From the NCBI GenBank assembly GCA_018268355.1, contig JAFDWR010000004.1, positions 62,404 to 126,403 of the forward strand: DNA of 64,000 bases, read 5' to 3'. Under the pieces are notes generated by a model, which saw only the letters and a program-made list of their open reading frames with translations, had not been told where the DNA came from and did not search any database. The stretch is from Armatimonadota bacterium. GTDB lineage: Bacteria; Armatimonadota; Fimbriimonadia; Fimbriimonadales; Fimbriimonadaceae. Every line of letters starts with the position of its first letter. The stretch's first letter is position 1. Of this stretch, positions 1-64,000 are shown piece by piece. Position numbers and translations under genes: made by a program.

Positions 1-225
1 GATGATGTTCGAATCCTTCTTGGTGCCCGTCGTATTGGCGGTCAGGGTCGAGACGAAGTTCTCGTCGACGATGATCGTCAGGAGGTCGCCTACCTTCGTC
101 GCGGTTCGGTCGACGAACGGGTTGCGGATGCGGTCGGGAACGAGCGAGCCGTCGTTGTCGAGGCTGTTCGTCTGGGCGACGCCAAGGCTCGACGCGAGGG
201 CGAGCAGAATCCAAATCTTCTTCAT
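1..225 (-). CDS. flgH: Flagellar L-ring protein FlgH, N-terminal part (runs off left edge)
   Basis: The first 75 codons of a leftward gene are present. A signal peptide (MKKIWILLALASSLGVAQ) is followed by a segment reading VGDLLTIIVDEN near residues 46-57, a hallmark of FlgH proteins. FlgH forms the ring around the flagellar rod in the outer membrane, so its presence argues for a diderm envelope. The start ATG (225-223) overlaps the flgA stop as ATGA, and a GGAGG ribosome site lies just upstream, inside the end of flgA. There is no classical lipobox Cys at the end of the signal peptide, unlike enterobacterial FlgH, which is a lipoprotein. The call rests on the conserved N-terminal motif and the operon position only. 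Confidence 0.8.
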   Translation of the reverse strand, partial: MKKIWILLALASSLGVAQTNSLDNDGSLVPDRIRNPFVDRTATKVGDLLTIIVDENFVSTLTANTTGTKKDSNII

Positions 226-1427
226 AGTTGAACCTCCAGGGTTTGGGCGTCCTTGAGAACGCCGGTGACAACGGTGCCGTTATCGAGCTTTGCGCTCACG
301 GTTTCTCCGATCCAAGCGCTACCGGCGAGCTTGCCTTCGGTGCTCACGCTCGCCCCGCCGAGACGCATGATGATCTTCACCTTCGTGCCGCTCGGGAGGC
401 TGACAAAGCCACCGGCGGGAGCAAGGCCGATCATGCGCGTCTGCTTCACCTGGCCATCGACGAGAATCTGAATGCCGACCGTGATCGACTGCGGCGACTT
501 GTTGACCGACATCACCTTGATCTGCAGCTCACCGTTCGGGAGCTTGAGCGCGCCGGGATCGGTGGTGAACGTCAGGTCGGGCAGGCTGGGGTACTTCGCC
601 TTGGCCGCTCCGAGTGCAACCTCAAGCTGCTTTTCAACGGTCAGGTACTGTGCCGCTCGCGTGATCTTCGCCATCGGGAACGGGCCGAGCTTCACCTTGT
701 CGACGTCGATGCCCGCTGCGCGGAGCTGCATGAGCACGAAGTTGCGGTCGAGGCCGCGAGAGACGCCAAACGCGGGGGATCGCCCCAGGTTGACGCTGCC
801 GAGCTTTTCGACCTCTTCGGGCTTGCCGTGAATCTCAGCGACCTCGGCGAGGGTGAACGATTCACCGCTCACCGTGCTTTCGGGTCGCACGACGATCTCG
901 GCGGGGCCGGTCCACGACGACTCAACCGGCGTCTTGATGGTCTTGGGCGAAATCTGCGGCTGGGCCGTCTGCTTCGGCTTCGGTTCGGCTTGCTTGGGCT
1001 TGGGTTCCGGCTGCTTGATCGGCGTCGTTTTGCCGCCTTCGCGTCGAATCACGCCCCAATCGTCCTCTCCGGGGCTACCGAGCTGGGGACGATCAATTGA
1101 GATCGTGTAGCGGCCGTCGGTCGTGGTCGACTTGAGTCGTCCGAGCACGAGTCGGCCCACTTCCGCCTTTCCTCCTGCCGTGATCGCAAAGATGTGGCCT
1201 TCGAGGTCGCAGTCGAGCGCGGTAGCGTCGCCGGGAACGAAGATCTTTGGAAGCGGCTCTGCGCCACCAATGTCGCGCAGGCGTCCCTCGACCACCTCGA
1301 AGGTCGCGGTGGCGGCAAACACCACTCGGCCATCGCGGCACAGTCGAAGGTAGCCCTCGCCATCCACCCGAAGCGTCAGCTTGGGAGGGGTGAGCAGGGT
1401 CAGCAGGAAGAGGCTAGACGTGATCAT
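222..1427 (-). CDS. flgA: Flagellar P-ring assembly protein FlgA with a FlgG-like N-terminal domain
   Basis: The product is 401 aa, well above the usual 220-250 aa of FlgA. Residues 1-13 form a short signal peptide. Residues about 18-100 follow the pattern of the FlgE/F/G rod-hook domain: VDGEGYLRL parallels the INGPGFFQV of the neighbouring FlgG, and the following DG, P-x-I-x-(V/I)P and G-x-(I/V) positions also line up. A Lys/Pro/Gln-rich linker covers about 135-165. The remainder matches the FlgA chaperone part with its SAF-like fold, ending in the SAW-x-GE-x-(V/I) and VTG motifs. FlgA acts in the periplasm on P-ring assembly. It sits between flgG (stop/start share one base) and flgH (4-base overlap), so it is translationally coupled. 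Confidence 0.85.
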   Translation of the reverse strand: MITSSLFLLTLLTPPKLTLRVDGEGYLRLCRDGRVVFAATATFEVVEGRLRDIGGAEPLPKIFVPGDATALDCDLEGHIFAITAGGKAEVGRLVLGRLKSTTTDGRYTISIDRPQLGSPGEDDWGVIRREGGKTTPIKQPEPKPKQAEPKPKQTAQPQISPKTIKTPVESSWTGPAEIVVRPESTVSGESFTLAEVAEIHGKPEEVEKLGSVNLGRSPAFGVSRGLDRNFVLMQLRAAGIDVDKVKLGPFPMAKITRAAQYLTVEKQLEVALGAAKAKYPSLPDLTFTTDPGALKLPNGELQIKVMSVNKSPQSITVGIQILVDGQVKQTRMIGLAPAGGFVSLPSGTKVKIIMRLGGASVSTEGKLAGSAWIGETVSAKLDNGTVVTGVLKDAQTLEVQL

Positions 1428-2215
1428 TATCGCTTGAGCTGGTTGAGAGTGCCGAGCATGTCGTCGGAGGTCTGGATCGCCTTCGAGTTGATCTCGTAAG
1501 CGCGTTGAGCGGTGATCATCTTCACCATCTCTTCGACCACCTGCACGTTCGAACCTTCGAGGAAGGTGCTTCGCAGCGTGCCGATGCCAGCGGTGCCAGG
1601 AACGCCGTTCGTCGGGTCACCGCTCGATCCACCGCGAGCGAAGAGGTTCTGGCCGATCTTGGTGAGACCGGTCGGATTCGGGAACGTCGTGAGTTCGATC
1701 GTGCCGAGCTGCTGCGGGTCGTTCGAATCGGGGAGGATCGCGCTGACGATGCCGGTTTCGCTGATATCGATGGCGCGTGCCCCGGCAGGAATCGTGATCG
1801 ACGGGACGAGCGGGTAGCCGTCCGAGGTCACGAGCAGTCCGCTCGCGTCTCGCTTAAAGCTGCCATCCCGCGTGTAATAGATGTTGCCGTCCGGGCGCTG
1901 GACCTGGAAGAAGCCGGGGCCGTTGATCGCGAGATCGGTGGCGTTGCCCGTGCTCTGGAGCGGACCCATCGCGAAGTTCGAGACGCTCGCGGTGAACATC
2001 GTTCCCAAACCGATCTGGGTGGCGACCGGCGAAACGCTGGTGGCACCCGTGTTCACGCCCGAAGCGCGAAACGTCTGATACATCAGGTCTTGGAACTCCG
2101 CGCGGTTACCCTTAAACGCGGTGGTGTTCACGTTCGCGAGGTTGTTCGCGATCGTGTCGAGATTGTATTGTTGAGCGACCATTCCGGTCGCCGCTGTATT
2201 CAGTGCACGCATCAT
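1427..2215 (-). CDS. flgG: Flagellar distal rod protein FlgG
   Basis: The product is 262 aa, the standard FlgG length. The N-terminus (MMRALNTAATGMVAQQ, then LDTIANNLANVNTTAFK) is the conserved rod/hook D0 helix with its ANNLANVNT-FK signature. The C-terminus (EEMVKMITAQRAYEINSKA) is the matching conserved helix. FlgG builds the distal rod of the basal body outside the inner membrane and is exported by the flagellar type III apparatus, so it has no signal peptide. It is preceded by a 146-nt gap after flgF that can fold into several hairpins. Two adjacent ATG codons are possible starts. Confidence 0.95.
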   Translation of the reverse strand: MMRALNTAATGMVAQQYNLDTIANNLANVNTTAFKGNRAEFQDLMYQTFRASGVNTGATSVSPVATQIGLGTMFTASVSNFAMGPLQSTGNATDLAINGPGFFQVQRPDGNIYYTRDGSFKRDASGLLVTSDGYPLVPSITIPAGARAIDISETGIVSAILPDSNDPQQLGTIELTTFPNPTGLTKIGQNLFARGGSSGDPTNGVPGTAGIGTLRSTFLEGSNVQVVEEMVKMITAQRAYEINSKAIQTSDDMLGTLNQLKR

Positions 2216-2361
2216 GGCGGGTCGGTTTTTCCTGACCTTCGGAGCCCCCTCTGGGGCACCTCGGGCCTAAGTTGTTCTTCCGCCAATCCTTGCGATCTTT
2301 GGCTCTGCGCAGTCCGTCGCAGGGCCTTGCTTCCTAGCCAATCCGGCTAGGTCCAGCGTTC
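2216..2361 (-). other. Structured non-coding leader between flgF and flgG
   Basis: This gap is long for an otherwise tightly packed operon. On the transcribed strand it can form a 7-bp stem with 5-nt loop (CCTAGCC/GGCTAGG, 2333-2351), a hairpin capped by a GCAA tetraloop around 2285-2302, and a GC-rich hairpin near 2242-2262, just before the flgG start. It could be a processing or translational control element. I could not match it to a known riboswitch. Confidence 0.4.
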
Positions 2362-3096
2362 TTATCGCTCAGAGAGGCTTTGGATGAGTCGTTGCGTCAG
2401 TTCGTCTTGTTGAGTGATCGACTTCTGCGAGATTTCGAAGGTCCGCCCAATCGTGATCAGGTTGATCATCGACTCGACGGGATTGACATTGGATTGCTCA
2501 AGCGCACCCTGGCGAACGAGGACGTCGCGGGTGTCGAGGAGCAGGGGGTTGCCAACGGCTCGGTAGAGGCTGCTGCCCACCTTGGCCATCTGGCCGTCAT
2601 AGATCGCGATTTCGGCGACTTGGCGACCGCCGACGCTGACCGCGCCGGTTTGGCTGATTTCGATCTGGCCCTGGGGCACGGTGATCGGGTTGCCGCGCCG
2701 GTCGAGAACGGGGTTTCCGCTCACATCAACGATCTGGCGCTGAGCATCGAGGGTGAAGTTGCCCGCCCTCGTGTACATCGTTTGACCGCCACGATCCACC
2801 GCGAACCACCCACGCGGCGAATCGATGGCAAGGTCGAGCGGGTTCCCCGTTGTGGAGACCGTCCCGCGGTCAAAAATCGTGAATTCGGCGACGGGAACCG
2901 CGCCATTTCCGATGGATCCGAGGATTCGGCCATCGCCGCCATTGCTGGCCATGACCCGCTCCATCGCTTCGGCAAACGCGAAGCCGTCCCGCTTGTATCC
3001 GGTCGTGGTTGAGTTCGCCAGATTGTTCGCGGTGACATCCAGCCACTGCTGCATCGTCCGCAGTCCGGTGGCTCCAGTGTAAACGCCTCGGTTCAT
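2362..3096 (-). CDS. flgF: Flagellar rod protein of the FlgF/FlgG family
   Basis: The product is 244 aa with the rod-protein architecture: N-terminal helix MNRGVYTGATGLRTMQQ with VTANNLANSTTTGYKRD, a central hook-like domain (the A-x-D-SP-GWFAVD segment, typical of FlgF/G), and C-terminal ESMINLITIGRTFEISQKSI. It forms part of the proximal rod of the flagellar basal body. FlgF is favoured over a second FlgG because it precedes flgG in the operon. It is preceded by an AAGGTGGG ribosome site directly before ATG. Upstream lies the terminator of the protease gene, so the flg operon has its own promoter or receives readthrough. Confidence 0.88.
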   Translation of the reverse strand: MNRGVYTGATGLRTMQQWLDVTANNLANSTTTGYKRDGFAFAEAMERVMASNGGDGRILGSIGNGAVPVAEFTIFDRGTVSTTGNPLDLAIDSPRGWFAVDRGGQTMYTRAGNFTLDAQRQIVDVSGNPVLDRRGNPITVPQGQIEISQTGAVSVGGRQVAEIAIYDGQMAKVGSSLYRAVGNPLLLDTRDVLVRQGALEQSNVNPVESMINLITIGRTFEISQKSITQQDELTQRLIQSLSER

Positions 3097-3143
3097 CCCA
3101 CCTTCAGCTTCGGCAGGTAGGAATGCGGGGATTAGGGTGGAAA

Positions 3144-3179
3144 GTTGGCAATCGACTTTAGGTTTTGCCGATTGCCAAC
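3144..3179 (-). terminator. Terminator-like hairpin after the PEP-CTERM protease gene
   Basis: A perfect 11-bp inverted repeat (GTTGGCAATCG / CGATTGCCAAC) with a 14-nt loop lies directly downstream of the leftward protease gene and upstream of flgF. The flanking AAAG/CTTT bases extend it. It would separate the two transcription units. Confidence 0.6.
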
Positions 3180-3189
3180 CTTTCTAAGC

Positions 3190-4032
3190 TCAGCGAGCCT
3201 TGCGGCGGCGAGCCAACGCCGCGAGGCCGAGGCCAATCGCAAGCATGCTCGTCGGTTCCGGCACCGCGTTCGTCGTGATCCAGGTCCGGATGTTCGACGC
3301 CGTCACGTCAATCGCGCCGCTGCCGAAATACGCCGTGCCCGCGGGGATGTTGACGCCGCCCGTCGGGAAGGACCAGCCCGGATTCGCGGAGGCGAAGCCG
3401 AAGTCGGGAAGAGCGGGCGGTGCACCGGTGTAGCCCGACGTGAGGTTGAAGATAAAGCTGTTGATGCCGATCAGCTGGCCGGACGAATTGAACCAACCGC
3501 CGCCCGAGTCGCCGCCAACGAGGACCGAATCGCCCGCCGAAGCAATGTAGGAAAGGTGCGAGTTGCCAATCGTCCCAACGAACTGGAAGTCGTCGAGCGT
3601 GTTCTGGCCCGCACGTCGCGTTCCCGCGCCAATCGTCTGGTTGTAGCCGGTGTTGGTTGCGTTCACCACGCCGCTACCGCCGAAGCCGACCATTGTGATC
3701 GTCGAGTTCAGAGGGGCCGAGGTCGCCACGTTATAGAAGCCCGGCAGCGTCTGATTCAGGTTCACCAACAGGAGGTCGGGCGAATCCGGATTGACGAACG
3801 AGTTCAACGCGGTGTAGGTGTTCGAGCCGAGCACGAAGCTGCCCGCACCGACGTGGGCGGCGGTAAGCACCGTCCGCGGTCCAATTGCGACCGCCGAAGC
3901 ACCATTCATCTGGCCAACCCACTGCCAGGTCGTATCGGCGGGGTTAGGGAGCGTGGTCGACGTGGTCGCAATCACCGACCATCCCGACACCGCCAACGAG
4001 AAAACGAGTCCAACAACTACAAAACGCTTCAA
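3190..4032 (-). CDS. Secreted trypsin-like serine protease with PEP-CTERM sorting signal
   Basis: The start used is TTG at 4032, which gives a clean signal peptide (MKRFVVVGLVFSLAVSGWSVIA) and a 280-aa protein. The in-frame ATG at 4071 lies upstream and would bury the hydrophobic segment. The chymotrypsin-fold triad is visible: His60 in VLTAAH, Asp86 in SPDLLLV and Ser176 in GGDSGGG. The C-terminus has VPEPTSM, a hydrophobic stretch and an Arg-rich tail (ARRRKAR), a complete PEP-CTERM sorting signal. In known systems exosortase cleaves this signal during export to the envelope. No exosortase gene lies in the window. The gene is divergent from typA. A protease carrying PEP-CTERM is less usual than a structural protein. 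The substrate is unknown. Confidence 0.8.
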   Translation of the reverse strand: MKRFVVVGLVFSLAVSGWSVIATTSTTLPNPADTTWQWVGQMNGASAVAIGPRTVLTAAHVGAGSFVLGSNTYTALNSFVNPDSPDLLLVNLNQTLPGFYNVATSAPLNSTITMVGFGGSGVVNATNTGYNQTIGAGTRRAGQNTLDDFQFVGTIGNSHLSYIASAGDSVLVGGDSGGGWFNSSGQLIGINSFIFNLTSGYTGAPPALPDFGFASANPGWSFPTGGVNIPAGTAYFGSGAIDVTASNIRTWITTNAVPEPTSMLAIGLGLAALARRRKAR

Positions 4033-4140
4033 AGCAACACCATCCCACGTTAGACGTGAGTCAGAAACCATTTTAGCGAAGGTTTTGTGCCAAACCCAAG
4101 TTTTGAACCCAAAAAGATTGCTGGTCTTCGGCGAGTTCTC

Positions 4141-4156
4141 AGGTTCATTTGAACCT
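4141..4156. promoter_or_regulatory. Palindrome between protease gene and typA
   Basis: AGGTTCATTTGAACCT is a perfect 7-2-7 inverted repeat in the divergent intergenic region, about 22 bp before the typA -10 box. Its complement shares the 14-mer AGGTTCAAATGAAC with the oriC candidate (26836-26849). It could be an operator, but no regulator is known. Confidence 0.35.
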
Positions 4157-4177
4157 GGACCAAAACCGCCGGGGCGG

Positions 4178-4183
4178 TACACT
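4178..4183 (+). promoter_or_regulatory. -10 box of typA
   Basis: TACACT lies 7 nt before the typA ATG and there is no Shine-Dalgarno sequence. This fits a leaderless transcript. Confidence 0.65.
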
Positions 4184-4190
4184 CTCCCGC

Positions 4191-6020
4191 ATGGCCTCCC
4201 CCATCCGCAACATAGGGATCATTGCGCACGTCGACCATGGCAAGACCACCCTCGTCGACGCAATCTTCAAGCAGGCAGGCCTGTTTCGAGAAAACCAGCA
4301 CATGGCGGACCGCGTCATGGACAGCAACGAGCTCGAACGAGAAAAGGGAATCACCATCCTCTCCAAGGTCGCGAGCTGCCGCTACAAAGACCTGAAGATC
4401 AACATCGTCGACACCCCCGGCCACGCCGATTTTGGTGGTGAAGTGGAGCGCGTCCTCAGCATGGTCGATGGCGTTCTGCTCATCGTCGATGCCCAAGAAG
4501 GGCCGATGCCCCAGACCCGATTTGTGCTCAAGAAGGCGTTCGAGAACGGCCTGAAGCCGATCGTCTGCATCAACAAGATCGACCGCGAGCACGCCCGTCC
4601 GCTCTGGGCCTACGACAAGACGATTGACCTCTTCATCGACCTTGGCGCAAGCGAAGAAGACCTCTTCTTCCCCCACCTTTACACCTCGGGTTCGGGCGGC
4701 TTTGCCCGCGTCTCGCCCGATGGCGGCGAAAAGGACATGCGCGAGCTCTTTGAGATGATCGCCAACGCCGTTCCGCCTCCCCGCGTCGAAGCCGAAGGCC
4801 CCTTTCTCCTCCAGGTCAACAACCTCGATTACAGCGACTACCTGGGCCGCATGTTCGGCGGAAAGGTTCTGCGTGGCGAAGTGAAGGTCGGTGACCGACT
4901 TGAGCTCAGCCGCGATGGCGCGGATAAGAAGACCGGATTCAACGTCACCAAGCTCTGGGTTTACGAGGGTCTGGCCCTCCGCGAAGTCGAAAGCGTGAAG
5001 GCGGGCGAGATCGCGATGCTCGCGGGCCTCGACGGCGTTCTCATCAGCGACACGATTGCCCACCCCGACACCACCGCCCCGCTCGCCGCGATCAAGGTGG
5101 AGCCAAGCACGCTCAGCATGAGCTTCTATGCCAACAACTCGCCTCTCGCGGGCAAGGACGGCGGCAAGTTCCTCACCATCCACAAGATTCGCGACCGAAT
5201 CGAGAAGGAAGAGGCGGTCTCGGTGAGCGTGAAGGTCGACAGCGATTCGTCGTCCGACTCGGTGAAGGTCAAGGCTCGCGGCGAACTCCAGCTTGCCATC
5301 CTCATCGAAACTATGCGACGCGAGGGCTACGAAATGCAGATCTCCCGCCCGCAGGTCATCTTCCAGCGCGTCGATGGCGAAGTGCATGAGCCGTACGAGA
5401 CGGTTACTCTCGAACTCCCGACCGACGCGGTCGGCGACGTCATGGAAGAGCTCGCCCGGCGACGCGGCGACCTCAAGGACATGGCCTCGCAGGAGAACGG
5501 CACCACCCGGCTCGAATATTCGATCCCCACGCGCGGCCTCATCGGCTTCCGCTCGGCCTACCTCACGATGACCCGCGGCCTTGGCATCCTTGGCTCGATC
5601 TTCGATGGCTACGGACCGTACAAGGGCGAAGTCGTCAACCGGACCACCGGCTCGCTCATCGTCAAGGATCCGGGCAAGCTCACCCGCTATGCCTACGAAG
5701 ACATCCAGGAGCGAGGATCCTTGTTCTATCCGGTCGGCACCGATGTCTACGGCGGCATGATCGTCGGCGCTTGTAGCCGCGACGAAGACATGGTCGTCAA
5801 CGCCACGAAGGAAAAGCACGCCACCAACATGCGGTCGGCGACCAGCGATGCAACGAGCGTGCTCGACTCGCACCGCGAGTTCTCGCTCGAACAAGCGCTT
5901 TCTTGGCTCCGCGACGATGAGCTGCTTGAGGTCACTCCAAAGCAGCTGCGATTCCGAAAGAAGATTCTCGACCACAGCGAGCGACGAGTTGCTGAGCGAC
6001 GATCCGAACTCCCCGTCTGA
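4191..6020 (+). CDS. typA: Ribosome-associated GTPase TypA/BipA
   Basis: The product is 609 aa, the usual TypA length. The translation-factor GTPase motifs are at G1 AHVDHGKT (12-19), G2 EKGITI (51-56), G3 DTPGH (74-78) and G4 NKID (128-131). The later region carries the EF-G-like domain III/V sequences and the TypA-specific C-terminal domain (for example [15 protein letters not shown] and [13 protein letters not shown]). TypA binds ribosomes and supports large-subunit assembly and stress growth. ATG 4191 is chosen over the longer frame because it gives [17 protein letters not shown] directly and sits 7 nt after a TACACT -10 box. The 3' end overlaps the next gene. Confidence 0.97.
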
Positions 6021-6507
6021 GAAAAAGCTCACCGAAACCGAGCAGAAGGCGCTCACCGATGCCCTTCTGCTCGAGGTGATGCGCGACTTTCCCATCCCCA
6101 CCGCCCCGAAAATCGTGTGGAAGAACCTGCGCGTGTCGGCGGGGCTTGCCCTTTATCTTGAGAACGAGATTCGGCTGTCCAAGCGCATCCTCGACACCGA
6201 AGACAAGGTCCGGGAGACCTTCCTCCACGAATACGCCCACCTTCTTGCGTTTGCGCGCCATGGTCGAGCGGGCGCGGGTCACGGAAAGCCTTGGAAGGAT
6301 GCCATGCGCGAGCTCGGACTCGATCCGCAAGTTCGTCACCGCTACGCGGTCGAGCGTAACGAAAAGCGTCAACAAGTCCTCTATGTTTGTAAGAGGTGCG
6401 GACTCGAGTTCGTGCGCGGCCGTCGATTCCCTCGGGGACGAAGGGTGATGCATGTCTCTTGCGGCGGCCTCCTAAAATTGGTAGGTCTGAAACGAAAAGA
6501 CCTTTAG
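5989..6507 (+). CDS. SprT-like zinc metalloprotease
   Basis: With TTG 5989 as start the product is 172 aa. It has the gluzincin-type motif HEYAH (about residues 80-84) in a helix, followed by HG-x-PWKDAM and a C-terminal zinc-ribbon pair (CKRCG, then C in VSCGG). This is the SprT/YggI layout related to eukaryotic Spartan proteases. The frame stays open back to 5848 inside typA, so the start is uncertain; TTG 5989 or CTG 5992 gives a short overlap with typA, while GTG 6076 would remove the first helix. Translation is probably coupled to typA. The cellular role of bacterial SprT proteins is poorly defined; a link to DNA-protein crosslinks is by analogy only. Confidence 0.8.
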   Translation: MLSDDPNSPSEKKLTETEQKALTDALLLEVMRDFPIPTAPKIVWKNLRVSAGLALYLENEIRLSKRILDTEDKVRETFLHEYAHLLAFARHGRAGAGHGKPWKDAMRELGLDPQVRHRYAVERNEKRQQVLYVCKRCGLEFVRGRRFPRGRRVMHVSCGGLLKLVGLKRKDL

Positions 6508-6550
6508 CTTTTAACTTTTTGCAAAGGAATGCGTATCAGGAGTTGAAGCC

Positions 6551-8089
6551 GTGTGGATCGCTAACGCTGACCGAAGTCGTATTGTCGATCAACTTGCCGA
6601 AGCCGAGTTTGGATTGACATCAAACGTGCTCATGGAGCGCGCTGGTTGCGCTGTGTTTGACGTTGTTCGCGAGGTCCTTCCTCGGGGCGGGCGCATCGTT
6701 GTTCAGTGTGGCAAAGGTCACAACGGCGGCGACGGATTTGTGGTTGCTCGCCTCGCCAAAGAGGCTGGCTATGGCGTCGATTGTCTCGTTGCCGCCACCG
6801 AAGCCGACCTCAAGCCCTCCACCCGCGAACAGTGTGAGCTTGCCCGCGCGGCGGGCGTCGAACCGATCTTTTCCGACGAGCCGCGTTGGTCGCGCCGACA
6901 GGAGCTGATCGGCTGCCGCGATCTCGTCGTCGATGCCCTGCTGGGTTCGGGCGGCGAACATTCGGTGACCGGTCCGATCCGAACTGCGATTGAGGCGATC
7001 AACCGAAGCGGCGTCCCCGTGCTCAGCGTCGACGTGCCGAGCGGCATCCATTGCGACACCGGCGAGGAGCTCGGCGAGAGCATCTGGGCGATGCGCACGG
7101 TCACGATTGGCCAGCCCAAGCCTTATCTCTTCCAAGGCCTTGGCCTCGAACATGCCGGCTTTTGGACCGTCGCCGACATCGGCTATCCCGACGAACTTCT
7201 CGAAGATCCCACCGACGCGCGACTTCTCGATGCCGCATGGGTCGGCAATCTCCTCCCCGAGCGACGACGCGCCAGCCACAAGGGCGAAAACGGCAACGTG
7301 CTCGTGGTGGCGGGAAGTAGTCGAATGCGCGGCGCGGCGGTGCTCGCCGCGAAAGGTGCGCTTCGTGCAGGCGCTGGACTCGTCACCGTCGCTGGTGTGC
7401 AGAGCGTCCTCGAAGCGGTCGCCGCCCAGATTCCCGAGGCCTTGCTGTTCCCGCTTCCCGAGCGCGATGGCGTCATCTCTGCCGATGCGGCCAAACTCCT
7501 CATCGATTCCCAAAACCGCTACTTCTCTTGCCTCTTCGGACCCGGAATGACCCACGAAGAGCCCGCGCTGGAGTTCCTCAAGAAGGTTTGGAGCGAGTGG
7601 ACCCGGCCGACCGTTATTGATGCCGACGCCCTCAATGCGATCGCGCTTGGCGTTCCGCTCCCGCGCGTCCCGTGTGTCCTCACCCCGCACCCCGGCGAGA
7701 TGAGCCGCCTACTCGAACTCAGCATCGCCGAGTGTCAGGCTGATCGGTTCCACACCGTCCGCCACGCGGTCAGCAAGTTCGGCCAATGCGTGCTCCTCAA
7801 GGGTCCCTACAGCATCGTCGGCGACCACGGTCAGCCGATGGCGGTGAACTGCACCGGCAACTCGGGCATGGCGAGCGGTGGCATGGGCGATGTCCTCACC
7901 GGCATCATCGCCACGCTGATGGCCCAAGAGCTGCCGCCCTACTATGCGGCGAGCTGCGCGATGTACTGGCACGGCCTTGCCGCCGACCATTGTGCGAACC
8001 AAATTGGACCGATTGGCTTCTCTGCCCGCGATGTGGCCTTGGCACTTCCCGCCGCTCGCGCTAAAATCACGGCAAGTTGCGAATCCTAA
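6551..8089 (+). CDS. nnrD: Bifunctional NAD(P)H-hydrate epimerase / ADP-dependent NAD(P)H-hydrate dehydratase
   Basis: The product is 512 aa, typical of the fused enzyme that repairs hydrated NAD(P)H. The N-terminal epimerase (YjeF_N) half has GKGHNGGDGFV (54-64), DALLGSG (128-134) and DVPSGIHCDTG (161-171). The C-terminal ribokinase-like dehydratase half has HPGEMSRLL and ends with the catalytic NSGMASGGMGDVLTG motif around residue 443. The cofactor is ADP (or ATP) in this family. The start is GTG 6551 with CAGGAG just upstream. The last 13 bases overlap the next gene. Both activities appear intact, so the symbol could equally be nnrE-nnrD. Confidence 0.95.
   Translation: MWIANADRSRIVDQLAEAEFGLTSNVLMERAGCAVFDVVREVLPRGGRIVVQCGKGHNGGDGFVVARLAKEAGYGVDCLVAATEADLKPSTREQCELARAAGVEPIFSDEPRWSRRQELIGCRDLVVDALLGSGGEHSVTGPIRTAIEAINRSGVPVLSVDVPSGIHCDTGEELGESIWAMRTVTIGQPKPYLFQGLGLEHAGFWTVADIGYPDELLEDPTDARLLDAAWVGNLLPERRRASHKGENGNVLVVAGSSRMRGAAVLAAKGALRAGAGLVTVAGVQSVLEAVAAQIPEALLFPLPERDGVISADAAKLLIDSQNRYFSCLFGPGMTHEEPALEFLKKVWSEWTRPTVIDADALNAIALGVPLPRVPCVLTPHPGEMSRLLELSIAECQADRFHTVRHAVSKFGQCVLLKGPYSIVGDHGQPMAVNCTGNSGMASGGMGDVLTGIIATLMAQELPPYYAASCAMYWHGLAADHCANQIGPIGFSARDVALALPAARAKITASCES
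8062..8067 (+). promoter_or_regulatory. -10-like box before the first FHA gene
   Basis: TAAAAT lies 9 nt before the TTG start at 8077, inside the end of nnrD. It could give an internal near-leaderless transcript. Confidence 0.4.
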
Positions 8090-9309
8090 CCGCTTTTGCC
8101 CTCGCCGCGCTCAGCAGCCTTGCCTTTGCCCAGAAAACCTGTCGCATTGAGTTTCCCGACGCGGGCGACCGCTTGGTCTGGACCGGTGAACCGACCCCAC
8201 CCGCCGACGCGAAGGAGGCGAAGGACAAGTCGTTCACGCTTGACCTCACCGCCGATTCCAAAGGCAAGGTCTGGGTCCTCGACCGAGGCTCCAACCGAAT
8301 GGCGGTCCGCCCCATCGACAAGGTCCCCGCGCTTTGGACGCTGAAGCGGGAGGATTGGGCGCTCGCAGGCAAGGTCACGATTCGCGTGGACTACCGTGGC
8401 AAGCCGGTGGCTTCTGCCCGCGTTGAAGCCAAGGCGGGCGCGGAATCGCGCGATGTCTTGCTTTCCCCTGCCTCCCAGGGCGAAGCGCCGATCTATGGCA
8501 TCCCGTTTGGTCCGCTGAAGGTCGTCGTCACCACCAACCTGAAGGCCAAGCCGGAAGTGACCAAGAAGGACGAAGTCACCTTCACCCTCAAGCCTGATGA
8601 CGGCCTTTCGAAGACGGTCTCGGTTTCGGAAGAGACCACCGTCATCGAGCCAACCGCCAGCCCTTCACCGACTGCAGATAGCAAGAGCGGCGAGCCGAAA
8701 GAGAATAGCGACAAGGAGAAGGAACCCGAGAAGAAGGGCGACGCAACAACGACCTGGGTCAACTGGCTGATCGGCCTCGTCATCGGCGGCGGGTTGATCG
8801 CGGGCATTTTCTGGTTCCTGAAGAAGAATCAAAACAAGGTCGCCGACCAGCTTAGGCAGCTTGGCGTGGACGTTCCCCGCGGGGACGATCCCGGCGTCTC
8901 ACCCGGAACCCCCTTCGAGCCGGCCCCCGCGCCGCCCCAGAAGATCATCCTCGACCCCGTTCAGCCGATTGATCTCGGGTCCGACGCTGCGCCCACCGCC
9001 TTTGCCGCCGCCCCCATTGCGATGACCGGCCAGCCGCGTCTCGTGATGGCAAACGGCGACGAATTCCCCCTCAATGAAGGCGAAACGACGATTGGCCGCG
9101 AGCTCGGCCTCGAGCTTTCGCTGCCCAACGAGTCCACCGTCTCCCGCCGCCACGCGGTGGTGGTTCGCCACGGCCAAAGCGTCATCGTTCGCGACCTCGG
9201 TAGCTCGAACGGCACCTTCGTCAACGGGGCGAAGATCGCGGGCGACACGCCGATCCGGCCCGGTGACCAAGTTCAATTTGGCCAGTCTGTGTGGCGTTTC
9301 GAGGGCTGA
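8077..9309 (+). CDS. Membrane-anchored FHA-domain protein
   Basis: The product is 410 aa. A signal peptide (MRILTAFALAALSSLAFA) leads an external domain of about 150 aa with no recognised family (it contains a VTIRVDYRGKPVASARV stretch resembling an Ig-like or carboxypeptidase-regulatory-like fold). A Ser/Glu/Lys-rich linker (about 190-222), one membrane segment (229-248), a Pro-rich linker and a cytoplasmic FHA domain (about 322-408) follow. The FHA phosphothreonine-binding residues are all present: GR (340-341), S-x-RRH (356-359) and SSNGTFVNG (376-384). FHA domains bind phosphothreonine partners of Ser/Thr kinases; no kinase is in the window. The start is TTG, overlapping nnrD. It is likely to work with the next gene. 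Confidence 0.8.
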   Translation: MRILTAFALAALSSLAFAQKTCRIEFPDAGDRLVWTGEPTPPADAKEAKDKSFTLDLTADSKGKVWVLDRGSNRMAVRPIDKVPALWTLKREDWALAGKVTIRVDYRGKPVASARVEAKAGAESRDVLLSPASQGEAPIYGIPFGPLKVVVTTNLKAKPEVTKKDEVTFTLKPDDGLSKTVSVSEETTVIEPTASPSPTADSKSGEPKENSDKEKEPEKKGDATTTWVNWLIGLVIGGGLIAGIFWFLKKNQNKVADQLRQLGVDVPRGDDPGVSPGTPFEPAPAPPQKIILDPVQPIDLGSDAAPTAFAAAPIAMTGQPRLVMANGDEFPLNEGETTIGRELGLELSLPNESTVSRRHAVVVRHGQSVIVRDLGSSNGTFVNGAKIAGDTPIRPGDQVQFGQSVWRFEG

Positions 9310-9312
9310 TCT

Positions 9313-10632
9313 ATGGGCCGCTTGATTCTGAAGTGTTTGGCAGGCGCCCTCGGCGGGTTCCTCGGCTGGATGATCCTGGAGCCGAGTCACCCGAGCCTGG
9401 AAAAGATGTCGGAGTGGAGCATCTGGGAGATCAAGATCGTCTTCCTCACCTCGCTTTTGATCGGCGGCTTGATCGGCCTCGTCGATGGCATCCTCAAAGG
9501 TGGCGTGGGTCCGGTTTGGCGCGGCCTCGGCCTCGGTGCGCTCTTTGGCGCGATTTGTGGTCCGGCGGGTCACCAGTTGGCGGGCCTCGTGGGGTTACCT
9601 CTCTTGCCCTTCACTGCGGCCGGGCTTCCCGGACAGATGGTCTGGCGGACCGCCGTGCTCGCGACGATCGGTACCGTCCTCGGTGGCGGGATTGGCCTCA
9701 GCTCACTCATCCCACGCAAGGGAATCCAAGGCTTGATCGGCGGCGCGATTGGCGGCGGCATCGGCGGTTTCCTCTTTGACCCCATTGCCCAGGCGATCAG
9801 CCCCGCGACGATCATGACCTCGGCCTCCAAGGTCAACGAAGGTGGCGGTGCCTCACGGGCGGTCTATTTCGTGATGTCGGGCGCGCTGATCGGCCTCTTC
9901 ATCGGCATCATCGAGGTCGTCCAGAAGCAGGCTTGGCTCCGGCGCGAGCTCGGTCGCAATGAGGGCAAGGACTACCCGCTCGACTCGACCGAGAACCACA
10001 TCGGCCGAAGCGAATGGGCGGCGGTTTCGATCTTCGACGACAAGGCGGTCGCCCCGATGCACGCCTGCATCACCTCGAACAAGCGCGTGTATCACCTCTA
10101 CAGCTCGGGCCAGGGCGAAACCTACTTGAACAACCACCTGCTGCCCCCGAATCAGCCCGCCGGTCTTCAACCCGGCGACGTCATCCGGGTGGGGACGACG
10201 CAGCTCATCTTCAACGTCAAGGGCGCGAAAAACGCGCCGAAAGTGGCGACCCAAGGGCCGCTGCGGCAGTCCCAACTCGCCCCCGGCACGCCGAGCACCC
10301 TCATTCAAGGGCCCGCTCAACCGATCAACCTCGGCACGCCCGCCGCGCCAAGCTGGCGGCTCGTCGCCGAAGATGGCCCCCTGCAGGGCCAGGTTTTCCC
10401 GGTCTCGTCGGTCATGGAAGTCGGTCGCGAGCTACCCGCGATTTCGCTCGGCTGGGACAACCGCACGAGCCGGCGTCATGCCAAGCTCGAGCCCACCCCG
10501 ACTGGCCTCGCGGTGACCGACCTCGGCAGCACGAACGGCATCTTTGTGAACGCGAACAAGACGCCCCAAGCGATGCTCCAAAAGGGTGACAAAGTCATGA
10601 TCGGATCAACGACCTTCCGGGTGGAAGCGTGA
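9313..10632 (+). CDS. Polytopic membrane protein with two FHA domains
   Basis: The product is 439 aa. About six hydrophobic, Gly-rich helices fill residues 5-200. Two FHA domains follow. The first (about 225-300) has GR in HIGRSE and a His in MHAC but has lost the SSNGT loop (GQGETYLNN instead), so its phosphopeptide binding is doubtful. The second (about 345-438) is canonical: EVGRE, TSRRH and GSTNGIFVN. A linker PAQPINLGTPAAP repeats the PVQPIDLGSDAAP of the preceding protein, showing common origin. It starts 3 nt after the previous stop and overlaps ispE by 4 nt. A membrane signalling scaffold is plausible; the function is unknown. Confidence 0.75.
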   Translation: MGRLILKCLAGALGGFLGWMILEPSHPSLEKMSEWSIWEIKIVFLTSLLIGGLIGLVDGILKGGVGPVWRGLGLGALFGAICGPAGHQLAGLVGLPLLPFTAAGLPGQMVWRTAVLATIGTVLGGGIGLSSLIPRKGIQGLIGGAIGGGIGGFLFDPIAQAISPATIMTSASKVNEGGGASRAVYFVMSGALIGLFIGIIEVVQKQAWLRRELGRNEGKDYPLDSTENHIGRSEWAAVSIFDDKAVAPMHACITSNKRVYHLYSSGQGETYLNNHLLPPNQPAGLQPGDVIRVGTTQLIFNVKGAKNAPKVATQGPLRQSQLAPGTPSTLIQGPAQPINLGTPAAPSWRLVAEDGPLQGQVFPVSSVMEVGRELPAISLGWDNRTSRRHAKLEPTPTGLAVTDLGSTNGIFVNANKTPQAMLQKGDKVMIGSTTFRVEA

Positions 10633-11462
10633 TCCGGACGCTTCGCACGCTGGCCCCTGCCAAGCTGAACACCTTCCTTGCCGTCGGCCCGCCGGATCGG
10701 ATCGGCTATCACCCGTTGCGCACGATCTTCCGCACGATTTCGCTTGCCGACGAGGTCGTCGTCACCACCGGTGGCAGCGGCAAGATCACGGTCGACGGCA
10801 TGGACTTGCCCGCCGAGAACACCCTGACGAAGGCGATGCGCTTTGTCCGTGAGATTGCGAGTCTTCCCGCCCACGACATCCACGTGGTCAAGCGAATTCC
10901 TGCTCAGGCTGGGCTCGGCGGTGGGAGTTCGGATGCCGCCGCATACCTTCGGATTGCCAACCACCTCAGTGGCGGCCAGATTCCGGTTCACGAGCTGAGC
11001 GCAATTGCCCAGTCGATCGGCGCGGACGTGTCGTTCTTCCTGGTCGGCGGGGCGGCGAAGGGCGAGGGCTACGGCGAGATTCTCACTCCGATAGACCATG
11101 AACCCATGCGCCACCTCGTCGTGGTGATGCCCTCAGGGGTGACGTGTTCGACGCCGGAGATGTACAAGGCGCTGGATTCCACTTCGCGCGAGTTCGCTGC
11201 CTTCCCAGGCGACCCTTGGACGCTCTACAACGACTTTGAGCGGGTTGCGCCGTGCGAATGCCTCGACGGCATCGAGCGGCTCCAGGTCTTCGGTGCCTCG
11301 GCGGCGGGCCTCACGGGTTCGGGGGCGGCGTACTTCGGGGTTGTCCGCGACGCCGATGAGGCGGCCCCGATGGCCGCCCGGGCACAGGAAGAAGGCCTCG
11401 GCGCGGCATGGGCGGTGACGACCTTGGGTCCGGCGTCGGCAACGGTGGTCAGCGAGGGATAG
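10629..11462 (+). CDS. ispE: 4-diphosphocytidyl-2-C-methyl-D-erythritol kinase
   Basis: The product is 277 aa of the GHMP kinase family. APAKLN (10-14) carries the conserved lysine, the ATP loop PAQAGLGGGSSDAAA is at 91-105, and GADVSFFLVGG near 135-145 carries the catalytic aspartate. IspE phosphorylates CDP-methylerythritol in the MEP isoprenoid pathway, so the organism makes isoprenoids by that route. The start GTG 10629 overlaps the upstream FHA gene stop (GTGA), implying translational coupling. Its coexpression with FHA proteins has no obvious metabolic reason. Confidence 0.93.
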   Translation: MIRTLRTLAPAKLNTFLAVGPPDRIGYHPLRTIFRTISLADEVVVTTGGSGKITVDGMDLPAENTLTKAMRFVREIASLPAHDIHVVKRIPAQAGLGGGSSDAAAYLRIANHLSGGQIPVHELSAIAQSIGADVSFFLVGGAAKGEGYGEILTPIDHEPMRHLVVVMPSGVTCSTPEMYKALDSTSREFAAFPGDPWTLYNDFERVAPCECLDGIERLQVFGASAAGLTGSGAAYFGVVRDADEAAPMAARAQEEGLGAAWAVTTLGPASATVVSEG

Positions 11463-11505
11463 GCTCCGACGACCGCTCCCCCAAGGAGTGATAAGATCGA
11501 GGGGG

Positions 11506-11883
11506 ATGGCAAAGGTCAGGAAGGAACCACCGCTCTACGTGTGGACCCTGCTTCGGGTTGTTGTCCACTTGGGCCTCGGGATGGTGTTTCAGATCAGCCT
11601 GATGCTCGACCCAGTGCTCGTCGTTGGCCCGATCGCTGGGAGCCTGCTCTTTGAGGTTTGGTTCTTGTTCGACGCGGGGCTGTACACGACGGAGAAGTGG
11701 CTCTCGGGGACCAAGTGGTCGCTGGGGCTCGCGGTGATGGCCTGGGCGCCGAGTGACTTCCTCGTGGAGAAGTTGGGATTCCTGCGGGTGGTGAATCGGT
11801 TCCTGCCGTTCGGGATGACGCTGGCCTTTCTGCTCGGGTGGGTGCTTCTGGCGGCGTTGTCGTTGCCGAAGGCCGGTGAGTGA
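11506..11883 (+). CDS. Small membrane protein, unknown
   Basis: The product is 125 aa with four hydrophobic segments (about 14-33, 36-55, 68-88 and 100-119) and short charged loops. I recognise no family. The start is ATG 11506, preceded by GAGGGGG and by a TAAGAT -10-like box (11492-11497) 8 nt upstream. It is the last gene before the GGCGCGCC repeat region. Confidence 0.6.
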   Translation: MAKVRKEPPLYVWTLLRVVVHLGLGMVFQISLMLDPVLVVGPIAGSLLFEVWFLFDAGLYTTEKWLSGTKWSLGLAVMAWAPSDFLVEKLGFLRVVNRFLPFGMTLAFLLGWVLLAALSLPKAGE

Positions 11884-11918
11884 CGGGGGGCTGGCTGTGG
11901 TCGTGCGCTTTCGCCTCA

Positions 11919-12353
11919 GGCGCGCCTGGACGGCGCGCCAAGATTGGCCAGGATGGCCGTGGGCCCAGAGTTATGCAACCAAACGGCCTCGCCTCACCAA
12001 GGCTCTGCCTCCAGATAGCTTGTAGGCCGACTTTTCCGGCGCGCCAGGACGGCGCGCCTCGGCCGGGCCTGGATGGCCCAACAGGGTTAGCCTCGAACAA
12101 TGCAGCCTTCAGCCCGAATTGAGGCGCTGCACCGTACCCGCCCCGCGTTCTCTCTCTTCCGGCCCGCCAGGGCACCGATCCGGGGCGAACCTAGCTTCCC
12201 CTCTCTTCGGCGCCCCCGGACGGCGCGCCTCGGCCGGGCCCGGATGGCCGAAACAACCCATTCCAGAGTCCGCCCGAATGTCGGTTTACACCGAGGGCTC
12301 GCACCCACCCCACCCCGCGTTCTCCCTCTTCCGGCGCGCCAGGACGGCGCGCC
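11919..12353. repeat. Four degenerate copies of a paired GGCGCGCC palindrome element in a non-coding region
   Basis: The non-coding stretch 11884-12420 holds four related units. Each has two 8-bp GGCGCGCC (or one-base variant) palindromes 4-5 nt apart, at 11919-11939, 12038-12058, about 12209-12228 and 12333-12353. The first three are followed closely by a GGCC-rich dyad ending GGATGGCC; in the fourth only GATGGCC remains. Two copies also share an upstream CCGCGTTCTC(T/C)CTCTTCCGG block. Reading frames here are short, mutually overlapping and consist of repeat translation. I see no gene. Confidence 0.7.
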
Positions 12354-12420
12354 TCAGGGGGTTGCGAGGCCACGATGGCCGAGCCGGGCGGGCGGGAAAG
12401 CGATCCTCGCCAAAAGTCCG

Positions 12421-12966
12421 CTAAAAAGCCCGTTCGTCACTTCGCAGCAGCCCGTAAACCTCTAGGTCATGCAGCTCGCCTGCCCGCTTCATGTGCTGCC
12501 GAAGGCAGCCCTCAAACTGAAACCCCAGCCGCAGCGCAATCCGCTTCGACGCCTCGTTGTCCTTCCGCACCCGGATCGTCAGGCGGTTCAACCCCAACCC
12601 CTCAAACCCGAAGCGGCACGCAAGGCGGGCCGCCTCCAGCCCCAGTCCCTGCCCCCAATACGGTTCGCCGATTCAATAGCCCACCTCTGCCCACTCGTTC
12701 GCCGGGCTCAGCATGAGCCCCACCACCCCGACAAGCTCGTCCGACCCATGCGGCACGATCGCCCAATGGAACTCCTTGCCCTCGCCGCGGAGCCCCGGCA
12801 GCAAGGCCAGCCACGTCTCCGCATGGTGCAATTCGTAAGGCGAAGGCAGGGCCACCCGGTCAAGCACGCTCGGGTTCGCCGCGAGCTCGAAGATCCGAGC
12901 GGAATCCTCCAAAACCGGCCAGCGGAGCGACAACTTTGTGCCCACGAGGGGAATTTCACCTTCCAT
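12421..12966 (-). pseudogene. GNAT-family N-acetyltransferase interrupted by an in-frame UGA
   Basis: The frame from ATG 12966 encodes an RimJ/RimL-type GNAT N-terminus (GTKLSLRWPVLEDSARIFEL), reads to EWAEVGY, then meets TGA at 12675-12673. The same frame then continues as IGEPYWGQGLGLEAARL, the acetyl-CoA binding motif, and on through LNRLTIRVRKDNEASKRIA and LGFQFEG to TAG at 12421. In this family the residue between GY and IGEPYWGQG is usually Trp, so a single TGG to TGA change explains the break. The full frame is 182 codons including the stop, a normal RimJ/RimL size. It is either a recent pseudogene, a sequencing error, or (unlikely) readthrough; other TGA codons in the window act as normal stops. 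Confidence 0.85.
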
Positions 12967-13016
12967 ATCGAACGTCCTTCATCTTGGAAACCGATAGACT
13001 AACATAGAGCAACGAT

Positions 13017-14384
13017 ATGGACCCAACTCAGGCCTTTGATCCCAATCGGACGATGCTGAACCCTGGCGGTTTTTCAGATCCCAACAAGACGACTGCCATG
13101 AGCGCAGTTCCGTCGCCGATGGCGCCCGCCTCCCCCGCGAGCGGTCCCGCACTCCAGGCGCGAGTGGTCCCCGGCCGAACCGTGACGATGGCCAACGGTC
13201 CTGCCCGTGAGCAATTCCTGATCGAATTCAGCGCGCCCTCCGAGATCGCGCCGTCGGGCTTCGCGCCCCAGTCGGCCCGGATGCCGCTCAACCTGTGCCT
13301 TGTCCTCGACCGATCCGGGTCGATGGAGGGCCTCCCCCTCGAATACTGCAAGCAGGCCTGTCAGCACGTCGTCGACATGCTCACCGCAAACGATGTCCTG
13401 AGCATCGTGACCTTCGAGGAGACGGTGGACGTCCTCATGCCGCCGCAGCGCGTCACCAACAAGCAGCCGATCAAGGACGGCATCGCCCGCATCCAGCCCG
13501 GCAACACGACCAACCTCTACGAAGGCATCTCGCAGGGCCTCAACCAAGTCCTCAACAGCGAGGGCGGCCGCGTCACCCGGCTCATCGTCCTCTCCGACGG
13601 CGACCCCACCGCGGGGATCAAGGACTTTGCCTCCCTGGTCAACCTCTCGGGCGAGGCCAAGGCGAAGGGCATCACCTGCACCTATCTCGGTTTTGGACCC
13701 GACTACAACGAAGAGCTCCTCGCCTCGATGGCGAAGAAGGCGGGTGGAAACTACTACTACATCCCCGAACCGCAGCTCATCCCGGAGGTCTTCCGCACCG
13801 AGCTCGAGAAGCTCATGACCGTCGTGGGCAAGAACCTGGAGCTCGAACTCAAGCTGGCGCGCTGGGTCAATATGCGCTCGCCGCAGTCCGCCACAGGAGG
13901 AACGGTGACGCTTCCGCTCGCCGATCTCGAACGGGGCTCGCTCATCCAACAGATCGTTGATCTCGAATTCCCGAACCACCCCCTCGGCCATTACCGCGTG
14001 GTCGCGGGGAGTCTGGCGTACGACGACATGCTGACCGGTCGTCGGGAGCGCATCGACCTCGATCTCGCCCTTGAGTTCTCCGCCGATTCCGCGCGCTACA
14101 GCGTGCCCGTCGCGACCGAAGTGGGCCAAGCCCACCAGGTTGCCCAGGCCAGCCGCGTCGTCGAGAAGACGATCATGGGCCTCAAGACCGGCCAGATCAC
14201 CCAGATGGGCGCGATTGCCGAGCTGCAGAAGACCCAAATGCTCCTCGTCGGTGAGGGTCGCACCGCCGAAGCCCAAGAGGTCACGATGGCGCTGCGCGCG
14301 CTGCAATCCGGCAACCAAACCGGTGCCGAGAAGACGCTCATGGGCACGATGGTTTCGCTCGATCAAGGAAAGAAGTCGAATTGA
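13017..14384 (+). CDS. VWA-domain protein with N- and C-terminal threonine motifs
   Basis: The product is 455 aa with no signal peptide or membrane helix. A von Willebrand A domain covers about 88-275: the MIDAS DRSGS (98-102), a Thr in GNTTNLYEG and LSDGDPT complete the metal site. A beta-rich domain follows (about 280-375), then a helical tail. The N-terminus has TQAFDPNRT and SDPNKTTAM, and the tail has EKTIMG and EKTLMGTM. Such short Thr motifs resemble phosphothreonine ligands of FHA domains. The family resembles Ca-activated-chloride-channel-type VWA proteins of bacteria. A TAACAT or TAGACT box precedes the ATG. The two FHA proteins 2.4 kb upstream are candidate partners. Confidence 0.82.
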   Translation: MDPTQAFDPNRTMLNPGGFSDPNKTTAMSAVPSPMAPASPASGPALQARVVPGRTVTMANGPAREQFLIEFSAPSEIAPSGFAPQSARMPLNLCLVLDRSGSMEGLPLEYCKQACQHVVDMLTANDVLSIVTFEETVDVLMPPQRVTNKQPIKDGIARIQPGNTTNLYEGISQGLNQVLNSEGGRVTRLIVLSDGDPTAGIKDFASLVNLSGEAKAKGITCTYLGFGPDYNEELLASMAKKAGGNYYYIPEPQLIPEVFRTELEKLMTVVGKNLELELKLARWVNMRSPQSATGGTVTLPLADLERGSLIQQIVDLEFPNHPLGHYRVVAGSLAYDDMLTGRRERIDLDLALEFSADSARYSVPVATEVGQAHQVAQASRVVEKTIMGLKTGQITQMGAIAELQKTQMLLVGEGRTAEAQEVTMALRALQSGNQTGAEKTLMGTMVSLDQGKKSN

Positions 14385-15031
14385 TCCTCTGTCTGGCCGT
14401 TCTTGCTGCCCCCAAACACCTCGACGAGGCGCGTGAGCTTCTCAAAGCAGTAAGCGCACCTAATAATCGGTACCAGCACCGACCGAGTGTCGTCACATGG
14501 GGAGAGAACGCGGTTTGTAACACCGATTGCAGCGGCCTCGGCGTTGCCCTGCTCCAAAAAGCCTATCCCTGGGCAACCCCCGATTGGTTCAAAGCGACCT
14601 TTGCGAAGTTGAAACCGCTCGCGAAGGACTTCTATGTCGCGATCAAAAGGGGCAGCGCATTTGAGCCGATTGACAAAGTCTCCGACCTACAACCCGGTGA
14701 TTGGATTGCGATTCAATACGAAAAGGAGGCCGACAACACCGGCCACCTCATGCTTGTGAACGGCCCCGTCGAGAAGATTCAGGCCGCCGAGCCCCAGATT
14801 CCCGATCTCGACCAGTACATCGTCCCTATCCTCGATTGCACGTCGTCGCCCCACGGACCCAAGGACACGCGACGTGGCACTAAGACGGGAGGCATCGGCA
14901 CGGGCGAGTTTCGGCTCTATGCCAAGCCGGACGGCACCCTGAACGGATATGCCTGGAGCATTTCGTCGAAGACGAAGTTCTATGCTCCAGGCACCCGCGA
15001 CCTGATTGTCGGTCGCCTTACGACTCAGTAA
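14381..15031 (+). CDS. NlpC/P60-like (CHAP-like) putative cysteine peptidase or amidase
   Basis: The product is 216 aa starting at TTG 14381, which overlaps the VWA stop by 4 nt. A short hydrophobic N-terminus (MILCLAVLAA) may be a weak signal peptide. Cys50 in NTDCSGLG, Asp106 in QPGDW and His122 in NTGHLML are in the order and spacing of papain-like NlpC/P60 or amidase folds, where Cys starts the helix and His lies on the next strand. Such enzymes often cut peptidoglycan peptides. The identification is by motif only; the substrate is unknown. The 3' end overlaps the convergent valS end by 14 bp. Confidence 0.6.
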   Translation: MILCLAVLAAPKHLDEARELLKAVSAPNNRYQHRPSVVTWGENAVCNTDCSGLGVALLQKAYPWATPDWFKATFAKLKPLAKDFYVAIKRGSAFEPIDKVSDLQPGDWIAIQYEKEADNTGHLMLVNGPVEKIQAAEPQIPDLDQYIVPILDCTSSPHGPKDTRRGTKTGGIGTGEFRLYAKPDGTLNGYAWSISSKTKFYAPGTRDLIVGRLTTQ

Positions 15032-17639
15032 GGATTTTCCTCCTAACAGCAATCTTGCCAAGATCCTCTAGGATTTCGTTCATGAGCCTGCGGTCGGCCT
15101 CCACCACTTCGGGCTTGGCGCGCTCGATGAACTGCGGGTTGCTCAGCTTTTGGGTCAGCTTGGTCCAGTCCGCGTTCTTCTTCTCGGACTCCTTGTCCAG
15201 CTTCTCGATGAGCTTGTCGACGTCGATGACGCCCTCCACCGGGATATGGAAATCAACGCCGTGGCGCGAGGTCGAGACCGAACGAACCACCGGCATTCCG
15301 GGGACGAGCTCGCTCACCCATGCCTGGCTGGAGATCACGCCTTCGGAGCCGCTAAGGTCACCCTCGTAATAAACTTCGTCGATCATGCGACCCGGGGTGA
15401 GGTCGAGGTCGGCGCGGAGCGCGCGGAGCGCACGCACCATCTCGAACGTCCGCTCGATGCTTGCTTCATCCTCGGGCGAGGCAAACCAGCTCGGCATCTC
15501 TGGCCAAGGATGGACCATGATGAACTTCGTCGGCTTCGCAATTGGTAAGTGCGAATACAACTCTTCCGTCAGGTGCGGCATGATCGGGTGGAGCATGACA
15601 AGGAACGACTCGATCGCGGTCAGAAGAACCGTCTGGGGGACGATCTTTTCCGACTGGTCCTGAAGGCGTGACTTGCAGACCTCGATGTACCAGTCGCACA
15701 GCTCGCTCCAGAAGAAGCGATAGAGCGCTTGGCAGGCCGATTGGAGATCAAAACCGTCGTAGGACGCGCGGACGACTTCTTCCAGCCCTTTCAGACGGCT
15801 GAGCAACCACCGATCCACCGGCTGCAGGCGACCCTTGAGCGAATCCAAGCTCGGCACCGCATCCACGTCGAGATTCATGATCACGAATCGGGTTGCGTTC
15901 CAGATTTTGTTCGCAAAGTTGCGCGCATCGTCGGTCTTGCGGTCCGAATAGCGGATGTCCTGGTTCTCGCCGGTCTGGCTGAGCAAGGTCCATCGCAGCG
16001 CGTCCGCGCCCTTGGTCTCGATGATCGTCATCGGGTCGATGCCGGTTCCGAGGGACTTGCTCATGCGGCGGCCGTCTTCGGTGAGCACCGTCGCGTGGAT
16101 CATGATCTCGCTGAACGGGACCTCGCCCATAAAGTCGATGCCCATCATGAGCATGCGCGCGACCCAGAGGTTGATGATGTTCCGGTCGGTGACGAGCACA
16201 TTCGTCGGATACCAAGCAGCAAGATCGGCGGTCTTTTCTGGCCAGCCGAAGGTGGCAAACGGCCAGAGCCCGGACGAGAACCACGTATCGAGCACATCGT
16301 CATCCTGACGAATAATCGCCTTTCCGCCCGCCTTCCGTGCCGCGTCTTCCTGGCTCATCGCCGCGATGGGCGTGCCGTCCTCGGTGTAGTAGATCGGGAT
16401 GCGGTGGCCCCACCAAAGCTGGCGGCTGATGCACCACTCGCGGATGTTCTCCATCCAATCGAGGAAGATTCGGTTATAGCGCTCGGGATAGAAGTTGAAC
16501 TTTCCATCGTGGAACGCCTTGATCGCGGGTTCGGCGAGCTTGGCCTGGTCAACAAACCATTGCTCGCTGAGAAGGGGCTCGATGACCTCGCCGCTGCGCT
16601 CGCTCACGATGATGTTCAGGTCGTGATCTTCGACCTTCACGAGGAAGCCTTGCTCCTCGAGGTCGGCCACGATCTGCTTTCGGGCGTCGTAGCGGTCCAT
16701 GCCGTCATACGGGCCCGGCATCGTCACCTTTGCGCGTTCGTCGAGGATGACCGGCATGTCGAGTTGGTGGCGCTGACCGACCATGAAGTCGTTCGGGTCG
16801 TGGGCGGGGGTGATCTTCACCGCGCCTGTGCCAAACGCAGGGTCGGGATAGATGTCGGCGATGAGCGGGATCTCGCGACCCACGAGCGGGAGGATCAGCT
16901 TCTTGCCGACCTTGCCGGTGTAGCGCTCGTCGCTCGGGTGGACGGCAACCGCCACGTCGGCGAGCATCGTCTCGGGCCGCGTGGTCGCGATGATGACCTC
17001 GCCCGAGCCATCCGCGAACGGATAGCGAATGTGATACAGCTTGCCGCGCACCGACTTGCGTTCGGTTTCAATGTCGCTGACGCTGGTGCGGAGGACGGGA
17101 TCCCAGTTCACCACGCGCTTGCCGCGGAAGATGAGGCCGCGGTCGAACCAGTCGATGAACACCTTCAGCACGGCGTCGTGGTAGCCCGCATCGAGGGTGA
17201 ACCGGCTTCGGCTCCAGTCGAACGAACAGCCGAGCGAGCGGAACTGGCGGAGAATCGTGTCGCCGCTCTCTTTTCGCCATTCCCAAACCTTCTCGAGGAA
17301 CTTCTCGCGGCCGAGGCTGGCAGCGGAGATGCCTTGCTTGCTCAGGTTCTTGCTGACGACGCTTTGGGTGGCGATTCCGGCGTGGTCTTGGCCGGGGAGG
17401 ATCAGCACCGAGTGTCCGCGCAGGCGGGCGTAGCGGCCGAGCATGTCTTGAATCGGATAGGTCAGCGCGTGACCCATGTGGAGCGAACCGGTGATGTTGG
17501 GGGGCGGGATCGTCAGACTCCACTTCGGCTTCGTGTCGTCGGGGTCGGGCTGAAAGAGACCAGCTTCCTCCCAGCAGGCGTACCACTTGGGTTCGGTCGA
17601 GATCGCGTCATAGCGCGAGGGCATCAAGTTTTCGTCCAT
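15018..17639 (-). CDS. valS: Valyl-tRNA synthetase
   Basis: The product is 873 aa from ATG 17639 (GAGGTG site 5 nt upstream; GTG 17645 is a weaker alternative). The class I signatures are PPPNITGSLHMGHALT with HMGH at 54-57 and the KMSKS equivalent RRMSKSLGTG near residue 525. The editing domain and a C-terminal coiled coil (LIEKLDKESEKKNADW) are present. ValRS charges tRNA-Val in the cytoplasm. The leader upstream holds a parS-like site (17691-17706). I found no T-box leader. Confidence 0.97.
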   Translation of the reverse strand: MDENLMPSRYDAISTEPKWYACWEEAGLFQPDPDDTKPKWSLTIPPPNITGSLHMGHALTYPIQDMLGRYARLRGHSVLILPGQDHAGIATQSVVSKNLSKQGISAASLGREKFLEKVWEWRKESGDTILRQFRSLGCSFDWSRSRFTLDAGYHDAVLKVFIDWFDRGLIFRGKRVVNWDPVLRTSVSDIETERKSVRGKLYHIRYPFADGSGEVIIATTRPETMLADVAVAVHPSDERYTGKVGKKLILPLVGREIPLIADIYPDPAFGTGAVKITPAHDPNDFMVGQRHQLDMPVILDERAKVTMPGPYDGMDRYDARKQIVADLEEQGFLVKVEDHDLNIIVSERSGEVIEPLLSEQWFVDQAKLAEPAIKAFHDGKFNFYPERYNRIFLDWMENIREWCISRQLWWGHRIPIYYTEDGTPIAAMSQEDAARKAGGKAIIRQDDDVLDTWFSSGLWPFATFGWPEKTADLAAWYPTNVLVTDRNIINLWVARMLMMGIDFMGEVPFSEIMIHATVLTEDGRRMSKSLGTGIDPMTIIETKGADALRWTLLSQTGENQDIRYSDRKTDDARNFANKIWNATRFVIMNLDVDAVPSLDSLKGRLQPVDRWLLSRLKGLEEVVRASYDGFDLQSACQALYRFFWSELCDWYIEVCKSRLQDQSEKIVPQTVLLTAIESFLVMLHPIMPHLTEELYSHLPIAKPTKFIMVHPWPEMPSWFASPEDEASIERTFEMVRALRALRADLDLTPGRMIDEVYYEGDLSGSEGVISSQAWVSELVPGMPVVRSVSTSRHGVDFHIPVEGVIDVDKLIEKLDKESEKKNADWTKLTQKLSNPQFIERAKPEVVEADRRLMNEILEDLGKIAVRRKILTES

Positions 17640-17690
17640 ATTCACCTCGCCTTCATGTCTTGAAGGCAGGGGCTAGTTTACCCGGAGGTG

Positions 17691-17706
17691 GTTTTCACGT
17701 GAAACA
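17691..17706. other. parS-like site 1 (ParB binding)
   Basis: GTTTTCACGTGAAACA matches 14 of 16 bases of the bacterial parS consensus TGTTTCACGTGAAACA, including the central TTTCACGTGAAACA. It is intergenic, upstream of valS. Confidence 0.75.
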
Positions 17707-17794
17707 GTGGGCGGTTAAGGATTGTAGTCAGCGCGCTTATCTGTCTGGACCAGTGAGTCCGAGGAGTCGATCCAGCCAGAAGGGTTTGGGCACC

Positions 17795-18232
17795 TCACTC
17801 ACCGGCCTTCAGCAGCGGCGGACCGATGATCCGGAACAGCCGCAGCGGCGAATAGACCAGCCAAATCATCCCCACGTAATCGTCCCATTTCGTGAACGTG
17901 AGCGTTCTTTGGGAGACTCCCACGATGAACCCGAGAATGCTCAGCGCGAAGATCACAATGAAGGCCCATTGTCGGCTCCGGGAGGCATACGAATACAGGA
18001 ACGACATCCCGATGATCACGATTCCGACGACCAACTCGAGGCCCTTGAACGGCGAGGGGCCGTCAGGCCCGGCGAGGCCGATCGCGCAGATCATGATGCC
18101 TACAATCACCCCGAGAACGGCGAAGAGAAGGCCGAGGAACCGGTCCAAGCCATAGTACGGCGCGCCCTTCTTGGGTGGTTTCGGTGGTTCTTGACGATAG
18201 TATCCCTGCACGGGTTCTTGTTCACTCATCAT
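17795..18232 (-). CDS. Small membrane protein with Pro/Lys-rich cytoplasmic N-terminus
   Basis: The product is 145 aa. An N-terminal tail rich in Pro, Lys and Gln (residues 1-30) precedes four hydrophobic segments (about 32-54, 67-86, 90-107 and 116-135). I recognise no family. Two ATG codons (18232, 18229) are possible starts. The gene lies just downstream of the ABC ATPase gene in the same direction, but has its own TATAAT -10 box and does not resemble an ABC permease. Confidence 0.6.
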   Translation of the reverse strand: MMSEQEPVQGYYRQEPPKPPKKGAPYYGLDRFLGLLFAVLGVIVGIMICAIGLAGPDGPSPFKGLELVVGIVIIGMSFLYSYASRSRQWAFIVIFALSILGFIVGVSQRTLTFTKWDDYVGMIWLVYSPLRLFRIIGPPLLKAGE

Positions 18233-18241
18233 GCTCTCCCA

Positions 18242-18247
18242 ATTATA
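18242..18247 (-). promoter_or_regulatory. -10 box upstream of the 145-aa membrane protein
   Basis: A consensus TATAAT lies 9 nt before ATG 18232 (12 nt before 18229) on the coding strand. Confidence 0.5.
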
Positions 18248-18262
18248 GTAAGTGGACTTATG

Positions 18263-19240
18263 TTATTCTTTTGAACCTGAGAAGAGTCGCCGAACGACGT
18301 CTTCCACGTCGATATCTTGAATCGAAACGTCGGCGACCGGAAGCTCCTGCAACGCCTTTCCAACGATCTGGGCGGCATCCTGACGCGGGATCTCGAGCAC
18401 GACCTGCTCCGGACTCGACTCCACCACCCGCCCGTACGCGCTCCAATCCTGGTCGACCGACTCGCTGAACGAGAGCGTGAGTCGCCGCGAGTCGCTATAG
18501 TCGTCCTTTAACGTCTGCAACCGGCCGTCGAACACCTTCTTGCCCTGGTCGATGATGATGACGCGGTCGCAAAGCTCCTCAACGTCCTGCATGTAGTGGC
18601 TCGTGAGTAGGATCGTCGAGCCGTCCTCCTGGTGAAGCTCGCGAAGGAAGTCACGGATGCGCTTTTGACTCACCACGTCGAGGCCAATCGTCGGCTCGTC
18701 AAGATAAACCACCTTCGGGGCGTGGAGGAGGGCGGCGACGAGTTCGCACTTCATCCGCTCGCCGAGCGACATCTTCCGAACCTGGGTGTTCACCTTGTCG
18801 CCGAGGTCGAGGACCTCGATGAGCTGGGCAAGGCGCTTCTTGTACCGCGCATCGTCCACCTCATACAGCTCCTTCAACACCGCGAAGCTATCCGCAGCGG
18901 GCAAATCCCACCAAAGCTGGTTCTTGTTGCCCATCACCAGGCTCATCTGGCGCAGCATCTGCGGGTTGCGGTCCTTCGGCGTGAACCCAAGCACCTTGGC
19001 CTCGCCCGACGTCGGATGGAGGATGCCGCTCAGCATCTTGAGCGTCGTCGTCTTTCCCGCGCCATTCGGACCGAGAAAACCGACAAGCTCACCTTGCTCA
19101 ATCGATAGGTTCACCGACTGCACGGCCTGGGTCTCCACCTTCGCGCGGGTGAAAAGCCCCTTCAAGGCACCCTTGATCCCCGGTTCCTTTTTGACCGAAA
19201 CGTAGGTCTTGCACAGGTCGTGGGTTTCAACGGCGAGCAT
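18263..19240 (-). CDS. ABC transporter ATP-binding protein (ABC-2/NatA type), no adjacent permease
   Basis: The product is 325 aa. It has Walker A GPNGAGKT (57-64), signature SLGER (158-162, in KMSLGERMK, a variant usual for the ABC-2 group of exporters), Walker B VVYLDEP (177-183) and a switch His in LTSHYMQDVEE. A C-terminal extension of about 90 aa follows the nucleotide-binding domain, as in NatA/DrrA/CcmA-type subunits. It would energise an ABC-2 exporter, but neither neighbour is a permease; the partner must be elsewhere or on the far side of parS. The parS-like site 2 lies directly upstream. Confidence 0.85.
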   Translation of the reverse strand: MLAVETHDLCKTYVSVKKEPGIKGALKGLFTRAKVETQAVQSVNLSIEQGELVGFLGPNGAGKTTTLKMLSGILHPTSGEAKVLGFTPKDRNPQMLRQMSLVMGNKNQLWWDLPAADSFAVLKELYEVDDARYKKRLAQLIEVLDLGDKVNTQVRKMSLGERMKCELVAALLHAPKVVYLDEPTIGLDVVSQKRIRDFLRELHQEDGSTILLTSHYMQDVEELCDRVIIIDQGKKVFDGRLQTLKDDYSDSRRLTLSFSESVDQDWSAYGRVVESSPEQVVLEIPRQDAAQIVGKALQELPVADVSIQDIDVEDVVRRLFSGSKE

Positions 19241-19284
19241 GGATTTTGAGTTGAAAGGTGGTTAGTAGTAGCACGTGCAAAGCA

Positions 19285-19300
19285 GGTTTCACGTGAAACA
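19285..19300. other. parS-like site 2 (ParB binding)
   Basis: GGTTTCACGTGAAACA matches 15 of 16 bases of the parS consensus. It lies between the end of the HIT gene and the start of the ABC ATPase gene. Confidence 0.85.
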
Positions 19301-19301
19301 G

Positions 19302-19736
19302 CTAGTCGGACTGCAACGCGTCGCGCAAGGCGTCACGGATCTCGCCGTGGACCTCTTCCGACCATGCCACCGGCTCGATGGAGCGGGGAAAGGCGAGCGG
19401 AGGACGCGTGCGCTGCTCCTCCGGCTCGTCCGGATAGCGGGGCCAAACGTGAGCATGCAGGAACGGGTCGAGGTTGCCATAGATGGCGAAGTTGCACCGC
19501 ACCGCGCCCGTCACCTCTTGGACGGCCTGACCGAGCAGCGCCATGTCGGCAAGGAAGATCGCCTGGTCCTCGGGGTCGAGCTCAAGCAGGTGGCCCGCCT
19601 TCGGATAGGCAAGGAGGAGGCAGTAGCCGGGCAACACCTGGTTGTCACCCATGACAACAAAGCCGCTCGGCAGCTCGGCCACCATCTTGGGGTCTTCACC
19701 CGCCACGAGGGCGGCAAGTCGTTCATCGGGGGTCAT
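19302..19736 (-). CDS. HIT-family nucleotide hydrolase or transferase, atypical motif
   Basis: The product is 144 aa. FLHAHVWPRY (92-101) is the HIT motif with His94 and His96, but the third position is Trp98 instead of His. The catalytic histidine of HIT enzymes is the middle one (H-x-H-x-H), here His96, so activity is still possible. HIT proteins hydrolyse dinucleoside polyphosphates or nucleoside phosphoramidates. The start overlaps the gmk stop (ATGA), making it the last gene of the recF-to-HIT leftward run. Confidence 0.75.
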   Translation of the reverse strand: MTPDERLAALVAGEDPKMVAELPSGFVVMGDNQVLPGYCLLLAYPKAGHLLELDPEDQAIFLADMALLGQAVQEVTGAVRCNFAIYGNLDPFLHAHVWPRYPDEPEEQRTRPPLAFPRSIEPVAWSEEVHGEIRDALRDALQSD

Positions 19737-20278
19737 TGAATGAGGTCCTCTAGGGCTTGGATCGTCTTGTCGAGATCGTCGTTCACAATTCGGTGTTGAT
19801 AAAGCTGGGCGGATTCCAGTTCACGGTGGGCACCCTCAAGCCGGACCTCGATCACGGCAGGGTCGTCCGATCCGCGACTTCGAATCCGGCGGTCAAGCTC
19901 CTCAATCGAGGGCGGCATCAGGAAGATCGTCAGCGCATCAGGCCGGAGTGACATGACCTCCTCGGCTCCCTGCACGTCGATCTTCAAAATCGCGATGAGG
20001 CCGCGGTCGAGCATCGCCTCCAGGTCCTTCAACGGCGTTGCATAGCCGTTGCCAAACACCTCTTTCGCCTCTAAAAACGCGCCGTCTGCCTTCATCGCAT
20101 CAAAGGTCGCGCGGTCAACGAAGTGATAGTCGGCGTGGTTCACCTCGCCCGGCCGTGGCGAGCGCGTCGTATAGGCCACGACTCGCTGGACGCGCGAGTT
20201 CCGCTTCGTCCATTCAAGCAGCACCGTGTCCTTACCGACCCCGCTCGGGCCAGACAGAATCACAACTCTGCCCCTCAC
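19733..20278 (-). CDS. gmk: Guanylate kinase
   Basis: The product is 181 aa. P-loop GPSGVGKDT (10-18) is followed by the GMP-binding segment YTTRSPRPGEVNHADYHFV and by LKIDVQGAEEV, all diagnostic of guanylate kinase. It converts GMP to GDP in the cytoplasm. It overlaps the upstream small membrane gene and the downstream HIT gene by 4 nt each, so the three are translationally coupled. In many bacteria gmk sits with rpoZ, coaBC and priA; here priA is close, but rpoZ and coaBC are absent from this spot. Confidence 0.96.
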   Translation of the reverse strand: MRGRVVILSGPSGVGKDTVLLEWTKRNSRVQRVVAYTTRSPRPGEVNHADYHFVDRATFDAMKADGAFLEAKEVFGNGYATPLKDLEAMLDRGLIAILKIDVQGAEEVMSLRPDALTIFLMPPSIEELDRRIRSRGSDDPAVIEVRLEGAHRELESAQLYQHRIVNDDLDKTIQALEDLIQ

Positions 20279-20601
20279 TTCGGGTCCCTCTTTCCTTTCA
20301 TCATAAGCACACTTACTATAATCAAGACCAATCCGAGTCCACGAACGCCATAGCTAGCCTTCAAAAGGCCATCCCAACTCGCTTGACCGGCCGCATACAG
20401 CTGATTCGAGCGTCCCAAAAGCACCGAACCCACGACCAAGGCCACCACGCCCGCCCGGAACCACCACATCCCGCGCCGAAACGATTCATTTCGCACCAGA
20501 ACGAGCAGATCGAGCACCAGATACACCACGAAGCCAATCCCGCTCAGCCAAAAGAGCAGGTTTGCCGATCGCGCCGCATCAAAAGGAGTGCTAGGGTCCA
20601 T
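20275..20601 (-). CDS. Small membrane protein between priA and gmk
   Basis: The product is 108 aa with three hydrophobic segments (about 14-35, 45-62 and 82-102) and a Lys/Arg tail. I recognise no family. It starts 17 nt after priA ends and overlaps gmk by 4 nt, so it belongs to the same transcript. It occupies the place where rpoZ/coaBC are often found but is unrelated to them in sequence. Confidence 0.6.
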   Translation of the reverse strand: MDPSTPFDAARSANLLFWLSGIGFVVYLVLDLLVLVRNESFRRGMWWFRAGVVALVVGSVLLGRSNQLYAAGQASWDGLLKASYGVRGLGLVLIIVSVLMMKGKRDPK

Positions 20602-20618
20602 CCTAATCTCCTATTCTG

Positions 20619-23030
20619 CTACATCAGCGAGTTCGCGTCTACATCAATGAACCAGCTGACATCCTTTGGCGCAAAGCCCTCGATCGCGCGACCAACCTCA
20701 GAAGGCGACTCGCCGGGGCGAAGTTTCACGATGAGATGCCGGCGCCACCGGTTCTGGAGCCGCTCGAGAACGCAGTTCACGGGTCCCAAAACGTTCAAGT
20801 GGCGGAGCCGATGGGCGGCGTCCTGGCTCGCGGCGGTCACCTCCTGGAGGTTCTCGCCCGAGAAAACCAGGTTCACGATGCGACCAAACGGCGGATAGTC
20901 GAACTTGCGCCGCTCATCCAGGATCGACTCATAGATCGAATGGTAGTCGTGGGTCGCCGCCGCCACCACCGCGGGGTGATGGGGGTTAAAGGTCTGGATG
21001 ATGACCCGGCCCTTGCTGCCGCCACGTCCCGCGCGACCTGCCACCTGACAGAGCAGCTGGAAAGTCCGCTCCGAGGCGCGAAAGTCGGGCAAGTTCAGCG
21101 AGACATCGGCAGCGATGACTCCGACAAGGGTGACATTGGGGAAGTCGAGCCCCTTCGCCACCATCTGGGTGCCGACGAGCACGTTCAAATCGCCCGACCG
21201 AAAGCCTGCCATGACCTCGTCAATCGCGCCCCTACGCTGGGCAATATCGCGGTCCAGCCGCCCGACCCGCGCTTCGGGGAACTCCCCGCGCACGAACTCC
21301 TCGACCTTCTCGGTGCCGACCCCCAGCGGCGCGACCCTGTTGCCGTCACACTCCGGACAGATTTCCGGCGCGCGCGATTGGAACCCACAGTGGTGACACT
21401 TCAGCTGAGCGACCCGGCGATGAAAACTCAGAGTTGTGGCGCAGTTCGGACACTCCCACCGGAACCCACAATCCCGGCAGAGCAGGAACGGCGCATAGGC
21501 TCGCCGGTTGAGGAAGAGGATCGCCTGGTGGCCGCTATCCAGCGTCTCCGCGAGGGCATCGTGCAGCACGGGCGTGAAGATCGAAGGCGAACCCGCCTTG
21601 TAGCCCCCCGCAAGGTCGTGGATCTCGACGTCGGGCAGTTTTGCCGCCGTCACCGCGCGGTGGGGAAGCGTCAACAGCCGCAGCCCGCGACCCGATTCCT
21701 CGGTCTCCTCCGCCTCGTGCATGGATTCAATGCTCGGCGTCGCCGAACCCAGCACCACCGGGCATTGATGCAGCTCAGCAAGCCTGCGCGCGACGGTCCG
21801 TGCGTGATAGCGAGGCGAGCTCTCCTGCTTGTAGGTTCCTTCGTGCTCCTCGTCAACGATGATGAGGCCGACGTCGGTGAGCGGGGCAAAGAGGGCGGAC
21901 CGTGCGCCGAGGACAATCGGCGATTCGCCCTTCCGGATCGTCAACCAGGTCGTCAGTCGCTCCTTCGGCGAGAGCTCGGAGTGGAGGATGCTCACGCGGC
22001 GGCCAAAGCGACTCCGGAGCTGGGCAATCGCCTGGGAGGCAAGGGCGATCTCGGGGACAAGGTAGAGCGCTTGGCGGCCGGAGCGAAGGCACTCCGCCAT
22101 CGCGCGCAGGTAGACCTCGGTTTTGCCGCTGCCAGTGACGCCAAAGAGCAGGTAACCCTGCGCTTCGCGCTGGCGAATCGACTCGGTGATCGCCTCCGCC
22201 GCCAATCGCTGGGTGGGATTGAGCTCGGGGGCAACGGAAACCGTCACCGCCTCGTCGTCGACCTCCATGAGCAGCCCCGCCGAGACGAGTCCCCGAATCG
22301 TGGCGTCGGTCACCCCCGCCATCGCTTTGATTTCGGTGGACAAGAAGCTCGATCCCGCCTCGGTGCCCATCAGGCACATCAGGGCCACCGCCTGGGCGGG
22401 TTTTCGTTTGCCCTGTTGCACGAGAAACTGTTCGAGCCGGTCGGTCTCGGGAATCAGCCGCAGCGCTTTGGTGGTCTCACGCCGCTCGCTGAAGGGAACC
22501 AGCTGGAGCGATTCGCTGAGCACCTTCTTGTTGCGTAGGAGCCGCAGGGTGCGTAGGGTCGCCGCGCTTGGTTTCTGGGAAACCGGTTCCATCCACTCGC
22601 CGCCCGCTTCTTGGACCACTTTGACGACCTCTCGTTGGCCGGGAGTGAGGTCATCGGTGAGCGTATCGAGCTTCCAGACTCGTGTCAGCCGTTCCTTCAC
22701 GCCGGGAGGCATGCAGGGCGCGAGCGAGGCCGTCTTCGGGCTCAAGGTCTCCTCGGCCACCCATTCGGCGAGGTCGACGAGGATCGGTGGGATACCGATG
22801 TTCTCAACCACCGCGAGCACCGGGCGGAGGCTTTCGACCTTCATGCCGAGCTCGTCAGGGGCCGCTGCGTACGCCCGGATCACGTAGCCGAGCATCGAAC
22901 GGGTGCCGAGGGGGACAATGACCGCCTGGCCGACCTCGAGCGGATTCTCGGCCTCCAGGTAGGTGTAAATCGCGCCTGATCCGCCCGCACGCGGGTCGAA
23001 GGCAACGTCCACCACCCGCAATTGATCCAC
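20619..23030 (-). CDS. priA: Primosomal replication-restart helicase PriA
   Basis: The product is 803 aa, a normal PriA length. The N-terminal 3'-DNA-binding domain is followed by a helicase core with Walker A GVTGSGKTEV (about residue 297), DEEH Walker B, GSATPS, and a zinc-binding insert with CRDCGFRWECPNC and CHHC/CPEC pairs (about 515-565). Motif V/VI (VAGRAGRGG) is intact. PriA reloads the replisome at stalled forks. GTG 23030 is the start and has TACCCT exactly 6 nt upstream, so an internal leaderless transcript is possible in addition to operon readthrough. Confidence 0.97.
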   Translation of the reverse strand: MDQLRVVDVAFDPRAGGSGAIYTYLEAENPLEVGQAVIVPLGTRSMLGYVIRAYAAAPDELGMKVESLRPVLAVVENIGIPPILVDLAEWVAEETLSPKTASLAPCMPPGVKERLTRVWKLDTLTDDLTPGQREVVKVVQEAGGEWMEPVSQKPSAATLRTLRLLRNKKVLSESLQLVPFSERRETTKALRLIPETDRLEQFLVQQGKRKPAQAVALMCLMGTEAGSSFLSTEIKAMAGVTDATIRGLVSAGLLMEVDDEAVTVSVAPELNPTQRLAAEAITESIRQREAQGYLLFGVTGSGKTEVYLRAMAECLRSGRQALYLVPEIALASQAIAQLRSRFGRRVSILHSELSPKERLTTWLTIRKGESPIVLGARSALFAPLTDVGLIIVDEEHEGTYKQESSPRYHARTVARRLAELHQCPVVLGSATPSIESMHEAEETEESGRGLRLLTLPHRAVTAAKLPDVEIHDLAGGYKAGSPSIFTPVLHDALAETLDSGHQAILFLNRRAYAPFLLCRDCGFRWECPNCATTLSFHRRVAQLKCHHCGFQSRAPEICPECDGNRVAPLGVGTEKVEEFVRGEFPEARVGRLDRDIAQRRGAIDEVMAGFRSGDLNVLVGTQMVAKGLDFPNVTLVGVIAADVSLNLPDFRASERTFQLLCQVAGRAGRGGSKGRVIIQTFNPHHPAVVAAATHDYHSIYESILDERRKFDYPPFGRIVNLVFSGENLQEVTAASQDAAHRLRHLNVLGPVNCVLERLQNRWRRHLIVKLRPGESPSEVGRAIEGFAPKDVSWFIDVDANSLM

Positions 23031-23034
23031 CCCT

Positions 23035-23853
23035 TTAGGGTACCGGTTGGAACCCCTTTTCCGAGACCTCGAACGTACAATCGCCTTGCATGTCCGTGCG
23101 CCAGATCACGACGTTATGGGCGGCAAGCCGGACGAGCGATTCGCCGTGGGGATGCAGATAGGTGTTGTTCCTCCCTGCGCTCAAAACGGCGTAGGTGGGC
23201 TTCAGTTGCTCGATGACGTCCTCAGGGGTACTCGACCCACTGCCGTGGTGGCTCACCTTCATGACTTGGGCGGTCCACCGCCGCCTCAATTCGACCTCGC
23301 GCTCGACGGTGCCGGGTGCGTCGCCTGGGAAGTAGGCGGTCGCCGCGCCGACATTCAAGAGCACGAAGAGCGAGCCGTCGTTGTCCTTCTTTTCATCCAG
23401 CCAGGGCGGACAGGCGACCTCAAGCTTGGCGTTGCCGATCTCGATCCGGTCGCCCTCCTTCAGCCATTGCACCTGGTCCGCGCGGCCCCATGAGCGCAGT
23501 GCTTCTTGGAGCTTGGGATGGCTGCGGAAGGTCGAACTCATCATGAGTTTCGCCTCGGGATAGGCCTTCAGCACCGCTGCGGTCCCGCCGATATGGTCGA
23601 GATCGGGGTGGGAGAGGATGATCGCACCGACATGGGAAACCCCCAGGCGTTTGAGTCGCGGCACCACGATCCGCTCGCCTGCGTCGTAGTCGCCGTTGCG
23701 CGGACCGGTGTCGATGAGGATCGCGGTTCCACGTGAAACGAAGGCGGCCGAATCACCTTGGCCGACCGAGAAAAAGACGAGACGATCGGGCGCGGGAGGC
23801 TGGCAACCCACCAGGCAGGTCACCGCGATCCCAAGGAGCCACGCCCGCCTCAT
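23035..23853 (-). CDS. ComEC-type metallo-beta-lactamase domain as a separate lipoprotein
   Basis: The product is 272 aa. Residues 1-17 are a lipoprotein signal with lipobox LVGC (Cys17). The metallo-beta-lactamase fold has SVGQGDS, DTG (48-50), SHPDLDHIGG (81-90) and KVSHHGSGSS, the arrangement seen in the C-terminal domain of ComEC/Rec2. In fused ComEC this domain is proposed to degrade the non-transported DNA strand. Here it is detached and predicted to be lipid-anchored outside the cytoplasmic membrane. It follows the comEC membrane gene by 9 nt. The third parS-like site is inside its coding sequence. Confidence 0.85.
   Translation of the reverse strand: MRRAWLLGIAVTCLVGCQPPAPDRLVFFSVGQGDSAAFVSRGTAILIDTGPRNGDYDAGERIVVPRLKRLGVSHVGAIILSHPDLDHIGGTAAVLKAYPEAKLMMSSTFRSHPKLQEALRSWGRADQVQWLKEGDRIEIGNAKLEVACPPWLDEKKDNDGSLFVLLNVGAATAYFPGDAPGTVEREVELRRRWTAQVMKVSHHGSGSSTPEDVIEQLKPTYAVLSAGRNNTYLHPHGESLVRLAAHNVVIWRTDMQGDCTFEVSEKGFQPVP
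23037..23042 (-). promoter_or_regulatory. -10 box of priA
   Basis: TACCCT, 6 nt before the GTG start of priA and overlapping the 3' end of the upstream gene. Confidence 0.5.
23725..23740. other. parS-like site 3, within a coding sequence
   Basis: GGTTCCACGTGAAACG matches 13 of 16 parS consensus bases, with the CACGTGAAAC core intact. It is weaker than sites 1 and 2. Confidence 0.45.
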
Positions 23854-23862
23854 GCCACCAGT

Positions 23863-25233
23863 TTATGCCATCGTCCGACGGCGCGCGGGATTGAAGCCGA
23901 TGAACAGCAGCAGGTAGAAACCGACGAGCCACCAGGGCGAAAACGGCGGGACTTCGACCGAGGCCATCGGCAGTCCACCGAGCCCATTCACGCCGACCTC
24001 GAAGACCCGAAGGGCGGGAGCAATCACCCATTGCATGATCCCTTCTGCGACGGTCGGAACGACCGCATTCAACCCCCACGCGACTAAGGCGAGGGCCAAG
24101 ATCGGCCCGATGATCCACGCGAGGAGGACATTCGCCACCACCGAAATGAGCGAGACGGTGCCAAAGGCATACGCGATGATCGGGGAGCTGCCCACCCACG
24201 CCCAAAACGACGAACGCGCCACCATCATGACCTTCTGTTGAAGCGTCTCCCCCTCGTCGATTCCGGCAAAGAGCTCAAGCGTGACGACCATCGCGACCAT
24301 GATCCAAATTCCGATTCCATAAACCCATCGCGGTTCGAGAATTAGGAGTCCGGAAATCGCCAATCCAAGGCCGTTCAGGACGTCAAAATGGCGTCGAAAA
24401 AGGTAGGCCGAACCCGCTAAAAGACTCGCAAAAAGAGCGCGTAAAATCGTCGGCGAAAGGCCACAAATTAAGCAATAAAAAGCGCCAACTATCGCCAAAG
24501 CCACAAGCACGATCGGCCTTGGAATCGCGAGTCGGCTCAGCAGAAACTGCAGAAAACCAAGAAGCAAAACGACGTGAAAGCCCGACGCGCTGATGAGGTG
24601 AACGAGTGACGTTCGGCGCAGGTTCTTCTGCAACTCGGGGTCGAGGTCGCCATAGCCATTGACCGCAAGGGCGGGCAACAATCCCGCCGAGGACTTGGGC
24701 AGCGTCTTCCGCGCGAAGGCGATGAAGCTCCGCTGGGTCCGCGTGGCGAGGGTGGCAAGCGCCGACCGCGATTGCAAGTCGCCGATCTCGCCCATGAAGC
24801 GACCCGAAAGCCCGATGTCGTCGGCACGTTCGAGCATGTTCGACGATAGTGGCAAGAGTTGGCCATCAATCCTATACACATCGCCCAGCGCGATCAAACG
24901 CTCAGGGGCGGCTTTGGCGAGCACGACGGTCTCCGATCCCTCAATCCGCAGGCGGAAGGTCTGCTCCCGATCGCGCAACTCCGGAACGTTCAGAACGGTG
25001 GCAAGGCCGGAATACTGCGCACGATACTCGACCACCGTCATGGGTGATGGCCGCAGGAAGGCCCCTAGAATGAGCCCTGCGCTCGCCCAAAGGAAGTTTC
25101 GCTCTCCGATCACACCGAGGGCAAATCCGATGCCCAGAAACGGCAAGGAAAGGATTGGGAAGTTAAAGGCGAGGCCGAAAGCCAGCCCGGCAGCGAAGAG
25201 CACAAACGGCCGGTGGGCAAATTTATTCCTCAC
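23863..25233 (-). CDS. comEC: ComEC/Rec2-type DNA-uptake channel, membrane part only
   Basis: The product is 456 aa, against about 750 aa for fused ComEC. It has N-terminal hydrophobic helices, a soluble OB-like segment (about 65-130) and a multi-helix Competence domain with the signature LISASGFHVVLLLGF and a conserved LSPTILRAL segment. It ends before the metallo-beta-lactamase domain, which is encoded by the next gene. ComEC forms the inner-membrane channel for single-stranded DNA during transformation. No other competence gene is visible in the window. It overlaps the dciA end by 11 nt. Confidence 0.88.
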   Translation of the reverse strand: MRNKFAHRPFVLFAAGLAFGLAFNFPILSLPFLGIGFALGVIGERNFLWASAGLILGAFLRPSPMTVVEYRAQYSGLATVLNVPELRDREQTFRLRIEGSETVVLAKAAPERLIALGDVYRIDGQLLPLSSNMLERADDIGLSGRFMGEIGDLQSRSALATLATRTQRSFIAFARKTLPKSSAGLLPALAVNGYGDLDPELQKNLRRTSLVHLISASGFHVVLLLGFLQFLLSRLAIPRPIVLVALAIVGAFYCLICGLSPTILRALFASLLAGSAYLFRRHFDVLNGLGLAISGLLILEPRWVYGIGIWIMVAMVVTLELFAGIDEGETLQQKVMMVARSSFWAWVGSSPIIAYAFGTVSLISVVANVLLAWIIGPILALALVAWGLNAVVPTVAEGIMQWVIAPALRVFEVGVNGLGGLPMASVEVPPFSPWWLVGFYLLLFIGFNPARRRTMA

Positions 25234-25672
25234 CGTTCCACTCGCGCAACCGGCGCTCGGCGATCTCCCGAATGCTCAGCCCGTCATTTGATTCGGTCTC
25301 GATTTCTTTGAACTCCGGTTCGGGCTCAACAGGAGGGCGTTCGGGCAGTGGCCGCACCCCAAAGCGAAGGTTGGTCACCCAGCGTGGGTCCTCCAACCGC
25401 TCCTGGATTCGGCAGAGCAGCAGATCCTTGCGCATCCGCAGCTCCTGGGCCCATGCCGAGTCCTCGACCGCCACCCAGATCGCCCCGCCCTCATAGCGGT
25501 CGGGCCAGGACCGCGAGGCGAGCAGCGGGCCGACAATCGACTCCCAGTCACGAACCGCGCGCAGCACCAGCCCGGCACGAACCACCTCGTCGCGCTGGAC
25601 GGCGGCAAAGAGCATGTCTTTGACCTTACGCAAGGCTGACGCTGCCTCCTTCGACCGTCCAGACGGTGGCAA
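25223..25672 (-). CDS. dciA: DciA-like replicative-helicase loader (DUF721)
   Basis: The product is 149 aa. The core VLRAVRDWESIVGPLLASRSWPD followed by GGAIWVAVEDSAWAQELRM is the DUF721/DciA pattern (W-x-x-IVG, V-x-V-x-x-SAWAQEL). DciA loads the DnaB helicase in bacteria lacking DnaC/DnaI. The C-terminus is acidic and probably disordered. Adjacent recF and the oriC candidate support a replication role. The start overlaps recF by 47 nt; ATG 25618, 7 nt after the recF stop, is an alternative that would trim 18 residues. Confidence 0.82.
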   Translation of the reverse strand: MPPSGRSKEAASALRKVKDMLFAAVQRDEVVRAGLVLRAVRDWESIVGPLLASRSWPDRYEGGAIWVAVEDSAWAQELRMRKDLLLCRIQERLEDPRWVTNLRFGVRPLPERPPVEPEPEFKEIETESNDGLSIREIAERRLREWNGEE

Positions 25673-26765
25673 GACTGAGGATCCGCTCGCCGGCCGCGCT
25701 CGCCTCCGTGCAGGTGAGGATGGCCTGGTCCGCGTGGCGGTGAACCAGCTCGATCAGGAGGGCACGGCGGCGCTCGTCGAGGTCAGACAGGATGTCGTCG
25801 AGGAGCAGCACGGGAACGCGTCCGAAGTGCTCGGCCGAGCGGTTTAAGGTCGCCATCTTCACCGAGATCACCGCGGTGCGCTGCTGGCCCTGCGACCCAA
25901 AGTGGCGGACCTCGTCCCCGTTGATCGCGATGAGAAGGTCGTCGCGATGGGGCCCGACCGACGTTCCTCCGCGGCCGATGTCGGCGTTGCGGCTGATCTC
26001 AAGGCCTTCCAGCATCTCCGCCGAGGTCATGAGGTCGTCGCTGGGCAGGATCTCGAGGGTGAGTTGTTCGCCTTGGCCCAGGGTCTCGTGAACCTGCATC
26101 GCGTGGGGCGAAAGCTCCCGTACGAAGTCGAGCCTCGCCTCGCGAAGGTGTGCGCCGTGCTCCGCGATCTGAATCTCCCAGACCTCAAATGACTCGGGTG
26201 GCACGTAGCCCTCCTTCGCCATTCGCAAAAGCGCATTGCGTTGCTCCACCGCCCGCTTGTAGGTCGCCAATGATTGCAAGTATCGAGGCGAAAAAGTGGA
26301 GATTTCGAGGTCAAGGAACAAGCGGCGGTCCGCTCGCTCACCCCTGACCAGGCTCAAATCCTCAACGCTGATACAGACGACCGGCAACCGTCCGATGAGG
26401 TCGCTCGCCCTCGGCAGTCCAAGGCCGTTGATTGCCGCGCGTCGCCTCGTTCCTGAATAGAACTCGACCTTGAGCTCGGTGCGGCCTCCTTTGATGCCAG
26501 CCTCGATGGTGGCCTCGTTGGCCCCATGGCGAATCGGGAGGCTCCCTTTCGAATCGCGCAGCAGCCTCGTCGTGCCGAGGGTGAAGACGGATTCAAGCAG
26601 GTTCGTCTTGCCTTGCGCGTTCCGTCCGTGGATGACGTTGAACTTTGGATCCAACTCAAGGTCGAGACTCGCGATATTCCGGAAGTCTCGAATCCTCAGC
26701 GTTCGAACGCCGAGTCCGGCGTTTTCCCCGCTTGTCTCTAAGAGAGAGTTAGATTTAGAATTCAT
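25626..26765 (-). CDS. recF: DNA repair and replication protein RecF
   Basis: The product is 379 aa. It is an SMC-like ATPase: LRIRDFRNIASLDLEL, Walker A GRNAQGKT (47-54), LVRGERADRRLFLD, a signature HFGSQGQQRTAVIS and Walker B VLLLDDILSDLDERRR. RecF helps load RecA at gaps with RecO/RecR. It is the first gene of the leftward replication run and starts at the edge of the oriC candidate. dnaA and dnaN, often upstream of recF, are not in the window. About 20 N-terminal residues before LRIRDFRN are extra, so a later start is possible. Confidence 0.95.
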   Translation of the reverse strand: MNSKSNSLLETSGENAGLGVRTLRIRDFRNIASLDLELDPKFNVIHGRNAQGKTNLLESVFTLGTTRLLRDSKGSLPIRHGANEATIEAGIKGGRTELKVEFYSGTRRRAAINGLGLPRASDLIGRLPVVCISVEDLSLVRGERADRRLFLDLEISTFSPRYLQSLATYKRAVEQRNALLRMAKEGYVPPESFEVWEIQIAEHGAHLREARLDFVRELSPHAMQVHETLGQGEQLTLEILPSDDLMTSAEMLEGLEISRNADIGRGGTSVGPHRDDLLIAINGDEVRHFGSQGQQRTAVISVKMATLNRSAEHFGRVPVLLLDDILSDLDERRRALLIELVHRHADQAILTCTEASAAGERILSLATVWTVEGGSVSLA

Positions 26766-26973
26766 CTTCTTTTCTTAGATAGGACAACTTTTCCGGGGAT
26801 AAACATGCTCACGTCGGCCTGAGCAGATGCCATTTAGGTTCAAATGAACACAAATGCGATCATAAACTGATGTGGATAACTCTGTGAATAAGTGAACCCC
26901 CATGCCTTGGGAAAAGTGGCAGTTTTCCCCCGCGAACGGGGCCACAAAGTTATCCCCGACAGTTTCCACAGGG
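26766..26973. other. Candidate chromosomal replication origin (oriC)
   Basis: This 208-bp non-coding gap contains two perfect DnaA boxes as their complements: TGTGGATAA (26871-26879) and TGTGAATAA (26883-26891), 12 bp start to start. Near-matches are CGGGGATAA (26794-26802), TTATCCCCG (26950-26958) and GTTTCCACA (26962-26970). It also holds a 7-bp hairpin GGGAAAA/TTTTCCC (26909-26929), a CCCCG-CGAA-CGGGG hairpin (26928-26941) and the motif AGGTTCAAATGAAC (26836-26849). It is more AT-rich than its surroundings and next to recF-dciA. The recF promoter must also lie here. Confidence 0.75.
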
Positions 26974-27714
26974 TTACAACAAGCCATGCTCACGGCCGTA
27001 TTTCATGACGGTGGCCTCGGCCAGATAGAGAGGATGGATGTTGCTGACGATGGGGATGCGCCGTCGCTCGGCAATGGGTAGGAAGATATTGCGCAAGAGC
27101 TTTTCGCCGTGTTCGGGACCCAGCGCAGGATAGCGATCACAGAGTCGGCGAAGGGCCACGTACTCTTCCATCGTCATCCCATCGAGCGAGCCCACGAGCG
27201 CTTCCTGCGGGTGGATGCCCATGATGTGGGGCGAAACCGCCACTGAGCCCGGACGGACCGCTTCGGTGACCACGACCGTACGAGAAAGGAGGTCTCCGAC
27301 GCGCTGCGACCGCTCGCTCAGGAGCACCGAGGTGATGCCGACGAATCCAAATCCAGGGAAAAGGTCGGCGACCAGAAAGAGGTTTCGGCCGACCGCGGCG
27401 ATCGGCGTGATCGGCGAACCGTCTTCCATCCGCACGCGGATCTTGTTCGCCACTTTGCCCGGCGTCTGGCCTCCCATATAGGCCTCAAAGAGGATGAAAT
27501 AGACGTACGGCAGCGTGATGATCACGAAGATATAGAGCGCGCCGCCGGTGGCTTCTCGCAGGAAACTCATCGCCCCGATGACGGTAAAGCCAACGATGAT
27601 GGCGGTGATCAGGATGGTGTCGAGGAGGAATGCTGAGAGACGCGCTCCCAAACCTGCTAACCGGTAAGTTAGAATGGTCTTCTCGGGCGAAACAATGACA
27701 AGTTCGTTTTGCAT
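26974..27714 (-). CDS. RDD-family membrane protein
   Basis: The product is 246 aa. YRLAGLGARLSAFLLDTILI holds the Arg and Asp residues that name the family, followed by two hydrophobic helices. GGQTPGKVANKIRV with PITPIAAVGRNL, and QRVGDLLSRTVVV complete the RDD domain (about 15-155). A soluble C-terminal domain of about 90 aa follows. RDD proteins are of mostly unknown role; some act as Na+/H+ antiporters. The gene is divergent from the DUF58 gene, a pairing seen in other bacteria, and a TAGACT box lies 12 nt before its ATG. Confidence 0.85.
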   Translation of the reverse strand: MQNELVIVSPEKTILTYRLAGLGARLSAFLLDTILITAIIVGFTVIGAMSFLREATGGALYIFVIITLPYVYFILFEAYMGGQTPGKVANKIRVRMEDGSPITPIAAVGRNLFLVADLFPGFGFVGITSVLLSERSQRVGDLLSRTVVVTEAVRPGSVAVSPHIMGIHPQEALVGSLDGMTMEEYVALRRLCDRYPALGPEHGEKLLRNIFLPIAERRRIPIVSNIHPLYLAEATVMKYGREHGLL

Positions 27715-27738
27715 TCCGACCCTTGGAGTCTACAGCAG

Positions 27739-29046
27739 TTGATCCTCACGTGGCGGTTCTGGGTCCTCTTTTCAATCGGCATCCCTTTGGCCGGCCTCCT
27801 CGCGATGTCTGGTCGGGCCGAGCTGGTCATCCCCTACGATTTGGGCCTCCTGCTCCTCGCCTGGATCACCACCCTGATCGCTCCGAAGAAGTCGCAGCTG
27901 CGGCTCATTCGAAAGTTTGACCCCGTCCTTTCAGTCCGTACCGCGAACCGGATTGAGGTCAGCCTTACCAACTTGAGCCCGCGCCTAATCTCGGGCCAAA
28001 TCTTCGATCTGCCGCCGTCAACATTCGCGATGTCGCCGAACGTTGAATCGTTTCGGCTCGAGACGAGCGGACGGCTGACCTTTACCTACGAGCTCACCCC
28101 ACCCGAACGGGGAAGCGACTACTTCCGCGGCACCGACCTTCTTCTGGATTGCCCGCTGGGGCTCGCGAAGAAGAAGATGCGCCTCCCGACCGCCCAGCCG
28201 ATTCGGGTCTATCCCAACGTCCTTGCCCTGCGCGAATTCGACCTCCTGAACCAACAAGGGCGGCTCCGCGAGATCGGAATTCGGCGCACCCGGATGCGGG
28301 GCCAGGGCTCGGAGTTTGAGTCGCTTCGTGAGTATTCAATCGACGACGACTTTCGAAAGATCGACTGGAAGGCGACCGCTCGCCGCGGCAAACTCGTCGT
28401 CAAGCAGTTCGAAGTCGAGCGCAACCAGGCCGTCATCCTTGTCGTCGACACCTCGCGCGTGATGCTCTCCGAGGTTGAGGGTGTCCGCAAGCTCGACCAC
28501 GCACTGGATAGCAGCCTGATGCTCATCAACGCGGCGAACCGCGCGGGCGACCAGGTGGGCCTGCTCGTCTTCTCGGATGCGGTGAAGCAGTTTTTGCCCC
28601 CGCGCAAGGGTCGCAACCGGGTGGGAATGCTCATCGAGGCGATGCACGACCTGGTCGCCGAGCCGATCGAAGGCGACGTCGCCCGGGCGATCACCTATCT
28701 CGACCGCCGATGGAAGCGCCGCGCCCTCATCGTCGTCTTCACCGACATCGACGAAGAGGTCCGGGCCGAGGAGCTCGCCGCCGTGTTGGGGCCGTTTGCG
28801 CGCCGCCATCGCGTGCTTTTGGTGCGTGTGGCCGATCCCACGCTTCTTTCCGCCCTGGAGAACCGTTCGCCGGAAAGAACGGCGGTCGCGAGCCGCGCGG
28901 CGGCCGGACTTCTCAACGCCTCTCGCGAGGAAGTCGGACGCATTCTCTCACGGTCGCGAATCTGGCACCTTGAGGCCGAGCCACAGGATTTGGCCTCGAC
29001 CCTGGTCAACGCCTACTTTGAGGCACGCTCAAGCGGGCAGTTCTAA
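27739..29046 (+). CDS. DUF58 (VWA-like) protein with two N-terminal membrane helices
   Basis: With TTG 27739 the product is 435 aa; TTG 27709 is also open but would overlap the divergent RDD start codon. Two hydrophobic segments near the N-terminus are followed by a beta-rich region and the DUF58 core GSEFESLREYSIDDDFRKIDWKATARRGKLVVK. A VWA-like part comes next with VVDTSRVM, where the MIDAS serines are partly lost. DUF58 proteins usually accompany MoxR ATPases and VWA membrane proteins; no MoxR gene is in the window. Its role is probably chaperone or regulator, by family only. Confidence 0.85.
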   Translation: MILTWRFWVLFSIGIPLAGLLAMSGRAELVIPYDLGLLLLAWITTLIAPKKSQLRLIRKFDPVLSVRTANRIEVSLTNLSPRLISGQIFDLPPSTFAMSPNVESFRLETSGRLTFTYELTPPERGSDYFRGTDLLLDCPLGLAKKKMRLPTAQPIRVYPNVLALREFDLLNQQGRLREIGIRRTRMRGQGSEFESLREYSIDDDFRKIDWKATARRGKLVVKQFEVERNQAVILVVDTSRVMLSEVEGVRKLDHALDSSLMLINAANRAGDQVGLLVFSDAVKQFLPPRKGRNRVGMLIEAMHDLVAEPIEGDVARAITYLDRRWKRRALIVVFTDIDEEVRAEELAAVLGPFARRHRVLLVRVADPTLLSALENRSPERTAVASRAAAGLLNASREEVGRILSRSRIWHLEAEPQDLASTLVNAYFEARSSGQF

Positions 29047-29083
29047 GCCTCGCATCCTTACCAGCCAGTAAAAACACGTGAAT

Positions 29084-29101
29084 CCAGGTAAATTTACCTG
29101 G
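29084..29101. promoter_or_regulatory. Perfect 18-bp palindrome in the flagellin promoter region
   Basis: CCAGGTAAATTTACCTGG is a perfect inverted repeat 114 bp before the flagellin start. TAAA inside it, with GCAGAAAT 16 bp further on, resembles a weak sigma-28 (FliA) promoter, so the palindrome would cover the -35 element. Confidence 0.5.
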
Positions 29102-29214
29102 GTTTCTGGCAGAAATACGGGGAATGACCTTGGTGTTGTTCACTGAGGCGGTGACCAAGAGCGACCACGGATGGTCCGCTCCATCGCCCTCGAGAATCAC
29201 GGAGGAAAAGCACG

Positions 29215-30666
29215 ATGTCATTTCGAGTAAACACTAACGTCACGGCGATGAACGCCCTTCGCAACCTGGGCGGCACGAACACTGAATTTGGAAAGTCGAT
29301 CACTCGACTCAGCACCGGTATGCGGATCAATTCCGCGGCCGACGATCCCGCAGGTTTGATCATCTCGGAGAACTTCCGCGCTCAGATCAGCGGCCTTGAG
29401 CAGGCGACCAAGAACAACCAGGACGCCATCAACTACGCAAAGACCGCAGAAGGCGCTCTCGACGAAGTCGGTCGACTTCTCCGCGACGCTCGTTCGCTCG
29501 CCGTTGCCGCCGGTAACACCGGTGCGGCCAGCTCGTCGCAGATTCAAGCGAACCAGTCGCAGCTCACGTCGATCTCCGATTCGATCTCGCGAATCTCGAC
29601 CCAGACCCAGTTCGGCACCAAGCGCCTCCTCGACGGAAGCAGCGGTGTGAACGCCAGCATCACCGACGCGACCAAGATCAGCGCGATCTCGTTCAACGGT
29701 CTCATCGGCAACAACAGCCAGTCGATCACGCAGAACGGTGCGGTGACGATCACGGTGACCCAGGCTGCCACGCAGGCTGTCGTTGGAAGCCGCGACTTCG
29801 GTCTCGACGACAACGTTGCAGTGGGCGCCAATGCCGGCACGTTCTATCTGAACGGCGTGACCTTCAACGCAACCTCGACCGACACCGTCGCCACGCTCCG
29901 CGACAAGATCAACGCAGCTTCGGCTCAGACCGGCGTCGTCGCGATCACCAACAACACGGGTGTCCTTACGCTCCAGTCGATCGCTTACGGTTCGCAAGCT
30001 CGAGTCGACCTCACCGATAGCACCGGCGTCCTTCTCGCTGCTCCTGGATACCAGGGTGCGGTTGGACAAGAGTCCCGAGCCCAGGTCGGCCTGCCCGGCA
30101 TCACCGGCACGACGCTCTTCACCGGCAGCATCAACGGCTCGGACGGTCTGACGCTCCAGGATGCCCAGGGCAACCGAATCGTCCTGACCCAGGCTGGCAA
30201 CAGCACCTCGGTCACCAACGCCAGCATCGGACAGCTCGTCGTCGGCGCGGCCCAGTTCCAGATCGGCGCTAACGCTGGCCAAACGACCAGCCTTACCCTC
30301 GGCAACTTCGCTTCCAGCACGCTGGGCACCGGAGTCGTCGTCGGCAAGAACATGTCGAACCTCGACATCACCACCTCGCAGGGTGCTCAGGATGCCCTCC
30401 GAGTCATCGACGCCGCGATCGAAGAGGTCAGCAAGACCCGCGGTCGAATCGGTTCCTTCCAGCGAAACGTGCTCGAGTCGAACATCCGCTCGCTCGGCAT
30501 CGCCAAGGAAACCCTGTCGGCCACCGAATCGACGATCCGAGACACCGACGTCGCCGATGAGATGACCAACTACACGAAGCTCCAGATCCTCCAGCAGGCC
30601 GGTCTCTCCGTCTTGCAGCAGGCGAACAGCGCTCCGCAGAACGTTCTCAGCCTTCTGCGCGGCTAA
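29215..30666 (+). CDS. fliC: Flagellin
   Basis: The product is 483 aa. The N-terminal D0/D1 region (MSFRVNTNVTAMNALRNL, then LSTGMRINSAADDPAGLIISE) and the C-terminal D1/D0 region (RVIDAAIEEVSKTRGRIGSFQRN to LQQANSAPQNVLSLLRG) are strongly conserved; the centre (about 150-390) is Thr/Asn/Gly-rich and surface exposed. Flagellin polymerises into the filament after type III export. A GGAGG ribosome site lies upstream and a rho-independent terminator downstream, so the gene is a single transcription unit with a leader of over 100 nt, unlike the many short-leader genes here. Confidence 0.97.
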   Translation: MSFRVNTNVTAMNALRNLGGTNTEFGKSITRLSTGMRINSAADDPAGLIISENFRAQISGLEQATKNNQDAINYAKTAEGALDEVGRLLRDARSLAVAAGNTGAASSSQIQANQSQLTSISDSISRISTQTQFGTKRLLDGSSGVNASITDATKISAISFNGLIGNNSQSITQNGAVTITVTQAATQAVVGSRDFGLDDNVAVGANAGTFYLNGVTFNATSTDTVATLRDKINAASAQTGVVAITNNTGVLTLQSIAYGSQARVDLTDSTGVLLAAPGYQGAVGQESRAQVGLPGITGTTLFTGSINGSDGLTLQDAQGNRIVLTQAGNSTSVTNASIGQLVVGAAQFQIGANAGQTTSLTLGNFASSTLGTGVVVGKNMSNLDITTSQGAQDALRVIDAAIEEVSKTRGRIGSFQRNVLESNIRSLGIAKETLSATESTIRDTDVADEMTNYTKLQILQQAGLSVLQQANSAPQNVLSLLRG

Positions 30667-30700
30667 GTTCGAAACTAGTCGCTTCGTGCAACTCCAACCG

Positions 30701-30744
30701 CCGCTCCGTTCCCTGGATGGGACGGGGCGGCACTCCCTTTTTTA
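30701..30744 (+). terminator. Rho-independent terminator of flagellin
   Basis: A GC-rich stem (CCGCTCCGTTCCC / GGGACGGGGCGG, one bulge and one wobble) with a 5-nt loop is followed by CTCCCTTTTTT. It lies about 35 nt after the flagellin stop. Confidence 0.85.
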
Positions 30745-30771
30745 GGGGGTCGAGAATTAGATGCTGACGGT

Positions 30772-30804
30772 GGGCGGAGCCCCGGCCTGCCGGGGCGAGG
30801 GAGA
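30772..30804. repeat. Partial copy of the GCCCCGG-type repeat
   Basis: GGGCGGAGCCCCGGCCTGCC and the following CGGGGCGAGGGA match the inner part of the A-type repeats at 41205 and 44991, without the terminal CCCCTGTCTCTG arms. Confidence 0.6.
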
Positions 30805-30824
30805 GGCCTCAGGCGCCGTCAGCA

Positions 30825-31286
30825 TCAAAAAAGTGAGCGTTGTCGCGATTCAAGCTCCAGGAGCCCCTGCTTCATCGAGAGACCCCCCGCATAGCCTGTC
30901 AGCGACCCCGACGCCCCAATCACCCGGTGGCATGGAATCAGAATCCAGATCGGGTTCAGCGCGTTCGCTCTTCCCACCGCCCGAATCGCATCGGGCTTGC
31001 CCAACCCCTTGGCGATTTCGCCATAGGTCTTCGTCAGGCCAAACGGAATTTCCCGCAGCGCGGCCCAAACCTCTTGTTGAAACGGGGTGCCGCTCGGCGC
31101 GAGCTTCAGGTCGAACTCGGTCCTTTTCCCCGCGAAGTACTCGGCGAGCTGTTGGTAGACGGGGTGGTCGGGCGTGAGCTCGGGCGCGCCTTGGATGTCT
31201 CCCAGGGTGAGCTTGGTCACCGCTCCCGACTCATTCAGCACGACAATCGCTTGTCCGAAGGGGGTGGGAAGGCTGTGGACGCTCAT
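30825..31286 (-). CDS. ogt: Methylated-DNA-protein-cysteine methyltransferase
   Basis: The product is 153 aa. The alkyl-acceptor motif IPCHRVIG holds Cys119; the helix-turn-helix region TPFQQEVWAALREIPFG and the RAVGRANALNP segment are intact. The enzyme removes the alkyl group from O6-alkylguanine in DNA by suicide transfer. Its length suits Ogt rather than Ada. The start overlaps the rny stop (ATGA), making it the last gene of recA-recX-rny-ogt, a grouping dominated by DNA repair. Confidence 0.95.
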   Translation of the reverse strand: MSVHSLPTPFGQAIVVLNESGAVTKLTLGDIQGAPELTPDHPVYQQLAEYFAGKRTEFDLKLAPSGTPFQQEVWAALREIPFGLTKTYGEIAKGLGKPDAIRAVGRANALNPIWILIPCHRVIGASGSLTGYAGGLSMKQGLLELESRQRSLF

Positions 31287-32515
31287 TGTTGGGTTAGGCC
31301 CGTGATCTTCTTCTCGCGGATGACGGTAACGCGGACGGCGGTCGGCTGGCTGGCCCCCGCCTCGATTGTCTTGATGAGTTGGTGGAAGACCTCTTGGGCG
31401 GAGACATCGTCCACCTTCTCGGGGTCGACAATGACCTGGATCTCGCGACCCGCTTGCATCACGTAGGCCCGCTCCACGCCGGGGAGCCGCATTGCCATCT
31501 CCTCAAGGTCGAGGAGCCGTTTGGCATAGGATTCGAGGTTCTCTCGCCTTGCGCCGGGCCGGGCCGCACTCGCGGTGTCGGCGGCGATGACGATGGCGTC
31601 GAGCCACGTTTCCGGTTCAATTTCGCGGTGGTGGGCACCGACGGCGTGACTGATCGCGGCGGGCTCGCCCGATTGGCGACAGAACTCCATCCCCGCGAGG
31701 GCATGGGACGATCCGCTCGTGGATTCCAGCGCCTTGCCGATGTCGTGGAGGAGGCAGGCCCGCCGGGTTTGGGTTTCGTCGAGGCCGAGGTCGGCGGCGA
31801 TCATGCCCCCGATGTGGGCGACTTCGACCGAGTGGCGAAGGACGTTCTGGCCATAGCTCGTGCGGAAGTGGAGCTGGCCGAGCACCTGGGCAATCTGGTC
31901 ATTCACGTTGCCCGCCTTGGCTTCCTTCGCGGCATCGCGACCTAACTTCAGGCACGCGGCATGGATCTCTTTCTCCGCCTTTTGGTGGAGCTCGTCGATG
32001 CGTGCGGGATGAATGCGACCATCGAGCATGAGATTGAGCAGGGTGAGCCTTGCGACCTCGCGGCGGATGGGGTGGAAGGTGCTGAGGACGACAGCATCGG
32101 GGTGGTCGTCGATGAGGAGGTCGACCCCGGTGATCTGCTCGAAGGCCTTGATATTTCGGCCCTCGCGGCCGATGATCCGCCCCTTCATGTCGGCTGACGG
32201 CAGGTCGACGAGCTGGTGGGTGGTCGCCTGGGTGGTTTGACCCGAGAGCCGTTCGATCGCGGTGACGATTGCCTCCTTGGCGCGCAGCTCGGACTCCTGG
32301 AGCAGGGCGGCCTCACGGCGGTCCGCCTCGCGCTGAACCGCTTCGGCGTCGCGCTCGGCTTGGCGCTTCTCCTCTTGTTGCTTACGGGCGGCTGCGAGTT
32401 CGTCGACAAGCTGGAGCCGCTGCTGCTCGGCGGCCTTGGCGCGCTGGTTCAGCAGGGCATAGGCGATCCCGCCGCCGATACCCACTCCACCCAGCCCAAA
32501 CAGCCACTCCGTCAT
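31283..32515 (-). CDS. rny: Ribonuclease Y
   Basis: The product is 410 aa, shorter than the usual 510-520. An N-terminal membrane anchor (5-21), a short charged coiled coil (about 25-85), a KH domain with GRIIGREGRNIKAFE (112-126) and an HD domain with His228, LLHDIGKA (His257-Asp258) and VGAHHREIEP are present. The missing length is in the coiled coil. RNase Y initiates mRNA decay at the membrane. It overlaps recX upstream and ogt downstream by 4 nt each. recA followed by rny is a frequent order in bacteria. Confidence 0.95.
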   Translation of the reverse strand: MTEWLFGLGGVGIGGGIAYALLNQRAKAAEQQRLQLVDELAAARKQQEEKRQAERDAEAVQREADRREAALLQESELRAKEAIVTAIERLSGQTTQATTHQLVDLPSADMKGRIIGREGRNIKAFEQITGVDLLIDDHPDAVVLSTFHPIRREVARLTLLNLMLDGRIHPARIDELHQKAEKEIHAACLKLGRDAAKEAKAGNVNDQIAQVLGQLHFRTSYGQNVLRHSVEVAHIGGMIAADLGLDETQTRRACLLHDIGKALESTSGSSHALAGMEFCRQSGEPAAISHAVGAHHREIEPETWLDAIVIAADTASAARPGARRENLESYAKRLLDLEEMAMRLPGVERAYVMQAGREIQVIVDPEKVDDVSAQEVFHQLIKTIEAGASQPTAVRVTVIREKKITGLTQQ

Positions 32516-32946
32516 CGCGATTCCAATTCCTCCATCACGCTTCGCACGCAGTCCTCATCGTATCCTCTCGCGCTCAGCCCACGACCGATTTTCGCGAGCG
32601 AATCACCCTTCGAGAGCCGCTGTTCGGCCCATTCCCGTGCTTGTGCGAGGTCGTTCTCGCCGCTTGCCGTTGGCTCCAGGCCCCGTCGCAGAAGCTCTGC
32701 ATTTTGTCGATGCACGCCTCTCCCCTTTCGCAACTGGGCCTGGAGCACTTCCTCGGCAAGCCGATCATCCTTGACCATTCCTTTCGCTTCGAGCCAAAGG
32801 AGGACGGGATCGGGATCAATCCCACGCTCGGAAAGGAATCGAGCCACTTCGGCCCGACTCCTTTCGCGTTTGGCGATCTGCTTCAGGGCGAGATCGAGCC
32901 CTTCTGGAAGGTTATTCGAGGTCGTCGGGACCCTCTTCTTGTTCAA
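32512..32946 (-). CDS. recX: Regulatory protein RecX
   Basis: From TTG 32946 the product is 144 aa, within the RecX range. The helical repeats typical of RecX are visible: [28 protein letters not shown], then [18 protein letters not shown] and [25 protein letters not shown]. RecX binds RecA filaments and limits their activity. The frame extends further upstream inside recA, but that part is Ser/Arg-rich shadow translation, so a start overlapping recA by 35 nt is preferred; the exact codon is uncertain. Confidence 0.8.
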
Positions 32947-33985
32947 CCGCGGCGACCGCAGGAGCCGCAACTCGCTCGGCGGCAAAGAGGTCGCGGACCT
33001 TCTTGTCCAGTTCGTTGAACACGGCAGGGTTCTCATCGAGGAACGTGCGCGCGTTGTCGCGGCCCTGACCCAGACGCACTTCGCCGTAGTTGTAGTAGGT
33101 GCCCGCTCGAGCGACGAGGTTTCGCGCCACCGCGACGTCGAGGAGATCGCCCGATCGGCTGATGCCCTTGCCAAAGATCATGTCGAACTCAGCGGTGCGG
33201 AAGGGAGGGGCAACCTTGTTCTTCACGATCTTCACCTTGGTTCGCGAGCCGATCTGGTCCGCGCCCGACTTGATCGCATCGCCGCGACGGACCTCAAGCC
33301 GCACCGACGACCAGAACTTCAGCGCGCGACCACCAGGAGTCGTTTCCGGGTTGCCGTACATCACGCCGATCTTTTCGCGGAGCTGGTTGATGAAGATCGC
33401 AGCGGTGTTCGACTTGTTCAGCGAACCACCGAGCTTTCGAAGGGCCTGGCTCATCATGCGGGCTTGGATACCAACGTGGCTATCCCCCATTTCGCCCTCA
33501 AGTTCGGCCTTCGGAACGAGCGCGGCAACCGAGTCCACGACGACGACGTCAATCGCGCCAGAGCGGATCATGCCATCGGCGATCTCGAGGGCCTCTTCGC
33601 CGCTGTTCGGCTGGGCGATGTAGAGCTTATCGACGTCGACACCCAGCGTTCGGGCATATTCGGGGTCGAGTGCGTGCTCAGCATCGATGTAAAGCGCGGT
33701 GCCACCCTGCCTCTGGGCCTCGGCGACGCAGTGGAGGGCGAGCGTGGTCTTTCCGCCCGACTCCGGTCCATAAATCTCGGTGATGCGGCCCTTCGGGATG
33801 CCGCCGATGCCAAGCGCCATGTCGAGCGAGAGCGATCCCGTCGAGATGGCCGCCACGAGCTGGCGCTCGGAGCCACCCAGCCGCATGATCGACCCCTTTC
33901 CAAAGGTCTTTTCAAGCTGGGAGAGAGCAAGATCAAGCGCGCGTTCGCGGTCCGTCATGGTTTCTTTGGTGGACGATGCAGCCAT
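32912..33985 (-). CDS. recA: Recombinase RecA
   Basis: The product is 357 aa from ATG 33985, which has GAGGA 8 nt upstream; an upstream ATG at 34021 would lie in the promoter. Walker A GPESGGKT (73-80), the [19 protein letters not shown] region ([14 protein letters not shown]), [20 protein letters not shown] and the acidic C-terminal tail are all standard. RecA forms filaments on single-stranded DNA for repair and SOS induction. A palindromic operator candidate (34014-34036) abuts the -10 box, and recX, rny and ogt follow in one direction. Confidence 0.98.
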
Positions 33986-34008
33986 GGTGTTTTTCCTCAA
34001 CGAAATCG

Positions 34009-34014
34009 ATTGTA
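34009..34014 (-). promoter_or_regulatory. -10 box of recA
   Basis: TACAAT, 23 nt upstream of the recA ATG and touching the ACACACA/TGTGTGT inverted repeat. Confidence 0.6.
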
Positions 34015-34036
34015 CACACAAAACGTGAATGTGTGT
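34014..34036. promoter_or_regulatory. Inverted repeat in the recA promoter (LexA-type operator candidate)
   Basis: ACACACA-N9-TGTGTGT occupies the spacer between the recA -10 box and the expected -35 region, a typical repressor position. The motif is unlike the E. coli or Gram-positive SOS boxes. Confidence 0.5.
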
Positions 34037-34088
34037 CTACTATTTTCCGAAAAGTTGAGAAAAGTGCCTTGACCGCCACGCCCTGACC

Positions 34089-34529
34089 TTACTTCTTCAC
34101 AAAAATGAACTCGCCGACGTCCTTGGTGGCATTCTTTGAAATCGGTTTGAGCTTCTTTCCGCCCTCAAGAATCTCCATCTCGAGGTCCGACTGGTTCACC
34201 TTTGCCCCCGGCTGCTTCTTCAGCTCTTCAATCGACTGACCCATGATCTTGTCCGGGGTCAGCTTGATCGTATTACCGTTCACGGTGAACTTGCCCGACA
34301 TCTCAAAGATCATGTTGAGGTTGAACGTCCCGTCCGCCTTCAGCTCCAGCTTCATCGACTCCATCATCATCTTCGCCATGCCTTCCATGCCGCTCGACTT
34401 GGAATCGGCAGGCATCTTGAAAGACGAAGGGTCTGCGGCATAGGTGCCGGCAAGCGAGGAGGCCGACGTTCCGCCATTACAACCCACAAGGGCGACGGCG
34501 AGAACGGAAACGATCAGGGCAGCTTTCAT
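34089..34529 (-). CDS. Predicted lipoprotein, unknown
   Basis: The product is 146 aa. Signal and lipobox end at Cys17 (LVGC). The mature part is Met- and Lys-rich in the middle and reads as a small beta-strand domain (LELKADGTFNLNMIFEMSGKFTVNGNTIKL), like other bacterial proteins whose name is only a domain of unknown function. TATACT lies 6 nt before the ATG, so the mRNA is probably leaderless. It is followed closely, upstream on the map, by a second lipoprotein gene in the same direction. Confidence 0.75.
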   Translation of the reverse strand: MKAALIVSVLAVALVGCNGGTSASSLAGTYAADPSSFKMPADSKSSGMEGMAKMMMESMKLELKADGTFNLNMIFEMSGKFTVNGNTIKLTPDKIMGQSIEELKKQPGAKVNQSDLEMEILEGGKKLKPISKNATKDVGEFIFVKK

Positions 34530-34535
34530 GCCCCT

Positions 34536-34541
34536 AGTATA
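34536..34541 (-). promoter_or_regulatory. -10 box of the 146-aa lipoprotein gene
   Basis: TATACT, 6 nt before the ATG; leaderless arrangement. Confidence 0.6.
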
Positions 34542-34546
34542 GGTCC

Positions 34547-35020
34547 TCAGTACACTTTTTCGGGGCGGGTACGCCGAAACTCGTACCGGCCGTCCACCCT
34601 ATCGATCACCGATTCCACCGCCGTCATCGACTTGCCATCCGCCGCCACTTTCAAGATGATCGGCTTGCGATAAGCCTCCAGCAGCGACTCCTTGGTGATT
34701 GCGGTGAAGCCAAAGGTCTTCTGGTCGAGCTCGTCGGGGATCTCGGCCTGCAGTTCCTTACACTTCAGCGTGATCCGGCTCTTTTCCATCGACCACGTGC
34801 CGATGACATCCCACTTCTGGTGGGGCGCATCCACGTGGAGCTTGAACTTGTCGCCCGCAAAAAGCTGGACAAACGCCTTCACCGTGCCATCGACCTTGCC
34901 CTTGTCGAAGGGTTCAAACGTGCCCACCCACATGCCATAAAACGGCATCTTTGGATCGGGGCCACACCCGGCCAAAAAGACGGCGGGAGCAAGAGCAAGA
35001 AGAGGGAGAAGCCGTTTCAT
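34547..35020 (-). CDS. Predicted lipoprotein, unknown
   Basis: The start ATG 35020 gives a 157-aa product with a lipoprotein signal ending LAGC (Cys19); the longer frame has no reason to be used. The ATG overlaps the queE stop (ATGA), so it is cotranslated with queE. The mature part is a small soluble domain with alternating charged and hydrophobic residues (FYGMWVGTFEPFDKGK, then VIGTWSMEKSRITLK), resembling the layout of the neighbouring lipoprotein (GTY / GTW and ADG segments), but the two are not clearly homologous. Confidence 0.7.
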   Translation of the reverse strand: MKRLLPLLALAPAVFLAGCGPDPKMPFYGMWVGTFEPFDKGKVDGTVKAFVQLFAGDKFKLHVDAPHQKWDVIGTWSMEKSRITLKCKELQAEIPDELDQKTFGFTAITKESLLEAYRKPIILKVAADGKSMTAVESVIDRVDGRYEFRRTRPEKVY

Positions 35021-35748
35021 GTGCCTTTTGTGTTTCCAAAGAGGTCGATGTGGAGCCGGGGACAAAGTCGCCATCCGCGCTGAATGCAAGGCTCGACAAG
35101 GGTGCGCGCCCGCGCGTGCAAGGTCGCCGAATCGGTCCCTTCGGGCATGATGAGCACGCGGTCGCTCGGCACCCCCGGAAGCTCGCCCATGATCGATTCA
35201 ATCTCCGCGAAGTCGCTCTCCGCGCGGTCGCCAACGACGAACTTGAACTGAAAGGGATACGCCTCGATCAGGCGGCGCAAGACGTCGAACGAAAGCCGCG
35301 AGGCCTCGTGGCGCGCCGCCCAGCCCGAATCCTCGTCCGGCGTGCTGCTTGCGAGCTTCGGCGAGATCGACATCAGGTCACATTCGACCGCGCGAAACAC
35401 CGTTCCCGCGGTTTCGATCGTGATGTGCAATCCCCGCTCGCGAAAGCCCGCGGTGAGGGCCTCGACCCCTTCAAAGAGCATGGGTTCGCCGCCGGTGAGC
35501 ACGACGTGCTGGGCGGGGCCACGCTCGCGGTCGCAAAGCGCAAGGATCTCGTCGAGGGGAAGGGTGGGACCCTCGGGACTCCAGCTCGCATAGGGCGTGT
35601 CGCACCAGCGACACCGCAAGTTGCAGCCGCTCAGCCGCAGAAACCACGACGGGACTCCGGTCAGGATGCCTTCGCCCTGGATCGAAAGGAACGATTCGGC
35701 AACGCGAAGCTTGGTGTCTGGGTTACTGGTGGCGAGGGAGCCTGCCAT
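35017..35748 (-). CDS. queE: 7-carboxy-7-deazaguanine synthase QueE
   Basis: The product is 243 aa. The radical-SAM cluster motif is SGCNLRCRWCDTPY with Cys42, Cys46 and Cys49 (C-x3-C-x2-C), preceded by ESFLSIQGEG and followed by LTGGEPML. QueE contracts the ring of carboxytetrahydropterin to make 7-carboxy-7-deazaguanine for queuosine. Other queuosine genes are not in the window. ATG 35748 is chosen because TACACT lies exactly 7 nt upstream; GTG 35754 would fall inside that spacer. Confidence 0.93.
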   Translation of the reverse strand: MAGSLATSNPDTKLRVAESFLSIQGEGILTGVPSWFLRLSGCNLRCRWCDTPYASWSPEGPTLPLDEILALCDRERGPAQHVVLTGGEPMLFEGVEALTAGFRERGLHITIETAGTVFRAVECDLMSISPKLASSTPDEDSGWAARHEASRLSFDVLRRLIEAYPFQFKFVVGDRAESDFAEIESIMGELPGVPSDRVLIMPEGTDSATLHARARTLVEPCIQRGWRLCPRLHIDLFGNTKGT

Positions 35749-35755
35749 CGCCACC

Positions 35756-35761
35756 AGTGTA
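35756..35761 (-). promoter_or_regulatory. -10 box of queE
   Basis: TACACT, 7 nt before the queE ATG; leaderless arrangement. Confidence 0.6.
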
Positions 35762-35776
35762 CCGGCGCAGGCGGGA

Positions 35777-36835
35777 TCAACCGCCGATCTTGTAGTTCGC
35801 GGTTCGGTACTTCTCGTCCCAGTTCTTATAGGTGATTCGAATCTGGCTCGGGTTCGTACCCTTCGGCACGTTGCAGATCAGGCGGACCGTGATCTCCTCG
35901 CCCTGGGGCACTTCGCCGTCGTAATAGGCTTCCGAGCTCGACCGGATCAGCTTGCTGTGGGTGTAGACGTCGATGAGGTCATCTTCGGTCTTGAACTGGA
36001 CGCCCCAGCAGCCGTACCAACAGCGGCTCTTGTTTGAGGCGACGCCCTTCAGTCGGAACTTGAGCACCCACTGGTCTTGGTCCTTTTCGGGACGAAGGTA
36101 GTTGTCCGATCCGGTGAGGATCGTGGTGCTCTTTTCTGCGCTGACGAGGGTGACATCGTAGCCGGGGAAGGGCCATGCCTCGCCGAGGTTCAGGTTCACC
36201 GAATCGCGCGGGGTGAAGCCGTCTTCCGACCATTTGTCGGCGAGCTTCGCCACCTTGCCACGCAGGTCATAGCGGACCACGGCGGCGGAGTCGTCATAGG
36301 TGCGCTGGACCATGAGCTTCGGGGTTTCGCCGTCGCTCGGAACGCGCAGACAGCAGGTGACGCTGACCTTTTGGCCCGGCTTCAGCTGCATGTCGACATA
36401 GCGCTTGGCATCGCCGACCCACGGGGAGTGGGCCAGCTTAAAGACGCGGTCGTCGCCCGTGATCGCCTGGATGTTGAACGAGTTGTACCAAAGGCGGGTG
36501 TCCTTGTTGTTCGGGTTCTGGACCGTGTACTTGAGGATGAGGAGCTTTTCGGTCTTCATCGGGTTCCAGCCCACGACGCCGTCGGTGACTTCGGCGAGGA
36601 ATCGGTCGGCGCGGTATTCGGCGGAGACGAGGGTGAAGTTGAGGGGGGCTTCCTTACCGATCGTGTAGGTTTGGCCGAACTTTCCGAACTCGCCGGGGAG
36701 CTGCTTGGTGCCGAGGACGATGCTGCCTCCCTGGGAGGACGGGGTGGGGGGCTTCGGCTTCGGTTTCGGCTTGCCCGACTGGGCAAGGAGGGGCTGCGCG
36801 AGGAGGAGCAACGGAATCAGGGCATAGGCTCTCAT
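35777..36835 (-). CDS. Secreted protein with two DUF4352-like Ig-fold domains
   Basis: From ATG 36835 the product is 352 aa with a signal peptide (MRAYALIPLLLLAQPLLAQ) and a Lys/Pro linker. Two domains of about 140 aa each begin with a similar strand (LNFTLVSAEYRADRF and YDVTLVSAEKSTTIL) and each contains an ILKYTVQNPNN- or LKFRLKGVASNKS-like strand followed by a WY-G or WYNSF segment, the pattern of DUF4352-like Ig-fold domains. Function is unknown; extracellular binding or structural role is likely. TACAAT sits 6 nt before the ATG. Confidence 0.65.
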   Translation of the reverse strand: MRAYALIPLLLLAQPLLAQSGKPKPKPKPPTPSSQGGSIVLGTKQLPGEFGKFGQTYTIGKEAPLNFTLVSAEYRADRFLAEVTDGVVGWNPMKTEKLLILKYTVQNPNNKDTRLWYNSFNIQAITGDDRVFKLAHSPWVGDAKRYVDMQLKPGQKVSVTCCLRVPSDGETPKLMVQRTYDDSAAVVRYDLRGKVAKLADKWSEDGFTPRDSVNLNLGEAWPFPGYDVTLVSAEKSTTILTGSDNYLRPEKDQDQWVLKFRLKGVASNKSRCWYGCWGVQFKTEDDLIDVYTHSKLIRSSSEAYYDGEVPQGEEITVRLICNVPKGTNPSQIRITYKNWDEKYRTANYKIGG

Positions 36836-36841
36836 GGCGTT

Positions 36842-36847
36842 ATTGTA
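36842..36847 (-). promoter_or_regulatory. -10 box of the two-domain secreted protein
   Basis: TACAAT, 6 nt before ATG 36835; leaderless arrangement. Confidence 0.6.
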
Positions 36848-37101
36848 CGGGGGTTTTTGCGGGGATGGGAATGGGGCAATTCTGATCCACACTCAATGAG
36901 GAAGAGTGAAATCCGTTCGCTGCGAGGTCCAAATCCAACTGAGGCTGCGAAAGCGAATCCAGCCCTCTTGCTCGAAGACCTGAAGGCTTGAGAAAGAAAG
37001 GCACTTCACGTCAACTGTCGTGACTTTCAGGCGCCTAGCATCCTGTAGCATTGAAGCGAGAGACTCAGACCAAGGAGATTTCTTCCAGGAGTGAAACCAC
37101 G

Positions 37102-38544
37102 ATGAGCATGTTTGATCCGATCCGCGAACTAGCTAAAGCGATCCTGGGAACGAAGAACACGGTCAGGCCCGACTCTCGGAATATCACTGCTCAACTGGGC
37201 CCAACAGGGCAACCCCAACCTGGGCAAAAGAAACAGGCCGAAACAGACATAAGGCCCTTGCCAGAGTATCTCTTTGTTCTCAAAGCCCTCCAAATCAAGT
37301 GCCCAGCAATTTTCGTGACAGGTGGGGCCGGCACCGGAAAGTCAACTTTGATTCGCTACCTCCAGACGAACCTTAAGAACATCGCCGTTGTTGCTCCAAC
37401 TGGCGTAGCAGCCCTTAATGTTGGGGGCGCAACTATTCACTCGTTCTTCGGATTTCCGCCGAAGACCATCAACCCGGACGAAGTCTACAGAATGAAACAA
37501 AGTTCAAGGGATGTGGTCAAGAATCTGGAGGCGTTGATTGTAGATGAGATTTCAATGGTAAATGCGAGCATGATTGATGCCATCAACTTAAGTTTGCAAA
37601 AGGAACGTAACTGCGCATTGCCGTTTGGAGGAGTGCCAGTCGTGTTTGTAGGCGACTTACTGCAGTTACCTCCTGTTGTCGTCGATGCGGAGCAGGCTCG
37701 GTTTTTTACCCACAGGTATGGTGGTCCGCACTTCATTTTCGCAGACATTTTGAAGACGGTACCTCTTGTTACAATCGAGCTCCAACAGGTAATGCGACAA
37801 ACTGATGTAGTCTTCATCAGTCTCTTGAAAAAGTTGCGCATAGGTTTGGAATTGGATGCAGTCATAAATGATCTAAATCAAAATTGCCACCTTGAAGCAA
37901 CGAATCCGAGAATAAATGAGGTTCATCTAGTTCCTACGAAGAGATTGGCAGCGGGCATTAACGCTACGAAATTGAAGGCGTTGGATTCAAAGGAGTGGTC
38001 ATTCAATTCAAGCCATACTGGGCGCTATGATCCAAATCGAGATCCACTGCCAGCTCCCGTTGTTTTGAGCGTAAAAGTTGGATGTCAGGTACTTTTCGTC
38101 AAGAATAATCAACCATGGTGGAGCAATGGAACCGTTGGAGAAGTTACTAGGATTGACGCAGACTGTATCTATGTTAAGATAGCTGATGTAAACAACGAAG
38201 TAAAGGTCGAGCGTGCCATGTGGGAAATGTTTGAATATTACTATAATCGAGAAACGATGAGAATTGAATCAGAGGTCGTTGGTACATTCACGCAATTTCC
38301 ACTCACGTTGGGGTGGGCCCTTACCATACACAAAGCTCAGGGACTAACCCTTGCGTCCGTCAAAGTTGATCTAGGTGAAGGTGCGTTCTGTGAAGGTCAA
38401 ACATATGTTGCTTTATCTCGTTGTCGAACAATCGATGGGGTGCGTCTGGATCGAAAAATTCTCCCTCGTGACATAATCGTTGATGCGCGAATCAAGGCAT
38501 GGTATGAACAGATAAGGCCTTTCGTAAATGAGATTGAAAGTTAG
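37102..38544 (+). CDS. Pif1/RecD-like superfamily 1 DNA helicase
   Basis: From ATG 37102 (AGGAG 10 nt upstream) the product is 480 aa. Walker A GGAGTGKST (74-82), APTGVAALNVGGATIHSFF, the DEISM Walker B (148-152), GDLLQLPPV, a QVMRQTD motif and the C-terminal GWALTIHKAQGLTL and YVALSRCR motifs form a Pif1-type helicase core. Pif1 enzymes unwind DNA 5' to 3', including G-quadruplexes. The gene is visibly more AT-rich and uses A/T-ending codons far more than its neighbours, suggesting horizontal acquisition. The region in front (36848-37101) has no gene I can support. Confidence 0.88.
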   Translation: MSMFDPIRELAKAILGTKNTVRPDSRNITAQLGPTGQPQPGQKKQAETDIRPLPEYLFVLKALQIKCPAIFVTGGAGTGKSTLIRYLQTNLKNIAVVAPTGVAALNVGGATIHSFFGFPPKTINPDEVYRMKQSSRDVVKNLEALIVDEISMVNASMIDAINLSLQKERNCALPFGGVPVVFVGDLLQLPPVVVDAEQARFFTHRYGGPHFIFADILKTVPLVTIELQQVMRQTDVVFISLLKKLRIGLELDAVINDLNQNCHLEATNPRINEVHLVPTKRLAAGINATKLKALDSKEWSFNSSHTGRYDPNRDPLPAPVVLSVKVGCQVLFVKNNQPWWSNGTVGEVTRIDADCIYVKIADVNNEVKVERAMWEMFEYYYNRETMRIESEVVGTFTQFPLTLGWALTIHKAQGLTLASVKVDLGEGAFCEGQTYVALSRCRTIDGVRLDRKILPRDIIVDARIKAWYEQIRPFVNEIES

Positions 38545-38648
38545 GTGCGAAGGATGAATGAGCACCTTGAGATCATCGAGGGACGAGAAGAATCTTTTTT
38601 GATCAAGCTTGTGTTTGAGAGGTCACGAGGTGAGCGGCGGCTCTCCAT

Positions 38649-38706
38649 CCCCCTGTCTCTGGGCGAAGGAGCGAAGCGACGGGGCGAGGACGGGCAGAGA
38701 CAGGGG
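38649..38706. repeat. B-type palindromic repeat
   Basis: The 58-bp element starts CCCCCTGTCTCTG and ends CAGAGACAGGGG, an inverted pair. The inside (GGGCGAAGGAGCGAAGCGAC, then GGGGCGAGGACGGG) is the reverse complement of the B elements at 39774, 41900 and 44508. Confidence 0.85.
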
Positions 38707-38780
38707 TGCTCCGCCACCCGCGAACCAATGCCCAATCAGGATCGTTAAACTTCGAGGAGCAAGCAAAAGCACTCCCAGTC

Positions 38781-39635
38781 ATGAACACGGGCAAGCCGAT
38801 CCCGACGACCTACCGCTTCCAAGTCGACATCAACGCCGACTCGATGCGGGATGTCTTCGCGGCCTTTGGGGACAACTGGTACTGCGACAACGGGGGCGAC
38901 GCCGGCCTCGTCCCCGCCTCCGAGGTGGAGCCGATCATCCAGCGTCAGACCCTGGACAAGGCGACCGGCGAGCTGGTGGACGATCCGGAGTACTACCTGT
39001 TCCGCTTCACGGGCGAGCCCGTTCTCGACGTCCGGCTGATTGACGAGGTGAAGGCTTTTCTCGCCGGAGAGCCTTCGGCAGTGAGCGAGATGGGCGTTTG
39101 GGATTCCGATAGCCTCCGGGCCCATGCCTGTGTGGTCGCGCCGTGGGAGACGCTGCCAAAGGGCGTCCAGCTCCACGACAAGACCTGGCCCCGGAATGCG
39201 GACTGGGTTCGCCACGCGCGCTACATCGTGGGGACGCTCTTCCCGGATGTGGACCTGCCCGAGGATGACATCGCCCCCACCCGGGCGCCGAGGCAATTCA
39301 GCAAAGGGAAGGTCATCTTTGCGGTCGTCGGATTGCTCCTGTTTTGGTACGGGGCGACGATCTTGGCCAAGTCGAGCACCTTGGCCCACGCCCTGGTGGT
39401 GAAGGAAGAGTGCGCCGTGGTTGGAAAGGAGCGTCGGGAGGTGCTCGCGTGCTTCTCGTCGCACGGCATTCGGTGGGACCCCTTTGTGAAACCGCAGGGG
39501 CTAACCGCTCAGCTGCCGATCCACTTCCCGTGGTTCGTGCCCTCGTTTGGCGACAACTACGAGCTTGAGTTTGTCTTTGATGCGTCGGACAAGCTGGTGA
39601 GCTGTCGACTGCGGACGGTGGTCGGAGCGCTGTAG
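38781..39635 (+). CDS. Membrane protein with large cytoplasmic domain, unknown
   Basis: From ATG 38781 the product is 284 aa. The first 170 residues are soluble and Asp/Trp/Pro-rich, with no signal peptide. One hydrophobic helix follows (about 178-196), then an external domain of about 85 aa with two cysteines (VKEECAVVG, EVLACFSS) and YELEFVFDASDKLVSCRL at the end. I recognise no family. The upstream sequence is the B-type repeat, so the promoter is uncertain; GAGGAG lies 22 nt upstream of the ATG, too far for a normal ribosome site. Confidence 0.6.
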   Translation: MNTGKPIPTTYRFQVDINADSMRDVFAAFGDNWYCDNGGDAGLVPASEVEPIIQRQTLDKATGELVDDPEYYLFRFTGEPVLDVRLIDEVKAFLAGEPSAVSEMGVWDSDSLRAHACVVAPWETLPKGVQLHDKTWPRNADWVRHARYIVGTLFPDVDLPEDDIAPTRAPRQFSKGKVIFAVVGLLLFWYGATILAKSSTLAHALVVKEECAVVGKERREVLACFSSHGIRWDPFVKPQGLTAQLPIHFPWFVPSFGDNYELEFVFDASDKLVSCRLRTVVGAL

Positions 39636-39642
39636 GGCGGGT

Positions 39643-39965
39643 GACCCCCGTCTCTGCCCGCTGTCCCCGTGTTTGTCAGTGAACTAAAGGGTTCTATGTG
39701 GCAGGCGACCCCCTGTCTCCGCCCGCTGTCCCCGCGTTTGTCAGAGAACTAAAGCGTGCTATGGGGCAGGCGACCCCCTGTCTCCGCCCGCGCCTCGCCC
39801 TCGTCGCTTCGCTCCTTCGCCCAGAGACAGGGGGTAACGGCGGCTGTCTTCGCGTACGAGCGTTCTCGAATTGGATCTCAGGATCGATCTGACGGCCACC
39901 GACTTTGCCCCGCGACCGGGCGGAGCCCCGGCTTGCCGGGGTGAGGGTGTGGCCGGGCGGGAGCG
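39643..39965. repeat. Composite repeat I: two 64-bp tandem units, B element and A-type remnant
   Basis: This covers most of the gene-free stretch 39636-40097. Two units of about 64 bp (39643-39706 and 39707-39771; CTGTCCCCG...TGTCAG...ACTAAAG...CTATG-GGCAGG) lead into a B element (39774-39834) with CCCCCTGTCTC/GAGACAGGGGG ends. After a 73-bp spacer comes an A-type core (GCGACCGGGCGGAGCCCCGG, from about 39910). The same order is found at 41767-42097. I see no protein-coding frame. Confidence 0.8.
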
Positions 39966-40097
39966 GGCCGCCCGCCGCAAAGCACGGTTTGTGGAGACCG
40001 GTAGCACGGGGACAGCACGTGCCGGGCGGGGTTCACATCCGCCCAAAGCACAGGAAACTCCCACACTCCACCCAAGCTACACTAGACCCACAACCCC

Positions 40098-40595
40098 ATG
40101 GACATCTCCAGCCGCATCGGACGAAACGTTGACGTCGAGCTCACCGAAACCTACCGGGCCCCAGAAGGGACGCTCCTCTTCGCCAACGAGCACCTCCTCG
40201 CCGTCCGGCTGAAGCCGGAGACCCCGCGGGAGGAGAGGGTGAGCCTCATCCCCCTCCACAGGATCAACCAATTGATCTTCAACCCCCGGCCGCCGCTCAA
40301 CCTTGCCGCCAATGCCGACTTTCTCAAGCTGAGCCTTGGACCGGAAACGATCGGAAAGGAGGTCCTCGGCCAGATCCGCGACCATCGCGTGCCGGTCGAG
40401 CTCTTCTTCGAGAGCGAAGAAGTGGAAACCGGATTCATCACCCAGGTTGACGACACCTGGGTCGAAATGCGGAGAGTGGACGACGAAACGTGGGAGGATG
40501 GGGGCGAGTTGGTTGCCCGCCTGAGCACGGTGGTCCTGGCGACCATCGGCCTCGCGACGACCCAGCTGATCACGAACGCGCTCGATCCTAAGTGA
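40098..40595 (+). CDS. Soluble protein, unknown
   Basis: The product is 165 aa without signal peptide or membrane helix except a mildly hydrophobic C-terminus (LSTVVLATIGLATTQLITNAL). The body is beta-rich: VELTETYRAPEGTLLFANEHLLAVRLK, then LKLSLGPETIGKEVLGQI and VELFFESEEVETGFITQVDDTWVEM, which looks like a small barrel. I recognise no family. TACACT lies 14 nt before the ATG (40078-40083). Confidence 0.6.
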   Translation: MDISSRIGRNVDVELTETYRAPEGTLLFANEHLLAVRLKPETPREERVSLIPLHRINQLIFNPRPPLNLAANADFLKLSLGPETIGKEVLGQIRDHRVPVELFFESEEVETGFITQVDDTWVEMRRVDDETWEDGGELVARLSTVVLATIGLATTQLITNALDPK

Positions 40596-40598
40596 GGG

Positions 40599-40802
40599 TC
40601 ACTCGGCCGAGGAACCTTCCTCTTCGTCGATCAAAATCGACCACGGCTTGCTCCACAAACCCGCCACGGCGAGCGGAAAGAAGGCGTCCAGTCCGATGGA
40701 ACGCCACCAGAGCACGGTGCCGACAACGCCAAAGATGAGCAGCCCAACAAGAAGTGACAGAAACCCCCAAACGAGCGCGAGTCGGCCTTTATAGGACTTC
40801 AT
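40599..40802 (-). CDS. Small two-helix membrane protein, unknown
   Basis: The product is 67 aa with two hydrophobic segments (about 9-32 and 38-50) and an acidic tail. It is convergent with the 165-aa gene, with a 3-nt gap. Its reality rests on a membrane-protein composition and tight packing; no family is recognised. Confidence 0.45.
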   Translation of the reverse strand: MKSYKGRLALVWGFLSLLVGLLIFGVVGTVLWWRSIGLDAFFPLAVAGLWSKPWSILIDEEEGSSAE

Positions 40803-40823
40803 TTCATTGCCATCGGTAGGTGG

Positions 40824-41108
40824 TCAAGATATTCCCGCGGTGAAGACGAATGCCAAGATGGCGAGGCTTGCCGTCTTGGGCGCCTGGGGTTTGTCTCGGC
40901 TGATCCAGAGAATGGCGAGCGCGTTGATGACGACCGCCGAGATTCGTAGGGCGAAGACGTTCATGTGGATGCGCTCGCCTGGGTTTTCAAGGAACTTCAG
41001 GATGCTCGCCACGACGACCGCGACCAGGAGCGTCCACGGCGACGAGAAGACCCGTGAAAGGAATCCCATGACCGGTTGGGGGGGCTTTTGATCCGGGATC
41101 ACGTCCAT
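40824..41108 (-). CDS. Small membrane protein, unknown
   Basis: From ATG 41108 the product is 94 aa with three hydrophobic segments (about 20-36, 48-63 and 75-91). TAGAAT lies 10 nt before this ATG; ATG 41120 is in frame but overlaps that box. It may be cotranscribed with the 67-aa gene downstream. No family recognised. Confidence 0.5.
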   Translation of the reverse strand: MDVIPDQKPPQPVMGFLSRVFSSPWTLLVAVVVASILKFLENPGERIHMNVFALRISAVVINALAILWISRDKPQAPKTASLAILAFVFTAGIS

Positions 41109-41204
41109 TGATGAGTCCATTCTATGACAAAAGCAACGCGCAATCGCCACGTCGAAGTTTCATCCGGCTTAGCGAGGAGTTGTGGGGAGGGTGCTCCGCC
41201 CCAT

Positions 41205-41270
41205 CCCCCTGTCTCTGGGCGGAGCCCCGGCTTGCCGGGGCGAGGGTGTGGCGCGGGCAGAGACAGGGGG
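41205..41270. repeat. A-type palindromic repeat, complete
   Basis: A 66-bp element with 13-bp inverted ends CCCCCTGTCTCTG / CAGAGACAGGGGG. Inside are GCCCCGGCTTGCCGGGGC, a 7-bp dyad, and GAGGGTGTGGCGCGGG. It is nearly identical to 44991-45055, 3.8 kb away. It lies in the 41109-41357 gap. Confidence 0.9.
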
Positions 41271-41357
41271 ACACGCTGCCCGCGTCTCCATGCCTCCATT
41301 GCGCGCTCATCCTCCCCTAGTCCAAATCAAACTCGCTACAATGGGACCATAACCCCG

Positions 41358-41768
41358 ATGGAAGACGTGAGCAAGGAAACGAACCCCAATGAGCACAAGG
41401 AACCGTCGCTTCCGTGGCTTGGCTGGTTCAACACTTTGTTAGAGTTCGGCTTGGGTATTGCTCTTTTGTGCCTTATTCCAGAAGTCCTGCGCGAGTCCCC
41501 GGAAAACCAAGTTCTCGGCCTAATCCTGGGCTCCCTTTGTTTGGCCGCGCTCGTTGGGTTCTACTTGTGGGCGAAGAAGTCCCGACCAAAGTTCTTGGGC
41601 TGGATGTTTTTGGGGCTCGTCGTCTTGGTTGGCGTGGCGATTTACGAGACCACTAGGTTTGGGGTTTCCGGTGTTGTCGTGAGCCTGCCCATCGTGCTTC
41701 CCCTCCTCGTGTTTGTCATGGGTAGCCACACCAAGGCGTTGATCGCCCCGTTTCGCCGGGGCAAGTGA
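41358..41768 (+). CDS. Small four-helix membrane protein, unknown
   Basis: From ATG 41358 the product is 136 aa: a polar N-terminus and four hydrophobic segments (about 18-42, 50-68, 76-94 and 99-120). The longer upstream frame is repeat translation. TACAAT is 15 nt upstream (41337-41342). No family recognised. Similar in size to the proteins at 42213, 42642, 43082 and 43446. Confidence 0.6.
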   Translation: MEDVSKETNPNEHKEPSLPWLGWFNTLLEFGLGIALLCLIPEVLRESPENQVLGLILGSLCLAALVGFYLWAKKSRPKFLGWMFLGLVVLVGVAIYETTRFGVSGVVVSLPIVLPLLVFVMGSHTKALIAPFRRGK

Positions 41769-42097
41769 CCCCCTGCCTCTGCCCGCTGTCCCCGAGTTCG
41801 TTCGTGGGCTAAAGCGTGCTATGGGGCAGCATGTCCCCGCGCTCGTAGATGCGCAAAGGCGTGCTATGGGGCAGGCGGCTATTGAGGTTGCAGGCATGTC
41901 CCCCTGCCTCTGCCCGCGCCTCGCCCTCGTCGCTTCGCTCCTTCGCCCAGAGACAGGGGGTGGGACGGCCGCCCTCGCAAGCGAAGGCTTGGACTTCACC
42001 CAATCTGATTGCCACCGACTGTACCCCGCGACCGGGCGGAGCCCCGGCTTGCCGGGGTGAGGGTGCGGCTCGGGCGGGCGCGGGCAGAGACAGGGGG
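41767..42097. repeat. Composite repeat II: tandem units, B element, spacer, A-type element
   Basis: The gene-free stretch 41769-42212 starts with one 64-bp unit (41767-41830), a decayed second unit, a B element (41900-41960), a 62-bp spacer and an A-type element (about 42023-42097) ending CAGAGACAGGGGG. The spacer end GCCACCGACT and CCCCGCGACCGGGCGGAGCC match composite I almost exactly, so the two composites share an ancestor. The rest (42098-42212) holds only the next gene's leader. Confidence 0.82.
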
Positions 42098-42212
42098 ATG
42101 GGAAAACAGCCCACGAAAAGCCCACCGCTAGACGACTCCTTCCCACCTGCCTTACACTAAGGTCATCACCACCGTCCCCACCCCCGATCAACCGGCACCC
42201 AAGCCACCCCAC

Positions 42213-42620
42213 TTGACCCTCCGCGCCGCGGTAGAGGTCGTCGACTTCATCCTTTTCATGGGTGGCGTGTGGGGTCTCCTGGCGGTCAATGATCGAGTCT
42301 CTGCGCCTGGAGAGTTCCGTTTCGGCTCGATGGTCCTCGGATTCTTCGCCGCTGGCCTCCTCATCGGCGCGATCATGGCGCTCAAAGAAGAACAACCCCA
42401 ATCTTGCGTCCTCGCTGTGATAATCGCCCTTCCGATCGGCATTATCGCGGCGGTCGTCGCCCTCGCCCAGTCGGGAGCCGCCTCCTGGCCCCACATCGGA
42501 GTGGGCGTGCTCGCTTTGGTCTTCGTCGCCACCGGAAAGTTCATACGGAGGTGGCTCAACCGGGCCATCGGCATCTCCATGCCCCCAGAGGGACTACCAA
42601 AGTCACCATCCGGTGTATGA
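42213..42620 (+). CDS. Small membrane protein, unknown
   Basis: The product is 135 aa from TTG 42213 with four hydrophobic segments (about 9-25, 38-56, 65-86 and 93-110) and a Pro-rich end. A TACACT box about 50 nt upstream suggests the true start may lie earlier, but no ATG, GTG or TTG is available in that stretch. No family recognised. Confidence 0.5.
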   Translation: MTLRAAVEVVDFILFMGGVWGLLAVNDRVSAPGEFRFGSMVLGFFAAGLLIGAIMALKEEQPQSCVLAVIIALPIGIIAAVVALAQSGAASWPHIGVGVLALVFVATGKFIRRWLNRAIGISMPPEGLPKSPSGV

Positions 42621-42641
42621 TGAAGCGAGAGAGCGTCGTCG

Positions 42642-43085
42642 ATGGAAGCTGTTCGCGAGCCGACCCCCATCCCCTCCAGCCCTTCGTCCCCCGAGCCGAA
42701 GCGGGCGAAGTGGTGGAGGGCTCTCAAGCTGTTTGTTGGGGAGCCCCTCAGGATGGCGTTCATCATCGGCATCCTCTTCCAGGAAAGGGCGCCCACGGAG
42801 GCCTTCTTTCAGAAGTCACAAATCGCCATCATCCTGGGACTTCTTTTCTCGCTTAGCCCGATCATCGGACTCGCCTACCTTAAGAGGAACCCGAAGTCTG
42901 AATCTCGCGGGATGTGGTTGCTCCTCTTTGCCCTACTTTGCCTGGGCGCATTCTTGGCCGAATCGGCCGGACTCTCGGGGGCGCTCTTTGCCATCGTTGC
43001 GGTGCTCGCGTCCCTCATGGTCCTTCAGGTGCTCGAGTACTTCGACTCCCTAGAGAATCCGACCCCGGCCCCGGAGGCCACATGA
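42642..43085 (+). CDS. Small membrane protein, unknown
   Basis: The product is 147 aa. A Pro/Ser/Lys-rich head (1-25) precedes a helix with an RMAFIIGILF segment and three more hydrophobic segments (about 60-80, 92-106 and 110-128). Its TGA overlaps the next ATG (ATGA), so the two genes are cotranslated. No family recognised. Confidence 0.6.
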   Translation: MEAVREPTPIPSSPSSPEPKRAKWWRALKLFVGEPLRMAFIIGILFQERAPTEAFFQKSQIAIILGLLFSLSPIIGLAYLKRNPKSESRGMWLLLFALLCLGAFLAESAGLSGALFAIVAVLASLMVLQVLEYFDSLENPTPAPEAT

Positions 43086-43480
43086 AGGCCATCCGGCGCT
43101 CGTTCGCCTCGAACCTGATCGAGGGCCTGGGCCACATTCTCTTCTGGACCTGGGTTTCTCTCGAGATGGTCCAATGGGCACACCGTGAGGAAGCCTTGCG
43201 CGCAACCTCCTTGCTGGCAGGGCTAGGGGCACTCGTGGTCTATGCCGGACTCACGGCATGGGTTCTCCGAACTCGGCCCAAGCCCTTCGAACTCGCGGCG
43301 GTGATGCTGGTTTTGTTCCTGCTCGCCGGGAACGGGCTCGTTTGGCAGCTGAAGCTGAACTTCGCCTGGTTCAACCTCCCTTGGGTGCTCTGCGCGGCGG
43401 TTCTGTTTGGATCGTTAAACCTCTTCGCGTTGTTGAAGCTGAATCGTGAACGTCGTGAAGCCAAGCTCGATTCTGCCTAA
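43082..43480 (+). CDS. Small membrane protein, unknown
   Basis: The product is 132 aa from ATG 43082 with four hydrophobic segments (about 14-32, 42-62, 72-88 and 96-118) and an Arg/Lys/Glu tail. The start overlaps the upstream stop by 4 nt and its 3' end overlaps the next gene by 35 nt, so three genes form one transcript. No family recognised. Confidence 0.6.
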   Translation: MKAIRRSFASNLIEGLGHILFWTWVSLEMVQWAHREEALRATSLLAGLGALVVYAGLTAWVLRTRPKPFELAAVMLVLFLLAGNGLVWQLKLNFAWFNLPWVLCAAVLFGSLNLFALLKLNRERREAKLDSA

Positions 43481-43859
43481 CCTCGCCTTGCTGGTCGTCG
43501 GGCTTGTCGTTTACACGATCCCGTTCCTCGATGGCCCCACGATGGGTGAAGCGACCGCTGGCTTCAACCTTGGCCATGCTCGGCTGCCGCTGACCGTCCT
43601 CGGTGCGGCGATGTTGGGTTGGTCGGCGAGTGGCCTGGGGCGCTGGCGGTGGTTTGGCCTCCAGTCGGCTCTTGCTGTGTTCCACGTCTTCATCTTTGGC
43701 TGGCAGAAGGATGAGGGATGGCGTCCGCTCGGGTTCCTTTGGGTGGCACTCGACGAGTCGGTCGGGTTCGTTCTGGTCTGGTGGGGCGTTCCCGTTTTGC
43801 TGATGCTGATATCGGCTTGGATTCGTGAAAAACGGCGAAGTTTGGCAATCGAGCGTTGA
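43446..43859 (+). CDS. Small membrane protein, unknown
   Basis: The product is 137 aa from GTG 43446 (35-nt overlap with the upstream gene). Four hydrophobic segments (about 8-27, 48-61, 70-86 and 105-124) and a basic C-terminus. No family recognised; third member of the 42642-43859 group. Confidence 0.55.
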   Translation: MNVVKPSSILPNLALLVVGLVVYTIPFLDGPTMGEATAGFNLGHARLPLTVLGAAMLGWSASGLGRWRWFGLQSALAVFHVFIFGWQKDEGWRPLGFLWVALDESVGFVLVWWGVPVLLMLISAWIREKRRSLAIER

Positions 43860-43884
43860 TCGGTTATCCTAAAGATTGGGAGAA

Positions 43885-44364
43885 ATGGGAAGGACTTTTA
43901 GGAGGTGGGCAGCCCGGAGCAGGCTAAGGCGCATCCGGCGAGCTCAGTGGACTGGGTTTCCCGCGCTCATGCTGTTCATCGGCCGCTTGTTGCTGGACAC
44001 GATAGTCTTTGGCTATGGCTGTCGACTCTTCGCGGAATGGTCGGGGTATGTCTGCGATCCTCCGACGGGAGCGGATTTCAATCGGTTTACGATTCCCGCG
44101 GGGATTTTGCTCGGCATGTTTTGCCTGATGGGCTATCCGAGGGTCCGGCCGATCTACTTCAACACAGTGAACATCACTTCTCCCTTGAGGTTGGCGGTCT
44201 TTGTAGGGATCATTTCCCTGGCCCAGAACCGGGGCGAGAACCTCGTCGCGATCTGCTGTGTGACCTTCTCCACTTGTCTGTGGGTGCTCTCGGTTCGGGA
44301 ACACTTCCACCACTTTGCTCGGGCTCGTCAGCGACGGGTGAAGGGACGCACCGCGACCGCCTAG
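43885..44364 (+). CDS. Membrane protein with Arg-rich N-terminus, unknown
   Basis: From ATG 43885 (GGGAG just upstream) the product is 159 aa; TTG 43876 is a possible longer start. An Arg-rich head (MGRTFRRWAARSRLRRIRR) precedes hydrophobic segments at about 27-47, 72-86, 102-115 and 121-138, and the tail is again basic. No family recognised. Confidence 0.55.
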   Translation: MGRTFRRWAARSRLRRIRRAQWTGFPALMLFIGRLLLDTIVFGYGCRLFAEWSGYVCDPPTGADFNRFTIPAGILLGMFCLMGYPRVRPIYFNTVNITSPLRLAVFVGIISLAQNRGENLVAICCVTFSTCLWVLSVREHFHHFARARQRRVKGRTATA

Positions 44365-44373
44365 GTTGTTCGC

Positions 44374-44640
44374 CACCCTCTGTCTCTGCCCGCTGTCCCC
44401 GAGTTCGTCAGTGGGTCAGACCGTGCTGTGGGGCAGGAGGACCCCCTGTCTCTGCCCGCTGTCCCCGAGTTCGTCCGTGGGCTAAAGCGTGCTATGGGGC
44501 AGCGTGTCCCCCTGTCTCCGCCCGTCCTCGCCCTCGTCGCTTCGCTCCTTCGCCCAGAGACAGGGGGAAAGGGCGGCCTGCCCCAAAGTACGCCTCGACG
44601 GGATGGCCAACATGGGGAGAGCCCGCCCGGTCGCGGGGGA
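44374..44640. repeat. Composite repeat III: two tandem units, B element and inverted A-type remnant
   Basis: Units of about 63-65 bp (44376-44438 and 44439-44503) share CTGTCCCCGAGTTCGTC and GTGCTATGGGGCAG with composites I and II. A B element follows (44508-44567). The end carries GCCCGGTCGCGGGG (44625-44638), the reverse complement of the start of the A-type core in composites I and II, so this part is inverted. Occupies the gap 44365-44649; no gene seen. Confidence 0.78.
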
Positions 44641-44649
44641 GCTAGGTGA

Positions 44650-44841
44650 TCACTGATTATCTTTCGAAGAAAGGATACGAAAGAACACGATCGGGAGGAT
44701 CGCTACAAAGCCTAGTGCCACAGCTATGACAATGTTGGGCTGCTTGTTGGGTCGAAACAAGTAGGCCAGGAAGTTAATCGCTAGAATCAGGGATCCGACG
44801 AAGATTGCCCCCGGCATTTGCTTTTTGTCATTTGGTCTCAT
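44650..44841 (-). CDS. Small two-helix membrane protein, unknown
   Basis: The product is 63 aa: a polar head (MRPNDKKQMPG), two hydrophobic segments (about 12-29 and 36-55) and a charged tail. GGAGC lies 9 nt upstream of the ATG. It is less GC-rich than most neighbours. No family recognised. Confidence 0.5.
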   Translation of the reverse strand: MRPNDKKQMPGAIFVGSLILAINFLAYLFRPNKQPNIVIAVALGFVAILPIVFFRILSSKDNQ

Positions 44842-44990
44842 CGTTTGATTGCTCCAGGCGCACGAGGTTGATCGGCGACTCGGAAAAACGGGCCTGGGTG
44901 AAGGGGATACCCATCTAACCTATCTCGTCTCCCGCCCATAGCATATCGCTACTTGTGTGGCCCGAGCCGAGCTCCGAGGCGAATCTCTCA

Positions 44991-45055
44991 CCCCCTGTCT
45001 CTGGGCGGAGCCCCGGCTTGCCGGGGCGAGGGTGTGGCGCGGGCAGAGACAGGGG
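44991..45055. repeat. A-type palindromic repeat, complete
   Basis: 65 bp with CCCCCTGTCTCTG at the left and CAGAGACAGGGG at the right; identical over its inner part to 41205-41270. It lies in the gap 44842-45251. The rest of that gap holds a TACAAT box (45116-45121) for lpdA and an untranslated leader of about 130 nt. Confidence 0.9.
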
Positions 45056-45251
45056 TCCTTCCCGCCCCAACAGGCAACCCAAAAGAACCCCAAGGAACCC
45101 ACCTCCCCCAAAAGGTACAATTCACCCCAAATCCGGCGTGGAAAAGAAGGTGAATGCAAGCTCCAAACCCGCAGTGGTGACCGATCGGGCCATCGAAAGC
45201 CTGGTCGCCGAGCTGAAGGCAATCCCCACCCCGGAAGAAAAGGAACAATCC

Positions 45252-46667
45252 ATGGCAGACGGAAGTTTTGACGCAGATATCATCGTGATCGGAGCCGGGC
45301 CTGGTGGCTATGTCGCCGCCATTCGAGCCGCCCAGATGGGACAAAAGACCATCTGCGTCGAGAAGGAATACCTCGGCGGAACCTGTCTCAACTGGGGCTG
45401 TATCCCCTCCAAGGCGATGATCGCCAGCGTTGAGCGACTCCACCACGTGAAACATGCCGAGCAGTTCGGCGTCCGCATCAGCGGCGAAATCACGATGGAC
45501 TTCCCGGCCATGATGGCCCGACGAGAAAAGATCGTCACCACCCTCCGCGGAGGCGTCGGAATGCTCTTCAAGAAGAACGGCATCCGCCACGTCGAAGGCT
45601 TTGCCAAGTTCAAGGACGCCCACACGATCGAGGTCGAAAAGGACGGCAAGAAGGAAACCCTCCGCGCCAAGCACTTCATCCTCGCGATGGGCTCGAGCGT
45701 CATCTACCTCAACATCCCCGGCCTCGAAGGCGGCCGCGAAGCGGGCGTTTGGACCTCGGATGACGCGGTCACTGCCCCGTTCGTGCCGAAGAGCATGGTC
45801 GTCCTCGGTGGCGGCGCGGTCGGCAGCGAATTCAGCTACGTCTTCAATGGCCTCGGCACCGAGGTCACCCTCGTCGAGATGCAAGACACCCTCGTCCCGA
45901 CGATGGACCACGAGCTCGGCGCCGAACTCGGCAAGATCCTCGGCAAGCAGGGCGTGAAGGTTAAGACCGGATCGACGATCGAGAAGTGTGAGCGGGCAGG
46001 CGACATGTGGAAGGTCCACATCAAGAAGGGCGACGCGGTCGAAGTCGTGGAAGCCCAGGTTGTCCTCCTCGGCGTCGGTCGAAAGGCAAATGTCGAGAAC
46101 ATGGGCCTCGAAGCCCTCGGCGTGAAGCTCCACAAGCGCGGCGTTGAAGTCGTCGACGACAGCCTCCGAACCCACGTGAACAACATCTACGCGATCGGCG
46201 ACGTGACCGGCCGAATCCAGCTCGCCCACGTGGCGAGCGCGGAAGGCATCCACTGCGTCCAAAACATCGTTCGCGGCGAGACCAAGCAGTTCGACTACAA
46301 GGCCGTCCCGTTTGTCACCTACACTTCGCCCGAAGTCGCTGCCGTCGGCCTCACCGAGCGCGAAGCCAAGGAGAAGGGCTACGACGTCCAGATCGGCAAG
46401 TTCGCGTTCCGACCGCTCGGCAAGGCGATGGCCACCGCCGAGCAAGAGGGCTTCGTCAAGGTCGTCTGCGAGAAGAAGTACGGCGAGATCCTCGGCGTCC
46501 ACATGATCGGCGCGCACGTCGGCGACATGATCCACGAAGGCGTTGTTGCGCTGAAGCTGGAAGCCACCCTCGACTACCTTGTCGACACCATCCACGCCCA
46601 CCCGACGATGGCAGAAGCGGTCATGGAAGCCTTCCACGACGCCGCCGGCCACGCGATCCACAAATAA
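45252..46667 (+). CDS. lpdA: Dihydrolipoyl dehydrogenase (E3)
   Basis: From ATG 45252 (AAGGA about 8 nt upstream) the product is 471 aa, the normal E3 length. FAD motif GAGPGG (14-19), redox-active GGTCLNWGC with Cys45 and Cys50, NAD motif GGGAVGSE, AIGDVTG and the C-terminal catalytic HAHPTMAEAVMEA are intact. E3 reoxidises lipoamide in 2-oxoacid dehydrogenase complexes or the glycine cleavage system; no E1/E2 gene is near. The frame is open upstream, and GTG 45138, 16 nt after a TACAAT box, would add 38 residues; the shorter start is preferred for the SD and length. Confidence 0.95.
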   Translation: MADGSFDADIIVIGAGPGGYVAAIRAAQMGQKTICVEKEYLGGTCLNWGCIPSKAMIASVERLHHVKHAEQFGVRISGEITMDFPAMMARREKIVTTLRGGVGMLFKKNGIRHVEGFAKFKDAHTIEVEKDGKKETLRAKHFILAMGSSVIYLNIPGLEGGREAGVWTSDDAVTAPFVPKSMVVLGGGAVGSEFSYVFNGLGTEVTLVEMQDTLVPTMDHELGAELGKILGKQGVKVKTGSTIEKCERAGDMWKVHIKKGDAVEVVEAQVVLLGVGRKANVENMGLEALGVKLHKRGVEVVDDSLRTHVNNIYAIGDVTGRIQLAHVASAEGIHCVQNIVRGETKQFDYKAVPFVTYTSPEVAAVGLTEREAKEKGYDVQIGKFAFRPLGKAMATAEQEGFVKVVCEKKYGEILGVHMIGAHVGDMIHEGVVALKLEATLDYLVDTIHAHPTMAEAVMEAFHDAAGHAIHK

Positions 46668-46692
46668 GGGTCTAGGGGCAATCGTAACGAAA

Positions 46693-46717
46693 CGAGGGGA
46701 CGCACCGCGTCCCCTCG
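46693..46717 (+). terminator. Strong terminator after lpdA
   Basis: CGAGGGGACGC-ACC-GCGTCCCCTCG is a perfect 11-bp stem with 3-nt loop followed by CTGCTTTT. It lies between convergent lpdA and the CPBP gene. Confidence 0.85.
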
Positions 46718-46723
46718 CTGCTT

Positions 46724-48055
46724 TTAGAACCCGCTGAAGTTCAGCGCGGCGAGCAAGGTGACGAAGTTGTGGGTCGCGTGGAGCACCATCGCCGGCACAA
46801 TCGACCGCGTCGTCATCGTCAGCAGGCAGCCGAACATCCCCAGCGAAGCAAGTGCGAACCAGGCGGGGATGCCGGTTGGGTGGATCGCCGCAAAGATCAG
46901 CGACGACACCAACGCTCCCAAAAACGGGCTCTTTAGCTTCTGACTAAGGGCGGGGAACATGACCCCGCGAAACATCAGCTCCTCAAAAACCGGGGCAAAC
47001 ACGCAAGCCTGAAGCATCAGGCCGATGACCACCAGGATCGACGGACTGGATTCCAGGGTCACGCTTACTGGGTGCTCGGCGCTCGGCAGATTTCGGAAAA
47101 GGAAGGTGCCAACAATGCCCAGTCCAAAGGCGATCAGCGAGGCGGTCGGCGCAAACCCAAAGCCCATCCCGATTCGGCCGAGCAGGCCCTCCGAGGTGAA
47201 CCCATAATCGGCCAATCGATGGCGGCGACCCTTGAGGGGGGCCGTGACGAGCCAGAAGATGCCAGCCAGCCCGATGACGATCATGAGGAGCGTGCGAAGG
47301 ATGATGCCAAGCGACGATGGCACGAGGGCGAGCAGCACCCCGACGCAGATGAACCAGCCGAAGATCATCACCGAGCGAGCCGCGCCGATCTCGCCTTGGG
47401 CGGGCGTCAACTGGGCAACCGGGTGCCCTTTGATCCGCAAGCCGTTCGTCAGGAAGGCGACCGGGATGATGAAGAGCCCAAAAACGCCAAGCCCTAAGTA
47501 GGCGAACGCGGCGACGACACTCTCCCACTGCAAGCGATCGGTGACGCTCGGAAACTTCATCCCCGCCTTTTGAATCAAGACGTATTCACCGAGGCGGTGG
47601 AAGGGCGCCTTAAGGTCAGCCTCCTTGCGGTAAGCCTTCACGTCGTCCTCGGTCACCTTCTGGGCCGAGATCATGCGCGCAAAAAGCGCATAGGGCTTCT
47701 TCTTCGACTTCGCGAGCGTGGCAAGGTCACTGGTGGCGGGCGGTTGCTTCAGAACGACTTGCAACGTCGTGCGCGAAAAAGCCCTCGTGTCGGCCTCGAT
47801 GACTGGCAGCTTGTCCACCATGACGAGGGCCTGCCGAAACGTCTTCGACGACTCGTCGTTGTCGGTCAGCAGCTCCTGATTGCCGCGTTGGACCAGCGTC
47901 CCCGCGCGTTCAAAGGAAGGCGTCTCGTCTCGGCTGAAGTAGCCGACCAATCCAAGCCCGATATAGGTGAGGAAGACCACCCAAAAGAGCGGCCAAGCCC
48001 AAGGCACCCGCTCCTCAAGCATCGGGGGAGGACCGGGATTTGCCTCGGGTTCCAT
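46724..48055 (-). CDS. CPBP-family intramembrane protease (Abi/CAAX-like)
   Basis: The product is 443 aa. An N-terminal membrane helix (19-39) and a soluble helical segment (about 45-160) precede at least seven hydrophobic helices. The C-terminal domain has FEELMFRGVMF (EE near residue 360), a His in FAAIHPTG and HATHN, the CPBP glutamate/histidine set of intramembrane metalloproteases. Substrate unknown. The gene starts 1 nt after the alaS stop, so it is cotranscribed with alaS. The extra soluble region is unusual for the family. Confidence 0.85.
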   Translation of the reverse strand: MEPEANPGPPPMLEERVPWAWPLFWVVFLTYIGLGLVGYFSRDETPSFERAGTLVQRGNQELLTDNDESSKTFRQALVMVDKLPVIEADTRAFSRTTLQVVLKQPPATSDLATLAKSKKKPYALFARMISAQKVTEDDVKAYRKEADLKAPFHRLGEYVLIQKAGMKFPSVTDRLQWESVVAAFAYLGLGVFGLFIIPVAFLTNGLRIKGHPVAQLTPAQGEIGAARSVMIFGWFICVGVLLALVPSSLGIILRTLLMIVIGLAGIFWLVTAPLKGRRHRLADYGFTSEGLLGRIGMGFGFAPTASLIAFGLGIVGTFLFRNLPSAEHPVSVTLESSPSILVVIGLMLQACVFAPVFEELMFRGVMFPALSQKLKSPFLGALVSSLIFAAIHPTGIPAWFALASLGMFGCLLTMTTRSIVPAMVLHATHNFVTLLAALNFSGF

Positions 48056-48056
48056 C

Positions 48057-50861
48057 TCAGTTCACCATGGATGCCAGCGCGGCCTTCGCTGCCGAAATCG
48101 CCTCATTCACCTTCGCGGGATCCTTGCCGCCCGCCGTGGCGAAGTCCGGACGACCACCACCGCCGCCACCCGCTGCCATTGCGGCCGCCTTAAGCATGTT
48201 CCCGGCGTGGGCACCCTTCGCGAGCGCATCGGCGCCGACCTTTCCGGCGAAGATAACCTTGCCTTCGTGGATCGCCACCGCGAGTCCGACGCGAAGCGGC
48301 TGGTTTTCGACCAGGCGGTCGACTGCGAGCTTGGCTTCTGCCGCGTCCGATTCACCGAGGTTCGCAACCGCGAACTGGACCGAACCCACCGCTTCGACCG
48401 CCGCCTCCGCGTCGCCACCCTGGGATCGAGCCCGGTCAAGCTTGGCCTTCAATTCACGTTGGGCTTCAAGCAGCCGGTCGATCTGGTGGCTGAGGTCGGC
48501 CAGCGGCGCACGCGGGCCGAGCTTCAGCTTCGCCATCGCCTCGCGGAGCTGGCGACTCTGGTCGTCCATCCAATCGAAGGTGCCGGTACCGGTGACCGCT
48601 TCAATGCGTCGAACACCGCTTGCCGCCGAGTTCTCGCTGAGGATCTTGAAGGGACCAATCCCGCCCGTCGCGCGGACGTGAATGCCACCGCATAGCTCGC
48701 GGCTGAAGTCGCCGATCTCGACCATCCGGACGAAGTCGCCGTACTTCTCACCAAACAGTGCCATCGCACCCCGCGCCTTGGCTTCCGTGATGGGGATGTC
48801 GCTGTAAATCTGCACCGGCGTGTTCTCCAGGATCTGCTCGTTGACAATGCGCTCAACGGTGGCGATCTCCTCGTGCGACATCGCCTTGCCGTGGCTGAAG
48901 TCAAATCGAAGTCGGTCGGGGCCAACATAGGAGCCCGCCTGGTTCACGTGGCGACCGAGAACGTCGCGCAGGGCAGCGTGGAGAAGGTGGGTAGCGGTGT
49001 GGTTGCGCGTGATCGCGCCGCGGCGGGCGGTATCGACCGACGCCTCGACCGTCTTCTTCATCAGCCGCTCGTTGAGCGTTCGGGTGACCTCTTCGGCGGG
49101 ATAGCCTTCGATGGCGATCGGTGAGGTCTCAACCTCGACCGCGTGAATCCAAACGCCCTGCTGCTTGATCGTGTCAACGACCTTGCCGGTAAATCCTGCA
49201 CCTGCCACGACGCCGGTGTCGCCGACCTGGCCGCCGCTTTCGGCATAAAACGGCGACTCTTCGAGCGCAAGCACGACGAGTCCGGTCGCGCGGCCCTGAG
49301 CGTCGCCCTCGGCGAGCATGCCCGCAATCTGGGTTTGGGTCTGAGTCTGGTCGTAACCGACGAACTTGGTCGGGGTGGGCGGCTGGGGCTCCTCTTCGTC
49401 GTCGATCATGATGACGAAGTTGATGCCGGTCACTCCACCGTAAACCGAGTCGAGGTTCTGGCTGCCACGGGAGCGCTCCTGCGCCTCCTTCAGGGCGACT
49501 TCGTAGCCGTCTTCGTCCACATCAACGCCCGCTTCGGTGCAGAGCTCGCGGGTGACTTCGAGCGGGAAGCCATAGGTGTCGTAGAGCTTAAACGCCGACG
49601 CGCCATCGAGGATCTTCTTGCCCGCCACCGCGAGTTTGGAGAGTTCGTCGCGGAGGATTTCGGTGCCCTGCCGGACGGTCTTTCGGAAGAGTTCTTCCTC
49701 GTTGATCAGGGTCGTGACGATCAGCTCGCGCTTCTCAACGAGGTCGGTGTAATGGTCTCCCATCGCCTCGACCACGCCCTCGTAGACGCGGTGGAAGAAC
49801 GGCTCTTCAAAGGCAAGGCCGCGCTGACCCTTGAGCACCGCACGGCGAATCAGGCGGCGCAGGACGTAGCCGCGGCCGTTGTTGCCGGGGAGGATGCCGT
49901 CCGCAATGCAGAAACAAGCGGTGCGGATGTGGTCAGCGATGATGCGAGCGGCGGTGTCTCGGGTTTCGTCCGAGCCATACCGATAGCTGCCCGCCGAGAT
50001 GCCCTCGATGACGCGCAAGATCGGCTGGAAGGCGTCGGTGTCGTAAACGCTCTTGAACCCACCCAGCACGTAGGCGGTGCGCTCGAGGCCCATGCCGGTG
50101 TCGATGGACTTGAACGGGAGCTCAGGCATTCCATCCTTGACGTAGCCGTCGCTCGGGCGCTCGGGGTTGCGCAGGTGACCCTGCCACTCGTATTGGATGA
50201 AGACGTCGTTCCAGATCTCGAGCCAGTTCTTCGCGTCGTCGTCGCGGAGCCAATCCTCAACCGTGTAGCCCTCGCCGGGAGGAGGGGTGTTCGCGGTCCA
50301 GTAGAACATTTCCGAGTTGGGGCCGCAAGGTCCAGGAGGGCCCGCGCTGTAAGCTCCCGCAGGCCAGTAGTTGGTCTCTTCGCCGAGCCGGAACACGCGG
50401 TAGTCGGGGTTGATCCCGACGCTCCGAAAGAGTTCGGACCAGGTTTCGTAGGCCTCGTCGTCGTTGTTGAAGACGGTGAAGCTGAGGAAGTTCGGGTCGA
50501 GCCCGAGCCACTCCTTCGACGTCAGGAACTCCCAGCTGTACTTGATCGCGTCGGTGCGGAAGTAGTTGCCAAACGAGAAGTTGCCCAGCATCTCAAAGAA
50601 CGTGAGGTGGCTGGTGTCGCCAACTGACTCGATGTCGCCGGTTCGGACGCACTTCTGGGCGGTGGTGAGTCGCGGGTTGGGAGGGGTGGCGACGCCTCGG
50701 AAGTAGGGCTTGAACTGCACCATGCCGGCACCATTAAACAGCAGGCTCTCGTCCAGCTTGCCGGTGACGTCAAAAGGGATCAGCGAGCCACTCGGGTGCC
50801 GCATGTGCCCCTTGGACTCAAAAAACGCCAGATACTTCTCGCGCAACTCGCGAACGGTCAT
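48057..50861 (-). CDS. alaS: Alanyl-tRNA synthetase
   Basis: The product is 934 aa from ATG 50861, chosen because TACCCT lies exactly 7 nt upstream; ATG 50867 would fall inside that spacer. Class II core (FFESKGH, NAGMVQFKPYFRG as FNGAGMVQFKPYF, TAQKCVRTGDIESVG), the editing domain with HTATHLLHAAL and a distal C-E-L-CGG-H part (SRELCGGIHV), and the C-terminal DHHA1 domain ending GGGGGGRPDFATAGG are all present. AlaRS charges tRNA-Ala and clears mischarged Ser/Gly. Confidence 0.97.
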   Translation of the reverse strand: MTVRELREKYLAFFESKGHMRHPSGSLIPFDVTGKLDESLLFNGAGMVQFKPYFRGVATPPNPRLTTAQKCVRTGDIESVGDTSHLTFFEMLGNFSFGNYFRTDAIKYSWEFLTSKEWLGLDPNFLSFTVFNNDDEAYETWSELFRSVGINPDYRVFRLGEETNYWPAGAYSAGPPGPCGPNSEMFYWTANTPPPGEGYTVEDWLRDDDAKNWLEIWNDVFIQYEWQGHLRNPERPSDGYVKDGMPELPFKSIDTGMGLERTAYVLGGFKSVYDTDAFQPILRVIEGISAGSYRYGSDETRDTAARIIADHIRTACFCIADGILPGNNGRGYVLRRLIRRAVLKGQRGLAFEEPFFHRVYEGVVEAMGDHYTDLVEKRELIVTTLINEEELFRKTVRQGTEILRDELSKLAVAGKKILDGASAFKLYDTYGFPLEVTRELCTEAGVDVDEDGYEVALKEAQERSRGSQNLDSVYGGVTGINFVIMIDDEEEPQPPTPTKFVGYDQTQTQTQIAGMLAEGDAQGRATGLVVLALEESPFYAESGGQVGDTGVVAGAGFTGKVVDTIKQQGVWIHAVEVETSPIAIEGYPAEEVTRTLNERLMKKTVEASVDTARRGAITRNHTATHLLHAALRDVLGRHVNQAGSYVGPDRLRFDFSHGKAMSHEEIATVERIVNEQILENTPVQIYSDIPITEAKARGAMALFGEKYGDFVRMVEIGDFSRELCGGIHVRATGGIGPFKILSENSAASGVRRIEAVTGTGTFDWMDDQSRQLREAMAKLKLGPRAPLADLSHQIDRLLEAQRELKAKLDRARSQGGDAEAAVEAVGSVQFAVANLGESDAAEAKLAVDRLVENQPLRVGLAVAIHEGKVIFAGKVGADALAKGAHAGNMLKAAAMAAGGGGGGRPDFATAGGKDPAKVNEAISAAKAALASMVN

Positions 50862-50868
50862 GCTCATC

Positions 50869-50874
50869 AGGGTA
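50869..50874 (-). promoter_or_regulatory. -10 box of alaS
   Basis: TACCCT, 7 nt before ATG 50861; leaderless arrangement. Confidence 0.55.
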
Positions 50875-50892
50875 CCTTCCGCGAAGACGGGC

Positions 50893-50898
50893 TACAAT
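50893..50898 (+). promoter_or_regulatory. -10 box of the mannosyltransferase gene
   Basis: TACAAT, 11 nt before ATG 50910, in the divergent alaS intergenic region. Confidence 0.55.
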
Positions 50899-50909
50899 TT
50901 GAGAGCCGC

Positions 50910-52178
50910 ATGAAGCTCCGATTTGACCGACTCACCTGGGTACTGATTGGCCTTCTTGTGGTCGGTATCGGTCTTGGCATCTTCTATCGCGCCAACTACC
51001 TGCGGTTCCCGAACGACCTCTATCCCAACGATAACGTCTTCGACGAAATTTACTTCCCTCGGTTCGCGGCGAACTACCTGAAGGGCAAGGAGTTTTACGA
51101 CGTCCATCCCCCGCTCGGCAAGCTCATCATTGCGCTGGGCATCCAGATCGGGGGCAACAACCCCATCGGATGGCGGCTTGCCCCGCTCGCCTTCGGCATC
51201 GCCCTCATTCCGCTTATCTTCGCGGTGACGCGGCGGATGACTGGCTCAACTTGGGCCGGGGTCTTTGCCGGATTCATGATCGCGGTGGACGGAATGTTCC
51301 TGGTCTATTCGCGGTCGGGCCTGATGGACGGCATTCTTGTCTTCTTCATCCTGACGAGCGTTTACTTCGCGCTGCGGTGCAAGGAACCGTGGATGGTCAC
51401 CTACGCGGCGGTGTTCTTGGGCCTCGCGATTGCGATCAAATGGACCGCCCTCGCCACCATCGTGCCGATGCTGTGGATCCTCGTGCGTGAAGGGCGTTGG
51501 AAGCCGTTCCTCAAGCTGCTGCCGCTCACGTTTGGGCTCTATTTCTCGATTGTCGTGCTGGGCCAATGGATGATCAAGGCCAAGAACCCGGTCGAGTCCG
51601 CGCTCAAGTGGCACGTCCAGGCGGAGCAGTATCATGCCGGGCTCACCGAGGGGCACTCGTTCGGCTCCCACATGATCACCTGGCCGATCATGGGTCGTCC
51701 CGTGCTCTTCATGTACAAGGAGCGGCCCGACAACACCAACGTCATCATCTCGGCGTTCCCGAACCCAGGCGTGCTCATCGGGACCACGATTGGCACCGCC
51801 GGACTTCTCGTTGTCGCGGGGATGCTCTGGAAGAGGCGCAAGCGCCTCGACCCCGCCGCCAAGCCCTGGCCCGAGCTGTTCAACTACCCCGTCGCCCCCG
51901 CGATGGCAGGATTCCTTTCCGCCTGGCTGCCCTATGCCCCGGTGAAGCGGGTGATGTTCCTATATCACTACATGCCGGCCTATGCGTTCGGGATCATCAT
52001 GCTCGCCTGGCTGCTCAGCCGGGTTTGGGAGAACCCCGTCCGTCGCAAGTTTGCGGTGGCCGCGCTCTCCGTGTTTGTGTTTTTGCAGGCTTGGATCATG
52101 CCCGCCAATGTCGGCTACATCCGGCTCGCCAAAGGCGAGATGGAACGGCGGCTCGTCATCCCCAAGTGGCTCTGGTAA
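50910..52178 (+). CDS. Protein O-mannosyltransferase-like (PMT/GT39) glycosyltransferase
   Basis: The product is 422 aa. An N-terminal helix (9-27) is followed by DEIYFPRFAANYL with Asp45-Glu46, and EFYDVHPPLGKLIIALG, the GT39 catalytic and conserved first-loop motifs. About ten hydrophobic helices cover the remainder, with a periplasmic loop at about 225-275. PMT enzymes transfer mannose from polyprenyl phosphate mannose to Ser/Thr of secreted proteins. At 422 aa it lacks the MIR region of eukaryotic enzymes and resembles the shorter bacterial form. Substrates unknown. Confidence 0.85.
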   Translation: MKLRFDRLTWVLIGLLVVGIGLGIFYRANYLRFPNDLYPNDNVFDEIYFPRFAANYLKGKEFYDVHPPLGKLIIALGIQIGGNNPIGWRLAPLAFGIALIPLIFAVTRRMTGSTWAGVFAGFMIAVDGMFLVYSRSGLMDGILVFFILTSVYFALRCKEPWMVTYAAVFLGLAIAIKWTALATIVPMLWILVREGRWKPFLKLLPLTFGLYFSIVVLGQWMIKAKNPVESALKWHVQAEQYHAGLTEGHSFGSHMITWPIMGRPVLFMYKERPDNTNVIISAFPNPGVLIGTTIGTAGLLVVAGMLWKRRKRLDPAAKPWPELFNYPVAPAMAGFLSAWLPYAPVKRVMFLYHYMPAYAFGIIMLAWLLSRVWENPVRRKFAVAALSVFVFLQAWIMPANVGYIRLAKGEMERRLVIPKWLW

Positions 52179-52215
52179 CTGAAACGTGCCCCCCGGGCCG
52201 TTCGTCATAGCCACC

Positions 52216-53382
52216 ATGAAGCGATTGATTTGGCTTGCACTTGCTGCGCTTTCGGTTTCCGCTACCGCCATGTGGATTCGCCCCGACAACGACGTTCCCG
52301 TGGATCGGCTGATCAAGAACGTCTCCGAGTCACTGAAGAAACAGCCCAAGGACGCGGAGACGGCCCTTACCCTGGCTCGACTTTATAGCCTTCGCTTTGC
52401 TCTCGCGAAGCCGGTAACCCAGTTTTACGTGAAGGGTCCCGGCACGGGATTCCCTGCGTGGTCATCGGTGAAGGTGCCTCGCGAGAAGAAGGGCGTCAAG
52501 CTCTCGGCTCAGGAGGTCGCGGACTTCCGGATGTCGGTGAAGCTCTACGAGCAGGCGATCAAGCTCAAGGCTCGCCCGGTTGCCGAACTTGGCTACGCAT
52601 GGATGCACGAGCAGGCGGCACCGTTCGCCTCCCAGCTCGGCACCGCGAACCGTGACCAGTGGCTCATCAAGGCGGCCGCCCTGTACAAGGCGCTCTACCT
52701 GAAGGTTCGCGACGAGGAACTCAAGGGCGAGGGACGCATGATCGGCATTGGCGACCGTTACATCGCTTCCGAGGCTGGCCAGCGCTACATGGCGATCTGC
52801 GAGTCCACGAAGGTGGTCAAGATGAGCGAAAAGGAGCGGATGGAGATCGTGGAAACGATGAAAACCCTCGAGACCAAGATGGGCCCGATCACGCCGGTGG
52901 TCTTCTCCGCCGATCCCTCGACTCGGCTCAGCGAACTGCTGCGGCCCAATGCGCGAGTGAAGTTTGACCTCGTGGGGGATGGCGTGACGCGCACCTTCGA
53001 CTGGGTCGCTCCGTCCACCATCTTCCTCGCTTGGGACCCTGCCCAGACGGGCAAGATCACCTCGGGGCGACAGCTCTTTGGTTCGGGGACCTTCTGGGCC
53101 GAGCTCGGCAACGGCTACAAAGCTCTCGCGGCCCTCGATGACAATCGGGATGGCTGGCTTTCGGGCCGAGAGCTGACCGGCATCGTCGGCTGGCAGGATC
53201 GCAATGGTAACGGCGTCAGCGACCTTGGCGAAGTGACGCCGATCACCCAGCTTGGGGTGCGCCGCATCGCGACGACCTGGGATGGGTCGTGGGAGAAGAT
53301 GCCGTTTAGCTCGATGGGAATTGAGATGAACGACGGCAGCTTCCGAACGAGCTTGGACTGGACCACAACGCCGAAGAAGTAG
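52216..53382 (+). CDS. Secreted protein with TPR-like helices and two EF-hand-type loops
   Basis: From ATG 52216 the product is 388 aa with a signal peptide (MKRLIWLALAALSVSATA). The N-terminal half is helical and resembles TPR-type repeats (ALTLARLYSLRFALA, MSVKLYEQAIKLKARPVAELGYAW). The C-terminal part has DDNRDGWLSGREL and DRNGNGVSDLGE (about 307-318 and 328-339), D-x-(N/D)-x-(D/N)-G loops of calcium-binding EF-hand or dockerin type. A similar combination occurs in extracellular proteins of many bacteria. Function unknown; the EF loops suggest calcium-dependent folding. The upstream TTG-to-ATG extension is not used. Confidence 0.7.
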   Translation: MKRLIWLALAALSVSATAMWIRPDNDVPVDRLIKNVSESLKKQPKDAETALTLARLYSLRFALAKPVTQFYVKGPGTGFPAWSSVKVPREKKGVKLSAQEVADFRMSVKLYEQAIKLKARPVAELGYAWMHEQAAPFASQLGTANRDQWLIKAAALYKALYLKVRDEELKGEGRMIGIGDRYIASEAGQRYMAICESTKVVKMSEKERMEIVETMKTLETKMGPITPVVFSADPSTRLSELLRPNARVKFDLVGDGVTRTFDWVAPSTIFLAWDPAQTGKITSGRQLFGSGTFWAELGNGYKALAALDDNRDGWLSGRELTGIVGWQDRNGNGVSDLGEVTPITQLGVRRIATTWDGSWEKMPFSSMGIEMNDGSFRTSLDWTTTPKK

Positions 53383-53389
53383 TTTCGGA

Positions 53390-53466
53390 TCGCCGACCGG
53401 CCCAGTTACGACTGTTGATGGGCCTCACCCGCCCCGACTCCGTCGGGGCCCGCCCCCGGTCGGCGA
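53390..53466. terminator. Nested inverted repeats between convergent genes
   Basis: An outer 11-bp stem (TCGCCGACCGG 53390-53400 / CCGGTCGGCGA 53456-53466) encloses an inner 8-bp hairpin (GCCCCGAC-TCC-GTCGGGGC, 53431-53449). Placed between convergent genes it may act as a bidirectional transcript end, though no U-tract is present. Confidence 0.5.
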
Positions 53467-53471
53467 CCCGC

Positions 53472-53861
53472 TTACCGCGAACCGAACCAGCCCGGCAACA
53501 GGTAGCCAAGCGCATATCCGGCCACGCATAGCCCTAGGCTCGCCGCCATGTAGCCAAGCCCGGCCGCCGTCCGACCCGCCGCGAGGAGATCAAACGCCTC
53601 GCGGCTGAAGGTCGAAAACGTCGTGTAGCCGCCCGCAATGCCAACCCCGAGGAACAACTTCCAGCCCAGCGACCACCCTTGCCGCTCAGCGAGCGCGGTG
53701 ACCACGCCAAGGAAAAGCGAACCCGTCACGTTGATCACCAGCGTCGGCCAGGGCCAAACCACCTTTGCCGAGGCACCCGCCGCGACCCCCACCCAATAGC
53801 GCAGGTTGGCCCCAATCGCCGCGCCAAGACCCACTGCCGCCGATTGGATCGCCACGTTCAC
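53472..53861 (-). CDS. crcB: Fluoride ion channel CrcB/Fluc
   Basis: The product is 129 aa with four membrane helices. The family motifs are GAAIGANLRYWVG, TLVINVTGSLFLGV and GGYTTFSTFSREA. It exports fluoride through a dual-topology dimer; one gene is present here, which suits the homodimer type. The ATG overlaps the DUF454 gene stop (ATGA). No fluoride riboswitch was recognised upstream. Confidence 0.93.
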   Translation of the reverse strand: MNVAIQSAAVGLGAAIGANLRYWVGVAAGASAKVVWPWPTLVINVTGSLFLGVVTALAERQGWSLGWKLFLGVGIAGGYTTFSTFSREAFDLLAAGRTAAGLGYMAASLGLCVAGYALGYLLPGWFGSR

Positions 53862-54232
53862 GATTCAGGCTCCGAGCGCTTGGTCTTCACTACAGCAAAG
53901 AAGACGGTGAGCGCGAGCGCGACGACGCCCAGCAGGATCTTCACCTCGATGCGCTTGACGATGAGAATCGAGATCCCAATCGTCACCCAGACCGCCAATG
54001 TGGCGATGATCTTCGAGCGAACCGTCATCGACCGATCGGCGCGCCAATCCTTTAGGATCGGACCCGCGGGGGATCGCTCCAGCAGCCATTCCTCGATCTC
54101 CGGTGAGCTCCGCTCGGCCGCCCAAAGGGCGATGAGGAAGAACACCGTTGAGGGCATTCCGGGGACCCCGAGACCGACAAAGCCGAGCGCGATGCAAACT
54201 CCGCACAGCGCGACATAGAGCGGTCTCAACAC
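53858..54232 (-). CDS. DUF454 (YbaN-like) membrane protein
   Basis: The product is 124 aa. LGFVGLGVPGMPSTVFFLIALWAAERSSPEIEEWL matches the DUF454 core (G-x-x-GV-x-PG-(L/M)P-(T/S)T-x-F), followed by GPILKDW and two membrane helices. The start GTG 54232 has GACAAT 6 nt upstream. It is cotranslated with crcB. Function unknown in the family. Confidence 0.85.
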   Translation of the reverse strand: MLRPLYVALCGVCIALGFVGLGVPGMPSTVFFLIALWAAERSSPEIEEWLLERSPAGPILKDWRADRSMTVRSKIIATLAVWVTIGISILIVKRIEVKILLGVVALALTVFFAVVKTKRSEPES

Positions 54233-54238
54233 TGCTCT

Positions 54239-54244
54239 ATTGTC
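54239..54244 (-). promoter_or_regulatory. -10-like box of the DUF454 gene
   Basis: GACAAT, 6 nt before GTG 54232. Confidence 0.4.
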
Positions 54245-54272
54245 CCACCCTTCGGCCCTAAAGGACCGGGTC

Positions 54273-56168
54273 TTATGGCAAGGTGACTGGAATCGTCACC
54301 GGCGTCGGCGTGGTCGCCTGGCCGGTCCAGATGTCAAACGTGAGGTTCACACTTGCGCCAGGAAGCCCTGCCGAAGAAGCCATGTTCACCGTTCGCGTCT
54401 TTGCACCGCCGGTACCCACGTCGAGCCGTCCGAGGCCCTGCCGAATGCCGAGGGTCGCGCCGCCGAGCCGGATGTTGTCTAGCCGAACCGCGTACGCCTC
54501 AACGGTGCCGAGGTTTTCAATCGTCACCGCGACGTTGTAGCTACCGTTAGCTAGCCGCGTGATCGAAACGCTGTTGGGTCGGTAGCGGACGGCGGTGTCG
54601 CCAGGGAGCGGGTGCGGGGTGACAGTCCAGATCGCCCAGTCCCAAACGTTGAGGTCGCTGCTGAGGCCGAGGGGAACCGGATTCGAGACCGTTCCCGGCG
54701 GGATGTACCACTGCTTGCCGCTTCGGGCGGTCCAGCCGCCATAGACGGCAAAGGGCACGAAGCTGGTCGAACCGTTCGCGGTCTTGTCGAGGTGGTCGCC
54801 GTACCAGTCGGTGCCGAGGTCCGGCTGGCTGTCCCAAATCGGAACATCCGAGAAATCGGTCGAAGAGCCGGTGTACTGATTCCACCAGGTGTTCGAGTTC
54901 TCGTTTCGGGTGTAGATCATCGGCCAGAAGCCGAGGTTGCGCGTTCGCTGGACCGCTTCCGCCATGCGCTGCACCTTGAGCGCGGTCGTCATCGGAGCAC
55001 CGGCGGGTGCGAGCGCGGTGCCACGCACCACGTTGCCTTGGAAGGTGTTCTCAAGGTCGGCGGTGACGTAATAGAGCGTCAGGTTCATCGCCGTGCGCGC
55101 GGCAATGCGGTTTTGGACGCGAAGGTTCGCGTCGGCAACGTCGACCTGCGAGTTGTCGTAGCCCGCCGCGATCAACGCGCGGTCGGTGTGCCACATGCCG
55201 TTTTGGTCGTTCGGCGAGCCGCTGAAGGTCGCACCGTTGTCGAAGTTCATGAACGCATACACGCCGAGCTTCATGCCGACCGACTTGGCGTTCAGGAGGT
55301 TCTGGCGTGCCGACGACCAGTAGTTTCGACCGCCAAATCCGGCCTGATAGAAGGTTTGCCAACCCGCGTTGAAGAAGCTCTGGAAGTTCGCGATGCTCAG
55401 CGAACCCGCGACGTCAAAGCCGCCATTGCAGATGATGTTTTGGTACGCGCTCCAAGGTCCGGTGAGGTTGTTCGCATCGCGGACACGGGCGCGCCACTGG
55501 TAGCGTCCAGGAGGAATTCCGTTCGCGAAGGCGGCCGATCCGGTGCCCGCGTTGGTGAAGAAGTTGTAGGTCGAGTTCGTCGTCGTCGCCGGGCTGATCT
55601 TGGTGACCGTTGCCGCGGTGTCGAGGTTGAAGAGCTCGACTTCATAGCTCGCGGTGATCGCGGGAGTGCCCGTCGTCATCCGGAACATCGGGGTTGCCGC
55701 CACCGTGGTGTTTGCGGCGGGGAGGACGAGCGTAGGCCGGGGATATCCGACGCCACAACCTGCATCGGCGATGCCGAGGTTGATGGCGCTGCCCGCATTC
55801 TTGTAGTAAGCCTGGACGCGGAACGGGCCCGTGTAACCGGGCAAGATTTTGATTCGAACGTTCAGGAACCAGCGCTGGTCGGCCGTGAGGCTGCTCGCGA
55901 CACAAGCGACAAGGCTCGTGGTATTTGAGGTGACCACACCGGCGTTCGCGTCACCCTGAACGCGGTCGACGGCGGCGGGATCGAGGATGCGCAGCCCGAT
56001 CTCCATGTTGGTCTGGTTCGTCGGCGGCGTATACCGGACCACAAAGGTCGCGGTAAAGCCAGCGTTGACCTCGGGGGCGGCATTGAGCCGAAACACGCTT
56101 TGGGCGTGAGCGAGGCCGCTCATTGCGGCGACGAAAAAGGTGAGCAGGTTGAGGGTCCAACGACGCAT
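54273..56168 (-). CDS. Secreted protein with a GH25/DUF1906-like domain
   Basis: From ATG 56168 the product is 631 aa (GGAGTTAG just upstream). A signal peptide (MRRWTLNLLTFFVAAMSGLAHAQ) is followed by beta-rich Ig-like regions (about 25-235), with one segment ending YQWRARVRD as in fibronectin-type repeats. A domain of about 230 aa begins GFDVAGSLSIANFQSFFNAG and contains GVYAFMNFD, and PIWDSQPD near its end; the pattern is that of GH25-type or DUF1906 barrels. A C-terminal beta domain follows. Substrate (peptidoglycan or other glycan) is unknown. Confidence 0.65.
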   Translation of the reverse strand: MRRWTLNLLTFFVAAMSGLAHAQSVFRLNAAPEVNAGFTATFVVRYTPPTNQTNMEIGLRILDPAAVDRVQGDANAGVVTSNTTSLVACVASSLTADQRWFLNVRIKILPGYTGPFRVQAYYKNAGSAINLGIADAGCGVGYPRPTLVLPAANTTVAATPMFRMTTGTPAITASYEVELFNLDTAATVTKISPATTTNSTYNFFTNAGTGSAAFANGIPPGRYQWRARVRDANNLTGPWSAYQNIICNGGFDVAGSLSIANFQSFFNAGWQTFYQAGFGGRNYWSSARQNLLNAKSVGMKLGVYAFMNFDNGATFSGSPNDQNGMWHTDRALIAAGYDNSQVDVADANLRVQNRIAARTAMNLTLYYVTADLENTFQGNVVRGTALAPAGAPMTTALKVQRMAEAVQRTRNLGFWPMIYTRNENSNTWWNQYTGSSTDFSDVPIWDSQPDLGTDWYGDHLDKTANGSTSFVPFAVYGGWTARSGKQWYIPPGTVSNPVPLGLSSDLNVWDWAIWTVTPHPLPGDTAVRYRPNSVSITRLANGSYNVAVTIENLGTVEAYAVRLDNIRLGGATLGIRQGLGRLDVGTGGAKTRTVNMASSAGLPGASVNLTFDIWTGQATTPTPVTIPVTLP

Positions 56169-56264
56169 GAGACTAACTCCGTCCAGTTCCACCACTTTAG
56201 CCAATTTGGACTCTCCAAGGGAACCCGCGAATCCAAACCTGGTGTCGTTTGTCAGGTTTTGGCC

Positions 56265-56888
56265 CTAGGGGTGGTGGGAGCCGAACTTTTCCCGCAACTT
56301 CATCGCAGTTTCCCAAGCCTTCTGGATGTCAGCGACGAGCAAGCTGTAGCCGCCGTCGCCGCTGATGTTGCGCTGGCGCAGGATGTAGCTCGGGTGGAGT
56401 GTGGCAAGGATCGCGCGGGCGGGCGTTTCGCCGGGCGGATTCAGGATGCCGCGCTCCTTGGTAATCGCGAAATTCTTGCGGATCAGATTCTTTGCGCTCG
56501 GCGCGCCGATGCACAGAATCACCATCGGCTTGATGATCTCAAGCTGGGGAATCAGCCACTGTCGACAGGCGAGGGTCTCTTCCTCGGTCGGGGGCCGGTT
56601 GTCGGGCTTGCCACGCGACCAGTCGGCAGCGCGGCACTTCACGGTGTTGCAGATGTAGACCTTGTCGCGCCCAGGGCCCGCTTCCGCAAGCGCTTCATCG
56701 AGCAGCTTGCCCGACCGACCGACAAAGGGTCGTCCGGACTTGTCCTCTTCTTCGCCTGGACCTTCGCCGACCAAGACTAACGGTGAAAGCTGGTCGCCTT
56801 CGCCGAAAACGACGTGGGTTCGCTTTTCGGCAAGGCCGCAAGCCTGACAGTTGATCGCCTGGGCGCGCAGCTCAACCAGCGTCCGCAT
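56265..56888 (-). CDS. Uracil-DNA glycosylase, family 4 (Fe-S)
   Basis: The product is 207 aa. Cysteines at 14, 17, 85 and 108 sit in the Fe-S positions of family 4. Active-site motifs are GEGPGEEEDKSGRPFVG (41-57) and HPSYILR (165-171). The enzyme removes uracil from DNA; families 4 and 5 are common in thermophiles and many other bacteria. The start overlaps the HIT gene end by 17 nt; the three genes UDG, HIT and DUF72 are all leftward and adjacent. Confidence 0.92.
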   Translation of the reverse strand: MRTLVELRAQAINCQACGLAEKRTHVVFGEGDQLSPLVLVGEGPGEEEDKSGRPFVGRSGKLLDEALAEAGPGRDKVYICNTVKCRAADWSRGKPDNRPPTEEETLACRQWLIPQLEIIKPMVILCIGAPSAKNLIRKNFAITKERGILNPPGETPARAILATLHPSYILRQRNISGDGGYSLLVADIQKAWETAMKLREKFGSHHP

Positions 56889-57369
56889 CGACCACCGCCT
56901 TGATCTTCGCGTAGGCTTCGTCCAGGCTCTGGGGGATCACTCGCACATCGCTAATCGTGGTCATGAAGTTCGTGTCGCCCGTCCATCGCGGCACGATGTG
57001 CCAGTGAACGTGGACCGGGATTCCCGCGCCGGAGGCGGGGCCGATGTTCGCGCCGACATTGAAGCCCTGCGGACCGTGGGTCTTGCGGAGCCAACCCATC
57101 GCGCGGACAATCAGCTTCTGGCATTCAAGGAGCTCGGAATCGGTCATCTCCTCGATCGTGGCGACCGCCCGAAACGGCGCGACCAAGAGGTGCCCGCTCG
57201 TGTACGGATAGGCGTTCATGATCACGAACGCCTCCTTGCCTCGGTGGAGGATCAGGAACTTCGCGTCGTCACCCGCGGCGGGGAGGTCGACAAAGATGTT
57301 GCCCGTGCCGCCCTCTTGAGGTTTGGAAACGTAGGCCATGCGCCAAGGTGCCCAAAGGAGTTCCGGCAT
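56872..57369 (-). CDS. HIT-family Ap4A phosphorylase/hydrolase-like protein
   Basis: The product is 165 aa. The catalytic triad motif is HVHWHIVPRW with His120, His122 and His124, preceded by the family N-terminus LWAPWRMAYVS and NAYPYTSGHLLVAP. This group resembles bacterial and mycobacterial Ap4A phosphorylases. It acts on diadenosine polyphosphates in the cytoplasm. TAGAAT lies 6 nt before ATG 57369, overlapping the DUF72 stop. Its HIT motif is complete, unlike the HIT gene at 19302. Confidence 0.92.
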   Translation of the reverse strand: MPELLWAPWRMAYVSKPQEGGTGNIFVDLPAAGDDAKFLILHRGKEAFVIMNAYPYTSGHLLVAPFRAVATIEEMTDSELLECQKLIVRAMGWLRKTHGPQGFNVGANIGPASGAGIPVHVHWHIVPRWTGDTNFMTTISDVRVIPQSLDEAYAKIKAVVDADAG

Positions 57370-57373
57370 GGCT

Positions 57374-58216
57374 CTATTCTATCGGCCCGTCGAAGAGAGA
57401 TGCTTGAATCGGGGGAGGCTCGGCCTCGCCCACCAGCCGCCGTAGTCGGTTTGCTGTCGCCGGGGCGTGGCCGGCATAGCTATTGCCAATCACGCATCGG
57501 ACCGTCCGGCCCGAGAGATCACCGAGCCGCTCCAGCCACCACCGGAGCCGCGGCGTGGCATCGAAGAGCTCGTGGTTGTCGAACTCGTACTGGCCGTGCT
57601 GACCGCAGAGCCGAAGGTAGATCTCGCCGCCGGTGTCCACCGGCGGAAAGGGCGCATTCCAGTCTTGAGGAATTCGGGCGGACTCACCCCGACCCGCGAG
57701 GTCGGCAGCAACCCAAATCACCCCGAGATTGGTCAAGGCCGAGGTGACCGAGGGCCGCCACCAGCACCGGTGCCGAAACTCCACCGCCAGCCGCAGCCCT
57801 GGATGCTTCTCGACCGCTTGGGCAAGGAACCGCTCCAAGGCGAGTTCCTCGCCGAGCACAAAGGTAGGCGGAAACTGGAGCAGCGTAACGACATCCCGGC
57901 CCAGCGGGGCAATGCGGGCCAGATAGTCGTCAAAGGCGGTCCGCGCCTCATTGCTTGCGAGCCACCCCGCCAATTCGCCGTGGGTCACCACGCGCGGAGC
58001 CTTGAGCGAAAGCGAAAAGCCAGCGGGAATCGCTTTTGACCACGACTCAATCGTGCGTTCGCTCGGCAAGGCGTAGAAGGTGGTGTCGAGCTCAAGGGCC
58101 GAAAACTGAGAGACGGTGAAGCGCAGTCTGCCCTCGGCTCGAAGACCCTTGGGAAAGAACACCCCCGACCAATCGTCATACGCAAAGCCGATCGGTCCGA
58201 TACTCCACCTTGTCAC
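57374..58216 (-). CDS. DUF72 (YecE-like) protein
   Basis: The product is 280 aa from GTG 58216. GPIGFAYDDWSGVFFP at the start and LELDTTFYALPSERTIESW, LLQFPPTF and AVEFRHRCWW are the DUF72 barrel motifs. The last 20 aa are extra. Its structure is a TIM barrel of unknown catalytic role. CAAAAT lies 6 nt before the GTG. The divergent neighbour is the GH57 gene. Confidence 0.9.
   Translation of the reverse strand: MTRWSIGPIGFAYDDWSGVFFPKGLRAEGRLRFTVSQFSALELDTTFYALPSERTIESWSKAIPAGFSLSLKAPRVVTHGELAGWLASNEARTAFDDYLARIAPLGRDVVTLLQFPPTFVLGEELALERFLAQAVEKHPGLRLAVEFRHRCWWRPSVTSALTNLGVIWVAADLAGRGESARIPQDWNAPFPPVDTGGEIYLRLCGQHGQYEFDNHELFDATPRLRWWLERLGDLSGRTVRCVIGNSYAGHAPATANRLRRLVGEAEPPPIQASLFDGPIE
57376..57381 (-). 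promoter_or_regulatory. -10 box of the HIT gene
   Basis: TAGAAT, 6 nt before ATG 57369; leaderless arrangement. Confidence 0.5.
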
Positions 58217-58241
58217 GCCCCGATTTTGACCGCAAACCCGC

Positions 58242-58247
58242 TACAAT
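58242..58247 (+). promoter_or_regulatory. -10 box of the GH57 gene
   Basis: TACAAT, 7 nt before ATG 58255; leaderless arrangement. Confidence 0.65.
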
Positions 58248-58254
58248 CAAGCCT

Positions 58255-59949
58255 ATGATCCATGGGCGTTTCTTGCTTTGCCTGCACTCACACATGCCCT
58301 ACGTGTTGAGCCACGGCAAAAGCCCCCACGGAACCGACTGGATCAATGAATCGGCGGCGGAGTGCTACCTGCCGCTCCTCTTCGCTCTCGACCGACTCCT
58401 CCAGGAGGGAATCAAGCCCCGCTGGACGGTCAACATGACCCCGATTCTCTCTGAGCAGCTCGAAGACGAGAGCTTCAAGGCCGGGTTCGAAGAGTACTGC
58501 CAGGAGAAGATCGACTACGCGAAGAAGGACGCGGAAGGGTTCCTCGCCAAGGGCGAGATGAACATGGTCGGCCTTGCCCGGTTCTGGCAGCACCAATTCC
58601 AGCGCGCGCTCGATCAGTTTCGCGACCGGTGGGATCGATCCATCGTCGGCGGCTTCCGATTCTTCCAAGAGGAAGGCAGCATCGAGATCATCACCTGCGG
58701 CGCAACCCACGGCTACCAGCCGCTCCTTGCCACCGAAGAGAGCTGCCACGCCCAAATCCAAGTCGCGGTGGCCAACCACGAAAAGCACTACGGCCGAAAG
58801 CCACGCGGCATCTGGCTACCGGAATGCGCCTACCGCCCCAGCTACGATTGGAAGTCGCCGGTCGAGGCGAGCGCGCCCTTCCCGCGGCTCGGCACGGAGC
58901 AGATTGTTCAACAGCACGGCATCGAATACTTCTTTGTCGACAGCCACATGATCCGCGGCGGCCAGCCGCTCGGCACCTACGCGCAGAAATTCCCCCAGCT
59001 TGCCGAGCTCTTTGCCCGGTCGAGCAAGTTCTTCACGCCGAGCGAGGAGTTCCGCAGCGAGTACGAGCACTACGTCCTTGAGAACGGCGTGACCGTCTTT
59101 GCGCGCGACCCCGAAACGACGGTCAAGGTCTGGTCGGGCGACGTCGGTTATCCAGGCAGCGAGTACTACCTTGAGTTCCACAAGCAGCTTTATCCGGGGC
59201 GCCACCGCTACTGGCGCATCAGCCAAAACAAGGCCGACCTCGGCGCAAAGCAGCCCTACGACCCCTACCACGCCTACGAGAAGATCGTCGAGCACGCCAA
59301 GGACTTCGTCCAGACCCTAAAGAGCACCCTCGCGCACTACAAGGGCGTCGCCGACCGCGTCGGCACCGTCGTCGCGATGTACGACACCGAACTCTTTGGC
59401 CATTGGTGGTGGGAAGGCCCCGAATTCCTCTATGAGGTCGCCCGCGAGATGGCAAAGGACGGCACCGTCGAGATGGTCACCGGCGGCGACATGCTCGACC
59501 AACACCCCGCCCACCACATGATTCACATGCCGGAAGGAAGCTGGGGCGAAGGCGGCTATCACTACATCTGGCTCAACGACGATAACGCCTGGACGTGGCA
59601 AAAGCTCTATCCCGCCGAGCGACGGATGCGCGAGCTCGCCGACCGCAACCTCACTGGCCAAGCCCGCGAGATCCTCACCCAAGCCGCGCGCGAGCTGCTC
59701 CTCGCAGAAGCAAGTGATTGGCAGTTCCTGATCTCCACCTGGGCGGCGCGAGACTATGCCGAGATTCGCTTCGACGACCACGTCCAGCGCTTCTTCCGGC
59801 TCGCCGACCTCGCCGAAAACGTGGCTGACGGAGGGGTTTTGACCGAGGCTGAGGTTGAATTCCTTGAAGATTGCAAGCTGAAAGATGCTCCTTTCGCCGA
59901 GCTCCAGCCCGACGTCTGGCGTACTCGCAAGGCATTCCAAGTCGGGTAA
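58255..59949 (+). CDS. GH57 1,4-alpha-glucan branching enzyme
   Basis: From ATG 58255 the product is 564 aa, close to the GH57 branching enzymes. LCLHSHMPYV at the N-terminus, GIWLPECAY with the nucleophile Glu near 190, and MYDTELFGHWWWEGPEFL with the acid Asp near 376 are the family's conserved regions. The C-terminal helical domain (LNDDNAWTWQKLYPAERRM and on) is the usual substrate-binding part. It makes alpha-1,6 branches in glycogen. No glycogen synthase is in the window. TACAAT is 7 nt upstream. Confidence 0.92.
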   Translation: MIHGRFLLCLHSHMPYVLSHGKSPHGTDWINESAAECYLPLLFALDRLLQEGIKPRWTVNMTPILSEQLEDESFKAGFEEYCQEKIDYAKKDAEGFLAKGEMNMVGLARFWQHQFQRALDQFRDRWDRSIVGGFRFFQEEGSIEIITCGATHGYQPLLATEESCHAQIQVAVANHEKHYGRKPRGIWLPECAYRPSYDWKSPVEASAPFPRLGTEQIVQQHGIEYFFVDSHMIRGGQPLGTYAQKFPQLAELFARSSKFFTPSEEFRSEYEHYVLENGVTVFARDPETTVKVWSGDVGYPGSEYYLEFHKQLYPGRHRYWRISQNKADLGAKQPYDPYHAYEKIVEHAKDFVQTLKSTLAHYKGVADRVGTVVAMYDTELFGHWWWEGPEFLYEVAREMAKDGTVEMVTGGDMLDQHPAHHMIHMPEGSWGEGGYHYIWLNDDNAWTWQKLYPAERRMRELADRNLTGQAREILTQAARELLLAEASDWQFLISTWAARDYAEIRFDDHVQRFFRLADLAENVADGGVLTEAEVEFLEDCKLKDAPFAELQPDVWRTRKAFQVG

Positions 59950-59958
59950 ACCTTTAGC

Positions 59959-60708
59959 GTGATCCTGTCAACTTTGCTCGGACTTTCCCTTCTTCAAACC
60001 CAAGGGATTGGAGAAGCCGAAGGCTACAAGCCCTCCAAGGTCAAGCCGCTCGAACTGGCCCGGAAGGCGGATGCCGCCCTCAAGAAGCTCTCCGACGCCA
60101 AGGCGGTCGTCGACTTTGCGGTGGAAATGCCGAACGGCAAGGGCCAGACCCAAGGCTTTGTCAAGATTCGGGACGCCGACCACGTCGCCGTGCAATTTGG
60201 CCGCGTCCGCAACATCCTCGACGTGTCAGTCACGCCCGCGATCCGCAACGGCGACCGCGCGGGAATCCTGCTTGATGACGGCTGGGTGACCGCCGCTCCG
60301 AGCAAGCTTGCCCCGATGCTCCTGCCGAGCAAAGGCATCGTCGCGACCTGGCCGTGGATGGGCCAGCAGTACGCAATGTGCGGCCTGATGAACGGCTCGA
60401 CCCCGTTTGCCTACTACATGTCCGCGGCGCTCGCCGCGAAAGAGGACTACAAGGTACAGGTCTTTGAGCGCGCGGTGAAGGTCGAAGGCACCACCTACAA
60501 GACGATCCGCGTCGTCACGACCCGAACCAAGTCGGGCGAGAAGAAGCTCGGCCCCTATAAGGTCGCGATGACGTTTGACATGGGCAGCGCCCTGCCGGTC
60601 ACGATGGTCTCGGAGGCGAAGAGCCCGCGTGGCAAGGTGAAGAGCCTTTGGAATGCCCGCTGGACGGGACCCGAGAAGTTTGAAGACAAAGTCTTCAAGC
60701 TGCCCTAA
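59959..60708 (+). CDS. Secreted protein, possibly LolA/LppX-like fold
   Basis: The product is 249 aa from GTG 59959. A weak signal peptide (MILSTLLGLSLLQTQG) is followed by ARKADAALKKLSDAKAVVDF and VKIRDADHVAVQFG, then YMSAALAAKEDYKVQVFERAVKVEGTTYKTIRVV and a strand-rich end. The order (helix, then antiparallel strands describing a substrate-independent barrel) recalls LolA-type outer-membrane carriers, but similarity is too weak to assign. It starts 9 nt after the GH57 stop and converges on the isochorismatase gene with a 4-nt overlap. Confidence 0.55.
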   Translation: MILSTLLGLSLLQTQGIGEAEGYKPSKVKPLELARKADAALKKLSDAKAVVDFAVEMPNGKGQTQGFVKIRDADHVAVQFGRVRNILDVSVTPAIRNGDRAGILLDDGWVTAAPSKLAPMLLPSKGIVATWPWMGQQYAMCGLMNGSTPFAYYMSAALAAKEDYKVQVFERAVKVEGTTYKTIRVVTTRTKSGEKKLGPYKVAMTFDMGSALPVTMVSEAKSPRGKVKSLWNARWTGPEKFEDKVFKLP

Positions 60709-61259
60709 GCGCCGGCTTCTTTGACCAGCTTGAGCACCTCGCGAAACGCAGGGTGCTCGGCGGTCGCCATCCATTCGTAGGCAAGGGCCTCGGTGTGGAT
60801 GCTTGTCGCGCCGCCCGCCGCCATTCGCTTCAGGCCCAGCTCGTGGCGCGCCTGCGTGCTTGCGGAGAGCGCATCTTCGGCCAGCACCACCCCGTAGCCC
60901 GCCGCAATGAGGTCGAGCGCGGTCTGAGTCACGCAGATGTGGGTCTCGATGCCCACGAGGACCACGTGCGATCGACCCGACGCCTTCAACCACGTCATCA
61001 CCTCGGGCGTCGCCGCGCTGAAAACCATCTTCTGACTCGTCGATTGGATGAGCGGAACGAGGGCCTCATGGGTGCCTCCCATGCGCTCGACGTTCTGCTC
61101 GGTGGCATAGACGGGCACGCTGAGGGCGCCTGCCACCTTCAGCAGGAACTCCGCCCGGCGCAAGACGCGCTCGTTCTCGTGGATCGAGGCCAGGAACTTC
61201 GGCTGGATGTCAACAACGAGGACGACGGACGATTCGGGCGTGAGTCGGGGCGCGCTCAT
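60705..61259 (-). CDS. Isochorismatase-like cysteine hydrolase
   Basis: The product is 184 aa. The triad residues are Asp17 (VVDIQP), Lys77 (SQKMVFSA) and Cys109 (GIETHICVTQTAL), with a cis-peptide-type GIETH segment. The family includes YcaC-like hydrolases; the substrate is unknown. TACACT lies exactly 6 nt before the ATG. Confidence 0.9.
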   Translation of the reverse strand: MSAPRLTPESSVVLVVDIQPKFLASIHENERVLRRAEFLLKVAGALSVPVYATEQNVERMGGTHEALVPLIQSTSQKMVFSAATPEVMTWLKASGRSHVVLVGIETHICVTQTALDLIAAGYGVVLAEDALSASTQARHELGLKRMAAGGATSIHTEALAYEWMATAEHPAFREVLKLVKEAGA

Positions 61260-61265
61260 GCATCA

Positions 61266-61271
61266 AGTGTA
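61266..61271 (-). promoter_or_regulatory. -10 box of the isochorismatase-like gene
   Basis: TACACT, 6 nt before ATG 61259; leaderless arrangement. Confidence 0.6.
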
Positions 61272-61416
61272 GCCGCCTCGAACCTGGTGATCCTGCGAGC
61301 ACGTCCAACCCGTTAAGTGCCAGCGATTGACGCGCGGAGCCAAAATGCGTCACGATGGTGCTGGTTCCGGTAAAGCGTCGCCAATCTGGCGGTGTGGCAC
61401 CCAAGGTAAGGAAAAC

Positions 61417-61950
61417 ATGAAGATGCTCAAGATGGCGGCCGGGGTTGCCGCGCTCGGTGTCGTCGCAAGCGCGTCGGCACAGCTGGATGTCCATCCGGCA
61501 AATCTGACTTTCCGTGCAGGTCTCGTCCTGCCCGTCGACAGCGCTCTGCGCAACTTCAGCAAGACGTTCTTCGGCGTCGGTGTTGACTACGTCCTCCCGA
61601 ATCAGTTCCTGAACCTCAAGAACAGCGAGAGCTACATCTCGCTCGATTGGTTCGGTCGAAGCAGCAACGGCGTGAACGGCAACGTCTTCCCGATCGCGTT
61701 CAACCAGCGATTCTGGCTCGGTCAGAACAGCTCGAGCCTCGGTCGCTACGGCACGCCGTACGCGACGTTTGGCATCGGCGCTGCGATCATCGACGTCGGA
61801 CAGAGCAGCACCAAGCTCCTCCTTCGCGGTGGCCTTGGCGTTGAGCTCGGTTCGCACCTCTGCGCCGAAGCGATCCTCACCCTCACCGACAAGAGCGCAA
61901 GCGGCGTCCGCGCCAACGCAGTCGGCATCTACGTCGGCTACCGATTCTAA
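61417..61950 (+). CDS. Predicted outer-membrane beta-barrel protein
   Basis: From ATG 61417 the product is 177 aa: signal peptide (MKMLKMAAGVAALGVVASASA), then alternating strands (LTFRAGLVLPV, FFGVGVDYVLP, YATFGIGAAIIDV, LLLRGGLGVELGSHLC, AVGIYVGYRF). The final residue is Phe after Tyr-Arg, the C-terminal signal for the BAM complex. Codons and strand pattern are those of a small eight-strand porin-like barrel. A strong terminator follows. It argues for an outer membrane. Confidence 0.75.
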   Translation: MKMLKMAAGVAALGVVASASAQLDVHPANLTFRAGLVLPVDSALRNFSKTFFGVGVDYVLPNQFLNLKNSESYISLDWFGRSSNGVNGNVFPIAFNQRFWLGQNSSSLGRYGTPYATFGIGAAIIDVGQSSTKLLLRGGLGVELGSHLCAEAILTLTDKSASGVRANAVGIYVGYRF

Positions 61951-61961
61951 GTCGAAAACTG

Positions 61962-61998
61962 AAAAGACCTCCCGGCCGATCTGGCAGGGAGGTCTTTT
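61962..61998. terminator. Bidirectional terminator after the beta-barrel gene
   Basis: AAAAGACCTCCC / GGGAGGTCTTTT is a perfect 12-bp stem with a 13-nt loop and a T-run on the plus strand; the A-run on the other side gives a T-run for the opposite gene. Confidence 0.9.
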
Positions 61999-62007
61999 TT
62001 TGTTGCC

Positions 62008-63216
62008 TCAGCGGCGGTTGATGGTTTCGAGGACCAGATCGGGCGTCTTGCCCGAGCCATCGGATTGGCCGCCGTCGTCCTTGCCGTCCTCGCCCGTTGA
62101 ATAGGCGCGGAAGGCGGCGCGGTCGGCCTTGTAGACAAAGCTGAGGCCCGTGTAGGGGTCGATCGAGAGCTCATCGCCCTCCTTGATCGTGGCGGGTGCC
62201 GCCCCGGTCGATTTCACCGTGCTCCAAAGTCCGGCGTGGAGGCCGAGGAGCCGCGTCCGGGCGAGGCTCGCGGTCCACATTGGCAGCAGTCGCCGTCCAC
62301 CCTTGAAGAACGCGAGCGAAAGCGTTGACCACGGTCGGTCGCGCTCCTTGTCGGGTTCGCCAATCTTCGCGTAAGGCTGCTGGCTGTCGTGGGTGACCGC
62401 GCTGATCTCCTGGTCAATCTCGCCCGAGAAGCCCTGGAAGAAGTCGCGCCGCTTCGTATCGTCCTCGCGCAGCGATTGGAGCGCCTTGGCGGTGTCGCGG
62501 CTGTTGCCGCCCAGCCGCGCGACGAGCGGGCCGATCTTGTTGTCCCGGACCGCGTCTTGGACGTTTTGGACCGCGTAAAGCATGTTCAACCGCTCGTGGG
62601 CGAGGATGGACTCAAACTTGGGGCGGGCCTTCAGGATCTGGCGGATGCCTTGCCCCAAGGTCTTGAGGTCGTTCACCGGGAAGTTCTCGAGGTTGGGCGC
62701 GATCGCGCGGCGACACTCGTCGACGATCTCGAGCCCGAGCGTCGCATCAACCACGCTGCCTCCGCAAAGGTTCATGCCGAACTGGATGCCCGCAAGCGCG
62801 ATCTCCACCGCGGCCGACGTTCGATTCTCGGAGAGTGCGGTTTCGATCCGCCAAACGAAGTTGCGCCCGAGCATCCGCCAACCGACATGGTGGGGCGGCA
62901 GGACGGTGGGCTCGCGGCCCACAAAGACGAACTCGAACGGCTTGCGCCGCGACCCGACGAGCTTGCGATAGCCGTTCTCCGAAAGCAGAAGCGCCTTGTT
63001 TCGCGCCTTCTTGTCAAAGGCCACGTAGTTCTTGAAATCCGCGGTGGCGGCTTCCACCATGTCGGCGGCGGCGACGTAGTCGGCAAAGGCGTTCTCCGAC
63101 GAGATCGAGGCCGCAGGCTCGTTGGGGACATAGTTTGGATAAGGAACTTCTACTTTTCCTCGACATCCAGCCGCAACCGCGACCACTCCTACAATCGTCC
63201 AGCCCATCCTTGGCAT
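62008..63216 (-). CDS. Predicted lipoprotein, unknown
   Basis: From ATG 63216 the product is 402 aa with a signal ending AAGC (Cys18). The mature part is largely helical (FADYVAAADMVEAATADFKNY, LENFPVNDLKTLGQGIRQIL, RLNMLYAVQNVQDAVRDNKI) and ends with IDPYTGLSFVYK, a segment seen in bacterial proteins where a type-II-secretion-like or Gly-x-Pro motif closes the domain. Function unknown. TATGGT lies 6 nt before the ATG; the longer upstream frame would remove the lipobox position. Confidence 0.7.
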   Translation of the reverse strand: MPRMGWTIVGVVAVAAGCRGKVEVPYPNYVPNEPAASISSENAFADYVAAADMVEAATADFKNYVAFDKKARNKALLLSENGYRKLVGSRRKPFEFVFVGREPTVLPPHHVGWRMLGRNFVWRIETALSENRTSAAVEIALAGIQFGMNLCGGSVVDATLGLEIVDECRRAIAPNLENFPVNDLKTLGQGIRQILKARPKFESILAHERLNMLYAVQNVQDAVRDNKIGPLVARLGGNSRDTAKALQSLREDDTKRRDFFQGFSGEIDQEISAVTHDSQQPYAKIGEPDKERDRPWSTLSLAFFKGGRRLLPMWTASLARTRLLGLHAGLWSTVKSTGAAPATIKEGDELSIDPYTGLSFVYKADRAAFRAYSTGEDGKDDGGQSDGSGKTPDLVLETINRR

Positions 63217-63222
63217 GGTTCG

Positions 63223-63228
63223 ACCATA
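63223..63228 (-). promoter_or_regulatory. -10 box of the 402-aa lipoprotein gene
   Basis: TATGGT, 6 nt before ATG 63216; leaderless arrangement. Confidence 0.5.
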
Positions 63229-63266
63229 CCACCCCGCGCTGGTAATCTGTCCAGGTAGGTTCAACA

Positions 63267-64000
63267 ATGAAAGGCGTCATTCTGGCTGCCGGCAAGGGAA
63301 GTCGGCTTTATCCCATCACTCACCACATCGCCAAGCCCCTCCTGCCGCTTGCGAACAAAATGACCCTCGCCTATGCGTTTGATGCGCTCAAAGGCATGGG
63401 AATCGACGAGATCTGCGTTGTCGTGGGCGAGAACGAGGGCCAGATGAAGGCCGCGCTCGGCGACGGCAGCAAGTTCGGCGTGAAGCTCAGCTTTGTCCGC
63501 CAAACTGAGCCGAAGGGCCTCGCCCATGCGGTTGGGTTTGCCCAGGAGTTCGTCGGCGACGACAGCTTTGTCCTCTACCTGGGCGATGCGATCTACGATC
63601 GCGGTTTTGGTGAAATCGCGGCCCGATTCCGCGATTCGGGATGCGCAAACCTTAACCTGGTCAAGCCGGTTGAGGACCCGCGGCGCTTTGGCGTTGCGAC
63701 CGTGGAAGGCGAGCGGATTGTCCGCCTCGTCGAGAAGCCCCAGAATCCCGAATCCAACCTTGCGATGGCGGGGATGTACTTCTTTGGCCCTGCTCTCTGG
63801 AAGGTCCTCCCGGACCTCCAGCCCTCGGGGCGCGGCGAGTTCGAGATCACCGATGCGATTCAGATGCTCATCGACCGGGGTGAGACCGTGCTTGCCGCCG
63901 TGTATGAAGGCGCGTGGTTCGACACCGGCACCCTCGATTCGTTCCTTGAAACGAGCCGATTCCTCGCCGGAGATGCCCCGGTCGTCGCAGGCCAGCTCTC
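63267..64000 (+). CDS. Sugar-1-phosphate nucleotidyltransferase, N-terminal part (runs off right edge)
   Basis: The frame is open from ATG 63267 to the window end (244 codons). MKGVILAAGKGSRLYPIT is the nucleotide-binding G-x-G-(T/S)-R-L motif, KPLLPLANKMTLAYAFDAL and LVEKPQNP and the GDAIYD metal site follow, ending YEGAWFDTGTLDSFLETS. This matches the glucose-1-phosphate thymidylyl-/uridylyltransferase family, closer to the long-form RmlA-like or GlmU-like proteins than to short RmlA. Downstream domains cannot be seen. The substrate cannot be decided. Confidence 0.9.
   Translation, partial: MKGVILAAGKGSRLYPITHHIAKPLLPLANKMTLAYAFDALKGMGIDEICVVVGENEGQMKAALGDGSKFGVKLSFVRQTEPKGLAHAVGFAQEFVGDDSFVLYLGDAIYDRGFGEIAARFRDSGCANLNLVKPVEDPRRFGVATVEGERIVRLVEKPQNPESNLAMAGMYFFGPALWKVLPDLQPSGRGEFEITDAIQMLIDRGETVLAAVYEGAWFDTGTLDSFLETSRFLAGDAPVVAGQL

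What the first reader, a model, noticed from the sequence alone, without database searches (positions are those of the whole stretch)
38649..45055. New composite repeat family with 13-bp inverted ends between small membrane-protein genes
Seen: A-type (66 bp, GCCCCGG core) and B-type (58-61 bp, GAAGGAGCGAAGCGAC core) elements share CCCCCTGTCTCTG/CAGAGACAGGGGG ends. Three composites of about 0.3 kb (39.64, 41.77 and 44.37 kb) combine 64-bp units, a B element and an A part, one of them inverted. An A remnant also lies at 30772. Inferred: mobilisable or recombination-spread palindromic elements (MITE/REP-like) or structured RNA; no transposase is nearby.
Basis: partly seen in the sequence, partly recalled or inferred. 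Interest (0 to 1): 0.6.

Follow-up and report, generated by a model that had tools for sequence, protein, structure and literature searches.

The report
Dispersed DNA hairpins with interchangeable stems
This bacterium and some of its relatives carry dozens of scattered DNA hairpins that share the same sequence at the junction between their two stems, while the stems themselves differ almost from copy to copy yet stay self-complementary, which suggests that the shape rather than the stem sequence is what is kept and copied.

Summary
The repeats are real and not local. The 12-mer CCCCTGTCTCTG occurs 35 times in the genome against 0 for its reversed control. But the 13-bp ends are only one version of a variable outer stem. 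The real element is a hairpin: a variable 10-16 bp outer stem, a conserved asymmetric junction (GCCCGRnGCCnnnCCCTCG / CTCCGCCC), and a variable apical stem. A and B are two apical types of it. A covariance model finds about 70 copies here and copies in 11 other genomes, five genera in all, of the same family. Stems covary strongly: 91% of cells paired, 310 two-sided against 15 one-sided changes (alignment fitted to the structure; on a free alignment agrees). G-U pairs are nearly absent, which favours DNA over RNA structure. Close pairs are nearly always inverted, in one polarity, like REPINs. The RAYT/Y1 transposase is absent from most carriers. No target duplications or Rfam match were found. 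A 44-bp module, seen only in this genome, sits between direct copies of the local stem arm. Best reading: a new REPIN-like dispersed palindrome family, recognised or copied as a DNA structure; enzyme unknown.

The parts
30760..30824 (-).
   Evidence: R1/R2 hit 30762-30824; arms 11/11 complementary
38649..38706 (-). Hairpin, B-type apical stem, arms of class CCCCCTGTCTCTG
   Evidence: R1 hit 38651-38705; BLAST 95% to B
39642..39773 (+). Two [arm copy + 44-bp U module] repeats; U at 39661-39704 and 39726-39769
39774..39834 (+). Hairpin, B type: first member of inverted doublet 1
   Evidence: R1 hit 39776-39832
39904..39971 (-). Hairpin, A type, partly mismatched arms (7/10): second member of doublet 1
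   Evidence: R1 hit 39908-39968; arms
39972..40015 (-). Inverted, degenerate 44-bp U module after the A hairpin
   Evidence: C4:102375 minus
41205..41270 (-). Lone hairpin, A type, arms CCCCCTGTCTCTG/CAGAGACAGGGGG; its first 65 nt match the copy at 44991 exactly, flanks unrelated
41767..41899 (+). Arm copy + U module (41786-41829), then U subtype with tail (41831-41893)
41900..41960 (+). Hairpin, B type: first member of doublet 2
   Evidence: R1 hit 41902-41958
42022..42097 (-). Hairpin, A type: second member of doublet 2
   Evidence: R1 hit 42024-42085
44374..44507 (+). Two [arm copy + U module] repeats; U at 44393-44436 and 44459-44502
44508..44567 (+). Hairpin, B type; its inverted partner survives only as a fragment (about 44622-44640)
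   Evidence: R1 hit 44510-44565; fragment read from the sequence
44991..45055 (-). Lone hairpin, A type, the 65-nt twin of 41205-41269

Best explanation
The feature is a family of dispersed, non-coding DNA palindromes of REPIN-like organisation. Each monomer is a two-helix hairpin: outer stem P1 (10-16 bp, sequence free), a conserved asymmetric junction (C-rich strand GCCCGRnGCCnnnCCCTCG on one side, CTCCGCCC on the other), and an apical stem P2 (sequence free). Shown: P1 and P2 are kept paired by two-sided changes, with almost no G-U pairs, in at least three genera; close pairs are almost always inverted with one polarity; whole hairpins, arms included, exist as identical copies in unrelated places of this genome; a 44-bp module lies next to many hairpins between direct copies of the local arm. 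Inferred: the hairpin is recognised as a folded DNA strand, with the junction as the sequence-specific contact, by a DNA-processing enzyme not yet identified; lone hairpins are mostly remnants of inverted doublets; unusual arms arise because palindromic DNA is re-copied onto itself (template switching or conversion at the hairpin), which also multiplies the arm in tandem.
For: Spread: about 70 model hits in this genome; hits in 12 of 113 genomes of the class, all in one family and five genera, none in the other 101, so the model does not ring at random. Stems: of 39 cores found by the junction alone, 36 have arms at least 8/10 complementary, 17% for swapped unlike arms; in the two other element-rich genomes 35/35, with 34 distinct arms among 35. 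Covariation of P1: free alignment 85.7% of cells paired against 62.1% shuffled, 88 two-sided changes against 25; 96 distinct hairpins, 310 two-sided and 15 one-sided changes, 0/500 shuffles reach the score (alignment fitted to the structure). P2: six pairs covary, 41 two-sided and 0 one-sided changes. Wobble pairs are not enriched among mismatches on either strand. Inverted doublets of one polarity: 12 of 13 close pairs here; in relatives six of seven close pairs, counted from the hit list. Clean ends: two hairpins identical over 65 nt with unrelated flanks. Arm copying: the 5' arm repeated 6.2 times in tandem at C1:186 kb, the direct copies and the inverted arms sharing the CCCCATG variant; U modules bracketed by direct copies of the local arm in several loci with unrelated arms. 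Sister species keep the arms of orthologous hairpins and show one two-sided change, T-A to C-G. Almost all clusters are intergenic.
Against: No enzyme was found; the only one tested, Y1/RAYT, is absent from this genome and most carriers. No target duplication and no clean empty site were seen. In G120 against G121 the comparable loci are occupied in both, so there is no sign of recent movement there. In one relative the hairpins favour convergent 3' ends (9 of 20 against 11 of 70 other junctions), which fits a cellular role at transcript ends. The scarcity of G-U pairs would also follow if both RNA strands had to fold. At 41767-41960 the two direct arm copies carry a change that the inverted arm lacks, so copying is not perfect.
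Confidence: 0.5

Rival explanations
1. A structured RNA family (3'-UTR or intergenic RNA element) whose helices drift while a protein- or ligand-binding junction is conserved.
For: A conserved junction with two covarying helices is the usual signature of an RNA motif. In one relative elements lie just after stop codons and 12 nt after a tRNA-Leu. Two of three one-sided changes between sister species make G-U pairs on the G-rich strand (read).
Against: Only 15 one-sided against 310 two-sided changes and almost no G-U pairs on either strand. No preference of gene context in this genome; one copy sits between divergent genes in front of a GTPase gene. No Rfam match. Inverted doublets are not explained.
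Confidence: 0.2
2. Bidirectional transcript-end hairpins (terminators or mRNA stabilisers) that are needed on both strands.
For: Needing both strands would remove G-U pairs. Enrichment between convergent genes in G024; at C4:533148 both convergent stop codons lie at the start of the arms (read).
Against: No T-tracts; separate terminator-like hairpins lie beside some copies. Divergent contexts are as common here as in the background: 16 of 49 against 29 of 93 gaps. Does not explain the conserved junction.
Confidence: 0.12
3. REP/REPIN elements of a RAYT (Y1) transposase.
For: Dispersed extragenic palindromes in inverted doublets of fixed polarity, as in REPINs (PMC3116915). In G120 one hairpin lies 25 nt from the start of a Y1 gene.
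Against: Y1 is absent from this genome and from nine of the eleven other carriers, while present in many relatives without the hairpin. No constant tetranucleotide at the stem foot. The G120 gene has its own palindrome, GACCCCTCCGGGGTC, which also flanks its relative in G033, where the hairpin is missing.
Confidence: 0.08
4. The element is only the junction plus P2, inserted into the loop of pre-existing simple hairpins, so that P1 belongs to the target.
For: Explains locus-specific P1. In G121 the locus of a G120 hairpin is a simple hairpin with the same arms, GCCCGTCCG-GCCTGAAGCCCA-CGGACGGGC.
Against: That loop still holds the junction motif GCCtGAAGCC and the missing part is bounded by GCC repeats, so an internal deletion is simpler. 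P2 varies as well as P1. Simple hairpins of this kind are rare in the fetched sequence.
Confidence: 0.1

Closest known systems
REPINs / REP elements and BIMEs (RAYT-associated)
   Same: Short extragenic palindromes, many copies, inverted doublets with a spacer, mosaics with extra modules (PMC3116915, PMC2817692)
   Different: REPs keep their stem sequence and a GTAG or CGTC tag, often with G-T pairs (PMC3733652). Here stems are free, the junction is fixed, there is no tag at the foot, and most carriers have no RAYT
Pneumococcal BOX elements
   Same: Composite intergenic repeat with a tandem, variable-number middle module (PMC3049150)
   Different: BOX has defined end modules and target duplications; here U lies between copies of the local hairpin arm, and the hairpin occurs without U in other genera
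E. coli BoxC / intrastrand triplex motif
   Same: G/C-rich conserved strand, intergenic, sometimes in inverted pairs, no transposase known, deletions that leave a hairpin (PMC4666352)
   Different: The triplex pattern CCCTCNCCCN3-6GGGNGAGGG is absent from the window; the present element has two variable Watson-Crick stems

Membership tests
REP/REPIN of RAYT | Inverted doublets of extragenic palindromes | tested here: met
   12 of 13 close pairs in +- polarity in own genome; six of seven close pairs in relatives (counted)
REP/REPIN of RAYT | Cognate RAYT (PF01797) in the genome | tested here: not met
   None in own genome, G001, G024 and most other carriers
REP/REPIN of RAYT | Conserved stem sequence with GTAG or CGTC tag at the foot | tested here: not met
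   Arms differ between loci, 34 distinct of 35 in relatives; no constant tetranucleotide at the foot in listed copies
MITE | Fixed terminal inverted repeats matching a transposase | tested here: not met
   Ends vary by locus
MITE | Target-site duplication | tested here: not met
   Longest shared flank 4.1 nt on average against 3.9 in swapped pairs, 56 hairpins of relatives
Intrinsic terminator | Stem followed by a T-tract at gene 3' ends | tested here: not met
   No T-tract as a rule in the listed copies; divergent contexts common
Known RNA family (Rfam 15) | Match to a covariance model | tested here: not met
   No gathering match in the window; no convincing match over the hairpins in 17 loci at a lax threshold
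Pneumococcal BOX | boxA and boxC end modules around tandem boxB | not tested
   No comparison with the BOX sequences was run; only the plan is alike
Integron attC | Integron integrase and GTTRRRY/RYYYAAC core sites | not tested
   Integrase not searched for; the conserved part here is the junction, not the stem foot
E. coli BoxC triplex motif | CCCTCNCCC N3-6 GGGNGAGGG core | tested here: not met
   No match in the window

The most novel reading that the evidence does not exclude
A dispersed DNA element whose identity lies in a fold: an enzyme recognises a junction between two helices and tolerates any stem sequence, and the stems are rewritten at each locus by copying one arm onto the other, so that copies lose stem homology while staying paired.
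Probability: 0.3. Interest if true: 0.8.

Novelty: new variant of a known kind. Interest (0 to 1): 0.6.

Why it matters
Palindromic repeats are usually found by searching for similar sequence. A family whose stems share no sequence is nearly invisible to that, and was seen here only because one arm version had spread in this genome. If the stems are rewritten by copying, these loci offer a natural record of template switching at DNA hairpins. If an enzyme reads the junction, it would be a structure-specific DNA-processing system without the usual RAYT.

Tried and rejected
The 13-bp end as the family marker: rejected, one arm version among several. Terminator targets: native hairpins with T-tracts exist but do not share arms with the elements. 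RAYT: not supported. A general 3'-end preference: not supported in this genome, some support in G024. The U module elsewhere: only chance singletons in other genomes and viral contigs; the collection scans may leave out this genome's own records. U as a folded unit: z-score +0.5 as single-stranded DNA. A third helix CGAGG/CCTCG inside the junction: predicted in some copies but without two-sided changes, so left as sequence conservation. The codon model of this genome did not carry over to relatives and was retrained. Literature searches for variable-stem repeats gave nothing closer than REP, BOX and BoxC.

Full report
Observation. The repeats are present at the stated places. The 12-mer shared by the ends occurs 35 times in the 2.7-Mb genome, 0 times for the reversed control, and 0-1 times in each of 60 relatives. 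BLAST of the B, unit and A sequences against the genome found many copies in which only the core matches and the 13-bp ends do not. This showed that the ends are not the common part.

Anatomy. Printing all copies gives one hairpin family. On the C-rich strand: 5' arm, GCCCGRnGCCnnnCCCTCG, apical palindrome, CTCCGCCC, 3' arm complementary to the 5' arm. A and B differ in the apical palindrome (CCCCGGCAAGCCGGGG against TCGCTTCGCTCC); other apical types exist. The arms in the window, CCCCCTGTCTCTG, are one version; others are GAGCTGAATGG, GATGCTGACGG, CGATCCCGCCC and GTCCTCGCCC. Cores selected by the junction alone, without regard to arms, have arms at least 8/10 complementary in 36 of 39 cases, against 17% for swapped unlike arms; the arms fall into about seven clusters.

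Covariation. On a free alignment of 39 hairpins the outer stem has 85.7% paired cells against 62.1% after shuffling, and 88 two-sided changes against 25. On 96 distinct hairpins aligned to the model the figures are 90.9%, 310 two-sided and 15 one-sided changes; this alignment was fitted to the structure and leans towards it. The apical stem in relatives has 41 two-sided and no one-sided changes. RNA helices usually change through G-U pairs (general knowledge); here G-T and A-C mismatches are no commoner than others. I read this as pairing kept at the DNA level, or on both strands; it does not prove it.

Distribution. A covariance model found 70 hits in this genome, 15 and 22 in two other genera, and three singletons among 61 genomes. 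A second model over 113 genomes of the class found 12 carriers in five genera of one family. In G001 and G024 nearly every arm is unique. Rfam has no such family.

Doublets. In this genome 12 of 13 close pairs are in the same inverted polarity, 106-291 nt apart. Of the close pairs in relatives I count six in that polarity and one in the other (from the list). The first two composites of the window are such doublets (B plus, A minus) with U modules outside; the third has lost most of its partner. The plan resembles REPINs.

The U module. U is 44 nt, CTGTCCCC...GGGGCAG, and was found only in this genome. In many copies it is directly bracketed by copies of about 20 nt of the local hairpin arm: 25 of 59 with at least 15/20 matches, and in several loci with unrelated arms at 18-20/20. 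The cross-locus control reaches 15/20 in 15% of pairs, because many loci share one arm version. This is either a target duplication on insertion or tandem duplication of arm plus U. At C1:186 kb the arm alone is repeated 6.2 times with a 23-nt period, and the same C-to-A variant is present in the direct copies and, complementary, in the inverted arms. The arm itself is therefore prone to copying.

Orthologues. In two sister species with about 88-92% identity, orthologous hairpins keep the same arms, including an A/T-rich one, TTTTTTGTTCG/CGAACAAAAAA. A third pair shows one two-sided change. A fourth has lost the inner part in G121 and kept the arms; the alignment printed for that pair is of the wrong strand, so this reading rests on the printed L215 sequence and its hairpin. 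Clean empty sites were not found.

Enzyme. PF01797 is absent from this genome, from G001 and G024 and from nine of the eleven other carriers, while 41 of 61 relatives have it. In G120 a Y1 gene starts 25 nt from a hairpin, but its own palindrome GACCCCTCCGGGGTC is different and is shared with its relative in G033, whose locus has no hairpin of this family.

Place in the genome. Of 49 clusters with called neighbours, 16 are divergent, 23 between co-oriented genes and 10 convergent; the gaps over 60 nt in the same regions give 29, 51 and 13. The genes were called by a simple codon model, which missed some small genes and the PIF1-like helicase. In G024 nine of 20 hairpins lie between convergent genes against 11 of 70 other junctions.

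Verdict. A real, cross-genus family of dispersed DNA hairpins with free stems and a fixed junction, REPIN-like in plan, without a known enzyme. The mechanism (structure recognition, arm rewriting) is inferred. The statements on strand and DNA level are the least certain. The organism was not identified by name.

Noticed in passing
L052:1778-1847 (G000:C1:945277-945346): One hairpin lies inside a called open reading frame and seems to be read through, like palindromic elements found in protein genes.
   Followed up: no
window 37051-38544: PIF1-like helicase gene that the codon model trained on this genome did not call, so its codon usage may be foreign.
   Followed up: partly
L063 (G000:C4:586500-606000): Hot spot with many hairpins and U modules within about 20 kb; contig C4 holds 31 of 54 hairpins counted.
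   Followed up: no
L196:2553-2963 (G120): Y1/RAYT gene beside a hairpin and beside its own REP-like palindromes TTTGACCCCT...GACCCCTCCGGGGTCAGG.
   Followed up: partly
L161:2959-3122 and L162:3002-3479 (G024): Hairpins next to a tRNA-Leu and just upstream of the tmRNA gene (tag ANNSYAYAA).
   Followed up: no
L184, L208, L213, L111: Several contigs of draft genomes end within or close to a hairpin of this family, as if it stops assembly.
   Followed up: no
window 41358-44364: Run of small predicted membrane proteins without Pfam matches above cut-off.
   Followed up: no
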